Shown: one piece after another, positions 1 to 46,248 of the stretch | Layout: every line of letters begins with the position of its first letter | How positions within the stretch are numbered: position 1 is the first letter of the stretch | Source of the DNA: a virus | Reading direction: 5' to 3' (one strand) | IMG/VR virus record: IMGVR_UViG_3300003885_000022 | Coordinates: 1 to 46,248 of that record | DNA length: 46,248 bases | The notes under the pieces: model-generated | Database searches by the model: none | Told to the model about the DNA's origin: nothing | What the model saw: the letters and a program-made list of their open reading frames with translations, nothing else | Made by a program: the position numbers and the translations under genes

Positions 1-89
1 ACCCCGATGATATCTTTTCCAACAAGTACTTGAGTGATGAGCAGAAGGTTAAGATTGCCGAGGACGTTTTCCCTGAACAGTTTAAATAG
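1..89 (+). CDS. 3' fragment of second ejection protein gene (duplicate of 46158-46246)
   Basis: The first full codon starts at base 3 and the reading frame runs to a TAG at 87-89. It encodes the same C-terminus (ending FPEQFK) as the gene at 45086-46246. It is not a separate gene, only the duplicated end produced by the terminal overlap. The next gene starts 8 bases downstream, so on the circular genome the two ejection genes are adjacent. Confidence 0.9.
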   Translation, partial: PDDIFSNKYLSDEQKVKIAEDVFPEQFK

Positions 90-91
90 GA
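1..91. repeat. Terminal direct repeat, left copy
   Basis: These 91 bases are identical to 46158-46248 at the other end. They contain the 3' end and stop codon of the ejection-protein gene that finishes at 46246, so the two window ends overlap and the sequence closes into a 46,157-bp circle. A perfect overlap of this length is typical of a k-mer assembler joining a circular or circularly permuted molecule. A true short terminal repeat cannot be excluded. Confidence 0.95.
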
Positions 92-97
92 CAGATT

Positions 98-2908
98 ATG
101 GGTAGTGCCGCACAAGCGTTAGCTAAATATAAACAGATGAATAAGGCGCGAAATAAAGAGGTGCCGGTCGTTGAAACCCCCGACGAAGTCATCAACCAGG
201 GGGAGGTCAACCCCCAAAATGACGCCCCGCCTTTAAGTAAAGCCGCGCAAGCGTTAGCGAGATTTAAGGCCGAAGCAGAACCTGAGGTGATAGTGGACAC
301 GGCGCCAACCGGCATTGAGGGTCAAATGACCGCCGATGTCCCCGGCTATGGCTATCTGGATACCTCAACCCCTAAACCAGATGAATCTTTTAATCCCTTA
401 ATCGTGAGTGAAGGGGTAAAGGAAGGGTTTGCGGACTTTGCCGCTGTCCCTGGTTATTTAGTGGATGGCGTCAATTGGATGGTCGATCAACTGCCGGGGG
501 TCGATATGGCCAATGACCCTGTCGGGGGTTCAAAACAAATTAGGGATGGGTGGCTTTTATTACTGACCCATCAAAAGCAACAACCTAAAAATAAACTAGA
601 GGAATATACCGGTAAGGTGGCCGAATTTGCCGGGGGTTCTATCGTCATGGGGGCGTCGATGGTGAACCGGATGTTAGCGGCCAACCAGACCATTAACCAA
701 GTCACCAAGGCCGTCTCCATGGAGGCCGTCTCTACCGTATCGGGCGGGGTAGTAGCGCAAGGGTATGGTGATTTCTTTGCCGAGGCGTACGGCGAGGAAT
801 ATCGTTACCTGGGCGAGATTGCGGGCGGGATAGGGGGAACGACCTTACCGGGAGTCTTGAAGTCATTGGTTCAAAAAGCCGGGTTAGCGTATGGCCCCTT
901 AAAAAAGGTGTTAATGGCGCGTGACATGGAGTCGGTGAGTGATTTAGTCGATGAGTTTATCCCCGATGCGGCCTTAAAATCATCCCGTAAAAAGATTGCA
1001 GCGGCGATTGGGGATAATCCCAGTTCGAGCCGTAATATCGATGAGGCCATGGCGTTAGAGCAGCAGATTGAAGGGTTCAAGCCTTCCATGGCGCAAGCCT
1101 CAGATGCCCCGGGCATGAAGGCTATGCAGGATCAAATCAACGCCCGTAGTGTCGAGAATATCAACCAGGCCATGAAGACGGAAATGGCCAATGGTGAAGC
1201 GATTTATGCGTATTACCGCAAGAATTTCCCCGAGCAGATTGACCAACCGTTTGATGCCAAGCGTCAGTTCAAACAGACTCGAATGAAGCTGCGCCAGGAG
1301 CAGGCGAAAATTGAATCCCAATACAAGGTGGAGGCCAAAACTTATCCTCGTACCGATAGTGAGAAAGTCGGCTCACGATTGCAGGTGCTCGCGAAAGCAA
1401 AAATGAAGCTGGTCAAAAAGGTAAAAAATAAAAATTATGATGACCTGTACGATGTCGCCGATGAATTAGGGGTGGTGGAAGACATTACCGATATTCGACG
1501 CATGGTGGGGGATATTAATAAACAAGATCAAACTTTCTTCGATACGGTGCCGGGGGTTTACGCCAAGATTAAATCTTTATTGAAAACCGGTAAAGAGGCC
1601 ACCGCAACCCCCGCCGATAATGTCGCCAGCTTTCGTAAAATCCATTCGTTGTATCGGGAAGTCAGTCGTGAATATGGCCGTGCATTACGTGCCGATGATG
1701 GCGTTAAGTTATTTCATTTGGATAATCTCAAACAAAACCTGGACAATAAATTAGCCGGGTTTGAAGACCCCGCTTATGGCAATTTTGCCAACCGGAAAAA
1801 GGCGGTCGATCTTTTTTATAAAGAGGAGTATTTGAATGTCTTTAAAAAAGGCATTGGCGCTAAAATAAGCGGGGTGCGAGGTCGTGAGTCAACCCCTGAA
1901 GGCAAGATTATCAGCGATCTGGTCTTAACCAAGGGTAGCTCTCGCGGCCTGGATCAGTACCGTAAATTGTACGGTGATTCGCCAGAAAGTAATGTCTTAT
2001 TACAAGAGGGCATACTGGATACCTTCTCTCAAAAAACAGTCAAGCAAGGAACCTTATCCCAATCCTCAATTGATAATTTTATGGGCGATTATAAAGAGGT
2101 GCTGGCTAAGACACCCAGCCTGCAACGTCGATTTGCCGATACCGCAACCTTGCTCGATGACATGGCCAGGCGCAATCAGGTATTGAAGAAACGCGAGAAA
2201 ATCTTCACCAATGCGGCGGCCTCACGTTATGCCAAACTGGCCGGGATGGATGATTTGGACAGCGCAGTGGGGATGGGCTTAACCGATAAGCCGACGATGC
2301 GTTTGCTGATGCGCTCGATGAAAACCCAAGAGGCAAAGGCGGGACTGGCCACCAATGTAGCCGATCATGTGATGGATCAACCCAATCCCTGGACGTTTTT
2401 AAAAGACAATGAAAATACCTTAAAACCCCTATTCAATCAGTTAAAGCCGGGCCATTACAATAATTTGAAGACGGTGGCCGACGCGATGGAAATTCTCAAT
2501 CGTCATAAGACGAATTTAAGAGTGAACCCGATGAATGGGGCAGTTGATGCCCTTCACGCCAAGATAGGCACCAGTATTCCTTCCGCCTTTGCCCAGGTGA
2601 GATGGGCCGCCCTTTACGGTAAAACCTCGATGGAATATGTCGTTGCCGACATTGGCTCAAAATATCTCTTTAAGTTACGCAATGATAATACCGAACGGCT
2701 CATTGAAGAGGCGTTGTATGATTCGGATTTAGCCCAATTATTATCCGATATTGCGACTCAACCCGCCGCCAAGCCCAGCCCGAAGATTGTCAAAAAATTG
2801 GGGCAAAAGGCAATCGAGATCGGTATTCGACTAGGGGAGCGCACCATTCGTTCGGGTGCAATTGCCTATGATAGTGATGAGAAAGAACAGCAAGCATTAA
2901 CCCCATAA
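98..2908 (+). CDS. Large internal virion / DNA ejection protein (P22 gp16 position)
   Basis: This encodes a 936-residue, mostly helical protein. The N-terminus contains a repeated AAQALAKYK / AAQALARFK motif (residues about 4-12 and 48-56), then an acidic disordered linker, a Gly-rich hydrophobic stretch (about 170-255) that could contact membrane, and a long charged helical region. It lies directly after two smaller ejection-type genes (44271-46246 across the circle junction) and before the tailspike. P22 places gp7, gp20 and gp16 in the same order. I infer that it is packaged in the capsid and injected with DNA. No lysozyme or transglycosylase motif was recognised. The assignment rests on size, composition and position rather than a diagnostic domain. 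Confidence 0.65.
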   Translation: MGSAAQALAKYKQMNKARNKEVPVVETPDEVINQGEVNPQNDAPPLSKAAQALARFKAEAEPEVIVDTAPTGIEGQMTADVPGYGYLDTSTPKPDESFNPLIVSEGVKEGFADFAAVPGYLVDGVNWMVDQLPGVDMANDPVGGSKQIRDGWLLLLTHQKQQPKNKLEEYTGKVAEFAGGSIVMGASMVNRMLAANQTINQVTKAVSMEAVSTVSGGVVAQGYGDFFAEAYGEEYRYLGEIAGGIGGTTLPGVLKSLVQKAGLAYGPLKKVLMARDMESVSDLVDEFIPDAALKSSRKKIAAAIGDNPSSSRNIDEAMALEQQIEGFKPSMAQASDAPGMKAMQDQINARSVENINQAMKTEMANGEAIYAYYRKNFPEQIDQPFDAKRQFKQTRMKLRQEQAKIESQYKVEAKTYPRTDSEKVGSRLQVLAKAKMKLVKKVKNKNYDDLYDVADELGVVEDITDIRRMVGDINKQDQTFFDTVPGVYAKIKSLLKTGKEATATPADNVASFRKIHSLYREVSREYGRALRADDGVKLFHLDNLKQNLDNKLAGFEDPAYGNFANRKKAVDLFYKEEYLNVFKKGIGAKISGVRGRESTPEGKIISDLVLTKGSSRGLDQYRKLYGDSPESNVLLQEGILDTFSQKTVKQGTLSQSSIDNFMGDYKEVLAKTPSLQRRFADTATLLDDMARRNQVLKKREKIFTNAAASRYAKLAGMDDLDSAVGMGLTDKPTMRLLMRSMKTQEAKAGLATNVADHVMDQPNPWTFLKDNENTLKPLFNQLKPGHYNNLKTVADAMEILNRHKTNLRVNPMNGAVDALHAKIGTSIPSAFAQVRWAALYGKTSMEYVVADIGSKYLFKLRNDNTERLIEEALYDSDLAQLLSDIATQPAAKPSPKIVKKLGQKAIEIGIRLGERTIRSGAIAYDSDEKEQQALTP

Positions 2909-2930
2909 CAGATATCCATCCACCAAGTTT

Positions 2931-2956
2931 AGCTCGCAATAGGCGGGCTTTTTTTT
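2931..2956 (+). terminator. Rho-independent terminator after ejection gene
   Basis: AGCTCGC and GCGGGCT form a 7-bp stem with one G-T wobble and a 5-base loop, followed by a run of eight Ts. It lies 22 bases past the stop of the ejection gene and just before the tailspike start. It should reduce read-through and separate the tailspike from the main late operon. Confidence 0.8.
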
Positions 2957-2967
2957 GGGATAAATAA

Positions 2968-5073
2968 ATGGCTTTATACCCTTTAGTTCGACCTAAGTTC
3001 TTCGACAATAACAGTGTGCTGGCGTCTGGGTTTCAATTGTTCTTTTATGAAGTTGGTTCACTCACAAAGAAAGATACCTTTACCGACTCGTCTTTAACGA
3101 CCGCTAACCCTAACCCGATTATTTTAAATTCACGCGGTGAACCGGATAATGCAGGTACGCCAATTGATATTTATTTTCCGCCTGGTACGGTTTATAAAGT
3201 CGTTTTTACCAGTCCAACTGATACAGACCCGCCCACGGCACCTACCTGGACGGTAGATAACGTAACGGACTCCTCGGGACTCACCAGTGAGTGGATTAAT
3301 GAACGGGTCGCCGTTTACGCCACTGCGACCACTTTTACAGTCGATAGTGATTTAACGGCGATATATTATCCTGAGTTAAGATTAAAATTAACGGGGGGGG
3401 CAGATCGATATGCCACCATAGTTGGCGCGTCTTTTTCCAGTCCCAATACCACTATTACGGTTAATAATGTCACCGATTCAGGGGGGGGGATATCGTCATT
3501 AAACCCTTTAATGGGGGCGGTTTTCTTGCCTATTATCGGTCGCGATGCAACGAGTTCTTTGCCTATACTGACAGACCTAACCTCGACCACCGATGCGACG
3601 AAAGGGGGGTTCATTATTGGTCTTTACCTTTCAGCAACCGCTTATGTCGGACGCCAGCTTTCACAGTGGATAGCTGACCGACCTTATCATCTAACAGATT
3701 TCGGCGTCGTGGTTGACGATACAACTCCCGCCGTTATTGCGGCCAACAATACTGCATTTCAAGCGGCGATTGACGCCTCTAATACTAAGAACACCCCCTT
3801 ACAATTGCCCGGGGGAACTGTCCATTACAATTCGACAGTAACCGTACCGACGGCAGTAAGAATATTTGGAACAACCCGTGGGTTTAGCTCCAACACTTCA
3901 TCAACTTTGGACTATTCGGGGTCGGGCGTTGGCATAGATGTTACGGGCAATTATGTCAAACTTGAAAACTTTATGTTACTTCAGGGTGGCACTGGCACCA
4001 TAGGTGTATTATTAGAGACTAACTTTAATCTCTTGGTTAATCTAACCATCATGAATAAAAACACCTTCCCGGGATGGTCTACGGCGGGAGTGACGACGAA
4101 TTTAATCGACACCACTTCCTTTACTCATACCTTGCGCGATTGTTATTTATTTGGTAATGCCATCGGTGCCCATTTTAATCGGTCGAATAATGTCATCATT
4201 GATGCCTGTTTTTTAGAATCTAATGGTACGAACCTCAAAACATTTAATTGCAATAATGTCACGATCAATAATGGCACAGTGATTGAGTTATTCGGCGATG
4301 GCGCAGGGTCTGAAACGAATACGTCGGTAGCCCTTGATATAGAAAACACAACGGGGTTTATTTGCCGAGATTATTACAGTGAGATTGCATCAAAGTCACC
4401 GATTGCCATTGGGCAACGTTTCGCAATCCTAAAGAATGTTCGAGGGGGGGCTATTGAAGGCGGGATAATGACCTGCCAGGGGTTAAATGCTATTGATTTC
4501 TCCCCCATTGAGATTGCCGACGACAAGGTTACCCATATTTCAATTCAGCATAATTATGTATCCCAGTTGGGGACGGATGCCGAATTTGTTGAAGCGACAG
4601 GGACGGGGATTTTAGCCAATTGTGTTATCGGTAATAATAATTTTACGACCAATGCTTATGAATATAATCAGTCATGGACTCCCTCGTTGCTGGTAGGAGG
4701 GGATGCTACGGGGGTGACGGGGACGTTTAAGGCTTTATTTAACCGGCAAGGAAGTTCTATACATATTCACGGTCGGATTGCTCTTACTTCCAAGGGGGCC
4801 AATACAGGCACATTAACCATTGGCAATTTACCCTTACCGATGCAGGCTAGATTAGATACGAATGAATATGCCGTCGGATTATTGTTAGTTGCCAATAATG
4901 GGACGCAAGGTATTGCTGACTCGATTCTTTGGATTAATTCTGCCGGAACGACTTTAGGTCTGCGGTATCGTAGTACTTCATCGGGAGGGCAAAGTGAATA
5001 TGACGCAGGGAACATTCAAAATGGCTCAACCTTGCATTTTGATATAACGTATCCAGTTGAACCTGCCCGTTAA
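2968..5073 (+). CDS. Tailspike / tail fibre with right-handed beta-helix
   Basis: This encodes a 701-residue receptor-binding protein. Residues 1-100 look like the P22-type tailspike head-binding domain (start MALYPLVRPKFFDNN, then LASGFQLFFYEVG and a SRGEPDN motif). Residues about 230-560 are rich in short N/G/T/V turns typical of a pectate-lyase-type beta-helix, with asparagine-ladder-like NNVTINN segments. The last 130 residues form a beta-rich trimerisation-like domain. It probably binds, and may cleave, a surface polysaccharide. The gene has three in-frame poly-G tracts: G8 near 3393, G9 at 3481 and G7 near 4444. Its stop overlaps the stop of the convergent gene on the minus strand. No catalytic residues could be assigned. 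Confidence 0.85.
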   Translation: MALYPLVRPKFFDNNSVLASGFQLFFYEVGSLTKKDTFTDSSLTTANPNPIILNSRGEPDNAGTPIDIYFPPGTVYKVVFTSPTDTDPPTAPTWTVDNVTDSSGLTSEWINERVAVYATATTFTVDSDLTAIYYPELRLKLTGGADRYATIVGASFSSPNTTITVNNVTDSGGGISSLNPLMGAVFLPIIGRDATSSLPILTDLTSTTDATKGGFIIGLYLSATAYVGRQLSQWIADRPYHLTDFGVVVDDTTPAVIAANNTAFQAAIDASNTKNTPLQLPGGTVHYNSTVTVPTAVRIFGTTRGFSSNTSSTLDYSGSGVGIDVTGNYVKLENFMLLQGGTGTIGVLLETNFNLLVNLTIMNKNTFPGWSTAGVTTNLIDTTSFTHTLRDCYLFGNAIGAHFNRSNNVIIDACFLESNGTNLKTFNCNNVTINNGTVIELFGDGAGSETNTSVALDIENTTGFICRDYYSEIASKSPIAIGQRFAILKNVRGGAIEGGIMTCQGLNAIDFSPIEIADDKVTHISIQHNYVSQLGTDAEFVEATGTGILANCVIGNNNFTTNAYEYNQSWTPSLLVGGDATGVTGTFKALFNRQGSSIHIHGRIALTSKGANTGTLTIGNLPLPMQARLDTNEYAVGLLLVANNGTQGIADSILWINSAGTTLGLRYRSTSSGGQSEYDAGNIQNGSTLHFDITYPVEPAR

Positions 5074-5282
5074 AGCCACGTTTCAACGATTGACAGTTCA
5101 TCATTGATACCACGAACGATACGAAATAACCCTCTAGGTATCATGGCGCGTATTTCATTTAACGATCCAGCGAGATAATGTTCACTCGCTGGGTTCTCCC
5201 CATGGAATTTTCTCGCCACATAAAAATCCGGGTAATCTTTGGGATGGTCGTAAATCACCCAGCTTGTTAATTTACCGCCCAT
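5070..5282 (-). CDS. Conserved phage protein of unknown function (70 aa)
   Basis: This small protein has a SWVIYDHPKDYPDFYVARKF segment near its start, a pattern I recognise from uncharacterised phage and bacterial proteins. There are no membrane segments or cysteines. It is the last gene of a leftward operon, and its start overlaps the end of the preceding 92-aa gene. Its stop shares bases with the tailspike stop (TTAA read on both strands). No function can be assigned. Confidence 0.7.
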   Translation of the reverse strand: MGGKLTSWVIYDHPKDYPDFYVARKFHGENPASEHYLAGSLNEIRAMIPRGLFRIVRGINDELSIVETWL

Positions 5283-5550
5283 TCTTTTTCTTTATCTTAA
5301 ACCGTTTACTAGTATAACCCGGCAATAAACTTAACGTAAACGGGTGATTCTTTTTAGAAAGAATCACCCCGTCATTATTAATCAATTGCGTACGAGCCGT
5401 ATATTTTGCTAGATTACGCAATCGATTCTCTCTCAAATTCTTCGGTTTCTTTCTCGCGCTTAACATTGAGCTATAACAGGCTTTACAAATCCCCATCGTT
5501 GGGCATTGGATATCATTATAACATTCCGGTATTTTGCACACGCCGTTCAT
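5272..5550 (-). CDS. Small cysteine-rich basic protein, probable zinc finger (92 aa)
   Basis: The N-terminal 25 residues hold five cysteines (C5, C10, C16, C22, C25) in a pattern that could bind zinc. The remainder is strongly basic, with KKPKNLRENRLRNL and a KKKNGR tail. This suggests a nucleic-acid-binding protein. It overlaps both neighbours by a few bases and so is translationally coupled in the leftward operon. It is not a recognised HNH nuclease, because no HNH histidines are visible. Confidence 0.65.
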   Translation of the reverse strand: MNGVCKIPECYNDIQCPTMGICKACYSSMLSARKKPKNLRENRLRNLAKYTARTQLINNDGVILSKKNHPFTLSLLPGYTSKRFKIKKKNGR

Positions 5551-5825
5551 GATTTAAGCCCTTCTATTGCATCCCCTACCTCTTTAACTAAATCTTTAAG
5601 CCCTTGGTTGACAATATTTCCTATTGAATCACCCTTCGATGCACTGGAATTAAGAACGGTCATCAAGCAATCAATAGCCATATAACCCGAGTTCAATCTT
5701 TCTGCGTCACAGCTTAAGTATGCCGCTTCATCATCATTCACTAAAAACACAAACCCATATAAATTTTGACGTTTAATTTCTTCGGCTAATTCTTTTATTT
5801 GTTTTCTGAATTGCTCACGCTTCAT
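5547..5825 (-). CDS. Hypothetical protein (92 aa)
   Basis: This helix-rich protein has a charged N-terminal helix (RKQIKELAEEIKRQ) and a C-terminal amphipathic helix. A central segment, YLSCDAERLNSGYMAIDCLM, is probably the conserved core. The stop codon overlaps the next start (ATGA), and the start overlaps the end of the 206-aa gene, so it belongs to the same operon. No known domain was recognised. Confidence 0.65.
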   Translation of the reverse strand: MKREQFRKQIKELAEEIKRQNLYGFVFLVNDDEAAYLSCDAERLNSGYMAIDCLMTVLNSSASKGDSIGNIVNQGLKDLVKEVGDAIEGLKS

Positions 5826-6435
5826 CTTCCGCTATCCCCGCTTGTACCATTAAATTACCTATTGATTCTAAAATTTGTTTGTATTTTAGGTTTTCATCTC
5901 GTAATACCATGACATTATTTATAATATCCCCAATACTCATTTGAGTAATATCGGGGTTCATCACTTGCGTGGTCTCCCGGTAATTAGGATCGATTAAAGG
6001 TAGGACGGTATAGTGCTTTCTATTGTTAATGGTGACATGGAGTGCAATTTTACCGGCTTTTTCTAATACGCCTATGGTCGAGTAAATGCTGGTTCCTTTT
6101 TGACTGAAGCGCTGATTTAATTCAACGACGGTAACGTCATTCCCAATTTGGGTTTGTAGATATTGAATTAACAGATTGCTATTGTAGGGAGTGTTAACAG
6201 GCACGGGGAGTTTAGCTTTAAGGAGATGACGATATGTAACGACCCCGTTAGTAAGTTTACTGGACGCAAAGCCACGCTTAATTAAATTTTTGATGTGAGT
6301 GGTAAAGGATTCGAATGGGAAGCCGGGATAGTCAGATCGGATTCGATCAAAAATAAAACTTTTAGTTTGGTAGTTGTCGGTTAATCCACTTAACCAAATA
6401 ATACGAATATTCGTTCCCTCTTTCGGTTCGCTCAT
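5815..6435 (-). CDS. Putative winged-helix DNA-binding protein (206 aa)
   Basis: Two successive regions look like winged helices. Residues about 8-70 show helices followed by a short beta hairpin (NGVVTYRHLL). Residues about 95-145 contain VTVVELNQRFSQKG, then STIGVLEKAGKIALHV and a YTVL strand. The C-terminal 60 residues form a helix or coiled coil suited to dimerisation. It may be a regulator of the tRNA-side operon or of lysogeny. This is inferred from secondary structure only, and it matches no specific repressor family that I recognise. Confidence 0.55.
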   Translation of the reverse strand: MSEPKEGTNIRIIWLSGLTDNYQTKSFIFDRIRSDYPGFPFESFTTHIKNLIKRGFASSKLTNGVVTYRHLLKAKLPVPVNTPYNSNLLIQYLQTQIGNDVTVVELNQRFSQKGTSIYSTIGVLEKAGKIALHVTINNRKHYTVLPLIDPNYRETTQVMNPDITQMSIGDIINNVMVLRDENLKYKQILESIGNLMVQAGIAEDEA

Positions 6436-6483
6436 TTTATTCCCCTAAGAATTTTTTGGTTAAGCATAGGTGACTTTTTTTAT

Positions 6484-6705
6484 TTATTCAAGCTCCCATC
6501 TTTGATTGAATGTTTCCTCGCTATCATCCCCGCTAATAAACCAATCGACTCGCTGCAACATGTTAGCCGCTTGCTCTAACGCATCGGCGCAATCTATAAA
6601 ACGTTGTCTCGTTAATTGAGAATGATCATCCCGAATAGCCTTTATTACCTCGCTTGCGCTATCCTCGATTTGATATTGAATATAATTAAAATGGCCACCG
6701 CTCAC
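6484..6705 (-). CDS. Conserved phage protein starting SGGHFNY (73 aa)
   Basis: The N-terminus SGGHFNYIQYQIEDSA and the C-terminal RVDWFISGDDSEETFNQRW are hallmarks of a small protein family that recurs in many phages with no known function. The protein is acidic and helical. It uses a GTG start whose first bases overlap the TGA of the upstream 45-aa gene (GTGA), indicating coupled translation. Confidence 0.75.
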   Translation of the reverse strand: MSGGHFNYIQYQIEDSASEVIKAIRDDHSQLTRQRFIDCADALEQAANMLQRVDWFISGDDSEETFNQRWELE

Positions 6706-6839
6706 TTTTGATCCTCCGGTTTTTTAATCCAATGAATTCGTCCGCAACTAATGCAGCTTTGATAAAGCCCAATGATGACTTTATGTTTCACGATTTGATG
6801 GTCTTTTGTTAGACTACCACAAGGGCAAATCATATTCAT
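6702..6839 (-). CDS. Zinc-ribbon microprotein (45 aa)
   Basis: This short gene reads CPCG near the start and CISCG about 25 residues later, the two cysteine knuckles of a zinc ribbon. The start is ATG at 6839 (a second ATG is at 6833). It lies just downstream of the two tRNA genes on the same strand, and its stop overlaps the start of the SGGHFNY gene. A role in nucleic-acid binding is inferred from the ribbon. Confidence 0.6.
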   Translation of the reverse strand: MNMICPCGSLTKDHQIVKHKVIIGLYQSCISCGRIHWIKKPEDQK

Positions 6840-6846
6840 TCCTAGT

Positions 6847-6923
6847 TGGCGCGGCCAGTAGGATTCGAACCTACAACCCACGGCTTCGAAGGCCGTTATT
6901 CTGTCCAGTTGAACTATGGCCGC
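6847..6923 (-). tRNA. tRNA-Arg (anticodon TCG)
   Basis: This folds as a full cloverleaf: a 7-bp acceptor stem GCGGCCA/TGGCCGC, a D arm, an anticodon stem ACGGC/GCCGT around loop CTTCGAA (anticodon TCG, reading CGA), a T arm with GGTTCGAATCC, a G discriminator and an encoded CCA. It probably supplements decoding of CGA/CGN arginine codons. It sits three bases from a second Arg tRNA and about 500 bp from the integrase. Confidence 0.95.
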
Positions 6924-6926
6924 TAT

Positions 6927-7003
6927 TGGCGCGCTTGGCAGGATTCGAACCTGCGACCTGCGGTTTCGTAGACCGCCACTCTATCCAACTGAGCTACAAG
7001 CGC
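6927..7003 (-). tRNA. tRNA-Arg (anticodon ACG)
   Basis: The acceptor stem is GCGCTTG/CAAGCGC, and the anticodon stem GCGGT/ACCGC surrounds loop CTACGAA (anticodon ACG; A34 is normally edited to inosine, reading CGU/CGC/CGA). The T arm and an encoded CCA are present. Together with the TCG tRNA it covers most CGN codons. As a complete tRNA beside an integrase gene it could also mark the attachment site, but no truncated tRNA copy is seen. Confidence 0.95.
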
Positions 7004-7430
7004 GAGGTCGAGTAATATAATCAATAACATACGATCATGCAAATTTACTATTAATTTGTGTCTTATTTTTAGCTTATTACATAAATCCATGAAATGTTCG
7101 TTTGTAAGTGGTTAAGAACTAACGAAAATAAATTAATTACGATCAATAGAGTAACTACCTACGAAGTAGTTGTTTAACCATTCCATGCGCTTCCCTTCAC
7201 CTCATTCCACTTCCCGTTAACTCAAATAATTCCATATAATCTAACGTTTTAGATGGTTGTTGTTTCATTTTGTTTAACTTCGGTTCATTTCGTTTTTGGT
7301 TTATTTGTAGCTTATTTTTAGCCTGGAACTCAAGCTTAAAAAACAGTTGTCCTAGAGTAACTACTTTATGCTTGTAATTAAAAAAGCCTATGCTATAGTC
7401 AGTTAACCGAAAACTTAGGAGTTAACCGAT
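7004..7430. other. Repeat-rich non-coding region, candidate attP
   Basis: This is a 427-bp AT-rich gap between the tRNAs and the integrase. It contains two copies of a motif with core CTTATTTTTAGC (7051-7079 and 7298-7323) and two copies of TAGAGTAACTAC (7147-7158 and 7353-7364). It also has a hairpin AACTAC/GTAGTT (about 7153-7170) and several TTTCATTT-like repeats. Repeats flanking an integrase gene are what arm-type integrase or excisionase sites look like. No core crossover sequence can be defined without a host sequence. Confidence 0.45.
7372..7399 (+). promoter_or_regulatory. Putative integrase promoter
   Basis: TTGTAA at 7372-7377 and TATAGT at 7394-7399 are separated by 16 bases, and a TAGGAG ribosome-binding site and ATG follow about 30 bases later. 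A TAGAGTAACTAC repeat lies immediately upstream and could serve as a control site. Confidence 0.5.
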
Positions 7431-8669
7431 ATGACACTACGCCAGAAAACCGAAGCCTTTGCCTTTACCGATACTCGTTTAGACAAACTTACTAAAGAGT
7501 CCCTTCCGCTCAAACCCACCACCTATCGTGATACGAATCTCAAAGGGTTTACGTTGATCCGTTACCCCACAGGTAAGATTAAATTCAAGGCCTATAAGCG
7601 TTACCATCAAAGCAGCGGCACCCGGATTGATGTGGGCGAATTTCCTTTTATCACTTGTGCCGAGGCACGAGCTAAAGCGCTGAAATATTTGTCTGATATC
7701 TCTCAGGGTTTGGATGTTTACGATCAACTCAAAAAAGAATATCGCCATGCCACTCTTAAGGAGTTATGGTTAAACTATCAAGATACGTATTACATTAAAA
7801 AAGTCACGGACAAAAACCCCTCAACGACACATGATCGATTACGCAACGCTAAAAGCGTTTTTAAATCATGCCAGCCACTTCACCTAACGCAAATTAAACA
7901 TTTAACCAGCGAAAAACTCATTCACTTCCACCAACATTACCCTTCACCGGTCAGTGCCGATAACATTATTAAAATGATTAGCGCTGTTTTGGGTTACCAT
8001 AATATTCTACCCAATCCTGCCTTAGCCGTTAAATTCAATGGTAGTAAAATCAGAAGCAAATGTTTAAGTGAGGTGGATATCCAAAAGTTTCTGCCCGCCT
8101 TGTTTGCCGAAGCCAGTGAGGATATGCGGGATATCTTTTTATTATGTTTGTTCACCGGTCAACGCATTGGTTCGGTCATGGGTATGAAATGGTCTGACAT
8201 TGATTTAGATAATCGTTGCTGGCAATTCATTAGTAAAAATTCTGACAATGAGGACGACCCGGTAAACATTGCCTTGATCGGTAAAGCACTGGCAGTGATT
8301 GCCCATCGGGAGTTTACCGCTCGACGCAATATCCCCTGGGTATTTCCCGCTAATACATTAACCGGTCATACCCGCCAACCTTCTAAGGCTTTTATACGGG
8401 TGTTGAAAAGAGCGGGACTGCCTCACGGTAGAGTGAAAGGGTTCACCCCGCATGATTTACGTCGTACGGCTGCGCAATGGCTAAAGAATGCTAACGCCAG
8501 CAATAAAGCGCTACTAACATTATTGGGTAATCGTTCAGAGAAAACGTTAGACCATTACACCAGCCCCGATTTAAAGATGATTCATGAACAATATACCGGG
8601 GTGGTGGACAATATGTTTGATATTGCCGGAGCAAATGATTTATTTAAGTCTATTGCTTCAACCGGCTAA
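7431..8669 (+). CDS. int: Tyrosine recombinase integrase
   Basis: This 412-residue site-specific recombinase inserts and excises the prophage. The N-terminal 90 residues are of the DUF4102 arm-binding type (LTKESLPLKPTTYRDTNLKG), followed by a SAM-like core-binding domain (about 105-200) and the catalytic domain. Visible active-site residues are R245 in FTGQRIGS, H341 and R344 in HDLRR, and Y376 in TLDHYTSPD. The length is normal for P4/CP4-57-like integrases. A clear ribosome-binding site (TTAGGAG) precedes the ATG. The 3' end overlaps the convergent excisionase candidate by four bases. Confidence 0.95.
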   Translation: MTLRQKTEAFAFTDTRLDKLTKESLPLKPTTYRDTNLKGFTLIRYPTGKIKFKAYKRYHQSSGTRIDVGEFPFITCAEARAKALKYLSDISQGLDVYDQLKKEYRHATLKELWLNYQDTYYIKKVTDKNPSTTHDRLRNAKSVFKSCQPLHLTQIKHLTSEKLIHFHQHYPSPVSADNIIKMISAVLGYHNILPNPALAVKFNGSKIRSKCLSEVDIQKFLPALFAEASEDMRDIFLLCLFTGQRIGSVMGMKWSDIDLDNRCWQFISKNSDNEDDPVNIALIGKALAVIAHREFTARRNIPWVFPANTLTGHTRQPSKAFIRVLKRAGLPHGRVKGFTPHDLRRTAAQWLKNANASNKALLTLLGNRSEKTLDHYTSPDLKMIHEQYTGVVDNMFDIAGANDLFKSIASTG

Positions 8670-8842
8670 CCCGCTCCTCGGGTATGAGCTTTAATGTATT
8701 TATCCAGGTCGGTTTGTTGATAGCGTGTTGATTTACCGATCTTGATAAAGGGGAGTGATTGGGGTGCAGTACAGGCAAGATTATTTAAGTACCCTATCGA
8801 ACACCCTAAGTAAACGGCGGCTTGTTGTCGGTTAAGTTTCAT
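8666..8842 (-). CDS. AlpA/excisionase-type helix-turn-helix protein (58 aa)
   Basis: The sequence MKLNRQQAAVYLGCS, then FIKIGKSTRYQQTDLDKYI, matches the compact winged helix of AlpA and MerR-like excisionases: a tyrosine-containing helix-turn-helix followed by a wing ending in an aromatic-rich helix. Such proteins bend att DNA or activate excision. It converges on and overlaps the integrase 3' end, and it is the promoter-distal gene of the leftward early operon, the position of xis in lambda-like phages. Confidence 0.75.
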   Translation of the reverse strand: MKLNRQQAAVYLGCSIGYLNNLACTAPQSLPFIKIGKSTRYQQTDLDKYIKAHTRGAG

Positions 8843-8940
8843 TACATTTATCCTTATCTAGCTGATTTAACGACTGGCTTTTTCCCGATATTCTCCGCAC
8901 CTAATGATAGCGATAACGACTTTAAAAGCGCGGACTGAAT

Positions 8941-9087
8941 TTAAACAGACTCTTTTTTAATGGCTAGGGTTTCCTCCTCCTCCTTATAACAATATTCACA
9001 TTTTCTTGGAATGCCGCAACCTTCGCTCAAGTAACACCCGCAAAGCTCACAAAAATCCCCATTTAAAATCGCATCACTCATCATCAT
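8941..9087 (-). CDS. Cysteine-rich microprotein (48 aa)
   Basis: Six cysteines occur as CxxCxC and then a second group (SEGCG, RKCEYC), consistent with a zinc-binding fold. An acidic EEEE and KKES tail follows. Three tandem ATGs (9087, 9084, 9081) are possible starts and overlap the end of the upstream frameshifted gene. Function is unknown. Confidence 0.5.
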   Translation of the reverse strand: MMMSDAILNGDFCELCGCYLSEGCGIPRKCEYCYKEEEETLAIKKESV

Positions 9088-9341
9088 CAAATCCAAGATA
9101 ATTATCGGGGATGTAACCCTCTATGACACATCGTTCAAAGTCAACGATGGTTCGATCTCCGGTAAGCGGCAATAGTGGGGCCGTCTAATGTGCCCTCATG
9201 TCCAGTAGCTAAAACTTCTGCATGGCCAGCAAAACAATAAGCGGTTCCACAGCCACGTTTTATATTCCAAGCATCTTGATCCCACGCCGCAAGATTACCT
9301 TTAATCCGTTTTAGCACCTTGCTGAAGTTTTCCTTGTTCAA
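9074..9341 (-). pseudogene. Phage protein with CGTAYCFAGHA motif, interrupted by a frameshift
   Basis: The intact part (start 9341) reads AWDQDAWNIKRGCGTAYCFAGHAEVLA, the signature of a small family common in phages. That frame stops at 9141 after a chance tail. Dropping one base in the C-run read from 9177-9180 restores a frame (PLLPLTGDRTIVDFER and on, ending LGFDDDE) that continues to a TGA at 9074-9076 and overlaps the next gene start in the usual coupled manner. A one-base insertion, real or a sequencing error, is the simplest explanation. The start overlaps the exonuclease stop. Confidence 0.6.
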
Positions 9342-10012
9342 GAAAAAATCATGCGCTGGTAGATGTCTTTGACTTTCTGTACGTCATCTTTGTTGTAATG
9401 GGCAACCTCCTCTACTTTTCCCGCCTTGACGTAATCCCACACCTTCGAGCCGTCAATGTCTCCCTTGCCTTCCATGCCTAACGCAAGACAAATCTTATTT
9501 AATGACCCACCCGCCTTATTCAACCCTGTCCATTCATACAGGGTATCGATGACATTGGGCGACCAGGGTTTGTCGTTATGGTACAGAGGGATGGGTGGGT
9601 TGATGTGATTAACCACACAACGTTGCCATAGAAACCGCAAATCAAAATCGCAAATGTTATGACCTACCCAAATAGGTTTACGGGCAAATCCATTGTTGTC
9701 GATAAGCTCTTTTGATACCGCCACAAAAAAATCGGCCAGCATCTTGCTTTCAGGTTGATTAAGCTCGCGGTAGACCACCCTGATAGGCTGATCTTCCACC
9801 CCCCATGCAATGGATATGATTTCGCCTGTCGTTCCTGAGAGAGAGGTTTTACGGTATTCCTTTTCAAAGGCCGCTTGCCCTTTTTCAACGATCCATTGTG
9901 CCTTGGTATCTTCCTTGGTGATGTTGCCCGGCGGTTTGATTGTCGCCCTAATCTGGTCAATCAGTATGAGGTTTTGTGTTGGGATAGTTTCAATATCAAA
10001 ATAGACTTTCAT
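9338..10012 (-). CDS. DnaQ-like 3'-5' exonuclease
   Basis: This 224-residue protein starts with MKVYFDIETIPTQ, whose DxE forms the ExoI metal site. A GHNICDFDLRFLWQR segment (ExoII, about residues 138-152) and YNKDDVQKVKDIYQ (ExoIII, YxxxD, about 203-217) follow. This set defines the RNase H-fold DEDDy exonucleases of the predicted PolB-like 3'-5' exonuclease group. It probably acts in phage DNA replication or recombination together with the SSB-like protein encoded just upstream. It overlaps the following gene by four bases. Confidence 0.85.
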   Translation of the reverse strand: MKVYFDIETIPTQNLILIDQIRATIKPPGNITKEDTKAQWIVEKGQAAFEKEYRKTSLSGTTGEIISIAWGVEDQPIRVVYRELNQPESKMLADFFVAVSKELIDNNGFARKPIWVGHNICDFDLRFLWQRCVVNHINPPIPLYHNDKPWSPNVIDTLYEWTGLNKAGGSLNKICLALGMEGKGDIDGSKVWDYVKAGKVEEVAHYNKDDVQKVKDIYQRMIFS

Positions 10013-10023
10013 TATCGGACTCC

Positions 10024-10611
10024 TTAAAAGGGAATGTCATCGTCAAATTCTACGGCGGTTTCTTTCGCAGCAGCGGCGGCACTTTCGGGAGGGGTTATTT
10101 TCTTTTGTAACCATTCCGGGAGTGATCCCCACCCTGCTAAATCGTCCGGTCCATAGACCACCAACGGATTTTCCGCCTGCATGACTGGCGCGCCTTTGGG
10201 CATGGAGACAATCGCTTTAATGTTGGCGTAGGTTTTATTGTTAGATTCGTTGTGGGTGATGTTTAACAGACAGGACTTACCCAAGACCTGGCTAATATCA
10301 AACCCTTCCAATTCTGCGCCGGTAAAAGCTCGACCACGCCAACCTTCCAAGTGCAACCTGAGATTGGCTTTTTCATTTAATGAGGCGGTATAGAAGTTGC
10401 CAATACTAAGGGGCCCTTCTTTCTCAACATCATCCACCGTGTAGGTGATTCGTTCTGCCGGTATTTCAAAACGTAAATAAACTTGCGGCTTAAACCCAAA
10501 GCTTTTGGTTTCTTGTTTCCCCATATCAACCACCATATTACAGATGGCAGTATGGGTGCCTTGGGGGGCGATGGCGAAGTCTCCCCCCGTCTCGCTAATA
10601 TTAATAGCCAT
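10024..10611 (-). CDS. Putative single-stranded DNA-binding / recombination protein
   Basis: The protein (195 aa from the chosen start) has beta-rich segments, a GKSCLLNITHNESNNKTYANI stretch shared with a widespread phage family, and ends in an acidic tail DDDIPF like bacterial SSB proteins. I chose the ATG at 10611 because AGGAGAG lies 4 bases upstream. An in-frame ATG at 10671 would overlap the upstream gene much more. Its place between an exonuclease and the early control region fits DNA replication or recombination. SSB is an inference from the tail and context. Confidence 0.6.
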   Translation of the reverse strand: MAINISETGGDFAIAPQGTHTAICNMVVDMGKQETKSFGFKPQVYLRFEIPAERITYTVDDVEKEGPLSIGNFYTASLNEKANLRLHLEGWRGRAFTGAELEGFDISQVLGKSCLLNITHNESNNKTYANIKAIVSMPKGAPVMQAENPLVVYGPDDLAGWGSLPEWLQKKITPPESAAAAAKETAVEFDDDIPF

Positions 10612-10834
10612 TGACTCTCCTATATATTGGGTCAGGTCGTTGTCGATTACATATTGTCCGATCTTGCTCATAATGGTTATAAAGTAGATGGGTAATCAAT
10701 TGATAAAATTCATTCGGTTTGGCGTGATGAAAACATAATTCGAGTTCACCCGCTTGTTGTGAATTCGCCTGAGTAATGACATGACCTATAGTCTGGGTCG
10801 GGGCGCGAATAACTTGTTGTTCGATGGCAATCAT
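10601..10834 (-). CDS. Hypothetical protein, first gene of leftward early operon (77 aa)
   Basis: The start at 10834 is preceded by GAGGG at good spacing. An in-frame ATG further upstream (10891) lacks such a site. The product is polar, with a PTQTIGHVITQANSQQAG segment and a basic C-terminus (RQRPDPIYRRV). It overlaps the SSB-like gene by 11 bases. Its position matches lambda early regulators such as N, but no arginine-rich RNA-binding motif is obvious. Confidence 0.5.
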   Translation of the reverse strand: MIAIEQQVIRAPTQTIGHVITQANSQQAGELELCFHHAKPNEFYQLITHLLYNHYEQDRTICNRQRPDPIYRRVNGY

Positions 10835-11046
10835 TATATCCCTCATTTGATTTAGTAAATTAAAACTAGTTAACCCATACCATTTAATCAAGCCAAATTT
10901 CCTAATTTATTTCACTACGTTTCACTTCACTTCATTTCGTTTCCAGTCAGTTAATCGTCAATAAATTTAACGCGTGATTGGCTTGATAGATATAACCCAC
11001 TGGACTATTTTGATTAATCTAAACCAAAAAAAGGAGAGGACTATTA
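10835..11046. promoter_or_regulatory. Divergent early control region
   Basis: This 212-bp intergenic region separates the leftward recombination operon from the rightward replication operon. It contains a perfect 10-bp inverted pair, ATCAAGCCAA at 10887-10896 and TTGGCTTGAT at 10978-10987, placed roughly symmetrically. Between them is a run of TTTCACT/TTCACTTCACTTCATTTC direct repeats (10910-10942). These resemble paired operators around two promoters. No repressor gene lies within the region, unlike the lambda immunity region. The promoters themselves could not be placed with confidence. Confidence 0.5.
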
Positions 11047-11355
11047 ATGACTGACATTACCCCTATACGATTAGGAATATCAACAGATGGCGGTTGTTTT
11101 CAGGAGCCAGGGGCCGAGCAATTGATGGATTACAAATTACAGACATTGAATGGTCTGTTCGAAATGTTTCATCCAAATTTGGCGCTTGGTGATGGTTATC
11201 AAAATGCCATCGCGGAGGAAATTTTGCCCTTTATCGGCACGGGTGATTTGGTGACAACATTAGAACGGTTTTGTCGCGTATCCAATAATCCCACCGAAGC
11301 GCTGCGATTATTCTATTCATATTGCATCGAAAATTTACCCGGATTGGAGACATAA
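11047..11355 (+). CDS. Hypothetical protein, first gene of replication operon (102 aa)
   Basis: This is preceded by a strong AAGGAGAGG ribosome-binding site. The protein is acidic and helical, with an NPTEALRLFYSYCIENLPGLE C-terminus, and shows no clear DNA-binding motif. It occupies the position of the lambda cII gene, directly upstream of the initiator, but cannot be assigned to that family. It ends three bases before the initiator start. Confidence 0.65.
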   Translation: MTDITPIRLGISTDGGCFQEPGAEQLMDYKLQTLNGLFEMFHPNLALGDGYQNAIAEEILPFIGTGDLVTTLERFCRVSNNPTEALRLFYSYCIENLPGLET

Positions 11356-11357
11356 AA

Positions 11358-12383
11358 ATGGCGAGACCAACTAAGCAAGGTATCGATTATTTCCCTCTTG
11401 ATTGTGTTTTTGATGACGATCTACAGTTATTTATCACGGAAAATGGAGCCGAATCGTTGGGGGTACTGGTCATAATATGGCAAATCATCTACCTAAATGA
11501 GGGTTATTATGCGGTCGTTGACAAGCGTTTACCGCTTAAAATTAAGCAGCGTTTATCGCTCGAAATTGGGCGAATTAATCACATTATTGATAAGGCAATT
11601 GAGTGGGGAATTTTTGACAAATCAATTTTCGCAAAGCACAAAATATTAACATCGAGAGGGATACAAAAACGGTATTTGATAGGTTCAAGACTCAAAAAAT
11701 CAGTTACATTTTATACGGGTATTATGCTTATTGACGTTTCCAACGTTGGAAACGGGGTTAATGTTGTTGGAAACGGGGTTAATGTTGTTGGAAATGCCAC
11801 AAATGTAAATGTAAATGTAAATGTAAATGTAAATGAATTTAAAGAATCGAAGAAATCCACCAAATCAACCAATCATTTGAATCAAATTCAAGATCAAATT
11901 CAAGATCAAATTCAAGATCAAACTCAAGATCAAATTCAAAATCAAACCCGTACTATCAAAAATCAAAATCAACTGATTCTTAATTCTGAAGATAAAGATA
12001 TAATTAATAATGATAAGGAGGATGAAGGAGACATCCCCACCCTGAAAGTCAAGGTCCTAGATTCCCCAGCCGGTAGCGGGCGCGCCAGTAAGAAAAAACG
12101 TGATATTTTTGTTGAGCCAACGCACCAGGAAATTAGGGATTATAAAATCGAGACGCGGCTGATTAATCTGGATGTCGAAATGTTTTATGACCACTTCGAA
12201 GCGAACGGATGGCGAACAGGAGGCCACGGGGGGGTGCCAATGAAATCGTGGAAAGCGGCGGCCCGAAACTGGAATCGTCGAGACTTTGGTCCCTCAAAAT
12301 ATCAACGCGCTAAAACCCAAGATGAAAAAGACCAGGACGAGCTGAACGAGCTTGGCCGCCAGTGCGCGGAATACTCGTCATGA
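11358..12383 (+). CDS. Replication initiator / replisome organiser (DUF4373-type)
   Basis: The N-terminus MARPTKQGIDYFPLDCVFDD is typical of the Lin1244/Lin1753-like (DUF4373) winged-helix domain found in phage replication initiators. The C-terminus (residues about 265-315) with MFYDHFEANGW and PMKSWKAAARNW is the matching end of such replisome organisers, which load the helicase. The linker is low-complexity: VGNGVNV repeats, an NV run and QIQDQIQDQ, encoded by tandem DNA repeats that may form the origin. The start chosen is the ATG at 11358. A longer in-frame start overlaps the previous gene. The DnaB-like helicase is encoded downstream. Confidence 0.8.
   Translation: MARPTKQGIDYFPLDCVFDDDLQLFITENGAESLGVLVIIWQIIYLNEGYYAVVDKRLPLKIKQRLSLEIGRINHIIDKAIEWGIFDKSIFAKHKILTSRGIQKRYLIGSRLKKSVTFYTGIMLIDVSNVGNGVNVVGNGVNVVGNATNVNVNVNVNVNEFKESKKSTKSTNHLNQIQDQIQDQIQDQTQDQIQNQTRTIKNQNQLILNSEDKDIINNDKEDEGDIPTLKVKVLDSPAGSGRASKKKRDIFVEPTHQEIRDYKIETRLINLDVEMFYDHFEANGWRTGGHGGVPMKSWKAAARNWNRRDFGPSKYQRAKTQDEKDQDELNELGRQCAEYSS
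11745..11946 (+). repeat. Tandem repeat cluster in initiator gene, candidate replication origin
   Basis: Three repeat blocks lie in the initiator coding sequence. A 21-bp unit starting GTTGGAAACGGGG is repeated two and a half times (11745-11797). An AAATGT hexamer is repeated nearly six times (11801-11835). A 12-bp ATCAAATTCAAG unit is repeated about five and a half times (11881-11946). The last two are strongly AT-rich. Lambda-like phages place origin iterons and an AT-rich unwinding stretch inside gene O in the same way. Confidence 0.6.
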
Positions 12384-12700
12384 TTTCAGACGACGATTGG
12401 CATTTTGTGACGGAATGTTTGGCGGACATGCAAAAACAATCCGAACGGTTCGGGAGTGCTGTCGAAAATTTGATGATTGCCCCCGAATCGCCGCTGGTCG
12501 ATCCGATGGGGCGAACCGAGGGCATGTTAATCGCGGCATTGAGCCGTTTAATTTGCGACGAAAGCGAATCCCTAGCCTGGTTTGTTTACGAGTGTGATTT
12601 TGGTCGTAATCCAAAACAGGCAGGATTTGAAGGCAACATGAAATTGATCGACTCAATCGAAACATTGCGAGAGTTGATCACCGAAGCGGATTTTCGCTGA
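12380..12700 (+). CDS. Hypothetical phage protein of the replication operon (106 aa)
   Basis: The ATG overlaps the TGA of the initiator (ATGA), so translation is coupled. The helical acidic product contains PLVDPMGRTEGMLIAALSRLI and WFVYECDFG segments that I associate with uncharacterised phage proteins next to replication genes. No catalytic motif was seen. A role with the initiator or helicase loader is only suggested by location. Confidence 0.7.
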   Translation: MISDDDWHFVTECLADMQKQSERFGSAVENLMIAPESPLVDPMGRTEGMLIAALSRLICDESESLAWFVYECDFGRNPKQAGFEGNMKLIDSIETLRELITEADFR

Positions 12701-12715
12701 ATAAACCAAATCACC

Positions 12716-13051
12716 GTGAGGCTATCTGAGCTACGCTCTATGCGACGATCAGGAAAAAGGCCTACCTTACCATTGGTTTTTAGTTTTGTCGGCGCTATAG
12801 TACTCGAGAACGCCGTATTTGTGGTGTTTGAAGATGATATGCGACCAGTTATGGGTTTAGATGTGATTTTGGCCATCCACGAGACAACATCCATCGATTT
12901 GATCGTTGATTTGTTATTACGGGTTTATCGGGTGAATGTCAGTGGGGTTGACTTTTGGTATCCCCAAACGGGGGATCGCTGGTCGGTGCTGACAAACGGC
13001 AAAGCGGATTGGAAAAATATCACCGAAGAAGGGGATAAATTGATTTTATGA
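12716..13051 (+). CDS. Hypothetical protein (111 aa)
   Basis: A GTG start is used, with a possible alternative ATG at 12740. The middle carries a hydrophobic strand-rich region (LPLVFSFVGAIVLENAVFVVF). The end GDRWSVLTNGKADWKNI resembles no domain I know. The stop overlaps the helicase start, placing it in the replication operon. Confidence 0.6.
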   Translation: MRLSELRSMRRSGKRPTLPLVFSFVGAIVLENAVFVVFEDDMRPVMGLDVILAIHETTSIDLIVDLLLRVYRVNVSGVDFWYPQTGDRWSVLTNGKADWKNITEEGDKLIL

Positions 13052-13995
13052 TTACCGTCAAAGATGCGCAAATAGACTGGTCAAAATGGGAAAATGTGCC
13101 GGAAGATTCGTGGCGAATTAAGCCCGCGTCAACATGGTGTGGCGAGGTGCTCGAGTCTATCCATAATCCAAAATTACTCAAAGGGGCGATATTGCCCTGG
13201 AGTCGCACCCATCGTGATGTGAGATTCGCACAAGGCGAAATGACATTGTGGGGAGGGATTAATGGGCATAAAAAATCAATGGTGCTGGGTCAAATTATTT
13301 TGGGATTTAATCAACAAAACGAGAAGGTTTGCATTGCTAGTTTAGAAATGCAGCCAGTAAAAACCCTAAAACGGTTAACCCATCAAGCCACCGGTATGGA
13401 TAAACCCTCGGCGGAATTTATCCAGGTTTTCCATGATTGGACCAATAAAAAATTATGGCTCTATGACCAGACTGGGACGGTTAATCACAACCGGGTGGTT
13501 GGGCTGACTCGTTATTGTTTTTCGGAATTGGATATTGATCATATGGTGATTGACTCAATGATGAAATGCGGGATTGCTACAAAGAATCATGATTTGCAAA
13601 AAGAATTTATTGACCAATTATGCGCGGTGGCGAAGGATTTTAATAAACATATCCATTTGGTCGTGCATACCCGCAAAGGCGAATCAGAATATTCAAAGCC
13701 GGGCAAACATGATGTTAGTGGGTCGAGTGATATCACTAACCAGGTTGATAATTTATTTATCATTTGGGATAACAAAAAGAAACACGAGGAAATGAAAAAA
13801 CCACAACCGGAAGAACATTTGCTCAATCAACCGGATTTATTATTGATGTGCAAGAAACAACGTAACGGCGACTGGGAGGGGCAAATCCCTTTGTATTTTA
13901 TTAGCGGCAGCCTGCAACACGTGGACAACCGGGCTGGCCGGTCAATGGATTTGTGTGGCCTTAATACGTTAAGTTTAGTTGCCCATGGATTTTAG
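13048..13995 (+). CDS. DnaB-like replicative helicase (RecA-core only)
   Basis: This 315-residue protein carries the RecA-type ATPase core of hexameric DnaB/Twinkle helicases. It has a Walker A variant GGINGHKKSMVLGQ (about residues 66-79), SLEMQPVKTLKRL after it (DnaB motif H1a), a hydrophobic strand with MVIDSMMKCG (Walker B), LVVHTRKG (H3) and SGSSDITNQVDNLFIIW (H4). The N-terminal DnaB domain and any primase domain are missing, so loading probably depends on the upstream initiator. The length is shorter than bacterial DnaB (about 450-470 aa) but usual for phage versions. Confidence 0.85.
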   Translation: MITVKDAQIDWSKWENVPEDSWRIKPASTWCGEVLESIHNPKLLKGAILPWSRTHRDVRFAQGEMTLWGGINGHKKSMVLGQIILGFNQQNEKVCIASLEMQPVKTLKRLTHQATGMDKPSAEFIQVFHDWTNKKLWLYDQTGTVNHNRVVGLTRYCFSELDIDHMVIDSMMKCGIATKNHDLQKEFIDQLCAVAKDFNKHIHLVVHTRKGESEYSKPGKHDVSGSSDITNQVDNLFIIWDNKKKHEEMKKPQPEEHLLNQPDLLLMCKKQRNGDWEGQIPLYFISGSLQHVDNRAGRSMDLCGLNTLSLVAHGF

Positions 13996-14152
13996 ATTAG
14001 TAACTACAGAAAATAAGGCGGAATTATGGCAGTGGTTAATCGATACCGATCCTGAAATGGCCAAACATATTCAGCATTTTAAAAAGGTGTTTGGCTCATT
14101 TGAGGCAATAGCAATGGGCGAAAAAAGAAAGGAAAAAACCGATGCGGGCTAA
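13985..14152 (+). CDS. Small hypothetical protein (55 aa)
   Basis: This starts inside the last codons of the helicase gene, in another frame, and ends just inside the next gene. The product reads ENKAELWQWLIDTDPEMAKHIQHFKKVFG, a helical motif I associate with small phage proteins in replication regions. Overlap on both sides supports coupled translation. Confidence 0.6.
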   Translation: MDFRLVTTENKAELWQWLIDTDPEMAKHIQHFKKVFGSFEAIAMGEKRKEKTDAG

Positions 14153-14399
14153 ATATAGACCAAATTTAACTTGCGGTAATTTATCAATAGATGCAGTAAA
14201 ACAATTATCCAAAATAGACGGATTGATCACCTATTATCAACGCTATAACAGGGCAATAAAAGCCATCACAATGTACGAGGTCTCATGGAGTTTAGTGGAG
14301 AAAGATTTAAGGAAAAAAACAAAAGACAAGGAGTCTTTGCTTTCCCATAATTACCGGAATTATCAATTAATCAGCGGCAGAAATACCCTTTATTCATGA
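14142..14399 (+). CDS. Hypothetical basic protein (85 aa)
   Basis: The ATG at 14142 overlaps the preceding stop. The product is lysine- and tyrosine-rich, with YYQRYNRAIKAI and EKDLRKKTKDKE segments, and could bind nucleic acid. No family was recognised. It lies within an unbroken same-strand operon. Confidence 0.5.
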   Translation: MRAKYRPNLTCGNLSIDAVKQLSKIDGLITYYQRYNRAIKAITMYEVSWSLVEKDLRKKTKDKESLLSHNYRNYQLISGRNTLYS

Positions 14400-14427
14400 T
14401 CCACGTGGAACAAGAAAGGAAACAACT

Positions 14428-15108
14428 ATGAGCGAAGCAATGATATTAGATGCGGTCAGTGGTAGCTGTAAAACGATGGTGGATAATACCCTAAGAATTA
14501 CATTTGATTTTGAACCCAACCAGGCTTCAAAAGCGTTTGCTTTATTCGGCGAGAGAGGAACCCCCGCCGCGATTGCATTATTAACTAAAGATACGGCGGT
14601 CAATGCGTTACGGCAAACACAGATCAAAAAACAAAAAGGCGATTATGGCCAGTATGCCCAGGCGCTTTATCGTCAAGGTTTTTTAATCGCGCCACCCGTC
14701 TTAATTCAGCTAGGCTCGGACAAACAATATCGGCAATGGATACAAACGCAAAAGAGCGTTTTTTCAGGCGATTATTCCGAGTGGATACAGGGTGAGGGTC
14801 GATGTATTGCCGCCCATGTTAGACGCGCAGGGGAGGCCGGAACCAGCTTTAAACCGGTCTACTCTTGTATCCCCTTAACCGATTCGGAGCACCAGCTACA
14901 ACATCAACAAGGGGAGTCGGCATTATTGGGACTGGATTGGGAGAATGAGAAACATCAATATTTAGTTAAATGGGCAAAGTCACGAATCTATGAAATATTT
15001 AGTATTGAATCGTTAACTCAGTTACACCCGTATAAATTATTGCAATGGTGTGAAAATAATGGCCTGGTGAATTATTTACCGCAAATATATCGAGAGGCAC
15101 GAACATGA
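14428..15108 (+). CDS. Conserved phage protein of the replication module (226 aa)
   Basis: The beginning (FDFEPNQASKAFALFGERGTPAAIALL) and end (KWAKSRIYEIFSIESLTQLHPYKLLQWCENNGL) define a protein found in other phages with replication genes, but I know of no function. There is no nucleotide-binding motif. A strong AAAGGAAAC ribosome-binding site precedes the ATG. The gene ends with ATGA overlap to the next. Confidence 0.7.
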   Translation: MSEAMILDAVSGSCKTMVDNTLRITFDFEPNQASKAFALFGERGTPAAIALLTKDTAVNALRQTQIKKQKGDYGQYAQALYRQGFLIAPPVLIQLGSDKQYRQWIQTQKSVFSGDYSEWIQGEGRCIAAHVRRAGEAGTSFKPVYSCIPLTDSEHQLQHQQGESALLGLDWENEKHQYLVKWAKSRIYEIFSIESLTQLHPYKLLQWCENNGLVNYLPQIYREART

Positions 15109-15365
15109 ATTCTATTGTTGAAACGTTGCAGGACAGAGGCAAATTATACGGGGAGTTTCATTATCATGCCAAAATCACTCAGAATATTAAAAGGGCGATG
15201 GCTGATAGTCCAAATTGGTTAACCATCGGGGATGATAAACGGGAGGCTTTAGAAATGGTCGCACATAAAATAGGACGTATATTAAATGGAGACCCTGAAT
15301 ATCGTGATTCTTGGCACGACATTATTGGATATGCGATGTTAATCGAAGAAACTTTGTCGGAGTAA
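15105..15365 (+). CDS. DUF6378-type phage protein (86 aa)
   Basis: The pattern RGKLYGEFHYHAKITQNIKRAM, REALEMVAHKIGRILNG and YRDSWHDIIGYAML is the conserved core of the small phage family named DUF6378. It is all-helical and resembles the MazG-like four-helix fold only loosely. Function is unknown. It is coupled to the preceding gene by overlapping start and stop codons. Confidence 0.8.
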   Translation: MNSIVETLQDRGKLYGEFHYHAKITQNIKRAMADSPNWLTIGDDKREALEMVAHKIGRILNGDPEYRDSWHDIIGYAMLIEETLSE

Positions 15366-15370
15366 TCGTA

Positions 15371-15631
15371 ATGGAACCAATTAAAATAAACGATAAATAC
15401 AGTTTTAAGCGGGGCGCTGATACCTGGGATTTGTATGAGTCTGTCGGCAAAAAAAATGGGATGCGAAAGACATACCACGCCAACCTAAATCAACTTTTTA
15501 AAAAATTATTAAGTGACGGGGTCATCGAATGCGAAACAATCCATGAGGTCATCGAGCACTTTAATCTGTGTGTCGAACAAATTGATTCTTGCCTCGAAGG
15601 GTATTCAATTGATCAGAGGGTAAGGGGATGA
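15371..15631 (+). CDS. Hypothetical protein (86 aa)
   Basis: I chose the ATG at 15371, five bases after the preceding stop. The product is charged, starting MEPIKINDKYSFKRGADTWDLYE and ending in an acidic helix. No domain was recognised. The stop overlaps the next start. Confidence 0.6.
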   Translation: MEPIKINDKYSFKRGADTWDLYESVGKKNGMRKTYHANLNQLFKKLLSDGVIECETIHEVIEHFNLCVEQIDSCLEGYSIDQRVRG

Positions 15632-15930
15632 CTCAATACAAAACAAATTATGACGGGGATTTAATTAACAAGGCCTTTGCTGATGTCAATAATATTGAGT
15701 TAAATATGAATGATGTGTTTAGTTTTGCATGTGCAAATAACGTGCTAATAGACGGCAGTTATTGGTGGTTGTTGATTGATTTATACGCCCATTTCGGAAC
15801 AGACGGACATATCGCGTTAGCGAGTCGAATCAGACAAGAGGAGCCATTAAAAATCACGACTCAATTTATACAGGCCCAGCAATATATTGACTCATATTGC
15901 CTGGATTATCGGCTGGTTTCGGGAGAGTGA
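15628..15930 (+). CDS. Hypothetical protein (100 aa)
   Basis: This acidic, aromatic-rich protein (GSYWWLLIDLYAHFG) has no recognised domain. It overlaps the preceding gene by four bases. Its stop codon directly adjoins the start of the next gene at 15931, and its last 30 bases also carry the start of the RusA-like frame. Confidence 0.6.
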   Translation: MTQYKTNYDGDLINKAFADVNNIELNMNDVFSFACANNVLIDGSYWWLLIDLYAHFGTDGHIALASRIRQEEPLKITTQFIQAQQYIDSYCLDYRLVSGE

Positions 15931-16235
15931 ATGCATATTCAGATCGAACTACCATATCCACTGCCAACCTGGAATCGAATTTTGGCGATGAACCACTGGC
16001 AAAGAAAAAAACTGAGGGATTGGATACACGCGTCGCTGTTACAGTTACAAGTTACCGACGGCGAGGACATGACCCTGATGGCATATCACTTAAAGCCGTC
16101 CTGGATGGCATTGTTCGCGCCGGAATATTACCAGATGATTCGACCGACCAAATCAAAAAAGTCTGCTTTGAAAGTAAAATCATCGGGAAAAAAGAGCCGG
16201 AAAAAACCGTTATCACACTCACGACTGAGGGCTAA
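15897..16235 (+). CDS. RusA-like Holliday junction resolvase, nested in another frame
   Basis: The C-terminal half reads RVAVTVTSYRRRGHDPDGISLKAVLDGIVRAGILPDDS. This matches the RusA core, with the acidic DPD pair, the lysine in SLKAVLDG and the DD before the last strands, ending in TVITLTT. RusA dimers resolve Holliday junctions during phage recombination. The N-terminus (from a TTG at 15897) is not RusA-like and overlaps the gene at 15931-16248 in another frame. It could instead be reached by -1 slippage on the A7 run at 16005-16011 from that gene. The initiation mode is uncertain; the domain call is fairly firm. Confidence 0.7.
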   Translation: MPGLSAGFGRVNAYSDRTTISTANLESNFGDEPLAKKKTEGLDTRVAVTVTSYRRRGHDPDGISLKAVLDGIVRAGILPDDSTDQIKKVCFESKIIGKKEPEKTVITLTTEG

Positions 16236-16248
16236 AAAATGCAAATAA
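15931..16248 (+). CDS. Phage protein overlapping RusA frame (105 aa)
   Basis: The start PLPTWNRILAMNHWQRKKLRDWIH and the basic tail rich in K, S and R are features that I recall from phage proteins encoded across the RusA frame. The gene begins immediately after the previous stop and covers almost the entire RusA-like frame. Either this is a true second protein from the same DNA or its first 27 codons are the normal RusA start joined by frameshifting. Confidence 0.5.
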   Translation: MHIQIELPYPLPTWNRILAMNHWQRKKLRDWIHASLLQLQVTDGEDMTLMAYHLKPSWMALFAPEYYQMIRPTKSKKSALKVKSSGKKSRKKPLSHSRLRAKKCK

Positions 16249-16610
16249 CACGCGATTACACAAAACAGCGTTTACATGAGTGGGGCACCTGGTTACGTTC
16301 TGCCCGGTCACCCAACCAGGGGTATTCAATCAGTCAAATGGATTCGCCGTTGACAAAAAAACGGAATGTTAAAGCGGTTTATCGGTCCGAGGAGTCGGAA
16401 AATCTGGATATAATCATGAGTTTTCACATGGAGCGCAATCTCATTAATATTTTGGAATTGAGTTTTGCGGACCAGGTCCCTAACATGATTGCCTCGGCGC
16501 GAAGTGGTTGTAGTATTCGCAGTTATACTAACCGGCGCAATGAGGCGATTAGTATGTTAACGGGTATATTGTCGGTTATCTATCATTCCGATATGTTAAA
16601 GATTGCGTAA
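16239..16610 (+). CDS. Candidate Q-type late antiterminator (123 aa)
   Basis: The N-terminus has the RLHEWGTWLRS, SPNQGYS and SPL features of Q-like antitermination proteins, followed by a helical C-terminal half. It is the last gene of the rightward replication operon, where Q proteins normally lie. A promoter and leader terminator follow within 300 bp, which are the DNA elements such proteins act on. Sequence support is moderate. An alternative is an unrelated DNA-binding regulator. Confidence 0.5.
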   Translation: MQITRDYTKQRLHEWGTWLRSARSPNQGYSISQMDSPLTKKRNVKAVYRSEESENLDIIMSFHMERNLINILELSFADQVPNMIASARSGCSIRSYTNRRNEAISMLTGILSVIYHSDMLKIA

Positions 16611-16754
16611 TTCTTGGGATTCAAAATCTTTGCGTTGTTGTTCCAGGCTGGCCAGCACATTGTCAAATAATAATAACTCGGGGATGTGTTCAATATTTAA
16701 TAATATTGCGGGCCTGCCGGGGGGTTTAATTTCGATGGTGATGATTTTATTCAT
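16596..16754 (-). CDS. Small hypothetical protein (52 aa)
   Basis: This short minus-strand frame (MNKIITIEIKPPGRPAILL, then an acidic helix) converges on the end of the antiterminator gene, overlapping by 15 bases. Upstream spacing of AATGATTAA-like sequence gives only a weak ribosome-binding site. It may be the last gene of the leftward accessory operon. Expression is uncertain. Confidence 0.4.
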   Translation of the reverse strand: MNKIITIEIKPPGRPAILLNIEHIPELLLFDNVLASLEQQRKDFESQELRNL

Positions 16755-16783
16755 TATTTTAGCCTAAATTAGAGTATAAGAGC

Positions 16784-16812
16784 TTGACACAGTACCGATA
16801 AAACGCTAATTT
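16784..16812 (+). promoter_or_regulatory. Possible late promoter (PR'-like)
   Basis: A perfect TTGACA at 16784-16789 is followed after 17 bases by a weak -10, TAATTT. It lies downstream of the Q-like gene and about 60-90 bases upstream of a T-rich terminator, the arrangement of lambda PR' and tR'. Confidence 0.45.
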
Positions 16813-16872
16813 TAATCTATACTTTGATAGGTATGACTATTGATTGCATCTTCTAGTAAATTCAAGTTAGGG

Positions 16873-16904
16873 GGTAGGCGTGAAACCTTGCCTCTTTTTT
16901 TTTT
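16873..16904 (+). terminator. Leader terminator downstream of late promoter
   Basis: GGTAGG and CTTGCC form a 6-bp stem with two G-T wobbles around an 8-base loop, and a C is followed by a run of Ts interrupted once at its start (16893-16904). A transcript from 16784 would end here unless antiterminated, which fits Q-dependent control. Confidence 0.55.
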
Positions 16905-16970
16905 GACCCATATTTATCTATAATAACCGAATCCTCTTAATGTGTCCTAAGCGCATTAAATAGGCTAGTG

Positions 16971-16999
16971 CGGGCTTGAGGATATCGGCCTCAACCCCG
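16971..16999. repeat. Inverted repeat between converging units
   Basis: CGGGCTTGAGG and CCTCAACCCCG form an 11-bp imperfect stem around ATATCGG, extended by GTG/TGC flanks. There is no adjoining T-run. It sits immediately beyond the stop of the 17006-17326 gene and may act as a transcript 3' end or a binding site. Confidence 0.5.
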
Positions 17000-17005
17000 T
17001 GCGTC

Positions 17006-17326
17006 CTAATAACAAATGTTCTGCCAGTGCCCATTCACCAGCATATATTTACAGCCGGTCGCCCCTAGTGGCGGTAAAGCGATGGATTCTAACGGCTTTA
17101 TCCCGGGCAAATGGGGCGACTGAATTGGCGAGATATTGATCGAGGGTAGATCGTTTGATCCTTGACAGACATCAACATAACCACAATTTACCCCGTCACA
17201 AACATAGGATTTCAAACAATCCGCGCCAACATCGTACGAAATAAGTAAAATAATGATAAACGCCAGGGAATTTAAAGCAAATAATGTTTTAGCGACATGA
17301 TGATTGATGTAAATTTGTTTTTTCAT
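17006..17326 (-). CDS. Secreted or membrane-anchored cysteine-rich protein (106 aa)
   Basis: A basic start and a hydrophobic segment (residues about 13-31, LFALNSLAFIIILLISY) form a signal peptide or anchor. The following part has seven cysteines (such as DCLKSYVCDGVNCGYVDVC) and a proline-rich LPSI/LPPLG region. It ends YMLVNGHWQNICY. The cysteine pattern indicates a disulfide-bonded periplasmic domain. It resembles small envelope proteins found in bacterial chromosomes, so it may be a lysogenic-conversion product that changes the host envelope. No enzymatic motif was seen. Confidence 0.65.
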   Translation of the reverse strand: MKKQIYINHHVAKTLFALNSLAFIIILLISYDVGADCLKSYVCDGVNCGYVDVCQGSNDLPSINISPIQSPHLPGIKPLESIALPPLGATGCKYMLVNGHWQNICY

Positions 17327-17334
17327 AATAAATC

Positions 17335-17532
17335 CTAAAAGTGCGGGTTGTTGATATCATTTTTAACCATTTGGATTAATTTAATGATGGTTGTGTATGT
17401 AAATTGGACGGATCGCACGATCAAACCAAGCATAAAATGCAGGTTATAAAGCACAGCTCCAATTAACATCGGAATGAGTAGAAAACTATTCATATCGATA
17501 AATAGGTTTATATTGTTAATTATATTATCCAT
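17335..17532 (-). CDS. Small membrane protein (65 aa)
   Basis: The central FLLIPMLIGAVLYNLHFMLGLIV stretch is hydrophobic enough for one long or two short membrane helices, and a polar C-terminus follows. I chose the ATG at 17532, which overlaps the stop of the pentapeptide gene. A longer frame to 17562 would start inside that gene. It lies directly upstream of the secreted cysteine-rich protein, suggesting that both act at the envelope. A holin role is possible but has no specific support. Confidence 0.55.
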   Translation of the reverse strand: MDNIINNINLFIDMNSFLLIPMLIGAVLYNLHFMLGLIVRSVQFTYTTIIKLIQMVKNDINNPHF

Positions 17533-18160
17533 TAGTAGTTGGTCTGGCTGGGTTAACTTCAATAATTGATTTTAAAATAGGTTTCCATTTTTTCCAGAAC
17601 TCCAATGCATTATCGTCCATGCGATTTATTTCATGGTCAGAAAAATTAAACCAATCTATAATTGTATGTGTTTCGTCACATATAGATAAATGGGTACTCG
17701 TATAATTAGCTATCCATAGCCCACACTGTACTGTAATTATATTTATGCTATTACCTATAACATTATTAAGATTAGCATTGTCCAGGTTGGCATGAGATAA
17801 ATCAGTACAGCTTAGATTAGCACCATCCAAGTTGGCGTGAGATAAATCAGCATATTGCATATTGGCGTTGCTAAGGTTTGCGCGAGTCAAATCAACATAT
17901 TTCAGTGTAGAATGGCTTAGATTGGCATATTCCAGATTGGCATAGTCAAGATCGGCCTCCTGCAAATCGGCCCCTTTCATCCCAGCACTGTGCAGATTGA
18001 CCCCATGCAAATTAGCTTTATGTAGATTGGCTTTCAGCTTTAAACCCTGAAGCAGAGCGAGTCTTATTTTCTCACTAATGGTTGCTGTCTCACTGCAATC
18101 AATTGTAGCCGTGAATTGTACGTCACCTGTATATTTATTTTTTATGTCAAATTTATCCAT
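17525..18160 (-). CDS. Pentapeptide-repeat protein (211 aa)
   Basis: Residues about 41-133 are roughly 18 tandem A(D/N)LxX pentapeptides, which fold as a right-handed quadrilateral beta-helix. The N-terminus (KFDIKNKYTGDVQFTATIDC) is shared by a group of phage and bacterial pentapeptide proteins. The last 75 residues are non-repeat. Some pentapeptide proteins mimic DNA and protect gyrase, while others act in effector or toxin contexts. Nothing here specifies which. It overlaps both neighbours and belongs to the leftward accessory operon. Confidence 0.85.
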   Translation of the reverse strand: MDKFDIKNKYTGDVQFTATIDCSETATISEKIRLALLQGLKLKANLHKANLHGVNLHSAGMKGADLQEADLDYANLEYANLSHSTLKYVDLTRANLSNANMQYADLSHANLDGANLSCTDLSHANLDNANLNNVIGNSINIITVQCGLWIANYTSTHLSICDETHTIIDWFNFSDHEINRMDDNALEFWKKWKPILKSIIEVNPARPTTNG

Positions 18161-18353
18161 TAGATTGCCTTTTGCGGATTGGATTAAACGGGCCTTGTTG
18201 CCACTGAGTATATTGTGATTCGGTCAGTTCATGGCCTTGGTAGAGGAACTCGACATACTCTACCCAGGCTATATTGATTTGATCTATTGATCCTTGGCTT
18301 AATAAATCATGATATAAAGCTTTGAAGGTATGGATGGCGTATTTTTTACGCAT
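18153..18353 (-). CDS. Hypothetical protein (66 aa)
   Basis: This polar protein is rich in aromatics and glutamine (ELTESQYTQWQQGPFNPIRK). Its start follows directly on the TAA of the 39-aa gene, and its end overlaps the pentapeptide gene by eight bases. No recognised domain. Confidence 0.6.
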   Translation of the reverse strand: MRKKYAIHTFKALYHDLLSQGSIDQINIAWVEYVEFLYQGHELTESQYTQWQQGPFNPIRKRQSNG

Positions 18354-18473
18354 TTAAAGGGCAAGCGCCAGGCCGGTTTCTGACTCGAATAAGCAGGTTA
18401 ACTGCTCGGCGTAAATACCGCTTGCCGTTGATCGTGTCGTCTCGTTAAGTGCTTTTATATAGCTAAAGGTCAT
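18354..18473 (-). CDS. Microprotein (39 aa)
   Basis: This short frame begins ATG at 18473 and ends with a TAA that abuts the next ATG (TAAATG). The product has NETTRSTASGIYAEQL and a FESETGLALAL end, a pattern I associate with small uncharacterised phage proteins. It fills the only gap in the operon. Confidence 0.5.
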   Translation of the reverse strand: MTFSYIKALNETTRSTASGIYAEQLTCLFESETGLALAL

Positions 18474-18486
18474 GGTGTAAGTGTCG

Positions 18487-18762
18487 TTATTTTAATTTCC
18501 TAAGTTTTACTTTCCAGTGGTGAGGTTTAGCTGGTGTAACAACCATTATTTTAACGTAATGGATTGAATCCCCGTGTGTATCATGCGCGAATAAGGTGGT
18601 AAATTTCACTTTTGATTTTGTGCGCGTGCAATAAGATTGAGCTAGCACACAAAATTTATTTGCATCACCCTTTGTTACTTCGTAAATCGCCCAGTCCCCT
18701 ACGGGTAAGCGGATCAAATCGCCGATGGCAATATATCCGCTACCATATTTGTATTGATGCAT
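18487..18762 (-). CDS. Hypothetical protein (91 aa)
   Basis: This appears to be a beta-rich, basic small protein with YIAIGDLIRLPVGDWAIYEVTKGD at the start and a KPHHWKVKLRKLK tail. It might adopt a small SH3-like barrel. No family assignment. It is separated by 1 bp from the upstream gene and is probably transcribed from the promoter at 18976-19003. Confidence 0.55.
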   Translation of the reverse strand: MHQYKYGSGYIAIGDLIRLPVGDWAIYEVTKGDANKFCVLAQSYCTRTKSKVKFTTLFAHDTHGDSIHYVKIMVVTPAKPHHWKVKLRKLK

Positions 18763-18763
18763 T

Positions 18764-18937
18764 TTATTTATTATCTAAATCGTTTATAAGCTCAATCATT
18801 TGCGCCTTTGTATAGATATAATTATCTGCAAGGTTGGCCAATAGCGCTTTACAGTTACCTAAATTATACAAATATTCATCATTCGAAACGATTAATGTTA
18901 ATTCGCGATCTGTGTATTGTCTGATATCGGTTTTCAT
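18764..18937 (-). CDS. Hypothetical protein, first gene after inner accessory promoter (57 aa)
   Basis: I chose ATG at 18937 (MKTDIRQYTDREL), preceded by AGGA. A longer frame would start upstream of the promoter -35. The small acidic helical protein has no recognised domain. It is the first gene downstream of the operator-bearing promoter. Confidence 0.55.
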   Translation of the reverse strand: MKTDIRQYTDRELTLIVSNDEYLYNLGNCKALLANLADNYIYTKAQMIELINDLDNK

Positions 18938-18975
18938 GGCGGTGTGTCCTAAGTTTGTGTGAGTTGTTATAAGTA

Positions 18976-19003
18976 AGTATACTCTTAAAATAGAGTATGT
19001 CAA
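18976..19003 (-). promoter_or_regulatory. Promoter with embedded palindromic operator
   Basis: On the minus strand a perfect TTGACA (19003-18998) and TATACT (18981-18976) are separated by 16 bases. Spacer and -10 overlap a 20-bp palindrome, ATACTCTATTTTAAGAGTAT (18979-18998), with perfect 7-bp arms. A dimeric repressor bound there would block polymerase. A related site occurs in the promoter at 20931-20958. Confidence 0.75.
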
Positions 19004-19272
19004 CTAATTAATACATGGTGTAGCGTTAATGCGGTTTCATCGTCAAAAAGATCCTGCAATACGGATAGCTGCATAATTTCTTTGACGCGTTTGGGTGTCG
19101 CCATCCTGCCAGCAACCCAATTGTCGATATGTTTCATCTCGTAAAATGTCTGTAATTGTAGATTGACATGAGTTAGTGCAATCCGTTTGACATTTGCGAT
19201 TGATTGAGAGCGGCTACGATGATTGTCGAGATAGCAATTAATCAATGATTTACCTCGCATTTGCTCAATCAT
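19000..19272 (-). CDS. Hypothetical protein, weak helix-turn-helix candidate (90 aa)
   Basis: The segment from about residue 34 (HVNLQLQTFYEMKHIDNWVAGR, then TPKRVKEIMQ) looks faintly like the recognition part of a Cro/CI-type helix-turn-helix, with IDNW and a following proline. The fold call is weak. Its end overlaps the -35 of the next promoter. It could encode the regulator of the shared operator. Confidence 0.5.
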   Translation of the reverse strand: MIEQMRGKSLINCYLDNHRSRSQSIANVKRIALTHVNLQLQTFYEMKHIDNWVAGRMATPKRVKEIMQLSVLQDLFDDETALTLHHVLIS

Positions 19273-19574
19273 TTCGCGCCCCGTTTTAATGTGACGGGTT
19301 TTGATAATTGATCGACTATATCGTTATACATACACCAGTAGGCAATCTGTCGATTAAGCTCGCTTAGATCGTCAACAATCAACGCCCTGGCCGCTTCTGA
19401 TCCATATTCGTCGATAAAATAATCTGGGCTAGATGACCATAAAGCCACTGATAGACTGTAACCATCCCCAATATGCCAGTGGTGGCTAACGATTTGATAG
19501 TGAATCGCTTCTTGTATGTTTTCCTTCGCATCTGATAAATGTCTAATTTGTTTTAGGAAATCTATATTTTGCAT
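19269..19574 (-). CDS. Hypothetical protein (101 aa)
   Basis: This helical acidic protein has a central DGYSLSVALWSSSPDYFIDEYGSEAARAL segment and a C-terminal QIAYWCMYNDIVDQL. It overlaps the next gene by four bases. No domain was recognised. Confidence 0.55.
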   Translation of the reverse strand: MQNIDFLKQIRHLSDAKENIQEAIHYQIVSHHWHIGDGYSLSVALWSSSPDYFIDEYGSEAARALIVDDLSELNRQIAYWCMYNDIVDQLSKPVTLKRGAK

Positions 19575-19590
19575 TTTATTTACTCCTAAG

Positions 19591-19851
19591 TTAGTGGTTG
19601 ATAAAATTAAATACAGAGTGTCCCTTATCTATCTGAATATCACGATAGACAAACAAGCCTTGAAAAAATGCTTTCAGCGTATTGTCACTCATTTCATAAG
19701 CGCGATTATTATTTATGCTTGTCCGCCAGCCTTTAATTTTAGATTTGGTCGTTTTAATGCCGCCTAGTCTAAATATTTCAATTAATAAATATCGATCTTT
19801 AGCTAGTCCAGTTAAATGCAGTATTGTTTGAAATGTTTCGTTATTAGTCAT
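19591..19851 (-). CDS. DUF1456-like protein (86 aa)
   Basis: The pattern LHLTGLAKDRYLLIEIFRLGGIKTTKSKIKGW, with MSDNTLKAFFQGLFVYRD, follows the repeated unit of DUF1456 (YehS-like) proteins. Bacterial members usually carry two such units (about 150 aa), whereas this has one. The function of the family is unknown. Being rare in phage genomes, it may be a captured host gene. Confidence 0.65.
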   Translation of the reverse strand: MTNNETFQTILHLTGLAKDRYLLIEIFRLGGIKTTKSKIKGWRTSINNNRAYEMSDNTLKAFFQGLFVYRDIQIDKGHSVFNFINH

Positions 19852-19853
19852 AG

Positions 19854-20426
19854 TTATATATCGAGCTTGGTTTCCATTTTGGAAAACTGATGTTTCATGC
19901 TTTCGCTAGAAAATGAAAATAGAAAATAATTGTAATTTAAGTTGTAAGAAACTACAAAATGACAAAATGAATTTAGCTGATACTCAGATACAAAATTATT
20001 TTTATATCGTGCTTGAGTTTCTTTAACAAAACCAAAATAATTAAAAGTATATAAAAAATTACCTTTAAGTGTTTTCCGATAAAAGAACCGTTTTTCTAAC
20101 TTCGAAAAACACGCTTGGGTTAGTATTAGTTTCATCTTTGCGTTAATGCGCCGTATCGTATCTTCAAGAACATAATAATTGATAGCGATTGGCGTTACAG
20201 TATTGCAATCTCGATCTATCAAATTCTCAATAAAAAACACACTTCGATTCAATAGAATTTTATCTAAAACAATTGCAGTCGTTTTTTTGCTCAATATATT
20301 ATTAAACAGACTAGTTAATTCAGATTTTACTTTTGTATGTAATGCAGTAGTGTCGGCACTATATCTAATGCCCATACCGCCTTTCATTTCGTATGTTTCT
20401 AACGTCATACCGTTTTCTAATTTCAT
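19854..20426 (-). CDS. Hypothetical protein (190 aa), AT-rich gene
   Basis: This protein is rich in N, F, Y and K, with GMTLETYEMKGGMGIRY at its start. No domain, membrane segment or catalytic motif was recognised. The base composition is much lower in GC than the structural genes, as for all of 17.3-21 kb, which suggests separate acquisition. The ribosome-binding site AGGAG precedes the start. Its 5' leader contains the I-F-repeat-like hairpins. Confidence 0.6.
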   Translation of the reverse strand: MKLENGMTLETYEMKGGMGIRYSADTTALHTKVKSELTSLFNNILSKKTTAIVLDKILLNRSVFFIENLIDRDCNTVTPIAINYYVLEDTIRRINAKMKLILTQACFSKLEKRFFYRKTLKGNFLYTFNYFGFVKETQARYKNNFVSEYQLNSFCHFVVSYNLNYNYFLFSFSSESMKHQFSKMETKLDI

Positions 20427-20444
20427 GCTAATTTCTCCTGTGCG

Positions 20445-20472
20445 GGATTTGTCTGCCTGTTCGGCAGGTATA
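20445..20472 (-). other. Second I-F-type hairpin (stem only)
   Basis: CTGCCGAACAGGCAG (minus strand, 20467-20453) has the same 5-bp stem and 5-base loop as a type I-F CRISPR repeat, with loop G and A ends kept. The flanks do not match a repeat. It lies 57 bases downstream of the fuller unit at 20502-20529 and just upstream of the 190-aa gene. Confidence 0.6.
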
Positions 20473-20501
20473 TATTAATGGCTCAAATGATGTACCATAT
20501 A

Positions 20502-20529
20502 TTTCTAAACTGCCTGCTCGGCAGTAAAC
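20502..20529 (-). CRISPR. Solitary type I-F CRISPR-repeat-like unit, candidate RNA anti-CRISPR
   Basis: Read on the minus strand, these 28 bases begin GTTTACTGCC and end GCAGTTTAGAAA. They differ from the canonical E. coli I-F repeat, as I remember it, at only four positions (4, 12, 13 and 21). The Cas6f stem CTGCC/GGCAG, the G and A that close its loop and the AGAAA end are kept. No cas genes and no regular array are present. Neighbouring hairpins at 20453-20467 and a degenerate one near 20564-20575 are 57 and 52 bases away, not the 60 of an I-F array. Solitary phage repeats of this type are known to act as RNA decoys (Racr). A DNA operator is the main alternative. Confidence 0.65.
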
Positions 20530-20585
20530 TATTGAATATAAACAAAATGTTATATTTTATAAACTGCTTATTCAGTAGAATTTTA

Positions 20586-20624
20586 TTAAGCACTTATATA
20601 CTCTATAATATTTGATAGTGCCAT
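20586..20624 (-). CDS. Possible leader peptide (12 aa)
   Basis: ATAGGAG is followed by ATG and the 12-codon frame MALSNIIEYISA, ending just upstream of the hairpin cluster. A good ribosome-binding site in front of so short a frame suggests a leader peptide or a decayed gene start. Support is weak. Confidence 0.25.
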   Translation of the reverse strand: MALSNIIEYISA

Positions 20625-20655
20625 TTCATTTTCTCCTATTTATTTTTCATTTCAT

Positions 20656-20889
20656 TTATCCTTTATCAATCGAGAAAAAATATCTCTTTTTAGCATTGCT
20701 ATTATGATTTTTGAACGTAGTAATCGCACTATCAAACTCACTGTCACTAACACTAGTCAATTTAATATTATTGTCAGCACAATATAAGCACAACGTCTCG
20801 TAGTAATTAATATTTTTGCGATTATCTATTTCTATTGAGTTAGATATATTAGCGAAACTTGAAAAATTCATTCTTTCAGATAATGTCAT
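20656..20889 (-). CDS. Hypothetical protein, first gene of outer accessory operon (77 aa)
   Basis: This is a polar, asparagine- and serine-rich protein with no recognised domain. It lies directly downstream of the operator-bearing promoter at 20931-20958. Size, AT content and position as first gene resemble phage accessory or anti-defence genes, but nothing in the sequence proves such a role. Confidence 0.5.
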   Translation of the reverse strand: MTLSERMNFSSFANISNSIEIDNRKNINYYETLCLYCADNNIKLTSVSDSEFDSAITTFKNHNSNAKKRYFFSIDKG

Positions 20890-20930
20890 TTTATGTCACT
20901 CTGAGCTGGTTAGTTGCTGTCGATGTATTA

Positions 20931-20958
20931 ACTATACTCTATTTTAAGAGTTATGCAA
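20931..20958 (-). promoter_or_regulatory. Promoter with embedded operator (second copy)
   Basis: On the minus strand TTGCAT and TATAGT are separated by 16 bases. The spacer contains the ACTCTTAAAATAGAGTAT palindrome (20934-20953), the same operator as at 18979-18998 with one arm mismatch. It should drive 20656-20889 and the genes after it. Confidence 0.7.
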
Positions 20959-21058
20959 CTACAATCTACTATACAAGCGTATTTAATTAAATAGCGCATA
21001 TCAAACAGTGAGTTAATGACAGTAATAAGCTAAAGCTAAAGAAAGGATTATCATCATC

Positions 21059-21649
21059 ATGAGTAAACTAGTCAGCAAGCTAAAGACATTAAGTCAACGA
21101 GATTTACAGCAGGTCTCTTACGACACACTAACGAGAGCAGACAATATTTCATGCAGTTTAATTATGCCCGAGTTCGAATCATGCAACTCAAGTCGCTTCT
21201 CTAATGAGTTTAAATTACAAGCAGTGGCAGTGTTCTCGATCACCGGCATAATCAAGCTAACAGCCCGTGTAATGGGGGTTGTAGACAAAACAATACGTGA
21301 TTGGAGTAAAACGGAGTGGTGGACTGACTGCGAAAATCAGGTGATATTAGTAAATTCTAATATATTCAATGCGAGGACTGCAAATCTAATAAATCAAGCG
21401 TTTGATAGCGTCGAAAAACGCTTAGAAAACGGGGACTTCGCAAACTTCGACGACGACGGCAATCCTCGACTTAAGCCTGTAAGCGCAAAAGATTCGGCAG
21501 TGATTGCAGGCATTATGTTTGATAAACAACGCATTAACAACGCATTATGCAACAATATCACCCAAGTTAATCACACGCATCTCATTGATATTAAAGGACA
21601 ATTCGAGGGTATGTCAGCAGAACGAGTAATTCAAGGAGAAATAGAGTAA
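21059..21649 (+). CDS. terS: Candidate terminase small subunit
   Basis: Residues about 48-90 (FSNEFKLQAVAVFSITGIIKLTARVMGVV, then TIRDWSK) form a helix-turn-helix of the kind used by small terminase subunits to recognise packaging DNA. A helical middle follows, and the end has KPVSAKDSAVIAGIMFDKQ, typical of this phage family. It lies upstream of the large subunit on the same strand, though about 4 kb of other genes separates them. A strong AAAGGATTATC ribosome-binding region precedes the start. Confidence 0.7.
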   Translation: MSKLVSKLKTLSQRDLQQVSYDTLTRADNISCSLIMPEFESCNSSRFSNEFKLQAVAVFSITGIIKLTARVMGVVDKTIRDWSKTEWWTDCENQVILVNSNIFNARTANLINQAFDSVEKRLENGDFANFDDDGNPRLKPVSAKDSAVIAGIMFDKQRINNALCNNITQVNHTHLIDIKGQFEGMSAERVIQGEIE

Positions 21650-22394
21650 CTACTTAATCACTAGCTGTCCTATGATCGTAAGTTATTGATTTTATTGATC
21701 CCCAAACGCACACAAACGTCGATAAGCTACAAATAAGACACAAAATAACCCTTTTACGTTCTGAGCAATTATTATTTCGACCCCTACACTTAGTATTAAA
21801 TCATTGTGATAATGTCACCAGCGCTTTCTGAGGGGGTGGGGGGGGGCAAAATAACTCGATACAGAAATACCCATCACCCCCATTCGACAACTCCACCATT
21901 TTCAAAAGCAACTTAATGCTAATTGGCAGCACCATTTTCAAAAGCGGCTTAATTCTACAAAAAGCAGCCTAATCCTGAGCGGCTTAATGCGACTAGAGCG
22001 CCACCTAACGCCATCCTCAATAGCGCCTTGATGCGACTAAGCTTCCTGAATTCTGCTAGAAAGCGCCCTGACTGACTCGTCGCGATAATGAATAGTCTCT
22101 GCCTGAGGGTGGGTCTATTGACCGAGTAACGTTAGGTTGATTCGGGGCTGAATGGCTTTGTGTCTATGGCTAAGACCTTGGTTTTGCTGGAGGGTATAAA
22201 GGGAAGAAGGGGGTTGTACTGGGCTATTGGGGTGAGGGGTTGACTTTGGGAGACCGGGTTTGACCTGGAAAAAAGCGTCAAAATGACCCGATTACGTTAG
22301 GTCGGGAAAATGAGAATGGCGCTGTAGAGGGGTTGAGTTACAAAACCTACGGGGGTTATAAAAAGGGGATTGGGCTATTTCGTAAGGGGCTGAA
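21650..22394. other. Non-coding region with degenerate direct repeats
   Basis: This 745-bp gap has no convincing gene. It contains a poly-G tract near 21831-21846. A reverse copy of the integrase-side motif lies at 21722-21748. Seven degenerate copies of AGCGGCTTAATGC start at 21907, 21943, 21963, 21978, 21997, 22022 and 22062, the first two within a 36-bp repeat (ACCATTTTCAAAAGC). A G-rich stretch leads to the PAPS-reductase gene. The repeats next to the small terminase gene could be packaging-recognition sites, or remnants of a decayed gene. Confidence 0.45.
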
Positions 22395-23119
22395 ATGAAT
22401 ATAATATCGATAAGTGGGGGTAAGGATTCGACGGCAATGGGGTTGCTTGCAAAGGAAAGGGGGGGGGTGAATGCCGTTTTATCTTTGCCGATACGGGCAA
22501 TGAGCATCCATTAACATATGAATATTTAGATTATCTTGAGCAATTCTTCGGCTCAATTGAACGAATTAAGGCTGATTTTAGTCGGCAGATACAGGTGAGG
22601 AAGGATAATTTACGTTCTCACTGGCAGGGGGTTAGGGCGGATGAGTCAAGGGCAAGGGCTAATTTAACAGAGCGGGAGGATGACCCTGACCTTTGGGGGC
22701 TGTCGATTTATCGACCTATCCTTAATTGGTCGGTGGATGACGTTTTCGCGCTCCATCGAAAGCATAAGGTTAAACCTAACCCACTGTATAAGTTAGGCAT
22801 GGGGCGGGTGGGGTGTATGCCCTGCATTCATGCCAGAAAATCTGAAATAAGAGAAATTGCCAACCGGTTCGAAGATCAAATCACCAAGATAGCGTATTGG
22901 GAGAAATTGGTTTCTGACGTTTCTAAGCAGGGCCATGTGAGTTTCTTTTCGGCCGACAAGACGCCCCCTTTGAAAGAGGCGACGCAATGGGAGCAATTTT
23001 GCCGGTCTACGGTTCATAAGGTAGTGGTATGGTCTAGGACAGGAAAAGGGGGTAGGGTTGAGGATGATAATCCCTTGGAAGTAAAGTCATGCCAATCATT
23101 GTATGGCCTTTGTGAGTAA
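22395..23119 (+). pseudogene. PAPS-reductase-family protein, frameshifted at a G9 tract
   Basis: The start MNIISISGGKDSTAMGLLAKERGG carries the SGGKDS PP-loop of adenylyl-hydrolysing enzymes. The rest (FIFADTGNEHPLTYEYLDYL, LRSHWQG, YRPILNWSVDDVFALHRKHK, GCMPCIHARKSEIREIA, SRTGKGG, SLYGLCE) is the standard phage PAPS-reductase/sulfotransferase-like protein. The two parts are in different frames, joined at nine Gs (22459-22467). Seven or ten Gs would restore one frame of about 240 residues. Either the tract is phase-variable or it is a sequencing indel. Possible roles are sulfur chemistry or DNA modification. Confidence 0.8.
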
Positions 23120-23216
23120 ATGGTTTGATCAACTCTTGGGTTGGTTGTTTCTGCTGGGTTTGATTGTGGGCGTGGGGTTGATCTGGGTGGGGTTGGAGTT
23201 ATGGTTAGCGCGGTAA
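23112..23216 (+). CDS. Single-span membrane microprotein (34 aa)
   Basis: A GTG start overlaps the end of the PAPS-reductase gene. Nearly the whole product (WFDQLLGWLFLLGLIVGVGLIWVG) is a hydrophobic helix. It ends inside the convergent AP2-like gene. It might be a small lysis or membrane-acting protein. Expression is inferred from coupling only. Confidence 0.4.
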   Translation: MSKWFDQLLGWLFLLGLIVGVGLIWVGLELWLAR

Positions 23217-23666
23217 TCTTACCTTGTAAGGGAAGTCTAATTGGCATAAGAGGGCTTTGGGACGAACGACAATCAATTCGCCTACCCCTTGATAGCGTGC
23301 TTCACAGGCGAAATAGAACGCCGTTGCCTCGCCGTAGAGGTTGATAGAGAAACTTTGTCGTTTCATTTTGCCTTTGTGTTGGATATGGGCTGTCCAGGAA
23401 TGAAAAGTTTTACCATGTTGGATGTTTTTACTTCGAACCACCCCGATACAAATCCCGGCAGGTTTGAAGGCTTGAAAGGTGCGACGAAAATGAAGCCCAT
23501 GCAGTGTCATGATTCGGTCACGCGCTTCAATTGCCAGTAATTTTGAACGGTTGACGCCGTCTAGTTTGATAAAATTGAATTGGCGGTCAAGCAGCATTTC
23601 CCCACCCACTCGAACCCTGACACGCCAGGCTTTAGGTGTGCGCAAGATGTATTTCATTGTTGCCAT
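23205..23666 (-). CDS. AP2-like DNA-binding protein, paralogue 1 (153 aa)
   Basis: The second half (about residues 70-135: GICIGVVRS, SWTAHIQHKGKMKRQSFSI, GEATAFYFACEARYQG) follows the AP2/ERF pattern of three strands and a helix used in phage DNA-binding proteins. The first half repeats a weaker version of the same pattern. It shares this layout and a KALLCQLDFPYK-like end with the genes at 24436 and 24896. Likely functions are transcriptional control or association with mobile nucleases. None can be chosen here. Confidence 0.6.
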   Translation of the reverse strand: MATMKYILRTPKAWRVRVRVGGEMLLDRQFNFIKLDGVNRSKLLAIEARDRIMTLHGLHFRRTFQAFKPAGICIGVVRSKNIQHGKTFHSWTAHIQHKGKMKRQSFSINLYGEATAFYFACEARYQGVGELIVVRPKALLCQLDFPYKVRLPR

Positions 23667-24243
23667 AGAGGGTTCTGATTTCCTTTGTTCGTTGCTTTAA
23701 TAGGTCGATGGATTCACGATTAATTTCGAAGTTAATGGGTTCACGATTGACGTCGAAGTTAATGGGTTCATCTAATTCGGCGGCGACTAACGCCTGGGCA
23801 AGGAAGGTCATATAGGCCGACCCATAACCATTTCGGGGTCCCCCGGTCGAGAAGTGATTTTCGTTGTTCTCACATTTTTTAGGGTCATCATACGAGAGAT
23901 AGGCGCGACAATTAAAAGGTCGAACAGCGTATATCTTGCATTGCCCGCTTGCACGAGAAAGGAAGGGACAGTAATCGATTTCATCCGGGGGTGGGGTGGG
24001 TTGTGTGTTGATTCCGATGAATAAGGCCTCGATGGGGAGGATTTCCACTTTAACCTTGCAGCACCATCGGCAGCCTTGGGTGCAGGTATGGGGTTGGTGA
24101 CGATTCCAATCATCGACGGCTTGGTAGATGACGGCCACTTTTTCTAACCGGTTTAAGGCGTCATATTCTCTTGTTTGTAGGTATTGAAAGACTTGGTTGG
24201 CCTTCTCTACCGATTCAGGTGGCACTTTAAGGTCTAGGGTCAT
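23632..24243 (-). CDS. YkgJ-type cysteine-cluster protein
   Basis: CTQGCRWCCKVKVEILPIEA, SGQCKIYAVRPFNCR and KKCENN carry the cysteines of the YkgJ (putative zinc- or iron-chelating) family. Such proteins are often radical-chemistry or metal-delivery partners, with unknown exact role. The ATG at 24243 overlaps the stop of the membrane-protein gene (ATGA). An in-frame TTG lies six bases upstream. The C-terminus contains a short repeat (NREPINF, NREPINF, NRESIDL). Confidence 0.75.
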   Translation of the reverse strand: MTLDLKVPPESVEKANQVFQYLQTREYDALNRLEKVAVIYQAVDDWNRHQPHTCTQGCRWCCKVKVEILPIEALFIGINTQPTPPPDEIDYCPFLSRASGQCKIYAVRPFNCRAYLSYDDPKKCENNENHFSTGGPRNGYGSAYMTFLAQALVAAELDEPINFDVNREPINFEINRESIDLLKQRTKEIRTLYGNNEIHLAHT

Positions 24244-24443
24244 GAGCAACTCGTATTCAGGTCGGTTAGAAAATTCAACAACAAGATGACCGTTAAGGCA
24301 AAATTCAACCAGACTGACCAGCGAATAGCGGTTTCCTTATGGTGAATCATCGTTAGCTGGGATTGAATATGACGTTCCAGGAACTCGGCTTGTGAGACGA
24401 TGGTGTCGGTCGCCTCGATCAGTTTGCTTTCTCGATCATTCAT
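24240..24443 (-). CDS. Small membrane protein with N-terminal helix (67 aa)
   Basis: A charged coiled helix (residues 1-38) precedes one membrane span (about 42-58, WSVWLNFALTVILLLNF). This shape fits a spanin-like or holin-accessory protein as well as a signalling membrane protein. The gene is coupled to both neighbours by overlapping ends. No lysis enzyme is nearby, so a lysis role is speculative. Confidence 0.55.
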   Translation of the reverse strand: MNDRESKLIEATDTIVSQAEFLERHIQSQLTMIHHKETAIRWSVWLNFALTVILLLNFLTDLNTSCS

Positions 24444-24909
24444 ACAATACGCCTTTTAAATAGTAGGGAACCGTCGGCCGACAAGGGAGTGACGATATCG
24501 GCCAAAGAACCGATAACCCCCCATTACGTTGGTAGCGGGCTTGACAAGCCAACTGGAAGGCCTTTTTAGCACCCCATTTGGTGATCGCAAAGGATTTACC
24601 CCAAACTTTACCCTCAACCCGACCGAGGGCTTTATAGGCACCATCATCATCAACACGTCGAGGGTCAACGGCGAATTCGATTCCCACAACCCCCGTCTTG
24701 TTTCGCCTCATTGTTTGGTAAGGGTGACGTGAGTTCTCTTTGCTGAGGTGGGGTATTGCCATCTTCAGTAACCGTTTAGAGCGGCCAGTTTGGGCGGCGG
24801 TCAAGGCCTTTTTCTTCCCGCCCCATTCACTAAAGGGGTAGAACCGGGTTGGCTTTAATCGAAGTTGATAGCCGTTGCTATGTTCTGAAATATATTTACC
24901 TTTTTGCAT
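24436..24909 (-). CDS. AP2-like DNA-binding protein, paralogue 2 (157 aa)
   Basis: The N-terminal half (YISEHSNGYQLRLK, FYPFSEWGGKKKALTAAQTGR) and the C-terminal half (VGIEFAVDPRRV, KSFAITKWGAKKAFQLACQARYQR) each show strands followed by an alanine-rich helix after a WGxKKA motif, as in duplicated AP2-like domains. It is paralogous to the genes on both sides of it in the block and overlaps its neighbours at both ends. Confidence 0.65.
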   Translation of the reverse strand: MQKGKYISEHSNGYQLRLKPTRFYPFSEWGGKKKALTAAQTGRSKRLLKMAIPHLSKENSRHPYQTMRRNKTGVVGIEFAVDPRRVDDDGAYKALGRVEGKVWGKSFAITKWGAKKAFQLACQARYQRNGGLSVLWPISSLPCRPTVPYYLKGVLYE

Positions 24910-25360
24910 AAATTTTCACCTTGACCTTTTCGTAGGGAACGGTCGGTTTATAGGGTAATGAACCCTTGACTTGCAATATGCCGCAACCGTCAAAACGAAC
25001 CTCACAAGCTAACTGAAAGGCCGCTTCATCCCCGTATTTATGGGCGGAGAAGGCTTGTCGTTTGCCTTGGATAAAGGCGCACCAGATGGTGGAGTATCGT
25101 TGGTTGGTATTCAGGCTTGAGTAACGGGAGATACCCACAATCGGGGAAAAGGGGGCATAAGGTGCGCGGCTGGTTTTGACGCCTTCAATGGCCACACTGA
25201 GACCGAGTTCTAAGCGTAATGTATTGCGATGCGCAATAGCGGCGGCCTGGGCTTTTTTTATCCCGCCCCATTGTTTGAAGGGGAAGTTTTGACAGTAGAG
25301 GTGGTTTTCGGCTTGTATTTCACACACCCAGCTATGGGGAGTTCGGTAGACATTTCTCAT
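24896..25360 (-). CDS. AP2-like DNA-binding protein, paralogue 3 (154 aa)
   Basis: Two AP2-like units are visible: residues about 5-50 (RTPHSWVCEIQAENHLYCQNF, then KQWGGIKKAQAAAIAHRN) and about 70-135 (VGISRYSSL, WCAFIQGKRQAFSAHKYGDEAAFQLACEVRF). It is the first gene of the leftward block that separates small and large terminase genes. The three copies probably arose by tandem duplication and then diverged. Confidence 0.65.
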   Translation of the reverse strand: MRNVYRTPHSWVCEIQAENHLYCQNFPFKQWGGIKKAQAAAIAHRNTLRLELGLSVAIEGVKTSRAPYAPFSPIVGISRYSSLNTNQRYSTIWCAFIQGKRQAFSAHKYGDEAAFQLACEVRFDGCGILQVKGSLPYKPTVPYEKVKVKIYAKR

Positions 25361-25416
25361 TTTCAGTTCCTAAGTTTTCAATCATCTTAGTCAATAAAAC
25401 GCAAGAAAGGAAGGTT

Positions 25417-25716
25417 ATGGAGTACTACGTTAAAAGAGAGGGGTTGTTTTTTACCTTGGTGTTTTTTGATCCTAAAGGGGTCACCGCTGTTAGCCACGTG
25501 ATGGGGCAGGCCATTGGTCAGACCGTGACCGATTTTTGGGGAACCGAACGACGAGATAATTTACCCGATGATATTAGGATAGACAATGGATCAGTCCATA
25601 TTCGCCGCCCACAAGGCGACGCTATTAAGGCAACGCGAGGAACTCAACGCTCAAACACCCAAGACCGACGCCGAGTTCAAGGAAGTCAGCGCCAAAAGAG
25701 CGCTAATACGGGTTGA
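25417..25716 (+). CDS. Hypothetical protein overlapping terminase start (99 aa)
   Basis: An AAGGAAGG ribosome-binding site precedes the ATG. The first 55 residues (YYVKREGLFFTLVFFDPKG, AIGQTVTDFWGTERRDNLPDDI) look like a small folded domain. The remainder runs across the 5' end of the terminase gene in another frame and is basic and low in complexity. The gene is probably real and translationally leads into the terminase. Its function is unknown. Confidence 0.5.
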   Translation: MEYYVKREGLFFTLVFFDPKGVTAVSHVMGQAIGQTVTDFWGTERRDNLPDDIRIDNGSVHIRRPQGDAIKATRGTQRSNTQDRRRVQGSQRQKSANTG

Positions 25717-28699
25717 ACTTAAGGGGATTAGCGCTAAAGAAAGGGCCTTAGCCAAAGTTAAAGAGCAGGCACTGGCCGAATCATTACTCTCGCCCGAGGA
25801 GCGAATGGCCAAGGTCGAGTCCACCATCGATCAGCGCCTAGCCACCAAGGCCCGTCAAAAGGCCGAGCGCGCCGAAAGGGATAAGGTTCACCATGTTAGG
25901 CGTGACAAAGAGAAAAAAGCCAAGCGCGAAAATGAGGAGGCCAAGGCCGAGCGTAAGCGCAAGCAATTGGCCAAGATGTACATTGAGAATAAGCAGAAAA
26001 AAGCCTTAAAACGCAAGGCCGATCCCATTACCTGGCAGACTATTTCCGGCTTTACCGAGTCGGTGCTCGCGGTGCGTTACGACGAACCTAAACCTATCCC
26101 CAACCATCATTTGGAGATGTGGAAGCTGTGTACGTCCGATGAGACGCAAGTGGCTATCGCCGCGCCGCGGGGTTCGGCAAAATGCGCTCACGCAGATTCC
26201 ATGGTTGCGATGGGGAATGGGGGGCGTAAAGCCATCAAGGATGTTTGCGTGGGCGATAAGGTGGTGACGTTAACGAGCCATTTACGACAGACAATATCAA
26301 GGGTCACTCGCAAATGGATATCGGGGAATAAGCCTTGCCTGAAGATCACCTTCACTTCTGGACGCGAAGTGAGGGTCACCAAAGACCATCGCCTATTGGG
26401 GTTTGATCAATGGGTTGAGGCAGGCAAGCTCAGTGTCGGTGATCGCATTGCGGTCCCTCGCAAACTCATTTCACAGTACCGCAAAGAACAATTAAAGGAT
26501 GATGAAGTTATTTTCCTTGCCCATATTTTTGCTGAAGGTGGCTGTACGTCGAGACAGGTTCGGTATACGAATTTTGATGAGGAAACGCAGCTAGATTTTT
26601 TTAAGGCTTGTTCTGGATTAGGGTTTACTTATTGTCCTGTGACCATTCGACAAGCCCCCATCCAGGGGCAGTTTCGCGTTCAAAAAGCCAACCCATTAGT
26701 CAGACAAAACGGCTTGGATTGTAAGTCGATTTTTAAGCGGGTGCCTGAAAAGCTATTCACCGCTTCACCTCGGCAAATAGCCTTATTTATATCAAGAGTC
26801 TTTGCGACCGATGGTTGGGTTGGGGTAAGTCGGGGCGAGGCGGGAATAACTTTAGCGACCCGAGAGGGGGTTAAGGATTTATTTCATTTGTTACTCCGGC
26901 TAGGCTTTAATCCCCGCTTAAGAGAGCGCCCGAATCATTGCCATGGGGCGTTGGCGGTCGTGGTGGGCGGGATAGCGGATATCTCTCGCCTGGCCGCCAT
27001 TGGTATTCTCCATAAGACGGACAAATTAAAGCTCATCCTTGCTCGATTGGATCAATCCTCTGTTAGTCCATACCGCACGGCGAATGTCGATACGATCCCC
27101 CCTCAATGGAGGGACCGATTATGTCATTCAACCCATTGGTTTAGACGGTACGGCTTAAGGGTTGATAATCATTATTCAACCACTCGTCATAAACTCATGG
27201 CGGTTGCCTCTCTGGAAGGGAACCCCGACCTGAAGTTACTGGCCAACTCGGATGTGATGTGGGATAGGGTTCAGTCGATTGAACCGATAGGGGTTCATCC
27301 TACGATTGATATCGAAGTCGAAGCCAATCACAATTTCATGCTGGATGAGGTGGTCTCTCATAATAGTACGGCCGTCACTTTCGCCTATGTGTTGGCCAGT
27401 GTGTTATTCGAAGAACATGCCCATGTGTTGTTGCTGTCAGCCAATGAGGAGTTGGCCAGCGGATTTTTGAATGATATTCGGGTCGAGCTGCATGAAAACC
27501 CGATTCTACGTGGTCATCCTATCCTTGGCATAAAGAAATTCATTAAGGAACGTGAGACCGAGTTGATCGTAGAAAAACGATCCGGGTTTCGCTTTCGCAT
27601 TATCGTTAAGGGAGCCGAGCAACGGATGCGCGGCATGAAGTGGGAGCGTAAACGACCCAGTTGGGTGGTGGCCGATGATTTGGAAGATGAAGAATTAGTC
27701 TGTAGCGAGTTAAGACGGACCAAATTCCGTCGTTGGTTTTATGGGGCGGTCAAACCCATTATTCGAGACGGCGGTAAGATTCGGGTGGTCGGGACGATCA
27801 TGCACATGGATTCGTTGTTGATGCGGTTTATGCCCCCGAACAAGGACGAAAAGACGGTCTTTACCCCCTTAAAGGTCTACTCAAAGGATATTCGAGCCTG
27901 GAAATCCGTCCTTTATCGCGCCCATAACGAAGACTTCACCGAATTGTTATGGCCACAGATGTACTCCGAGAAACGGCTCAGGGAGATTCGCCAAGATTTT
28001 GCCGAGCAGGGCATGTTGGACGTTTACGGTCAGGAATATCTGAATGACCCCATCGATCAAACCACCGCCTATTTCCACAAGGATGATTTCTTGCCGATGG
28101 ATGAGGAGGATAGGCTCAAGCATAAAACCTATTATTGTGCCGGGGATTTAGCCATCACCGAAAACAAACGTTCCGCTTATACGGCATTGGGAACGGGTGG
28201 GATGGACAGTGATGGGATTTTGCATCTAGTGAATGTGCGAAGGGGACGTTGGGATTCGTTAAAGATCAGTGATGAGATATTTTCACTTTCCAGACGGTAT
28301 TCCCCCGACACCTTCCGGTTAGAATCTGAGAATATCCAAAAAAGTATTGGCCCGTTTTTATTCAAGCGCATGGATGATGAGCAGCATTACATTAACCTCG
28401 ATGCCAAACCCCCGACCAAGGATAAGTTAGCCCGGGCGCAATCGATTCGCGCCAGAATGAGAGCCGGGAAGGTTCGATTCGATAAGGAGGCCGATTGGTA
28501 TGCCGATTTCGAGGAGGAGTTACTTCACTTTCCTAAATGGCCGTATAAGGATCAAGTCGATATGTTTGCCTGGATGGGCTTGATGTTGGATGACATGGTG
28601 GAAGGTCCGACCCAGTCTGAATTTGAGGAGGACGAGTGGGAGGGGGAATTCAGTGAAGGGTTTATCGAGGAAGGGGTTTGTGAGATGACGGGGTATTAA
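25586..28699 (+). CDS. terL: Terminase large subunit with intein
   Basis: This encodes a 1037-residue precursor. Residues 1-150 are a highly charged coiled region. The ATPase Walker A, APRGSAK-S, is interrupted after the lysine by a 394-residue intein (200-593); splicing would leave a protein of 643 residues. Walker B is WVVADDLEDEE (about 690-702). The C-terminal nuclease has an acidic CAGDLAI strand (about 851) and further acidic residues (FRLESENIQK). It powers DNA packaging and cuts the concatemer. A TAGGA site sits before the ATG. The 3' end overlaps the convergent sulfotransferase gene. Confidence 0.92.
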   Translation: MDQSIFAAHKATLLRQREELNAQTPKTDAEFKEVSAKRALIRVELKGISAKERALAKVKEQALAESLLSPEERMAKVESTIDQRLATKARQKAERAERDKVHHVRRDKEKKAKRENEEAKAERKRKQLAKMYIENKQKKALKRKADPITWQTISGFTESVLAVRYDEPKPIPNHHLEMWKLCTSDETQVAIAAPRGSAKCAHADSMVAMGNGGRKAIKDVCVGDKVVTLTSHLRQTISRVTRKWISGNKPCLKITFTSGREVRVTKDHRLLGFDQWVEAGKLSVGDRIAVPRKLISQYRKEQLKDDEVIFLAHIFAEGGCTSRQVRYTNFDEETQLDFFKACSGLGFTYCPVTIRQAPIQGQFRVQKANPLVRQNGLDCKSIFKRVPEKLFTASPRQIALFISRVFATDGWVGVSRGEAGITLATREGVKDLFHLLLRLGFNPRLRERPNHCHGALAVVVGGIADISRLAAIGILHKTDKLKLILARLDQSSVSPYRTANVDTIPPQWRDRLCHSTHWFRRYGLRVDNHYSTTRHKLMAVASLEGNPDLKLLANSDVMWDRVQSIEPIGVHPTIDIEVEANHNFMLDEVVSHNSTAVTFAYVLASVLFEEHAHVLLLSANEELASGFLNDIRVELHENPILRGHPILGIKKFIKERETELIVEKRSGFRFRIIVKGAEQRMRGMKWERKRPSWVVADDLEDEELVCSELRRTKFRRWFYGAVKPIIRDGGKIRVVGTIMHMDSLLMRFMPPNKDEKTVFTPLKVYSKDIRAWKSVLYRAHNEDFTELLWPQMYSEKRLREIRQDFAEQGMLDVYGQEYLNDPIDQTTAYFHKDDFLPMDEEDRLKHKTYYCAGDLAITENKRSAYTALGTGGMDSDGILHLVNVRRGRWDSLKISDEIFSLSRRYSPDTFRLESENIQKSIGPFLFKRMDDEQHYINLDAKPPTKDKLARAQSIRARMRAGKVRFDKEADWYADFEEELLHFPKWPYKDQVDMFAWMGLMLDDMVEGPTQSEFEEDEWEGEFSEGFIEEGVCEMTGY
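26183..27364 (+). other. Intein with LAGLIDADG homing endonuclease in terminase
   Basis: The intein starts at Cys200 (CAHADS) and ends VVSHN before Ser594, with the penultimate His and terminal Asn needed for splicing. Block B is visible as VTKDHRLL (T-xx-H). Two LAGLIDADG-type motifs, FLAHIFAEGG (about 308-317) and LFISRVFATDGW (about 399-410), keep their acidic residues, so the homing endonuclease is probably active. Insertion in the P-loop makes splicing essential for packaging. Confidence 0.9.
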
Positions 28700-29305
28700 C
28701 GTGGCTGTCCACTTCCTCCTGCATGAGCTTCATTTCGATATCCATCGTGAAATTACAGTCGGTTGTGCGGGGCACAATGACAGAGATCATTTTATCAATA
28801 TCCAGATCAGTCCCCAAAAATTGATTCACCGTTTGTGCGGTTCGACGACCAAACAGGATTAAATCTTCAAATGAAATAACCTGAAGATGGCGGCTGACTT
28901 TTTTAAGTGATTTGATGCCGGTTTGCGTCTCACTGGGCGCGGATTTCATCATCTTTATAATACGACTGCCATCTTTAAGGGGGGGGGGAGGTCGGGATAA
29001 AGGTTGCGCGCAATAATATGTTGAAACTTAAAGGTGGATTTGGCCTGCTCAAGCGGGTTGCGTTCTAGCCAGATAAAATAATAGTTAGCGGGCAAGAACT
29101 TGACGTGGTGAGGCAGGAGGACCTTGGTGGCCTTATCGGTTTGTTGGGTTAACCATCGAGCGTTAAAGTGGTTCATCGCCCCGTTAGGATGTTCATAGGG
29201 CGGGGCTTCCCCGGTACAGGTTAGCCCACCGGCATGTAGCATTTGCATCATGAGCGAACTGCCGCAACGCCCTAACCCGCAAACAACAATGATTTTATCT
29301 TTCAT
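28662..29305 (-). pseudogene. Sulfotransferase-like protein, frameshifted at a C10 tract
   Basis: The N-terminal part (start 29305) reads VVCGLGRCGSSLMMQML, the PAPS-binding 5'-PSB loop. It also has YYFIWLERNPLEQAKS, which has the R and S of the 3'-phosphate site. The frame stops soon after a run of ten Cs on this strand (28979-28988 in + coordinates). One more C (or two fewer) joins it to the frame LKDGSRIIKMMKSAP, with ISFEDLILFG and FLGTDLDID, the expected C-terminal half. The gene is therefore off in this sequence, through either phase variation or a sequencing indel. It overlaps the terminase end. Confidence 0.75.
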
Positions 29306-29732
29306 AGTCTTGGATATCCATTACGCGTGGATCACAACCCAACTCCCAAGGAAAAACCCCTTTCTCGTCGGGCATGATGATTTGCCGTACTCGATAGTCT
29401 GAGTGACCATAAAACTGGCGGGCTTGGTTGGTATAGGAGAATTTATTCGTCGTCCTCTCCCTTAAGGATAAGGGGACGGTAGCGAGATCGTGGATTAGGT
29501 CTTTATCCTGATAGGTTTCCCCATTGACTAATTTTATCGCTAGATGGTTGAGGAGCGGTCTACTGCCATCGGGGTCAAGGCCGATGAGGATAAGTTCTGG
29601 CTGTTGTTGTAAGTGAAGGCCGATAGTGTAAGCGAAGGGCGTGTCGCCAAGGACCCCTAAAATCGTCCAGCCGACGCGGTCAATGTGATCTTGTATCTCT
29701 TGGTAGAACTGCTTTATTCGGTTTTTGTCCAT
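29295..29732 (-). CDS. DUF4262 domain protein (145 aa)
   Basis: The segment GWTILGVLGDTPFAYTIGLHLQQQPELILIGLDPD and the end RQIIMPDEKGVFPWELGCD match the DUF4262 family, which is found in bacteria and phages and has no assigned function. It overlaps the sulfotransferase start by 11 bases and forms a two-gene leftward unit with it between terminase and portal. Confidence 0.75.
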   Translation of the reverse strand: MDKNRIKQFYQEIQDHIDRVGWTILGVLGDTPFAYTIGLHLQQQPELILIGLDPDGSRPLLNHLAIKLVNGETYQDKDLIHDLATVPLSLRERTTNKFSYTNQARQFYGHSDYRVRQIIMPDEKGVFPWELGCDPRVMDIQDYER

Positions 29733-29789
29733 TATTTCCCCCTAAGTTCCAACCAGTATAGATGAAAAATAATTAATAGCCCAAATATA

Positions 29790-31817
29790 ATGAAAATAGC
29801 CCAAATATTACAAATTCGACAGGCCGGGGATAATATTGCCGCCCATTTGTCCGATGATCAACTGTCCAAGATTGGCCATGATGTCGTCGAGGCCTATAAG
29901 ACCGATTTAGGCTCAAGGGCGGAGTGGGAGAAACGCTACAAGGAGGCCAATAATCTAGCCCTTCAGGTGGTCGAGAAAAAGAACATGCCGTGGGAAGGGG
30001 CGGCCGCGATAAAGTTTCCCCTCCTCACCATTGCCTGTATTCAATTTTCCGCCCGCGTCTATGCCCAGCTAATCAATGGCACCAATATCGTTAAAATGCG
30101 CACCGTTGGCACCGATGAGACCGGGGAAAAACTGGCTCGCGCCAAACGGGTTGAAACCCACATGTCGTATCAAGTTTTAGAAGAGGATGTGGACTGGGAG
30201 GAGGAGATGGATCGAACCCTGATGGCCTTACCCTTGGTGGGCACGGTGTTTAAGAAGTCATTCTATGACCCGATCCGCGATTTGATCACCGCGCAAATGG
30301 TCTTGCCGAAAGATTTAATTGTTAATTATTATGCCAAGAGTTTGGAGTCAGCTACCACATTAACTCACCGGTTATTCAAGGCACCGAATCTATTAGAGGA
30401 ACATTTCCGGTTAGGAATCTACCGAACAGTAGAGTTAACTGGCGCAATTCACCATCAAGATATCATTAGTCAAGCCGAAGATAAGACGGTCGGGTTTACC
30501 AAACCCCAACAACGTGACACTGACCCGTATGAGATTTTAGAACAGCATACGTATTTAGATTTAGATGATGACGGGTATCAGGAACCCTATATTGTGACGG
30601 TGTTATCCGATACCTCCGAGGTGTTAAGAATTACCCCTCGATTTCGTGATGATGACATTATCCGCGATGGGGATAAGGTGTTGAAGATTAATCCTCGCCA
30701 TCATTTTACCAAGTTTCCCTTTATCCCCTCACCCGATGGGTCGTTTTATGATTTAGGGTTTGGTGGGTTATTGGGGCCGTTAAATCAATCGGTCAATACC
30801 TTACTCAATCAGTTAATTGATGCGGGCACCTTGGCCAATCGTCAAGGGGGATTTTTAGGTCGCGGCGCGAGACTCAAAGGCGGACGATTAAAGTTCAAGA
30901 TTGGGGAATGGCAAACGGTCAATGCCTCGGGGGATGATTTGAGAAAGTCCATTGTGCCGTTGCCGATTCGTGAACCTTCTAGTGTGTTATTCCAGTTGTT
31001 GAGCTTTTTAGTGGACTATGGTGAACGGCTATCGAGCGTCAGTGACATGATGGTAGGGAAAACCCCCGGCCAGAATACCCCAGCGACGACCGCCATGGCC
31101 GCTCTGGAAGAAGGAATGCGGGTTTTCACCTCGATCTATAAACGTATTTACCGTTCAATGAAACACGAATTTAAAATTCGCTATCGATTGAACCAGGAAT
31201 ATTTAGACCCCAAACAATATTATACCATTCTCGATACCGGCGACCGCGGGGAGGTCTTTCAGCAGGATTATCTGGGTGACCCCTCGGATATTCGTCCCGC
31301 CGCTGACCCTAACGTGGTCAGTGATGCGCAGCGAATGCAACGCGCCGAGGCATTGAGTCAACGTGCCGCCAGTGTGCCCGGGTACAACACCCCCGCCGTC
31401 GAACGGCGCTTGTTGGCCTCGATGCACATTGAAGGCATTCAGGAGGTATTCCCAACGGACGATGAGGGCAATCTAATGATTCAGCCGCCCCCTGACCCCA
31501 AAACGGAATTAGAGAAAATGACGTTTCAACGTGATACCGAATTTCAAGCCACCGAATTGCGTCTTCGTGCGCAAATGCAGGTGGTGGAGATGGACAAGAT
31601 TATTGCCGATACGATGCTGTCATTAGCCAAAGCCGAGGCAGCAGAAGAAGGCACTCAGTTAGATTATTATCGTAGTCAGTTAGAAACCATTCAGGCGCAA
31701 CGCGAAGCGGCACAATCATTTTTAGATCAGGCGAAACAGAATGAACAAGCTAGACAAGGTGGATTACCAGCAATGGGCGGCCAACCCAATAACCCGCAAA
31801 GTAATGCAGTACTTTGA
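29790..31817 (+). CDS. Portal protein
   Basis: This 675-residue protein forms the dodecameric DNA channel at the capsid vertex. Features include NMPWEGAAAIKFPLLTIACIQFSARVYAQLI near the start, a long segment with PFIPSPDGSFYDLGFGGLLGPLNQSVNTLLNQLIDAG, then EGMRVFTSIYKRIYRSMKHEFKI, and a C-terminal coiled-coil barrel-like helix with an AQREAAQSFLDQ end. Length and gene order (terminase, portal, scaffold, coat) fit P22-type portals. Confidence 0.9.
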   Translation: MKIAQILQIRQAGDNIAAHLSDDQLSKIGHDVVEAYKTDLGSRAEWEKRYKEANNLALQVVEKKNMPWEGAAAIKFPLLTIACIQFSARVYAQLINGTNIVKMRTVGTDETGEKLARAKRVETHMSYQVLEEDVDWEEEMDRTLMALPLVGTVFKKSFYDPIRDLITAQMVLPKDLIVNYYAKSLESATTLTHRLFKAPNLLEEHFRLGIYRTVELTGAIHHQDIISQAEDKTVGFTKPQQRDTDPYEILEQHTYLDLDDDGYQEPYIVTVLSDTSEVLRITPRFRDDDIIRDGDKVLKINPRHHFTKFPFIPSPDGSFYDLGFGGLLGPLNQSVNTLLNQLIDAGTLANRQGGFLGRGARLKGGRLKFKIGEWQTVNASGDDLRKSIVPLPIREPSSVLFQLLSFLVDYGERLSSVSDMMVGKTPGQNTPATTAMAALEEGMRVFTSIYKRIYRSMKHEFKIRYRLNQEYLDPKQYYTILDTGDRGEVFQQDYLGDPSDIRPAADPNVVSDAQRMQRAEALSQRAASVPGYNTPAVERRLLASMHIEGIQEVFPTDDEGNLMIQPPPDPKTELEKMTFQRDTEFQATELRLRAQMQVVEMDKIIADTMLSLAKAEAAEEGTQLDYYRSQLETIQAQREAAQSFLDQAKQNEQARQGGLPAMGGQPNNPQSNAVL

Positions 31818-32004
31818 AGATTTCAGTCAAATTATTTTAAAAACCCACGCCGAGCATTTATTGAACGGGGTGATCGTTAGCGAGAGTGATCAGATTAGAG
31901 ATAGCGAACGTCTGATTACCTTACAGCAAGTCGTCGAACTCACAACAGAGGATATCAATGAATTCTACAGCGAAGAAAATGATGGAACAACCTTGTCCGA
32001 TTAG
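31741..32004 (+). CDS. Small protein overlapping portal end (87 aa)
   Basis: This begins within the last 77 bases of the portal gene in another frame and itself overlaps the co-chaperonin gene. The helical acidic product starts DKVDYQQWAANPITRKVMQYFEDF, a pattern I associate with a small gene after portals in related phages. Function is unknown. Confidence 0.6.
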   Translation: MNKLDKVDYQQWAANPITRKVMQYFEDFSQIILKTHAEHLLNGVIVSESDQIRDSERLITLQQVVELTTEDINEFYSEENDGTTLSD

Positions 32005-32299
32005 CCCAGTATGGGGTCGGGTGGTGGTGATTGCTCACAATATTGAGGACACCGACCCCTTATTTAAGCGGGCGACGGCGGCGGGCATTGCCTTACCGGA
32101 TTTAAGGCAAGAACAGGTGCGACAGGTCGAGGGAATTTTATTGGCCAAAGGCGGTAATGCCTTTGATGATTGGGCAGGGCAAGTGCCCGAACCCGGCGAT
32201 AAGATTCTCTATGATGAATATGCCGGGTCGAATAAAACCGTGGCGGGGGTGAAGTACCAGATTATTAATGATACCGATATTTTGGGGGTGATGGCATGA
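31958..32299 (+). CDS. GroES-like co-chaperonin (113 aa)
   Basis: The order of elements is that of GroES: an N-terminal strand GRVVVIAHNIEDTDPLF, a mobile-loop-like region around ATAAGIALP, the VEGILLAKGGNAF turn, EPGDKILYDEYAG and the final YQIINDTDILGVM. A phage co-chaperonin such as T4 gp31 replaces host GroES so that GroEL can fold the coat protein. It is encoded between portal and scaffold, consistent with capsid folding. The overlap at both ends couples it to the head operon. Confidence 0.8.
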   Translation: MNSTAKKMMEQPCPISPVWGRVVVIAHNIEDTDPLFKRATAAGIALPDLRQEQVRQVEGILLAKGGNAFDDWAGQVPEPGDKILYDEYAGSNKTVAGVKYQIINDTDILGVMA

Positions 32300-33060
32300 A
32301 TGCCGCCGCTGAAGAAATTTCCGAATCGACCGAAGATGAAATGAAGTTTGCCCGGCTTCAAGGCTGGACAGACCAGGACGATTATAAGGGCGAGAATGGG
32401 TCGTGGAAGTCGGCCAAGGAGTTTTTAGAATACGGGCGCAATCATAACCGGATTCTGAAACAAAATAACGATAAGTTGTTGAGCCAGGTGAGTGATTTAC
32501 AAAAGACCATGGGGGAATTGGTCGCCGATACCCAATCACAAAAAGACAAGGCGGTCGAAAAAGCCATCAAGAATTTAAAGGCCGAACGTGCCGAGGCAAT
32601 CAATGACAGTGATGGCGAAAAGGTGAACTTAATCGATGATCAGATCGATGAGCTGAAGCAAGCTCCACCACCACCACCACCACCACCACCACCAGCCAAA
32701 CAAACTAACGTGGTATTTGAGGGCTGGTTACAGAATAATGCCTGGTATAAGAATGACCCTGATTTGGCGATAGAAGCCGATTATATGGCGCAGAATTACA
32801 TTAACTCTAATCAGGGACTGGCACCTGAAAAGGTCTATGAAGCGGTCACTCAACGCATTAAACGCGAGTTTCCCCATAAATTTGAGAACCCGAATAAGCA
32901 AGAGCCGGGACAAGTTGCCCAAGGCACTCATTCCCCAACCACGAAGGGGAAAGGGTTTAATGATCTTCCCCCCGATGCCAAGGCGGCTTGCAATAAGTTC
33001 ATTAAGAGTATTCCTGGCTTCACGAAGGAAAAGTACTTAGAGACGTACGAGTGGGATTGA
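32296..33060 (+). CDS. Scaffolding protein
   Basis: This 254-residue acidic, helical protein has a coiled coil (about 45-125, such as LLSQVSDLQKTMGEL), a run of ten prolines encoded by CCA repeats (about 32665-32694) and a C-terminal helical module. Composition and position between portal and coat are those of scaffolding proteins that guide procapsid assembly. No protease gene is evident, so scaffold may exit intact, as in P22. Confidence 0.75.
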   Translation: MNAAAEEISESTEDEMKFARLQGWTDQDDYKGENGSWKSAKEFLEYGRNHNRILKQNNDKLLSQVSDLQKTMGELVADTQSQKDKAVEKAIKNLKAERAEAINDSDGEKVNLIDDQIDELKQAPPPPPPPPPPAKQTNVVFEGWLQNNAWYKNDPDLAIEADYMAQNYINSNQGLAPEKVYEAVTQRIKREFPHKFENPNKQEPGQVAQGTHSPTTKGKGFNDLPPDAKAACNKFIKSIPGFTKEKYLETYEWD

Positions 33061-33081
33061 TTTAAACGACAAATTAGGGGG

Positions 33082-33405
33082 TTAATCACCTTGCGCTTTT
33101 AATGCTTCGGCCTTAATGGTTGCCTCTCTGAGTAGTCTTTCAAACCCGTGAGCCAACGCCGCCGCTTGCAGGCTAGGGTCATCGGTCTTTGTTTGGCTTA
33201 AGGTGTCAAAATAACACTGTACTAAACAGGTCACCATGACGTTAGGGCATTCATTCTTATTAACATAATCGACGATAGCATTAAAGATATCGCGTCCAAT
33301 GGCGTTCAGCTCGTGTCGGTGGCTGACCTGATGGCATTGGCGGATTAAATCTTGAATGATTTTGGTCGAAATGGTTATTAATTCGTCTATTTTTGCAATG
33401 GTCAT
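33082..33405 (-). CDS. Hypothetical helical protein, paralogue A of antisense head island (107 aa)
   Basis: The protein contains YFDTLSQTKTDDPSLQAAALAHGFERLL, clearly related to the 95-aa product at 34315-34602 (QFFDTLIKTKTDAPPLIAAHFAHALEQL). It also has CHQVSHRHELNAIGRDI earlier. It is all-helical with no known domain. It is the last gene of a leftward cluster lying between scaffold and coat genes. Confidence 0.6.
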   Translation of the reverse strand: MTIAKIDELITISTKIIQDLIRQCHQVSHRHELNAIGRDIFNAIVDYVNKNECPNVMVTCLVQCYFDTLSQTKTDDPSLQAAALAHGFERLLREATIKAEALKAQGD

Positions 33406-33620
33406 GAGGGTAATGTCTGTTCGGCCCGATCCAATAGGGTGTGGGCTTCATCGGCAAAGTCTTCGTAGGGGTGCATGAGTATTAAGTGGTGGGTCATCGT
33501 CGATAATATTTGCTGCATGAGATCGACGGCAACCAGTTTTTCGTCGTGGTTCAAATTATCATCCCTATACAGCTCAATGATGGCATGGCGGAACAAGACC
33601 AGCGGATTTTCATTTTTCAT
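33402..33620 (-). CDS. Hypothetical helical protein (72 aa)
   Basis: This small acidic helical protein (LFRHAIIELYRDDNLNHDEKL, HPYEDFADEAHTLLDRAEQ) overlaps the next gene by four bases. It has no recognised domain. Size and setting resemble phage accessory or anti-defence proteins. Confidence 0.55.
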   Translation of the reverse strand: MKNENPLVLFRHAIIELYRDDNLNHDEKLVAVDLMQQILSTMTHHLILMHPYEDFADEAHTLLDRAEQTLPS

Positions 33621-33644
33621 TGTTAAGGCACACCGTCACTATAC

Positions 33645-33824
33645 TCAGTGTTTGGTCCATCGATTGGATGATGGCGGTAGGGGATAACCCTGCACAAAGA
33701 TCATCGTTAATTTTTTACTCAGTCCGCCAATGCAGGCAAGCAGTAGGGTCTGTTGTTGCCTTGTGATGGATTGATCTTCAATAATCGAGGCGAGCACATC
33801 TCGGCAATGGTGAAGGTGGGGCAT
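33645..33824 (-). CDS. Hypothetical protein (59 aa)
   Basis: The frame starts ATG at 33824 and fills the gap in the antisense cluster. The product has histidines near the start (PHLHHCRDVLASII) and a helix with QQQTLLLACIGGLSKK. The last residues are likely unstructured. No domain was recognised. Confidence 0.45.
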   Translation of the reverse strand: MPHLHHCRDVLASIIEDQSITRQQQTLLLACIGGLSKKLTMIFVQGYPLPPSSNRWTKH

Positions 33825-33854
33825 GTCAATCTCCGTTGATATTGTCAGTGGGGT

Positions 33855-34085
33855 TCACTTAACCCCTTGCAGGGTTTGCCGACAGGATTTGAAAATAACA
33901 GTTAACTCGTAGAGAATCTTTTCCTGGTCGATTTGAAGTCCGAATAGAAGGTTTATTTCTCGACTCAACACCTCAAGTACGGCGGAATAAAACGCGGCTT
34001 CTTGCTGCGTTAATGCGCATTGAGTGGCCGACGTGATGGCCGTTTCCAATAAGGCTATTTGTTGTTCCATTTTCTGCTTATTCAT
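33855..34085 (-). CDS. Hypothetical helical protein (76 aa)
   Basis: Two long helices (EQQIALLETAITSATQCAL and EVLSREINLLFGLQIDQEKI) suggest a small helical bundle. Its start overlaps the end of the 78-aa gene by four bases. No function is evident. Confidence 0.55.
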   Translation of the reverse strand: MNKQKMEQQIALLETAITSATQCALTQQEAAFYSAVLEVLSREINLLFGLQIDQEKILYELTVIFKSCRQTLQGVK

Positions 34086-34318
34086 GTGGTTTCAGGTTCT
34101 ATCGTTTTGATAATCTTACGTTGGGTGAACTCATTTAGCGTTAATGTTATCCCTTGTGAGTTGGCTATCTGTTGAGCCGAAATAAGCAGGGAAGGGAGGG
34201 TACACTCGTTCATTGCCACTAATGGCATTGATCCTATCTTGGTGATATAGGCCGGAATACTTTCCGATTGATCGCCTTTTATTAAGACACAGTAGACGGT
34301 TTCGGTGGGCTGTTTCAT
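34082..34318 (-). CDS. Hypothetical protein (78 aa)
   Basis: This mixed protein has a strand-like start (ETVYCVLIKGDQSESIPAYITKIG) and a helix ending SQGITLTLNEFTQRK. It is coupled by four-base overlaps to genes on both sides. No known domain. Confidence 0.55.
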   Translation of the reverse strand: MKQPTETVYCVLIKGDQSESIPAYITKIGSMPLVAMNECTLPSLLISAQQIANSQGITLTLNEFTQRKIIKTIEPETT

Positions 34319-34602
34319 TTTTGGCTTGCCTCTGTTTGCGTTTCGAAATCATGGTAAAGCTGTTCCAGTGCATGGGCAAAATGCGCCGCTATCAATGGGG
34401 GGGCATCGGTTTTGGTTTTGATAAGAGTGTCGAAGAATTGAATGAGAAGGCAATCGATAAAGGGGTTTGGTTTCCCTTCTTTGTGATGGTAAGTGGAGGT
34501 AATGTGTTGTAAGGCAGACCCAATGAGGTACACGTCGCGCAAGGTGACGACCCTATCGCATTGACCAATGATTAAATCGATGATTCTTTTCTCACTTCTC
34601 AT
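34315..34602 (-). CDS. Hypothetical helical protein, paralogue B (95 aa)
   Basis: This is paralogous to the 107-aa product at 33082 (see its shared FDTLxxTKTDxPxLxAA motif). The beginning RIIDLIIGQCDRVVTLRDVYLIG also aligns with the other copy. Duplication within such a small cluster suggests dosage or divergence of a common function. A GGAG ribosome-binding site precedes the ATG. Confidence 0.6.
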   Translation of the reverse strand: MRSEKRIIDLIIGQCDRVVTLRDVYLIGSALQHITSTYHHKEGKPNPFIDCLLIQFFDTLIKTKTDAPPLIAAHFAHALEQLYHDFETQTEASQK

Positions 34603-34792
34603 TTTTCAATCTCCAATGGGTCGCCTTCACCTTTTCTTCTAATGCGTGGGCAAATGGCTTGGGTGATTTTATTGGTCGGCATAAAGGGGCATTGTCCTTA
34701 GTGGATAAGACAGTTTGAGTCTGTCGAGTGGAAAGTGGTGCGTTGCTTGATGAGGGTATCGGTTGACATGTGCTTTTGATTATCGGTTTCAA
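34592..34792 (-). CDS. Doubtful small protein upstream of antisense island (66 aa)
   Basis: This frame would start with TTG and has low-complexity polar sequence (PSSSNAPLSTRQTQTVLS). Only the end (KPFAHALEEKVKATHWRLKNEK) looks protein-like, and it overlaps the next gene. It could be a real first gene, but it may equally be the leader and promoter region of the cluster. Confidence 0.25.
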   Translation of the reverse strand: MKPIIKSTCQPIPSSSNAPLSTRQTQTVLSTKDNAPLCRPIKSPKPFAHALEEKVKATHWRLKNEK

Positions 34793-34823
34793 AACAGTGT
34801 AGCAAATTAAATAAGGAAAGCAA

Positions 34824-35240
34824 ATGATGAAAGAAAGAACGATCAGAGATGATATGAAGCGTATCCCGCCCGGCCAGCCTCGCCTGAAGTTAAAGGTCGA
34901 GGGAATGAAGCCAGGATACCAGGGGTATTGGGCAGTCCCTTCTCAGTTTGAAGAATTACAGGACGGCGGTTATTCCTTTGTCAAAAAAGAAAAGGATCAA
35001 GTAACGGTCGGCACTGACAAGCAAGGTGATATTCACTTAGGTTCAATAGTGAGCCGTCAAGCCAATTCAGATGGCTCCCGTCTTTACCTGATGCAAATTA
35101 AGAAAAGCTGGTATCGGGATAATCAAGCGATCAAACAAAAGACGATTGATGAGGCGGAGCATCAAATCAGACACCCGCAAGTCGGCGACAACCATTATAT
35201 CCCCGATGGCGGTATCTCTATTCAAAATGAACTTAAATAG
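34824..35240 (+). CDS. Hypothetical head-region protein (138 aa)
   Basis: The protein starts MMKERTIRDDMKRIPPGQPRLKLKV and has a YWAVPSQFEELQDGGYSFV segment, then a basic helix (KKSWYRDNQAIKQKTIDEAEHQI). It is the first rightward gene after the antisense island and precedes the decoration and coat genes, so it is probably a minor head component or assembly factor. An AAGGA ribosome-binding site precedes the two tandem ATGs. Confidence 0.6.
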   Translation: MMKERTIRDDMKRIPPGQPRLKLKVEGMKPGYQGYWAVPSQFEELQDGGYSFVKKEKDQVTVGTDKQGDIHLGSIVSRQANSDGSRLYLMQIKKSWYRDNQAIKQKTIDEAEHQIRHPQVGDNHYIPDGGISIQNELK

Positions 35241-35252
35241 GAGTAATAACTT

Positions 35253-35801
35253 ATGGCTAATGTGGACGCGCCAAGTGGCGCTCGCGTAGTCGGTTCCAAG
35301 TCAGGCTACCATGAGGGGCAATTAACCCGAATGGTCATTTTGGCGGGGAATGGCACTGCAACGTTTGTGAATGACATTGTGACCTTGGGCGGTGACGCCG
35401 ATGCTAATGGGGTGCCCAGTATTGTCGTGGGGATTGTCGCCTCGTTTGAGGTCGATGGGTCGAACCTGGAGTTAAAACATCGACTGGCGTCAACTGAACG
35501 ATACGCACTGGTGAACACCGACCCTAACGTTTTATTTGAGCTGCAGGAAGATTCGGTTGGGGGAGCATTAACCACGGCGAGTATCGGCCTAAATACCGAT
35601 ATTACGGTAGGGGCAGGCTCCACAACGTCGGGATTGTCCGGCATTGAATTGGATTCATCGTTAGCCGCGACAACCTCAACGTTAGTGGTGCATATTGAGT
35701 CACTAATGCCGCGTGAAGATAATGCTTTGGGCACCAATGCCAAGTTCCGGTGTTCGTTTAACGTCCATCAAATGGGTGGCGTTGGCGTCGCTGGCGTATA
35801 A
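35253..35801 (+). CDS. Putative head decoration/structural protein (182 aa)
   Basis: This beta-rich protein starts MANVDAPSGARVVGSKSGYHEG, an opening I know from capsid-associated proteins encoded just before coat genes. It contains repeated short hydrophobic strands and few charged helices. Twelve bases separate it from the coat gene, which has its own AAGGAG site. I infer an external stabilising role on the capsid. Confidence 0.6.
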   Translation: MANVDAPSGARVVGSKSGYHEGQLTRMVILAGNGTATFVNDIVTLGGDADANGVPSIVVGIVASFEVDGSNLELKHRLASTERYALVNTDPNVLFELQEDSVGGALTTASIGLNTDITVGAGSTTSGLSGIELDSSLAATTSTLVVHIESLMPREDNALGTNAKFRCSFNVHQMGGVGVAGV

Positions 35802-35813
35802 AGGAGAAAATAA

Positions 35814-36728
35814 ATGGCAATTATAACCACGGGTAATCACCCCAAAGCACTCTGGCCTGGCGTCTACGATTTTTGGGGTCTTAAGTACAATGAGCATCCC
35901 ATGGAGGTCTACGATCTTTTCGATGAAAAGACCTCAGAAAAAACCTACGAGGAACTCGTCCAGAGTACTTCATTCGGTCTAGCCCCGGTTAAAACCCAGG
36001 GTGGGGCAGTCACCTACGACTCACATCAACAAGGGTTTTTAACCCGTGCTACCCATGTCGTTTACGGTCTCGGCTACATTGTGACCCGTGAAGAAATGGA
36101 TGACAATCTGTATGTCGATGTGAGCATGAAACGCGCCGAGTCGCTGGCGTTTAGTATGCGCCAAACCAAGGAAACGGTGGGGGCGAACGTCTATAACCGG
36201 GCGTTTAATTCGGCCTATACCTTTGGGGATGGGGTGGAATTGATTTCAGCCGTCCATCCTAATTCGACGGGTGGAACATGGTCCAATGCGTTAGCAACAC
36301 CGGCCGCTTTATCGGAAGTGGCGATTGAGGACATGCTGATTCAGATTGCCGGGGCCTTAAATGACCGGGGACTGAAAATCTCGTTAGTCGGTCAATCCTT
36401 GCATGTGCCACGTCAGTTATGGTTTGAAGCCAATCGGATTTTAAAGTCGATTCTTCAAAATGACACGGCCAATAATGCCACTAACGTTCTACGTTCAACC
36501 AATGCCATGCCTAAAGGCATTAAGCAGAATCATTATTTTGATGATGCCAATAATTGGTTTGTTCGAACCAACGTGCCTTCTAGTGGGATGTGTCTGTTTA
36601 ATCGTCGAGCCATCGATTTTACCCAGGATAATGATTTTAATACCGACAATGCCAAGTCCAAATCAACGGAACGGTATTCGTTTACGGCCGGTGATCCTCG
36701 GGCAGTTTATGGTTCTGCGCCTGCTTAA
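35814..36728 (+). CDS. Major capsid protein
   Basis: This 304-residue protein has the features of an HK97-fold coat. It has an N-terminal arm, an E-loop-like segment (EVYDLFDEKTSEKTYEEL), YIVTREEMDDNLYVDV, and later PRQLWFEANRILKSIL and NHYFDDANNWFV. A strong terminator follows its stop, as expected for a gene made in large amounts. It lies after the scaffold and decoration genes. The GroES-like protein may assist its folding. Confidence 0.85.
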   Translation: MAIITTGNHPKALWPGVYDFWGLKYNEHPMEVYDLFDEKTSEKTYEELVQSTSFGLAPVKTQGGAVTYDSHQQGFLTRATHVVYGLGYIVTREEMDDNLYVDVSMKRAESLAFSMRQTKETVGANVYNRAFNSAYTFGDGVELISAVHPNSTGGTWSNALATPAALSEVAIEDMLIQIAGALNDRGLKISLVGQSLHVPRQLWFEANRILKSILQNDTANNATNVLRSTNAMPKGIKQNHYFDDANNWFVRTNVPSSGMCLFNRRAIDFTQDNDFNTDNAKSKSTERYSFTAGDPRAVYGSAPA

Positions 36729-36747
36729 TCAATAGCCTTAATTGTTA

Positions 36748-36786
36748 CGCCCCAACCTTATATAAATAAGGGGGGCGTTTCTTTTT
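36748..36786 (+). terminator. Rho-independent terminator after coat gene
   Basis: CCTTAT and ATAAGG, extended by CGCC and GGCG across small mismatches, form a long stem with an ATAA loop. It is followed by TTTCTTTTT. It lies 20 bases after the coat stop and would limit transcription of the genes beyond. Confidence 0.85.
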
Positions 36787-36809
36787 GAAACGTAACATAA
36801 GGAATATTC

Positions 36810-37487
36810 ATGATGAGTACTTCACGCTTTCCAAACGGTATAACGAACCGTCCTAAAAATGATTCGGTTGGAGAAATGGGTCAATTAGATGCCACTAAAC
36901 TTCATACCTTCTTTACCGATTTTGATACTTACAATGCAGGTGATTGGGTCGTTAGTGAGGTGGGGGTTGGGACACAAGCTTTAGCGGATGCAGACGGGGG
37001 GGTATTAGATGTCACTACTAATACGGCAACATTTGACCAGGGAGCGTTGCAAACCGTTGGTGAAAGTTTCGCCATAGAGGCTGGCAAAAAGACATGGTTT
37101 AAATCTCGCTTAAAATTAAACGACGCCACCCAAAGCGACATGGTCGTTGGTTTGCAAATAAGGGATACCGCTCCCACGGTCGTCAGTGATGGTATTTATT
37201 TTTCCAAGGCCGATGGTAACCCCGATGTGTCGATGTTAACTCGCCAGGGTAATTCGTCTGTCGCAGTCATTGTGGGGTCGATGCCCGACGATACCTATAC
37301 CGAGTTGGATTGGTATTACGACGGAGACACCCGGGTCGAAGGATTTTTTAATGGGGAGCTTGTCGGGGCGTTAACGTCACGCATCCCTTATGGTGTTGAA
37401 TTAACCGTGTCGTTTGCGATAAGGGCAGGGACAACGGCCGCTAAGGTATTGTCGGTGGATTACTTACTGGTCGCAAAGGAACGCTAA
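36810..37487 (+). CDS. Structural protein with lectin-like beta fold (225 aa)
   Basis: The sequence has a jelly-roll or LamG-like layout (FFTDFDTYNAGDWVV, WFKSRLKLNDATQSDMVVGLQI, YTELDWYYDGDTRVEGFFNGELVG). Such domains are used in head decorations or fibres that bind sugars. It lies between the coat and adaptor genes. Its stop overlaps the start of the next gene. Confidence 0.6.
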   Translation: MMSTSRFPNGITNRPKNDSVGEMGQLDATKLHTFFTDFDTYNAGDWVVSEVGVGTQALADADGGVLDVTTNTATFDQGALQTVGESFAIEAGKKTWFKSRLKLNDATQSDMVVGLQIRDTAPTVVSDGIYFSKADGNPDVSMLTRQGNSSVAVIVGSMPDDTYTELDWYYDGDTRVEGFFNGELVGALTSRIPYGVELTVSFAIRAGTTAAKVLSVDYLLVAKER

Positions 37488-37876
37488 TGGCCAATATCAT
37501 TGATATTCAGACCATAGTGGATGGTGAACGTAATGTGGTCATAAAGGTTTACTTAGCCAGTGATGGGTCATCCGGGGATGTCACCAATATTAGCCTTGTG
37601 GATGCCTCCGTACTGGTGCCCATTCCCACGACCTTGCGCTTGGTCAGTGTCACCTCTGACTTAACCGGTTTTACGGTTAATTTATCGTGGGCGTCGACCG
37701 CGAACGATCCATTAGTCCATTTAGCGGTCGGCAAACAACAATATTTCTGGCGCAAGTTTGGGGGAATACCGAACCCGAAAACCGCTAATTTTACCGGCGA
37801 TATGTTGCTGTCATCAACGGGCTTTGGGGTTGCCGGGGATGCCGGTTTTGTCATTGTCGAATGTGTTAAGCATTAG
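37487..37876 (+). CDS. Virion protein, paralogue pair member 1 (129 aa)
   Basis: This beta-rich protein has a PIPTTLRLVSVTSDLTGFTVNLSWASTANDPL segment and a KFGGIPNPKTANFTGDMLLSS segment. Both align with the next gene (PVPRSLSLLRLTF, FKGLPNPQSMRATGNILCT). It is probably a small head or head-tail surface protein. The next gene's start directly follows its stop. Confidence 0.6.
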   Translation: MANIIDIQTIVDGERNVVIKVYLASDGSSGDVTNISLVDASVLVPIPTTLRLVSVTSDLTGFTVNLSWASTANDPLVHLAVGKQQYFWRKFGGIPNPKTANFTGDMLLSSTGFGVAGDAGFVIVECVKH

Positions 37877-38269
37877 ATGGCGAAGTTAATCACGCAGATT
37901 ATTGATGATAGCGAGGGGGGTGTCACGGTATTGGGGCACTTTAGGGGTCAAGGTGGTCAGTTGGATGCGGTCATGTTGTTGGATATGTCTACCCTGTCCC
38001 CTGTGCCGCGCTCGTTGAGTTTGTTGCGGTTAACCTTTAGCGGGTCAGAATTTGGCTGTACCTTGTTATGGGAGTCGGCGGTCAATGATGTGTTATTTCA
38101 TATGGAAGAGACGTCGCTACAGTTTGATTTTACGGGTTTCAAGGGATTACCGAATCCACAAAGTATGAGGGCGACGGGGAATATCCTCTGTACTACCTCG
38201 GGCTTAGAAGATAATAAAACCGGTTCAATCATCCTGGAACTTTTGAAAGTTAACCATGGGACAAGCTGA
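37877..38269 (+). CDS. Virion protein, paralogue pair member 2 (130 aa)
   Basis: This has the same fold and motif order as the 129-aa protein before it, with low to moderate identity, so the two arose by tandem duplication. It overlaps the zinc-ribbon gene by 14 bases. Function is unknown beyond a presumed place in the virion. Confidence 0.6.
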   Translation: MAKLITQIIDDSEGGVTVLGHFRGQGGQLDAVMLLDMSTLSPVPRSLSLLRLTFSGSEFGCTLLWESAVNDVLFHMEETSLQFDFTGFKGLPNPQSMRATGNILCTTSGLEDNKTGSIILELLKVNHGTS

Positions 38270-38789
38270 TTATCTTGATCTAGGCGATTGGAATTTTATC
38301 TGTGATGTGTGCGGATTTAAGTTCAAGGCCTCCGAGGGTCGTCGTCGTTGGGATGGGGTGTATGTTTGCCGCCAAGACTTCGAATACCGCCATCCACAAG
38401 AGAAACGACGCCCCATTCGGGATGATATGTCGGTCGAATGGACTCGCCCGGAAGATACCGTCGATAAGTTTTTAATCAATAATTACACCGGGATTTTGTC
38501 CACCACCGACATTAACAATGATGTCGGTGACACGGATACCGCACTGCTCCCTGATAGCAGCAAATATACCCAAATCTACACGACCCCCATCACCGCTAAT
38601 CGTGTTGTCACGCTGTCAACGGTGGGCGCAATCAATACCTCGGCGTTCAGAATTGCACAGGTCGCCAGTGTGGCGTTCACCATCGATGTCGGCGGCTTAC
38701 GATTCATCCCCGCCAATACGCCAGCGGTGGTCGATGTGCAATTTGACGGCAATGCATGGGTGGCAGTGGACTACGGTATTTTGATCTAA
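38256..38789 (+). CDS. Zinc-ribbon virion-region protein (177 aa)
   Basis: Residues 14-45 (FICDVCGFKFKASEG, RRRWDGVYVCRQDFEYRHPQ) have three of the usual metal cysteines with a histidine and are shared by a family of phage proteins near head-completion genes. The C-terminal half (about 90-175) is beta-rich and resembles fibre-tip domains (RVVTLSTVGAINTSAFRI, FTIDVGG). It is perhaps a head-fibre or neck protein. Confidence 0.6.
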   Translation: MGQADYLDLGDWNFICDVCGFKFKASEGRRRWDGVYVCRQDFEYRHPQEKRRPIRDDMSVEWTRPEDTVDKFLINNYTGILSTTDINNDVGDTDTALLPDSSKYTQIYTTPITANRVVTLSTVGAINTSAFRIAQVASVAFTIDVGGLRFIPANTPAVVDVQFDGNAWVAVDYGILI

Positions 38790-38856
38790 AAGTCAACCTT
38801 TAAACAGAACTCCAATAGGTCGTCAGCAGTTGACTACCTAACCCTTTGCGAAAGAA

Positions 38857-38871
38857 TGCCGAATTTCGGCA
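38857..38871. repeat. Perfect palindrome upstream of adaptor gene
   Basis: TGCCGAATTTCGGCA is a 7-bp perfect inverted repeat around a single base, in the 117-bp gap before the adaptor gene. No T-run follows. It may be an mRNA hairpin or protein-binding site. Confidence 0.5.
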
Positions 38872-38906
38872 ATCTTCGCCACCCTTTGAGGATTAGAAAG
38901 CACCCC

Positions 38907-39611
38907 ATGGCGACTTCTGGCTCTACAGACTTTCAAACCAATAAAATTAATATGATCACCGGAGCCTATGAATTGTGCCGGGTGATTGACCCCGGGGAGG
39001 CCTTAGCCGATTCATTGGTCAACTCGGCCTCGAATGTCCTTAATCGGATGTTGAAGTTTTGGCAGACCTTTGGGTTATCGCTATGGGCCATTAAGCGGGG
39101 GTCGATTGTCTTAACTCAAGGCACCCAGTCTTATACATTAGGCCCGGCCGGAACCGGTTTTAATGAGCGACCTTTACGCCTGGTAGAGGCTTTTTATCGC
39201 GATGGGGTGAATGACACGCCGTTGGAATTAATCAGCCGTGAGGAGTATTGGCATTTAGGCGACAAAAGCATTGAAGGCATTCCCAATGAGTTGTATTACG
39301 ATCCCCAATTAACGTTAGGCGTGCTGTATGTGTTTAACCCCGCCGATGCCAATATTGCCGGTAACACCATCGAATTGGTCTACCATCGACCCTTTGAAGA
39401 CATGGACAGCAATGTGGATGACTTCGATTTCCCGGTCGAATGGGAGGAGGCGATTGAATTCAATTTAGCCTTGCGTTTAGCGCCGCGTAATGGCGTTCCT
39501 GGCCGTCGAATCAGTCAACTGAGGTTACAGGCGCGGGAGACCCTGGAAGAGGTGAGAGGCTGGGATACCGAAAATGTATCAACCTATATCCAGCCGCAAT
39601 TCCATCGATGA
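38907..39611 (+). CDS. Head-tail adaptor / gp4-like tail accessory factor (234 aa)
   Basis: The sequence from MATSGSTDF onward, with MITGAYELCRVIDPGEALADSLVNSASNVLNRMLKFWQ and a later IELVYHRPFEDMDSNVDDFDFPVEWEEAIEFNLALRLAP, is typical of P22 gp4-like proteins that sit under the portal. I chose the ATG at 38907. The in-frame ATG at 38856 lies in the palindrome and adds an unlikely basic leader. It overlaps the gp10-like gene by four bases. Confidence 0.8.
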   Translation: MATSGSTDFQTNKINMITGAYELCRVIDPGEALADSLVNSASNVLNRMLKFWQTFGLSLWAIKRGSIVLTQGTQSYTLGPAGTGFNERPLRLVEAFYRDGVNDTPLELISREEYWHLGDKSIEGIPNELYYDPQLTLGVLYVFNPADANIAGNTIELVYHRPFEDMDSNVDDFDFPVEWEEAIEFNLALRLAPRNGVPGRRISQLRLQARETLEEVRGWDTENVSTYIQPQFHR

Positions 39612-41008
39612 AGATTTCCTTTGGCGAACAGGCCTATGCCGCTCGATCATTGGGGGCGAATGCGCAGGAGTTAATTAATCTCTTTCCCGAAGCCAACCCC
39701 CCTCATTCCAAAGACACGATCATCACCTACCCCACCCCCGGCACGAAGATATTTATTGAGATTGGCACCGGCCCCATTCGAGGCATGATCGAGTTTAACG
39801 GTAAGTTGTATGCCGTGAGTGGTGAGGAATTCTATCAGATTGATTCGGGCGGGTTGTCGAGCTTATTGGGGACGGTCAAAGGCACCGCTAGAGTGTCAAT
39901 GGCGCGCAATGATCTGGAGATAATGGTCGTCAACGGCAAAGAGGGTTACACCTATTCGGTTGCCAATGGCTTTGCGCAGATTGTCGATAATGATTTTGTC
40001 GCCGCCGATACCGTCGCATTCCAATCCAAACGGTTTATTGTGCCGAGAAAGGGGACGAATCAGTTCTATATCAGCAATGCTTTTGATGGCAATACATGGG
40101 ACGGGTTAAATTTTGAGGTCGCCGATACTAACCCCGAGAATATCCTGGCCATTGTCGCCGATCATGCCGAAATTTGGGTTTTCCAGGAAAAGACCATTAC
40201 CGTCTGGCAATACAATCAGCAAGAGGCCAATTTCCCCTTCGCCGAATATCAATCCCGTACCGCCGAAAAAGGGTTGGGGGCTATCCATAGCGCGATCACC
40301 TTTCAAAACCATGTTTTTTGGTTGGGTGATGATCTCATTCTTTATGGGGCGATGGGGTGGCAACCCAATCGTATTTCGACCCATGCCATCGAGAAAGAAA
40401 TAGCGGGTTATCCGCAAACCGATGATTGCTTTGCCTATGGCTATATCGAGGAAGGCCATTCGTTTGTGGTGTTTGTGTTCCCCTCAGGGGATGCCACGTG
40501 GGTCTATGATATGACGGTCGCCAATCCTCACAATGCCTGGCACCAACGCCAAACGGGCTTAAGTGGTCGCCATATTGCCAATGCCCATGCGGTGGCGTTT
40601 AACCAACATTTTATCGGCGATTATCGTAATGGGGCGATTCATATTTTGAGCCTGGATTTATATACCGATAACAATCAAACCATCTTCCGTACCGCGACCA
40701 CCCCCGTCATTCACCAGGATCGCAAACGGATTTTCATGGATCGGTTGGAGATCGACATTGAAAGTGGGGTGGGGTTAACGACCGGGCAAGGTGAAAACCC
40801 ACAGGCCATGCTGACCTATTCCGACGATGGCGGACGGACCTGGTCAAAAGAGAAGTTCGCCTCAATGGGGAAAATAGGGGAATACACCACTCGCTTAAAA
40901 TTCCACAATCTAGGGTCATTTTATCAACGGATTTTTAAGTTAAGAATTTCCGATCCGGTTAGAACGGTGATTTTGGATGGTAATGGCTTATTGGAGATGG
41001 AAGACTAA
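39608..41008 (+). CDS. gp10-like packaged-DNA stabilisation / tail hub protein
   Basis: This 466-residue protein starts MKISFGEQAYAARSLGANAQELINLFPEA, and continues with TYPTPGTKIF and repeated beta-propeller-like segments (GMIEFNGKLYAVSGEEFYQI, FQSKRFIVPRKGTNQFYIS). This is the pattern of P22 gp10, which closes the portal after packaging and forms the tail hub. Length and position after the gp4-like gene agree. Confidence 0.85.
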   Translation: MKISFGEQAYAARSLGANAQELINLFPEANPPHSKDTIITYPTPGTKIFIEIGTGPIRGMIEFNGKLYAVSGEEFYQIDSGGLSSLLGTVKGTARVSMARNDLEIMVVNGKEGYTYSVANGFAQIVDNDFVAADTVAFQSKRFIVPRKGTNQFYISNAFDGNTWDGLNFEVADTNPENILAIVADHAEIWVFQEKTITVWQYNQQEANFPFAEYQSRTAEKGLGAIHSAITFQNHVFWLGDDLILYGAMGWQPNRISTHAIEKEIAGYPQTDDCFAYGYIEEGHSFVVFVFPSGDATWVYDMTVANPHNAWHQRQTGLSGRHIANAHAVAFNQHFIGDYRNGAIHILSLDLYTDNNQTIFRTATTPVIHQDRKRIFMDRLEIDIESGVGLTTGQGENPQAMLTYSDDGGRTWSKEKFASMGKIGEYTTRLKFHNLGSFYQRIFKLRISDPVRTVILDGNGLLEMED

Positions 41009-41544
41009 TGGTTCAAGTAGCGATACCCCATTCACGTATCCCCATATCGGACGGCAAAGGTAACGTTAATGATGACTGGCATAAATTCTTCTACTTTCTC
41101 TGGCAGCGTACCGGCGGTCACAATGATATGGTCGCGGATAATGACGAGTCCGAGAACGATGAGGTGGTCATTGATAGTCGGGTCTCTGTGTTAGGGGATC
41201 AGTTACGTGATTTGGAAATTGATGTTGAGCAGATCAATGATAACCGGTCTTTTATTAATGAATTGGAAGACAAAACGGTACTCAATGTTTTTACCATTAG
41301 TCAAGACACGAATCTCTTACCCAATTCAATCTACCTTTGCACCTCCACTTTAACCGCAACATTACCTGATGCCAGTGAGAATGAAGATGCCCAAATCTAC
41401 ATTAAAAACACCGGCACGGGCATTATTACCTTGCAGGGTGAAACGCCCAATGAGTTGATTGACGACACCCAAACGCAACAACTTACTGTCCAATACGATG
41501 CGGTATTAGTCGTGAGTGACGGGATTCAATTTTACGTTCTGTAA
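41008..41544 (+). CDS. Putative tail needle or fibre-connector protein (178 aa)
   Basis: The middle (residues about 45-95, with heptad-like SVLGDQLRDLEIDVEQI) is a coiled coil. The N-terminus has DDWHKFFYFLWQRTGG and the C-terminal half is beta-rich (TATLPDASENEDAQIYIKNTG). P22 encodes its needle gp26 at this position, but the sequence also resembles fibre-like proteins. The role is inferred. Confidence 0.5.
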   Translation: MVQVAIPHSRIPISDGKGNVNDDWHKFFYFLWQRTGGHNDMVADNDESENDEVVIDSRVSVLGDQLRDLEIDVEQINDNRSFINELEDKTVLNVFTISQDTNLLPNSIYLCTSTLTATLPDASENEDAQIYIKNTGTGIITLQGETPNELIDDTQTQQLTVQYDAVLVVSDGIQFYVL

Positions 41545-41561
41545 CTATTTTATAAAAACTA

Positions 41562-41741
41562 ATGAGCCACTTAAAAACCCCCGAGATCGTCACCGGTGCG
41601 CGGCGCTATGCCGTGGTGCAAGACGAGGCCAATTTGCAGATATTACAAGCCATTCTCGTTGAAATGAAGATGATGAACGTGCATCTTTCGATTTTAAGTG
41701 ATTTATCCATTGAGGCGTCTGACTTTGATCAATTGGATTAA
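41562..41741 (+). CDS. Small virion-region protein (59 aa)
   Basis: The frame reads GARRYAVVQDEANLQILQAILVEMKMMNVHLSILSDLS, a helical segment similar to small proteins found next to phage structural genes. It ends three bases before the first of the tandem paralogues. Its ribosome-binding site is weak. Confidence 0.55.
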   Translation: MSHLKTPEIVTGARRYAVVQDEANLQILQAILVEMKMMNVHLSILSDLSIEASDFDQLD

Positions 41742-41744
41742 CGA

Positions 41745-42317
41745 ATGAGTAACTTAATTAAAGATGGCAAGGGGCGAGGCTATCTGGCCGAGGTCACCCA
41801 AGACCAACGATTGCGCACCGAATCCACGATTCTAACCAATATGTATTCGGTGTCCATTGACGATCAGTTGGCTTTTTTCGCGACCACCGGCTTTGTCCCC
41901 TTAACTACCACGACCTCATTCAGTGGGGTGATGTATGTCAAAAACACCTCGGCAACCAAAAACTTACACATTGTGTTGGTCAGACCCAGTGAGGATGTGT
42001 TGACCGCCTGGAAGTTTATTGTCGGCCCCACCGGAGGAACGTTGATCAGTAATGCAGTGGCGGCAACGACCACCAACGCCAACGGAACCTCACCCCGAGG
42101 AGCCGACGCCTTAGTTTATCAAGGGGCCGATGGCGACACGGTGACCGGCGGGATTGAGGCGACCCACTTTTACTCGAACGTCGGTGGTAACGCCATTCAG
42201 TTAGATGGATCGGTCTTGTTACCCGTGAACGGCACGTTTGCCTTTGTCGCCAAACCCAGCGCAGTCGCGAATGTGAATATGACGCTGATGTTTTATTTTA
42301 ACGATAACCGGGTATGA
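41745..42317 (+). CDS. Tandem virion protein, copy 1 (190 aa)
   Basis: The N-terminus MSNLIKDGKGRGYLAEV is almost identical to that of the next gene, and the whole proteins align (GFVPLTTT, WKFIVGPTGGTL, LPVNGTFAFVAKPSA). They are beta-rich with no known catalytic motif. They may be fibre, decoration or neck-spike proteins. The repeat allows recombination between copies. Confidence 0.65.
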   Translation: MSNLIKDGKGRGYLAEVTQDQRLRTESTILTNMYSVSIDDQLAFFATTGFVPLTTTTSFSGVMYVKNTSATKNLHIVLVRPSEDVLTAWKFIVGPTGGTLISNAVAATTTNANGTSPRGADALVYQGADGDTVTGGIEATHFYSNVGGNAIQLDGSVLLPVNGTFAFVAKPSAVANVNMTLMFYFNDNRV

Positions 42318-42874
42318 GTAATTTAATTAAAGATGGCAAGGGACGGGGTTATTTAGCCGAGGTTAACAGTAAGCAGCGATTACGTACCGAATCGACCAAT
42401 TTAAGTAATCTTTTTACGGTCTCTCTCGAGGATGAAAGTGCCTTTGCCTTACCGACGGGCTTTGTCCCCTTAACCACTACCGGCAGTTATAGCGCGATAT
42501 TGTATGCCAACAATACCGCCACTAAGTCAATGCATATTTCGACCCTGACCTTAAGTTCTTCAGTGATTACGCAGTGGCAGTTGTTGGTGATGCCAACAGG
42601 GGGAACCATTACCTCCGGCACCTTACTTAAGACGGTTAATATTAATTTGGCCTCTGAGCGTGAAATTAATATCGATGGGCGTTTAGGCTTTGATGGGGCA
42701 ACCGCCACCGGGGGTGTGTTGTTGGGCAGCTTCACCACATTAGGCACCGGCCAATTAAAGATCGATGGGGCCATGATCGTCCCCCGCAATAAGTCGATCG
42801 TCTTATTGGCTAAACCATCGGCCGCCACGGATGTGAGTGCGGATTTATTCATTTATTTTGATATAGCGAGATAG
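42314..42874 (+). CDS. Tandem virion protein, copy 2 (186 aa)
   Basis: This is a duplicate of the preceding protein, with the first 16 residues identical and the remainder diverged (VPRNKSIVLLAKPSAATDV at the end). Its ATG overlaps the previous stop. Diversification after duplication is common in host-contact or surface proteins. Confidence 0.65.
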   Translation: MSNLIKDGKGRGYLAEVNSKQRLRTESTNLSNLFTVSLEDESAFALPTGFVPLTTTGSYSAILYANNTATKSMHISTLTLSSSVITQWQLLVMPTGGTITSGTLLKTVNINLASEREINIDGRLGFDGATATGGVLLGSFTTLGTGQLKIDGAMIVPRNKSIVLLAKPSAATDVSADLFIYFDIAR

Positions 42875-42877
42875 ACA

Positions 42878-43468
42878 ATGGGCTTAATTATTTCAGATGG
42901 GGAAGGCGGCGGCACCTCGGCCGGGGTTAACAAGGAAAATCAATTACTGGTGTTGGCGGTGGACCATACACAGCGTCATCACTTATCCCGTGTGTTTGGT
43001 GACGCCTATCAAATCATTGGTGAATTTGCCGCTGTCAATAATGCGACCCACACGGTATTACATGTCATCAACAACACCACCGCGAAGTTCTTTGTCGTCG
43101 ATAGTATTCGGGTTCAAACGGCGGGGTTAACCGGCGGCACAGCGCCTCCCGACCCAGCTACCTTTTTTGAGGTAGGTTTTGGGCGGACGGTGGCCAGTGG
43201 CGGCTCGATTGTCACTCCCGTCAACTTAAATCGTTCCAGTGGTCAGGCGGCCGATATTACCGTGGTGGACAATAACCCCACCATGGCGGGCACGTTTATC
43301 GCCTCGGACAAGTGGTATGTGTCGGGGGATGGGCAGGAACATTTCTATGATAAGGAGGAGGCCATCATTGTGGGGATTGGCAAGACGATGGAAATACGAG
43401 TAACCACCGATAATACCGCCGGTTCGGTCTACGCCAAGATTGGTTTTTTGATGGTCACCCCCAATTGA
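42878..43468 (+). CDS. Tandem virion protein, diverged copy 3 (196 aa)
   Basis: This begins MGLIISDGEGGGTSAGVNKENQL, comparable in layout to copies 1 and 2, and has HHLSRVFGDAYQIIGEF and SGDGQEHFYDKEEAIIVGIGKTMEIRV. The relationship is weaker, but order, size and beta-rich composition agree. Probably a structural surface protein. Confidence 0.6.
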   Translation: MGLIISDGEGGGTSAGVNKENQLLVLAVDHTQRHHLSRVFGDAYQIIGEFAAVNNATHTVLHVINNTTAKFFVVDSIRVQTAGLTGGTAPPDPATFFEVGFGRTVASGGSIVTPVNLNRSSGQAADITVVDNNPTMAGTFIASDKWYVSGDGQEHFYDKEEAIIVGIGKTMEIRVTTDNTAGSVYAKIGFLMVTPN

Positions 43469-43923
43469 TTAACGCCATCCTCATTGACCCGGCAACCAGC
43501 AAAAGTCTGGCCACGGTTTCCGCACAAGGCCATACCGTTTTAGTGATATCGACCATCCCTCAAATTGTGGGAACGTTCAAGAGTGTGAGCCGCACGTCAG
43601 CGGGAACGTCCGTCATTGTTCAACCACCCGGCGGCGGCGCGGTGATCATGACCGACATGATTGTTGCCGCAGAGAAAAAGAATTCGGCGGTCGTGACCTT
43701 ACGTTTTTCCGATGGGGTGGAGACGATTAATTTCTACCAGGGGAGTGTCACCGACGCCCCCATTAATTTCGGCATTGCCTTAGCGGGAAATTGGCTAGGT
43801 TGGCGTGATGCCAGGGTGGAATTGAATGTCAGTTCGAACAACGATGTCACGGTGTCAGTCGGTTATTACTTTATTCCCCAAGGCAAACAATTTGAGTTGT
43901 GGGATTCAGAACGTAATGGATAG
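43465..43923 (+). CDS. Virion-region protein (152 aa)
   Basis: A TTG start overlaps the previous TGA (TTGA). The protein opens INAILIDPATSKSLATVSAQGHTVL and has TLRFSDGVETINFYQG and VSVGYYFIPQGKQFELW, with beta-sandwich-like spacing. It probably belongs to the same surface-structure group. No domain name can be given. Confidence 0.6.
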   Translation: MINAILIDPATSKSLATVSAQGHTVLVISTIPQIVGTFKSVSRTSAGTSVIVQPPGGGAVIMTDMIVAAEKKNSAVVTLRFSDGVETINFYQGSVTDAPINFGIALAGNWLGWRDARVELNVSSNNDVTVSVGYYFIPQGKQFELWDSERNG

Positions 43924-43932
43924 GAAAACATA

Positions 43933-44271
43933 ATGGCCAGAACCCCCGTTGATATTATCCCGTCACAATCATTAACCACAGTGGCGGTGAATTATTACAC
44001 CGTCCCCAATGCAAAAACCGCCATCATTAAACGTATTTCATTCACTAACGTGTCAAGTGGGGTGGTCACGATTACTTTATACAAGGTGGGTTCGGGTGAC
44101 GCCCCGACCACAACCAACATTATCGCTAAGGAGAAACCCATCGACGTAAACGAAACGTGGAGTTGCCCCGATATTGAAGGCAAGGTGTTGGAGACGGGGG
44201 ATGCCATTCAAGCGTTGGCCAGTGCCAATACGGCGGTCAATATTGATGGTTCGGCGACGGAGGTGATCTGA
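43933..44271 (+). CDS. Virion-region protein (112 aa)
   Basis: This small beta-sandwich-like protein (YYTVPNAKTAIIKRISFTNVS, then VTITLYKVGSGD, AIQALASANTAVNIDGSATEV) is of a type seen in phage head or tail surface components. It overlaps the first ejection gene by one base. Confidence 0.6.
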   Translation: MARTPVDIIPSQSLTTVAVNYYTVPNAKTAIIKRISFTNVSSGVVTITLYKVGSGDAPTTTNIIAKEKPIDVNETWSCPDIEGKVLETGDAIQALASANTAVNIDGSATEVI

Positions 44272-45086
44272 TGGGATTTAGTCTGAGTGGGGCGTTAAAG
44301 GGTGGAATAACGGGCTTTATGGCCGGTGGGCCATTAGGGGCATTGGCAGGCGGAGCGGCCGGTGGATTCTTGGGTGGCAAGGCCGATGATGCCCGTGAGG
44401 ATGCCTTAAACAACGCCAACCGCGCCGGTCAAGCCGGTTACGCCCAATCCCGTCAGGAATTGATGGATTCGCGTCAGCGCATGGAAGGGTATACCCAGCC
44501 TTATCGACAATTCGGGGAAGGGGGCTTTGACCCTTATCAAAAGGCAATGCGGCGCTATGAAGATTTATTGCAGGGAAAGTTTGATTATAAACAATCACCC
44601 GGTTATCAATTTCGATTACGGGAGGGACTAAAGAGCATTGGCATTGCCGATGGGGAACCCAACCAACGTAATCTATCGGGGTCTCAATTAAAAGGCATTC
44701 AAGGGTATGCGCAAAACTTCGCCAGCCTCGACTATAACAATCAATACAGTCAATTTGCCAATGAACAGAATCGGCAATTAGGCTTATTGGAAAGTTACCG
44801 TGGCGGGGCGCAAAATCAAATCAACACGGGGATGCAGGCGAATCTGGCATTGGGGAACTATGATCAAAATGTCGCGCAACAACTAGGGCAACAGTCGATT
44901 GCATCGGGACGATTAGAAGGCAGTACACAAGGATTGTTAGGTCAGCAAAAGGCCAATAAGTACCAAGGGATTTTGAATGGACTCACCTCATTAAGCTCGA
45001 TGTTCGCGGGAGGTGGCGGTAGCCCAGGCGGTATAGGGGCAGGCGGTGAAGGCGGCATGATGGCAGATTTAGCGGGGGTATTTTAA
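44271..45086 (+). CDS. DNA ejection protein (P22 gp7-like) (271 aa)
   Basis: A glycine-rich hydrophobic N-terminus (GGITGFMAGGPLGALAGGAAG, residues about 11-31) precedes YTQPYRQFGEGGFDPYQKAMRRYEDLLQGKFDYKQSPGY, then a Q/N-rich helical region. Such proteins are injected with the DNA and help it cross the envelope. It is the first of three consecutive ejection-type genes on the circular map. Confidence 0.7.
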   Translation: MGFSLSGALKGGITGFMAGGPLGALAGGAAGGFLGGKADDAREDALNNANRAGQAGYAQSRQELMDSRQRMEGYTQPYRQFGEGGFDPYQKAMRRYEDLLQGKFDYKQSPGYQFRLREGLKSIGIADGEPNQRNLSGSQLKGIQGYAQNFASLDYNNQYSQFANEQNRQLGLLESYRGGAQNQINTGMQANLALGNYDQNVAQQLGQQSIASGRLEGSTQGLLGQQKANKYQGILNGLTSLSSMFAGGGGSPGGIGAGGEGGMMADLAGVF

Positions 45087-46246
45087 TGGCACTCGAAGAT
45101 ATCATGACTCAAATTGTTGAGGACGGACGCAAGGCCGCCGATCCGATGGAGTTTATAAAACAGCAGCAGGCGGTGCAGCAACTGGGCGCGCAACGTCAAT
45201 TACAACGCCAACGCCAGCAGCAGGCGGACAATCAACAAGCCGCGTTTGAGTTAAACAAACAACAAGAGTTAAAGAAGATTCAGCGCCAGGATGCCTTTAA
45301 TGCCATCCAAAAGAATTCCGCCACCTCAGAAGAATTTATTACCAATCTCACCGAGGGGGGGTTTTTAGAAAAGGCGCAAGCATTCAAGGCGCAGGACGCA
45401 AAGGTCAAGAAAGATTTGGCCGGTTATTCAAAGGAAAATCGTATCCAGCTCACCACCGACATGCAGCGGATGGCGTCAATGGCCGAGACCTGGGATAGTC
45501 AGGAAACGTATCAAGCGGGACGCGCCTTGTTTGCCCGCATGTTTCCCGATTCTGAATTGGACGATGATCTACCGGATGAGTGGAGTCCTGAGCTGACGGA
45601 CTCTTTAAAGGCGATGGGCAAGACGGCCTTTGAAAGCTGGAAACAAGATAACGCCAAAACCAAGGCAGATTTAGCCCGAAGACGGGTTGAGGCGACCGAG
45701 GCCGGGTTAGACATTCGTCGCCAAGAACAAAAAGACCGGGACTATCGCACCAACATTAAAACCACCACCGGCCTGCGCAAAGAATACACCATCCAAACCA
45801 AGGAAATTGCGGGGGCACTGAGTAAGATTGAGCAGGCCGAACGGGCATTAGAGAGCAATACGCCATTGGATGCAAAAATGGCGCAAGCGCTACTGTCTCA
45901 GTTAGCCAATTCGAAAGTACGTGCCTTGGCCGAGTTAGCGCAATATAAAAACTTTGGCACGTTATGGGGACGTATTACCGGAGGATTATCTAAATTTGTG
46001 TTAGGTCGATACAACCAGACGCAAGTTCGTCAAGCATTGGGTTCGCTTAGTGAACTAAAGACCATGTACCAATCGATGGAAGTGGAAAGTAAAGGCTATT
46101 TCCGCTACCTGGCCTCCAAAGGCAAGGTCGATTCCCATTCTGTCGCGCCGTATAAAGACCCCGATGATATCTTTTCCAACAAGTACTTGAGTGATGAGCA
46201 GAAGGTTAAGATTGCCGAGGACGTTTTCCCTGAACAGTTTAAATAG
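45086..46246 (+). CDS. Second DNA ejection protein (P22 gp20-like) (386 aa)
   Basis: This is a helical, glutamine-rich protein with QRQLQRQRQQQADNQQAAFELNKQQ early on and long charged helices after it. It follows the gp7-like gene with a one-base overlap. Its stop lies two bases from the window end and is repeated at 87-89, from which the third ejection gene follows after 8 bases. Assignment rests on composition and order. Confidence 0.65.
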   Translation: MALEDIMTQIVEDGRKAADPMEFIKQQQAVQQLGAQRQLQRQRQQQADNQQAAFELNKQQELKKIQRQDAFNAIQKNSATSEEFITNLTEGGFLEKAQAFKAQDAKVKKDLAGYSKENRIQLTTDMQRMASMAETWDSQETYQAGRALFARMFPDSELDDDLPDEWSPELTDSLKAMGKTAFESWKQDNAKTKADLARRRVEATEAGLDIRRQEQKDRDYRTNIKTTTGLRKEYTIQTKEIAGALSKIEQAERALESNTPLDAKMAQALLSQLANSKVRALAELAQYKNFGTLWGRITGGLSKFVLGRYNQTQVRQALGSLSELKTMYQSMEVESKGYFRYLASKGKVDSHSVAPYKDPDDIFSNKYLSDEQKVKIAEDVFPEQFK

Positions 46247-46248
46247 GA
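46158..46248. repeat. Terminal direct repeat, right copy
   Basis: This is identical to bases 1-91 and includes the end of the second ejection gene. See the left copy for interpretation. Confidence 0.95.

Follow-up and report, generated by a model that had tools for sequence, protein, structure and literature searches.

A cluster of three hairpins in a phage genome (IMG/VR record IMGVR_UViG_3300003885_000022) is probably an RNA anti-CRISPR (Racr) directed against a putative host type I-F system, and would constitute a short array of tandem repeats in place of a single unit. The record, 46,248 bp in length and referred to as a whole as the window, encodes an integrase, a terminase and a portal protein. 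The cluster is intergenic, with open reading frames (ORFs) at 20656–20889 and 19854–20426 on either side, and its hairpins are co-oriented at 20578–20564, 20524–20510 and 20467–20453, the middle one being that of repeat R1 (Table 1). Judging from sequence comparisons, an RNA inhibitor of type I-F is the best-supported explanation because loci with the same layout adjoin homologues of AcrIF24 and AcrIF8. This partly supports the RNA-based inhibition proposed in the original prediction, but the “solitary” unit described there was not what was found, as a second hairpin lies 42 nt downstream of R1 and a third 39 nt upstream, both inside 100 bp. The published survey tool for solitary repeats, SRUFinder, drops any candidate that has a partial repeat flanking it at up to 100 bp (PMC10651486), hence a tandem cluster does not count as solitary there and the tandem class lies outside that survey.

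Table 1 Features of the hairpin cluster and the adjoining operon in the window
Feature	Position	Strand	Basis
psiR0, degenerate upstream I-F repeat, CTACTGAATAAGCAGTTTATAAA	20556–20578	−	Variant-consensus score; gap of 39 nt to R1
Pseudo-spacer S1, 26 nt, psiR0 to R1	20530–20555	−	Sequence
Weak sigma-70-like promoter, TTTATA-17-TATATT, directly 5′ of R1	20535–20563	−	Consensus scan, 9/12
R1, full I-F repeat mimic, GTTTACTGCCGAGCAGGCAGTTTAGAAA	20502–20529	−	Rfam, consensus match, fold
Pseudo-spacer S2, 29 nt (canonical I-F 32), R1 to R2	20473–20501	−	Palindrome gap of 42 nt
R2, terminal I-F hairpin without AGAAA handle, CTGCCGAACAGGCAG	20453–20467	−	Sequence
190-aa ORF	19854–20426	−	ATG 26 nt past R2; Shine-Dalgarno-like AGGAGA
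86-aa DUF1456-like protein	19591–19851	−	Pfam DUF1456, E = 9.8e-6, narrowly missing the cut-off
Small co-directional accessory-operon ORFs (101, 90, 79, 91 and 66 aa)	18153–19574	−	ORF list

Anatomy of the hairpin cluster

R1 matched the I-F repeat consensus at 24 of 28 positions on the minus strand, exactly as had been predicted. No other site in the window matched at more than 17–18 positions, and across 60 Markov simulations of 46 kb the best matches were 17–22, with 24 never reached. Alignment with CRISPR repeat families, proposed as a check on the prediction, gave a full-length match to Rfam CRISPR-DR4 (RF01317) at 39.4 bits, above the gathering score of 35 (E = 3.3e-7). With a folding energy of −9.7 kcal/mol (z = −3.2), the R1 hairpin behaves as expected of a Cas6f substrate; folding z-scores ranged from −3.2 to −4.0. 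The claim that cas genes are absent also held, as neither Cas6f nor Cas1 was detected in a search of the whole record.

Canonical I-F arrays have 45 nt between palindromes, a 32-nt spacer and a 60-nt repeat period. The window cluster departs from this, with palindrome gaps of 39 nt (psiR0–R1) and 42 nt (R1–R2), equivalent to periods of 54 and 57 nt, and is therefore a three-hairpin cluster with sub-canonical spacing. The upstream unit, psiR0, consists of a hairpin CTACTGAATAAGCAG with one A–C stem mismatch and a handle-like TTTATAAA. It agrees with a variant consensus built from other phage elements at 19 of 21 positions, a score which none of 2000 flank simulations reached and to which none came closer than 15; a counterpart, CTGCTGAATAAGCAG, is present in two other loci (L002 and L234). 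Immediately 5′ of psiR0, a 12-codon ORF (MALSNIIEYISA, 20624–20586, minus strand) is preceded by a Shine-Dalgarno-like AGGAG, and could possibly be a leader peptide or a chance occurrence.

No CC-flanked local target was found for either pseudo-spacer (S1, p = 0.29; S2, p = 0.96), nor one for S2 across the whole phage (p = 0.45). Local self-regulation through S1 or S2 was rejected, with both spacers scoring at the null. A Racr is expected to have a promoter within 250 bp upstream; promoter-like sites in the region numbered 6 against 3.8 in shuffled sequences, so the excess is not clear, and a conserved −10 box just 5′ of R1 was also rejected (0.54 versus 0.38 in shuffles, inside the shuffled range). 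The weakness of the promoter, and the lack of a terminator after R2, count against the Racr reading.

Recurrence in phages and separation from chromosomal elements

Pattern scans of viral contigs and species genomes detected many hairpin pairs with gaps below 45 nt, and the same tandem layout as in the window at approximately 40 phage loci. Most isolated pairs (88/96) carry a handle on the first palindrome and none on the second, with a second handle in only 8/96. A further scan of non-array viral I-F repeats, which did not select for pairs, returned at least 28 pair loci and at least 25 single loci. Another 42 phage records matching one locus (L166:2600–2950) were not counted, because the match was to the neighbouring region and not the element; one record that was inspected had no palindrome there.

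For each isolated pair, the best CC-flanked partial match to the spacer within 1.5 kb was compared with those of shuffled spacers. A strong match (p ≤ 0.01), mostly 30–190 nt away, was found for 57 of 70 chromosomal pairs, whereas none of the isolated viral pairs had a CC-flanked local target at p = 0.05; the viral and chromosomal classes hence separate cleanly by local target. The chromosomal pairs examined (from Cedecea, Shewanella, Zoogloea and others) lie inside or beside an I-F cas operon, and those with a near target have the known CreA/CreR design. These CreA/CreR-like elements (L047–L149, e.g. L057, L099, L106 and L116) have 20- or 26-nt spacers, a nearby CC-flanked target and adjoining cas operons in several genera, and some precede genes encoding proteins that start with MKPS. 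Spacers acting as internal hairpins were also considered, and this idea was rejected: viral (7/40) and CreA-like (8/53) spacers fell below 0.05 with no difference between them.

Spacing and RNA-level signatures

Among non-redundant pairs, gaps following a 45 − 6n series were over-represented in both viral (17/44, p = 4e-4) and chromosomal elements (27/54, p = 1.7e-8). Gaps of 27, 33 and 39 nt correspond to spacers of 14, 20 and 26 nt, exactly the lengths given by L = 6N − 4 with three, four or five Cas7f subunits, and the 6-nt step matches the Cas7f footprint. In the Aggregatibacter I-F1 system, approximately 14 nt is the lower spacer limit for a stable Cascade, and R-loops form with spacers of ≤26 nt but Cas2/3 is not triggered (PMC7296934). 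The R1–R2 spacer of the window, at 29 nt, is shorter than 32 nt yet off the 6-nt register, which counts against the Racr reading.

Neighbouring hairpins identified solely by loop and handle retained all five stem pairs in 26 of 29 cases, with covariation in the form of T–A replacing C–G at one pair (n = 8) and G–U pairs (n = 4). Intrinsic terminators follow 19 of 42 clusters, against 0.9 expected, and in many phages the cluster is located 3′ of a gene.

Linkage to anti-CRISPR genes

Homologues of AcrIF24 or AcrIF8 were detected at 15/42 pair loci, but at none of 52 array loci (Fisher 1e-6) or 35 single-repeat loci (6e-5), an enrichment that includes some related phages and amounts by our own count to approximately 13 independent cases after near-duplicates are dropped. 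Where measured, the acr genes lie 9–525 nt before the hairpin on the same strand, and the AcrIF8 homologues match Pfam AcrF8 (E = 6.5e-25 and 1.7e-16). In a reverse check starting from a protein search, all four close AcrIF24 homologues (LESphi3, IME307, P. indoloxydans and G168) had a cluster directly downstream. AcrIF24 is rare: among 399 Pseudomonas genomes only 2 carry it, and in each of these the gene is immediately followed by the hairpin cluster.

The same type of element directly adjoins acrIF23-acrIF24 and acrIF8-aca2 loci (PMC9638941, PMC7648647). In the Pseudomonas phages LESphi3 (L293:1768–1830, OQ594956) and IME307 (L294:2001–2065, MN096267), a pair with a terminator is located ~55 nt 3′ of acrIF24, the gene being annotated in LESphi3. 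The terms “CRISPR repeat” and “downstream” do not occur in the text of PMC9638941. In another Pseudomonas species, an AcrIF24 homologue is followed directly by four I-F hairpins (gaps 31–33) with a terminator (L310, ~1316–1458, minus strand). Phage ZF40 has a lone handle-less I-F-type palindrome downstream of acrIF8-aca2 (L307:2290–2304), within a larger inverted repeat and immediately ahead of the integrase gene. In the window, unlike at these loci, neither AcrIF24 nor AcrIF8 nor Aca2 could be recognised, and the neighbour is a DUF1456-like protein instead; the failure of a profile search to recognise AcrIF24 or AcrIF8 in the window counts against the Racr reading.

Proposed mode of action

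As the layout recurs in many phages, often beside known acr genes, the cluster probably makes decoy guide RNAs. A minus-strand transcript forming the 5′ UTR of the 190-aa/DUF1456 operon would bear three Cas6f-type hairpins, with host Cas6f expected to bind and to cleave on the 3′ side of both R1 and R2. The predicted R1–R2 product is crRNA-like, with an 8-nt handle TTTAGAAA, an undersized, non-targeting 29-nt “spacer” and the R2 hairpin, and an additional RacrIF1-like piece would have R1 at its end. We infer that such decoys would draw Cas6f, Cas7f and, via the intact handle, Cas5f–Cas8f into undersized complexes unable to trigger Cas2/3, so that real crRNAs would be starved and type I-F immunity inhibited.

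The element resembles RacrIF1 and other solitary Racrs (PMC10651486) in being an intergenic phage mimic of the I-F repeat, with no cas genes, a predicted Cas6f substrate and membership of an acr-linked class. It differs from RacrIF1, which has one repeat, in its three hairpins and short pseudo-spacers. The upstream product of RacrIF1 has no handle and gathers Cas6f together with a long filament of Cas7f, Cas5f and Cas8f being absent for want of the handle, and a non-targeting crRNA alone inhibits immunity (PMC10651486). The R1–R2 product of the window, in contrast, would carry a 5′ handle, and the products of the cluster are likely to be handle-bearing, short-spacer crRNA-like RNAs that differ from those of RacrIF1.

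Alternative explanations

The palindromes could instead be DNA operators bound by an Aca-like phage repressor controlling the accessory operon, which we regard as distinctly unlikely. Two near-identical palindromes do lie upstream of an operon with a possible regulator (DUF1456-like), and two inverted repeats are frequent in Aca promoters (PMC9410906), but the G..A of the loop and the AGAAA handle on one side are conserved, G–U pairs occur in the stems and Rfam recognises a CRISPR repeat. The refuting case named in the original prediction, many copies of the palindrome at repressor-bound promoters of unrelated phages, was borne out only by half: the palindrome does recur in such phages, but its position varies across phages and is often 3′ of acr genes, just before terminators, where an operator role does not fit. 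The terminators also bear on a 5′-UTR processing switch, in which Cas6f would cut R1 and R2 and alter expression of the 190-aa gene, the hairpins sensing an I-F host. The 26 nt between R2 and the ATG would suit such a switch, as would five loci where the cluster is directly 5′ of a start codon (L009, L038, L154, L159 and L165), yet approximately half of the clusters terminate rather than lead into a gene, hence this cannot be the general function and is very unlikely here. Least probable of all, and in our judgement extremely so, is a functionless fragment of a captured and decayed CRISPR array: the stem mismatch of psiR0 and the handle-less R2 have the look of decay, but unrelated phages show the same spacing and the same lack of a handle at the end, covariation maintains the stems and there is the linkage of the class to acr genes.

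Two further explanations give the spacer a target. A functional mini-array whose spacer is genuine, turning host Cascade on rival phages, appears highly improbable. Its support is the only CC-flanked S2 match in the viral collection with all 17 spacer positions required, which falls within the portal gene of a distant relative, this portal being 31% identical to that of the window (L295:11962–11983, minus strand; the first 20 positions agree except at 12 and 18). Approximately 0.8 such matches are expected by chance, however, by our own estimate for an assumed collection size, while a synonym-tolerant search of portal codons for an S2 protospacer found none, no CC-flanked site in the viral collection matched the spacer of another element, and a spacer below 32 nt should not trigger Cas2/3 (PMC7296934). 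The spacer of a second element gave only scattered near-matches in Pseudomonas genomes. Viral mini-arrays of inter-virus competition (reviewed in PMC11656645) share with the window one or two spacers, host-like repeats, a viral genome and the absence of cas genes, but have host-identical repeats and spacers matching related viruses, whereas the window has diverged repeats, no convincing protospacer and spacers probably too short for Cas2/3 licensing.

A CreR/CreA-like guide that represses a promoter via host Cascade is just as improbable as the mini-array. The anatomy and 6-nt-stepped spacing are those of the chromosomal I-F CreA/CreR-like elements, and a shortened spacer between two repeat-like hairpins without a regular array is shared with I-F CreTA (PMC10097628), where the Acinetobacter CreA has a 20-nt spacer compared with 29 nt between R1 and R2. 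CreA, however, lies in a cas locus with a CC-flanked target nearby, whereas the phage elements lie in phages and have no such target; the window shows no cas locus association, and no CC-flanked target was found in it either locally or in the rest of the phage. Against 31 I-F cas-gene loci, most of them from non-host species, viral spacers likewise scored at the null, and in Pseudomonas indoloxydans, a genome with I-F cas genes, neither the genome nor its cas region contained a target for the spacer of a prophage element. It is unlikely, if somewhat less far-fetched, that a widespread, unsurveyed set of truncated crRNA genes in Cas7f register makes small nuclease-dead Cascades, some of which would guide repression of host or rival-phage genes; the fit of S2 to the portal gene of another phage could be cited for such a programmable repressor.

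Implications of a tandem class

We found no description of the tandem short-spacer class in the literature searched (open PMC papers). The published survey kept only truly solitary repeats, while the tandem class is the one found beside validated I-F acr genes. If the decoy RNA reading is correct, RNA anti-CRISPRs would be more common than described and built differently, and would include ready-made undersized crRNAs able to sequester a larger part of Cascade than RacrIF1 does. Standard PA14 assays are directly applicable to the acrIF24-linked elements found in phages of Pseudomonas aeruginosa. The tandem cluster could also serve as a new marker for the discovery of acr and aca genes, here pointing to the DUF1456-like neighbour.

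Downstream operon and genomic setting

The 190-aa ORF is a candidate accessory or acr gene, with no family in Pfam, NCBIfam or PDB and no homologues found. Its AlphaFold model was unusable (pLDDT 34) and that of the 90-aa ORF was poor, both made without an alignment, and family searches assigned none of the small accessory-operon ORFs. The 86-aa DUF1456-like protein is homologous to the neighbour of another element, L231 (phmmer 4e-10), and belongs to a neighbour family common to the window, L151, L161 and L231 (HMM 3.2e-8; alignment including L151 and L161). In L151 and L161 the gene order is the same as in the window, with the hairpin cluster followed by an unknown gene and then the DUF1456-like gene. 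This order resembles that of acr-aca loci, by which analogy the DUF1456-like protein is a candidate Aca-type regulator.

No region homologous to the window was found among named phages. The element is absent from a phage relative (L169, best terminase segment 80% identical), which counts against the Racr reading. The accessory operon also encodes a pentapeptide-repeat protein (17525–18160, minus strand; Pfam Pentapeptide, E = 3e-27). Elsewhere in the record, two AP2-domain proteins are encoded close to the terminase gene (23205–23666 and 24896–25360, minus strand), and two tRNA-Arg genes (anticodons tcg and acg) lie side by side at 6847–7003 (minus strand) with the integrase gene adjoining.
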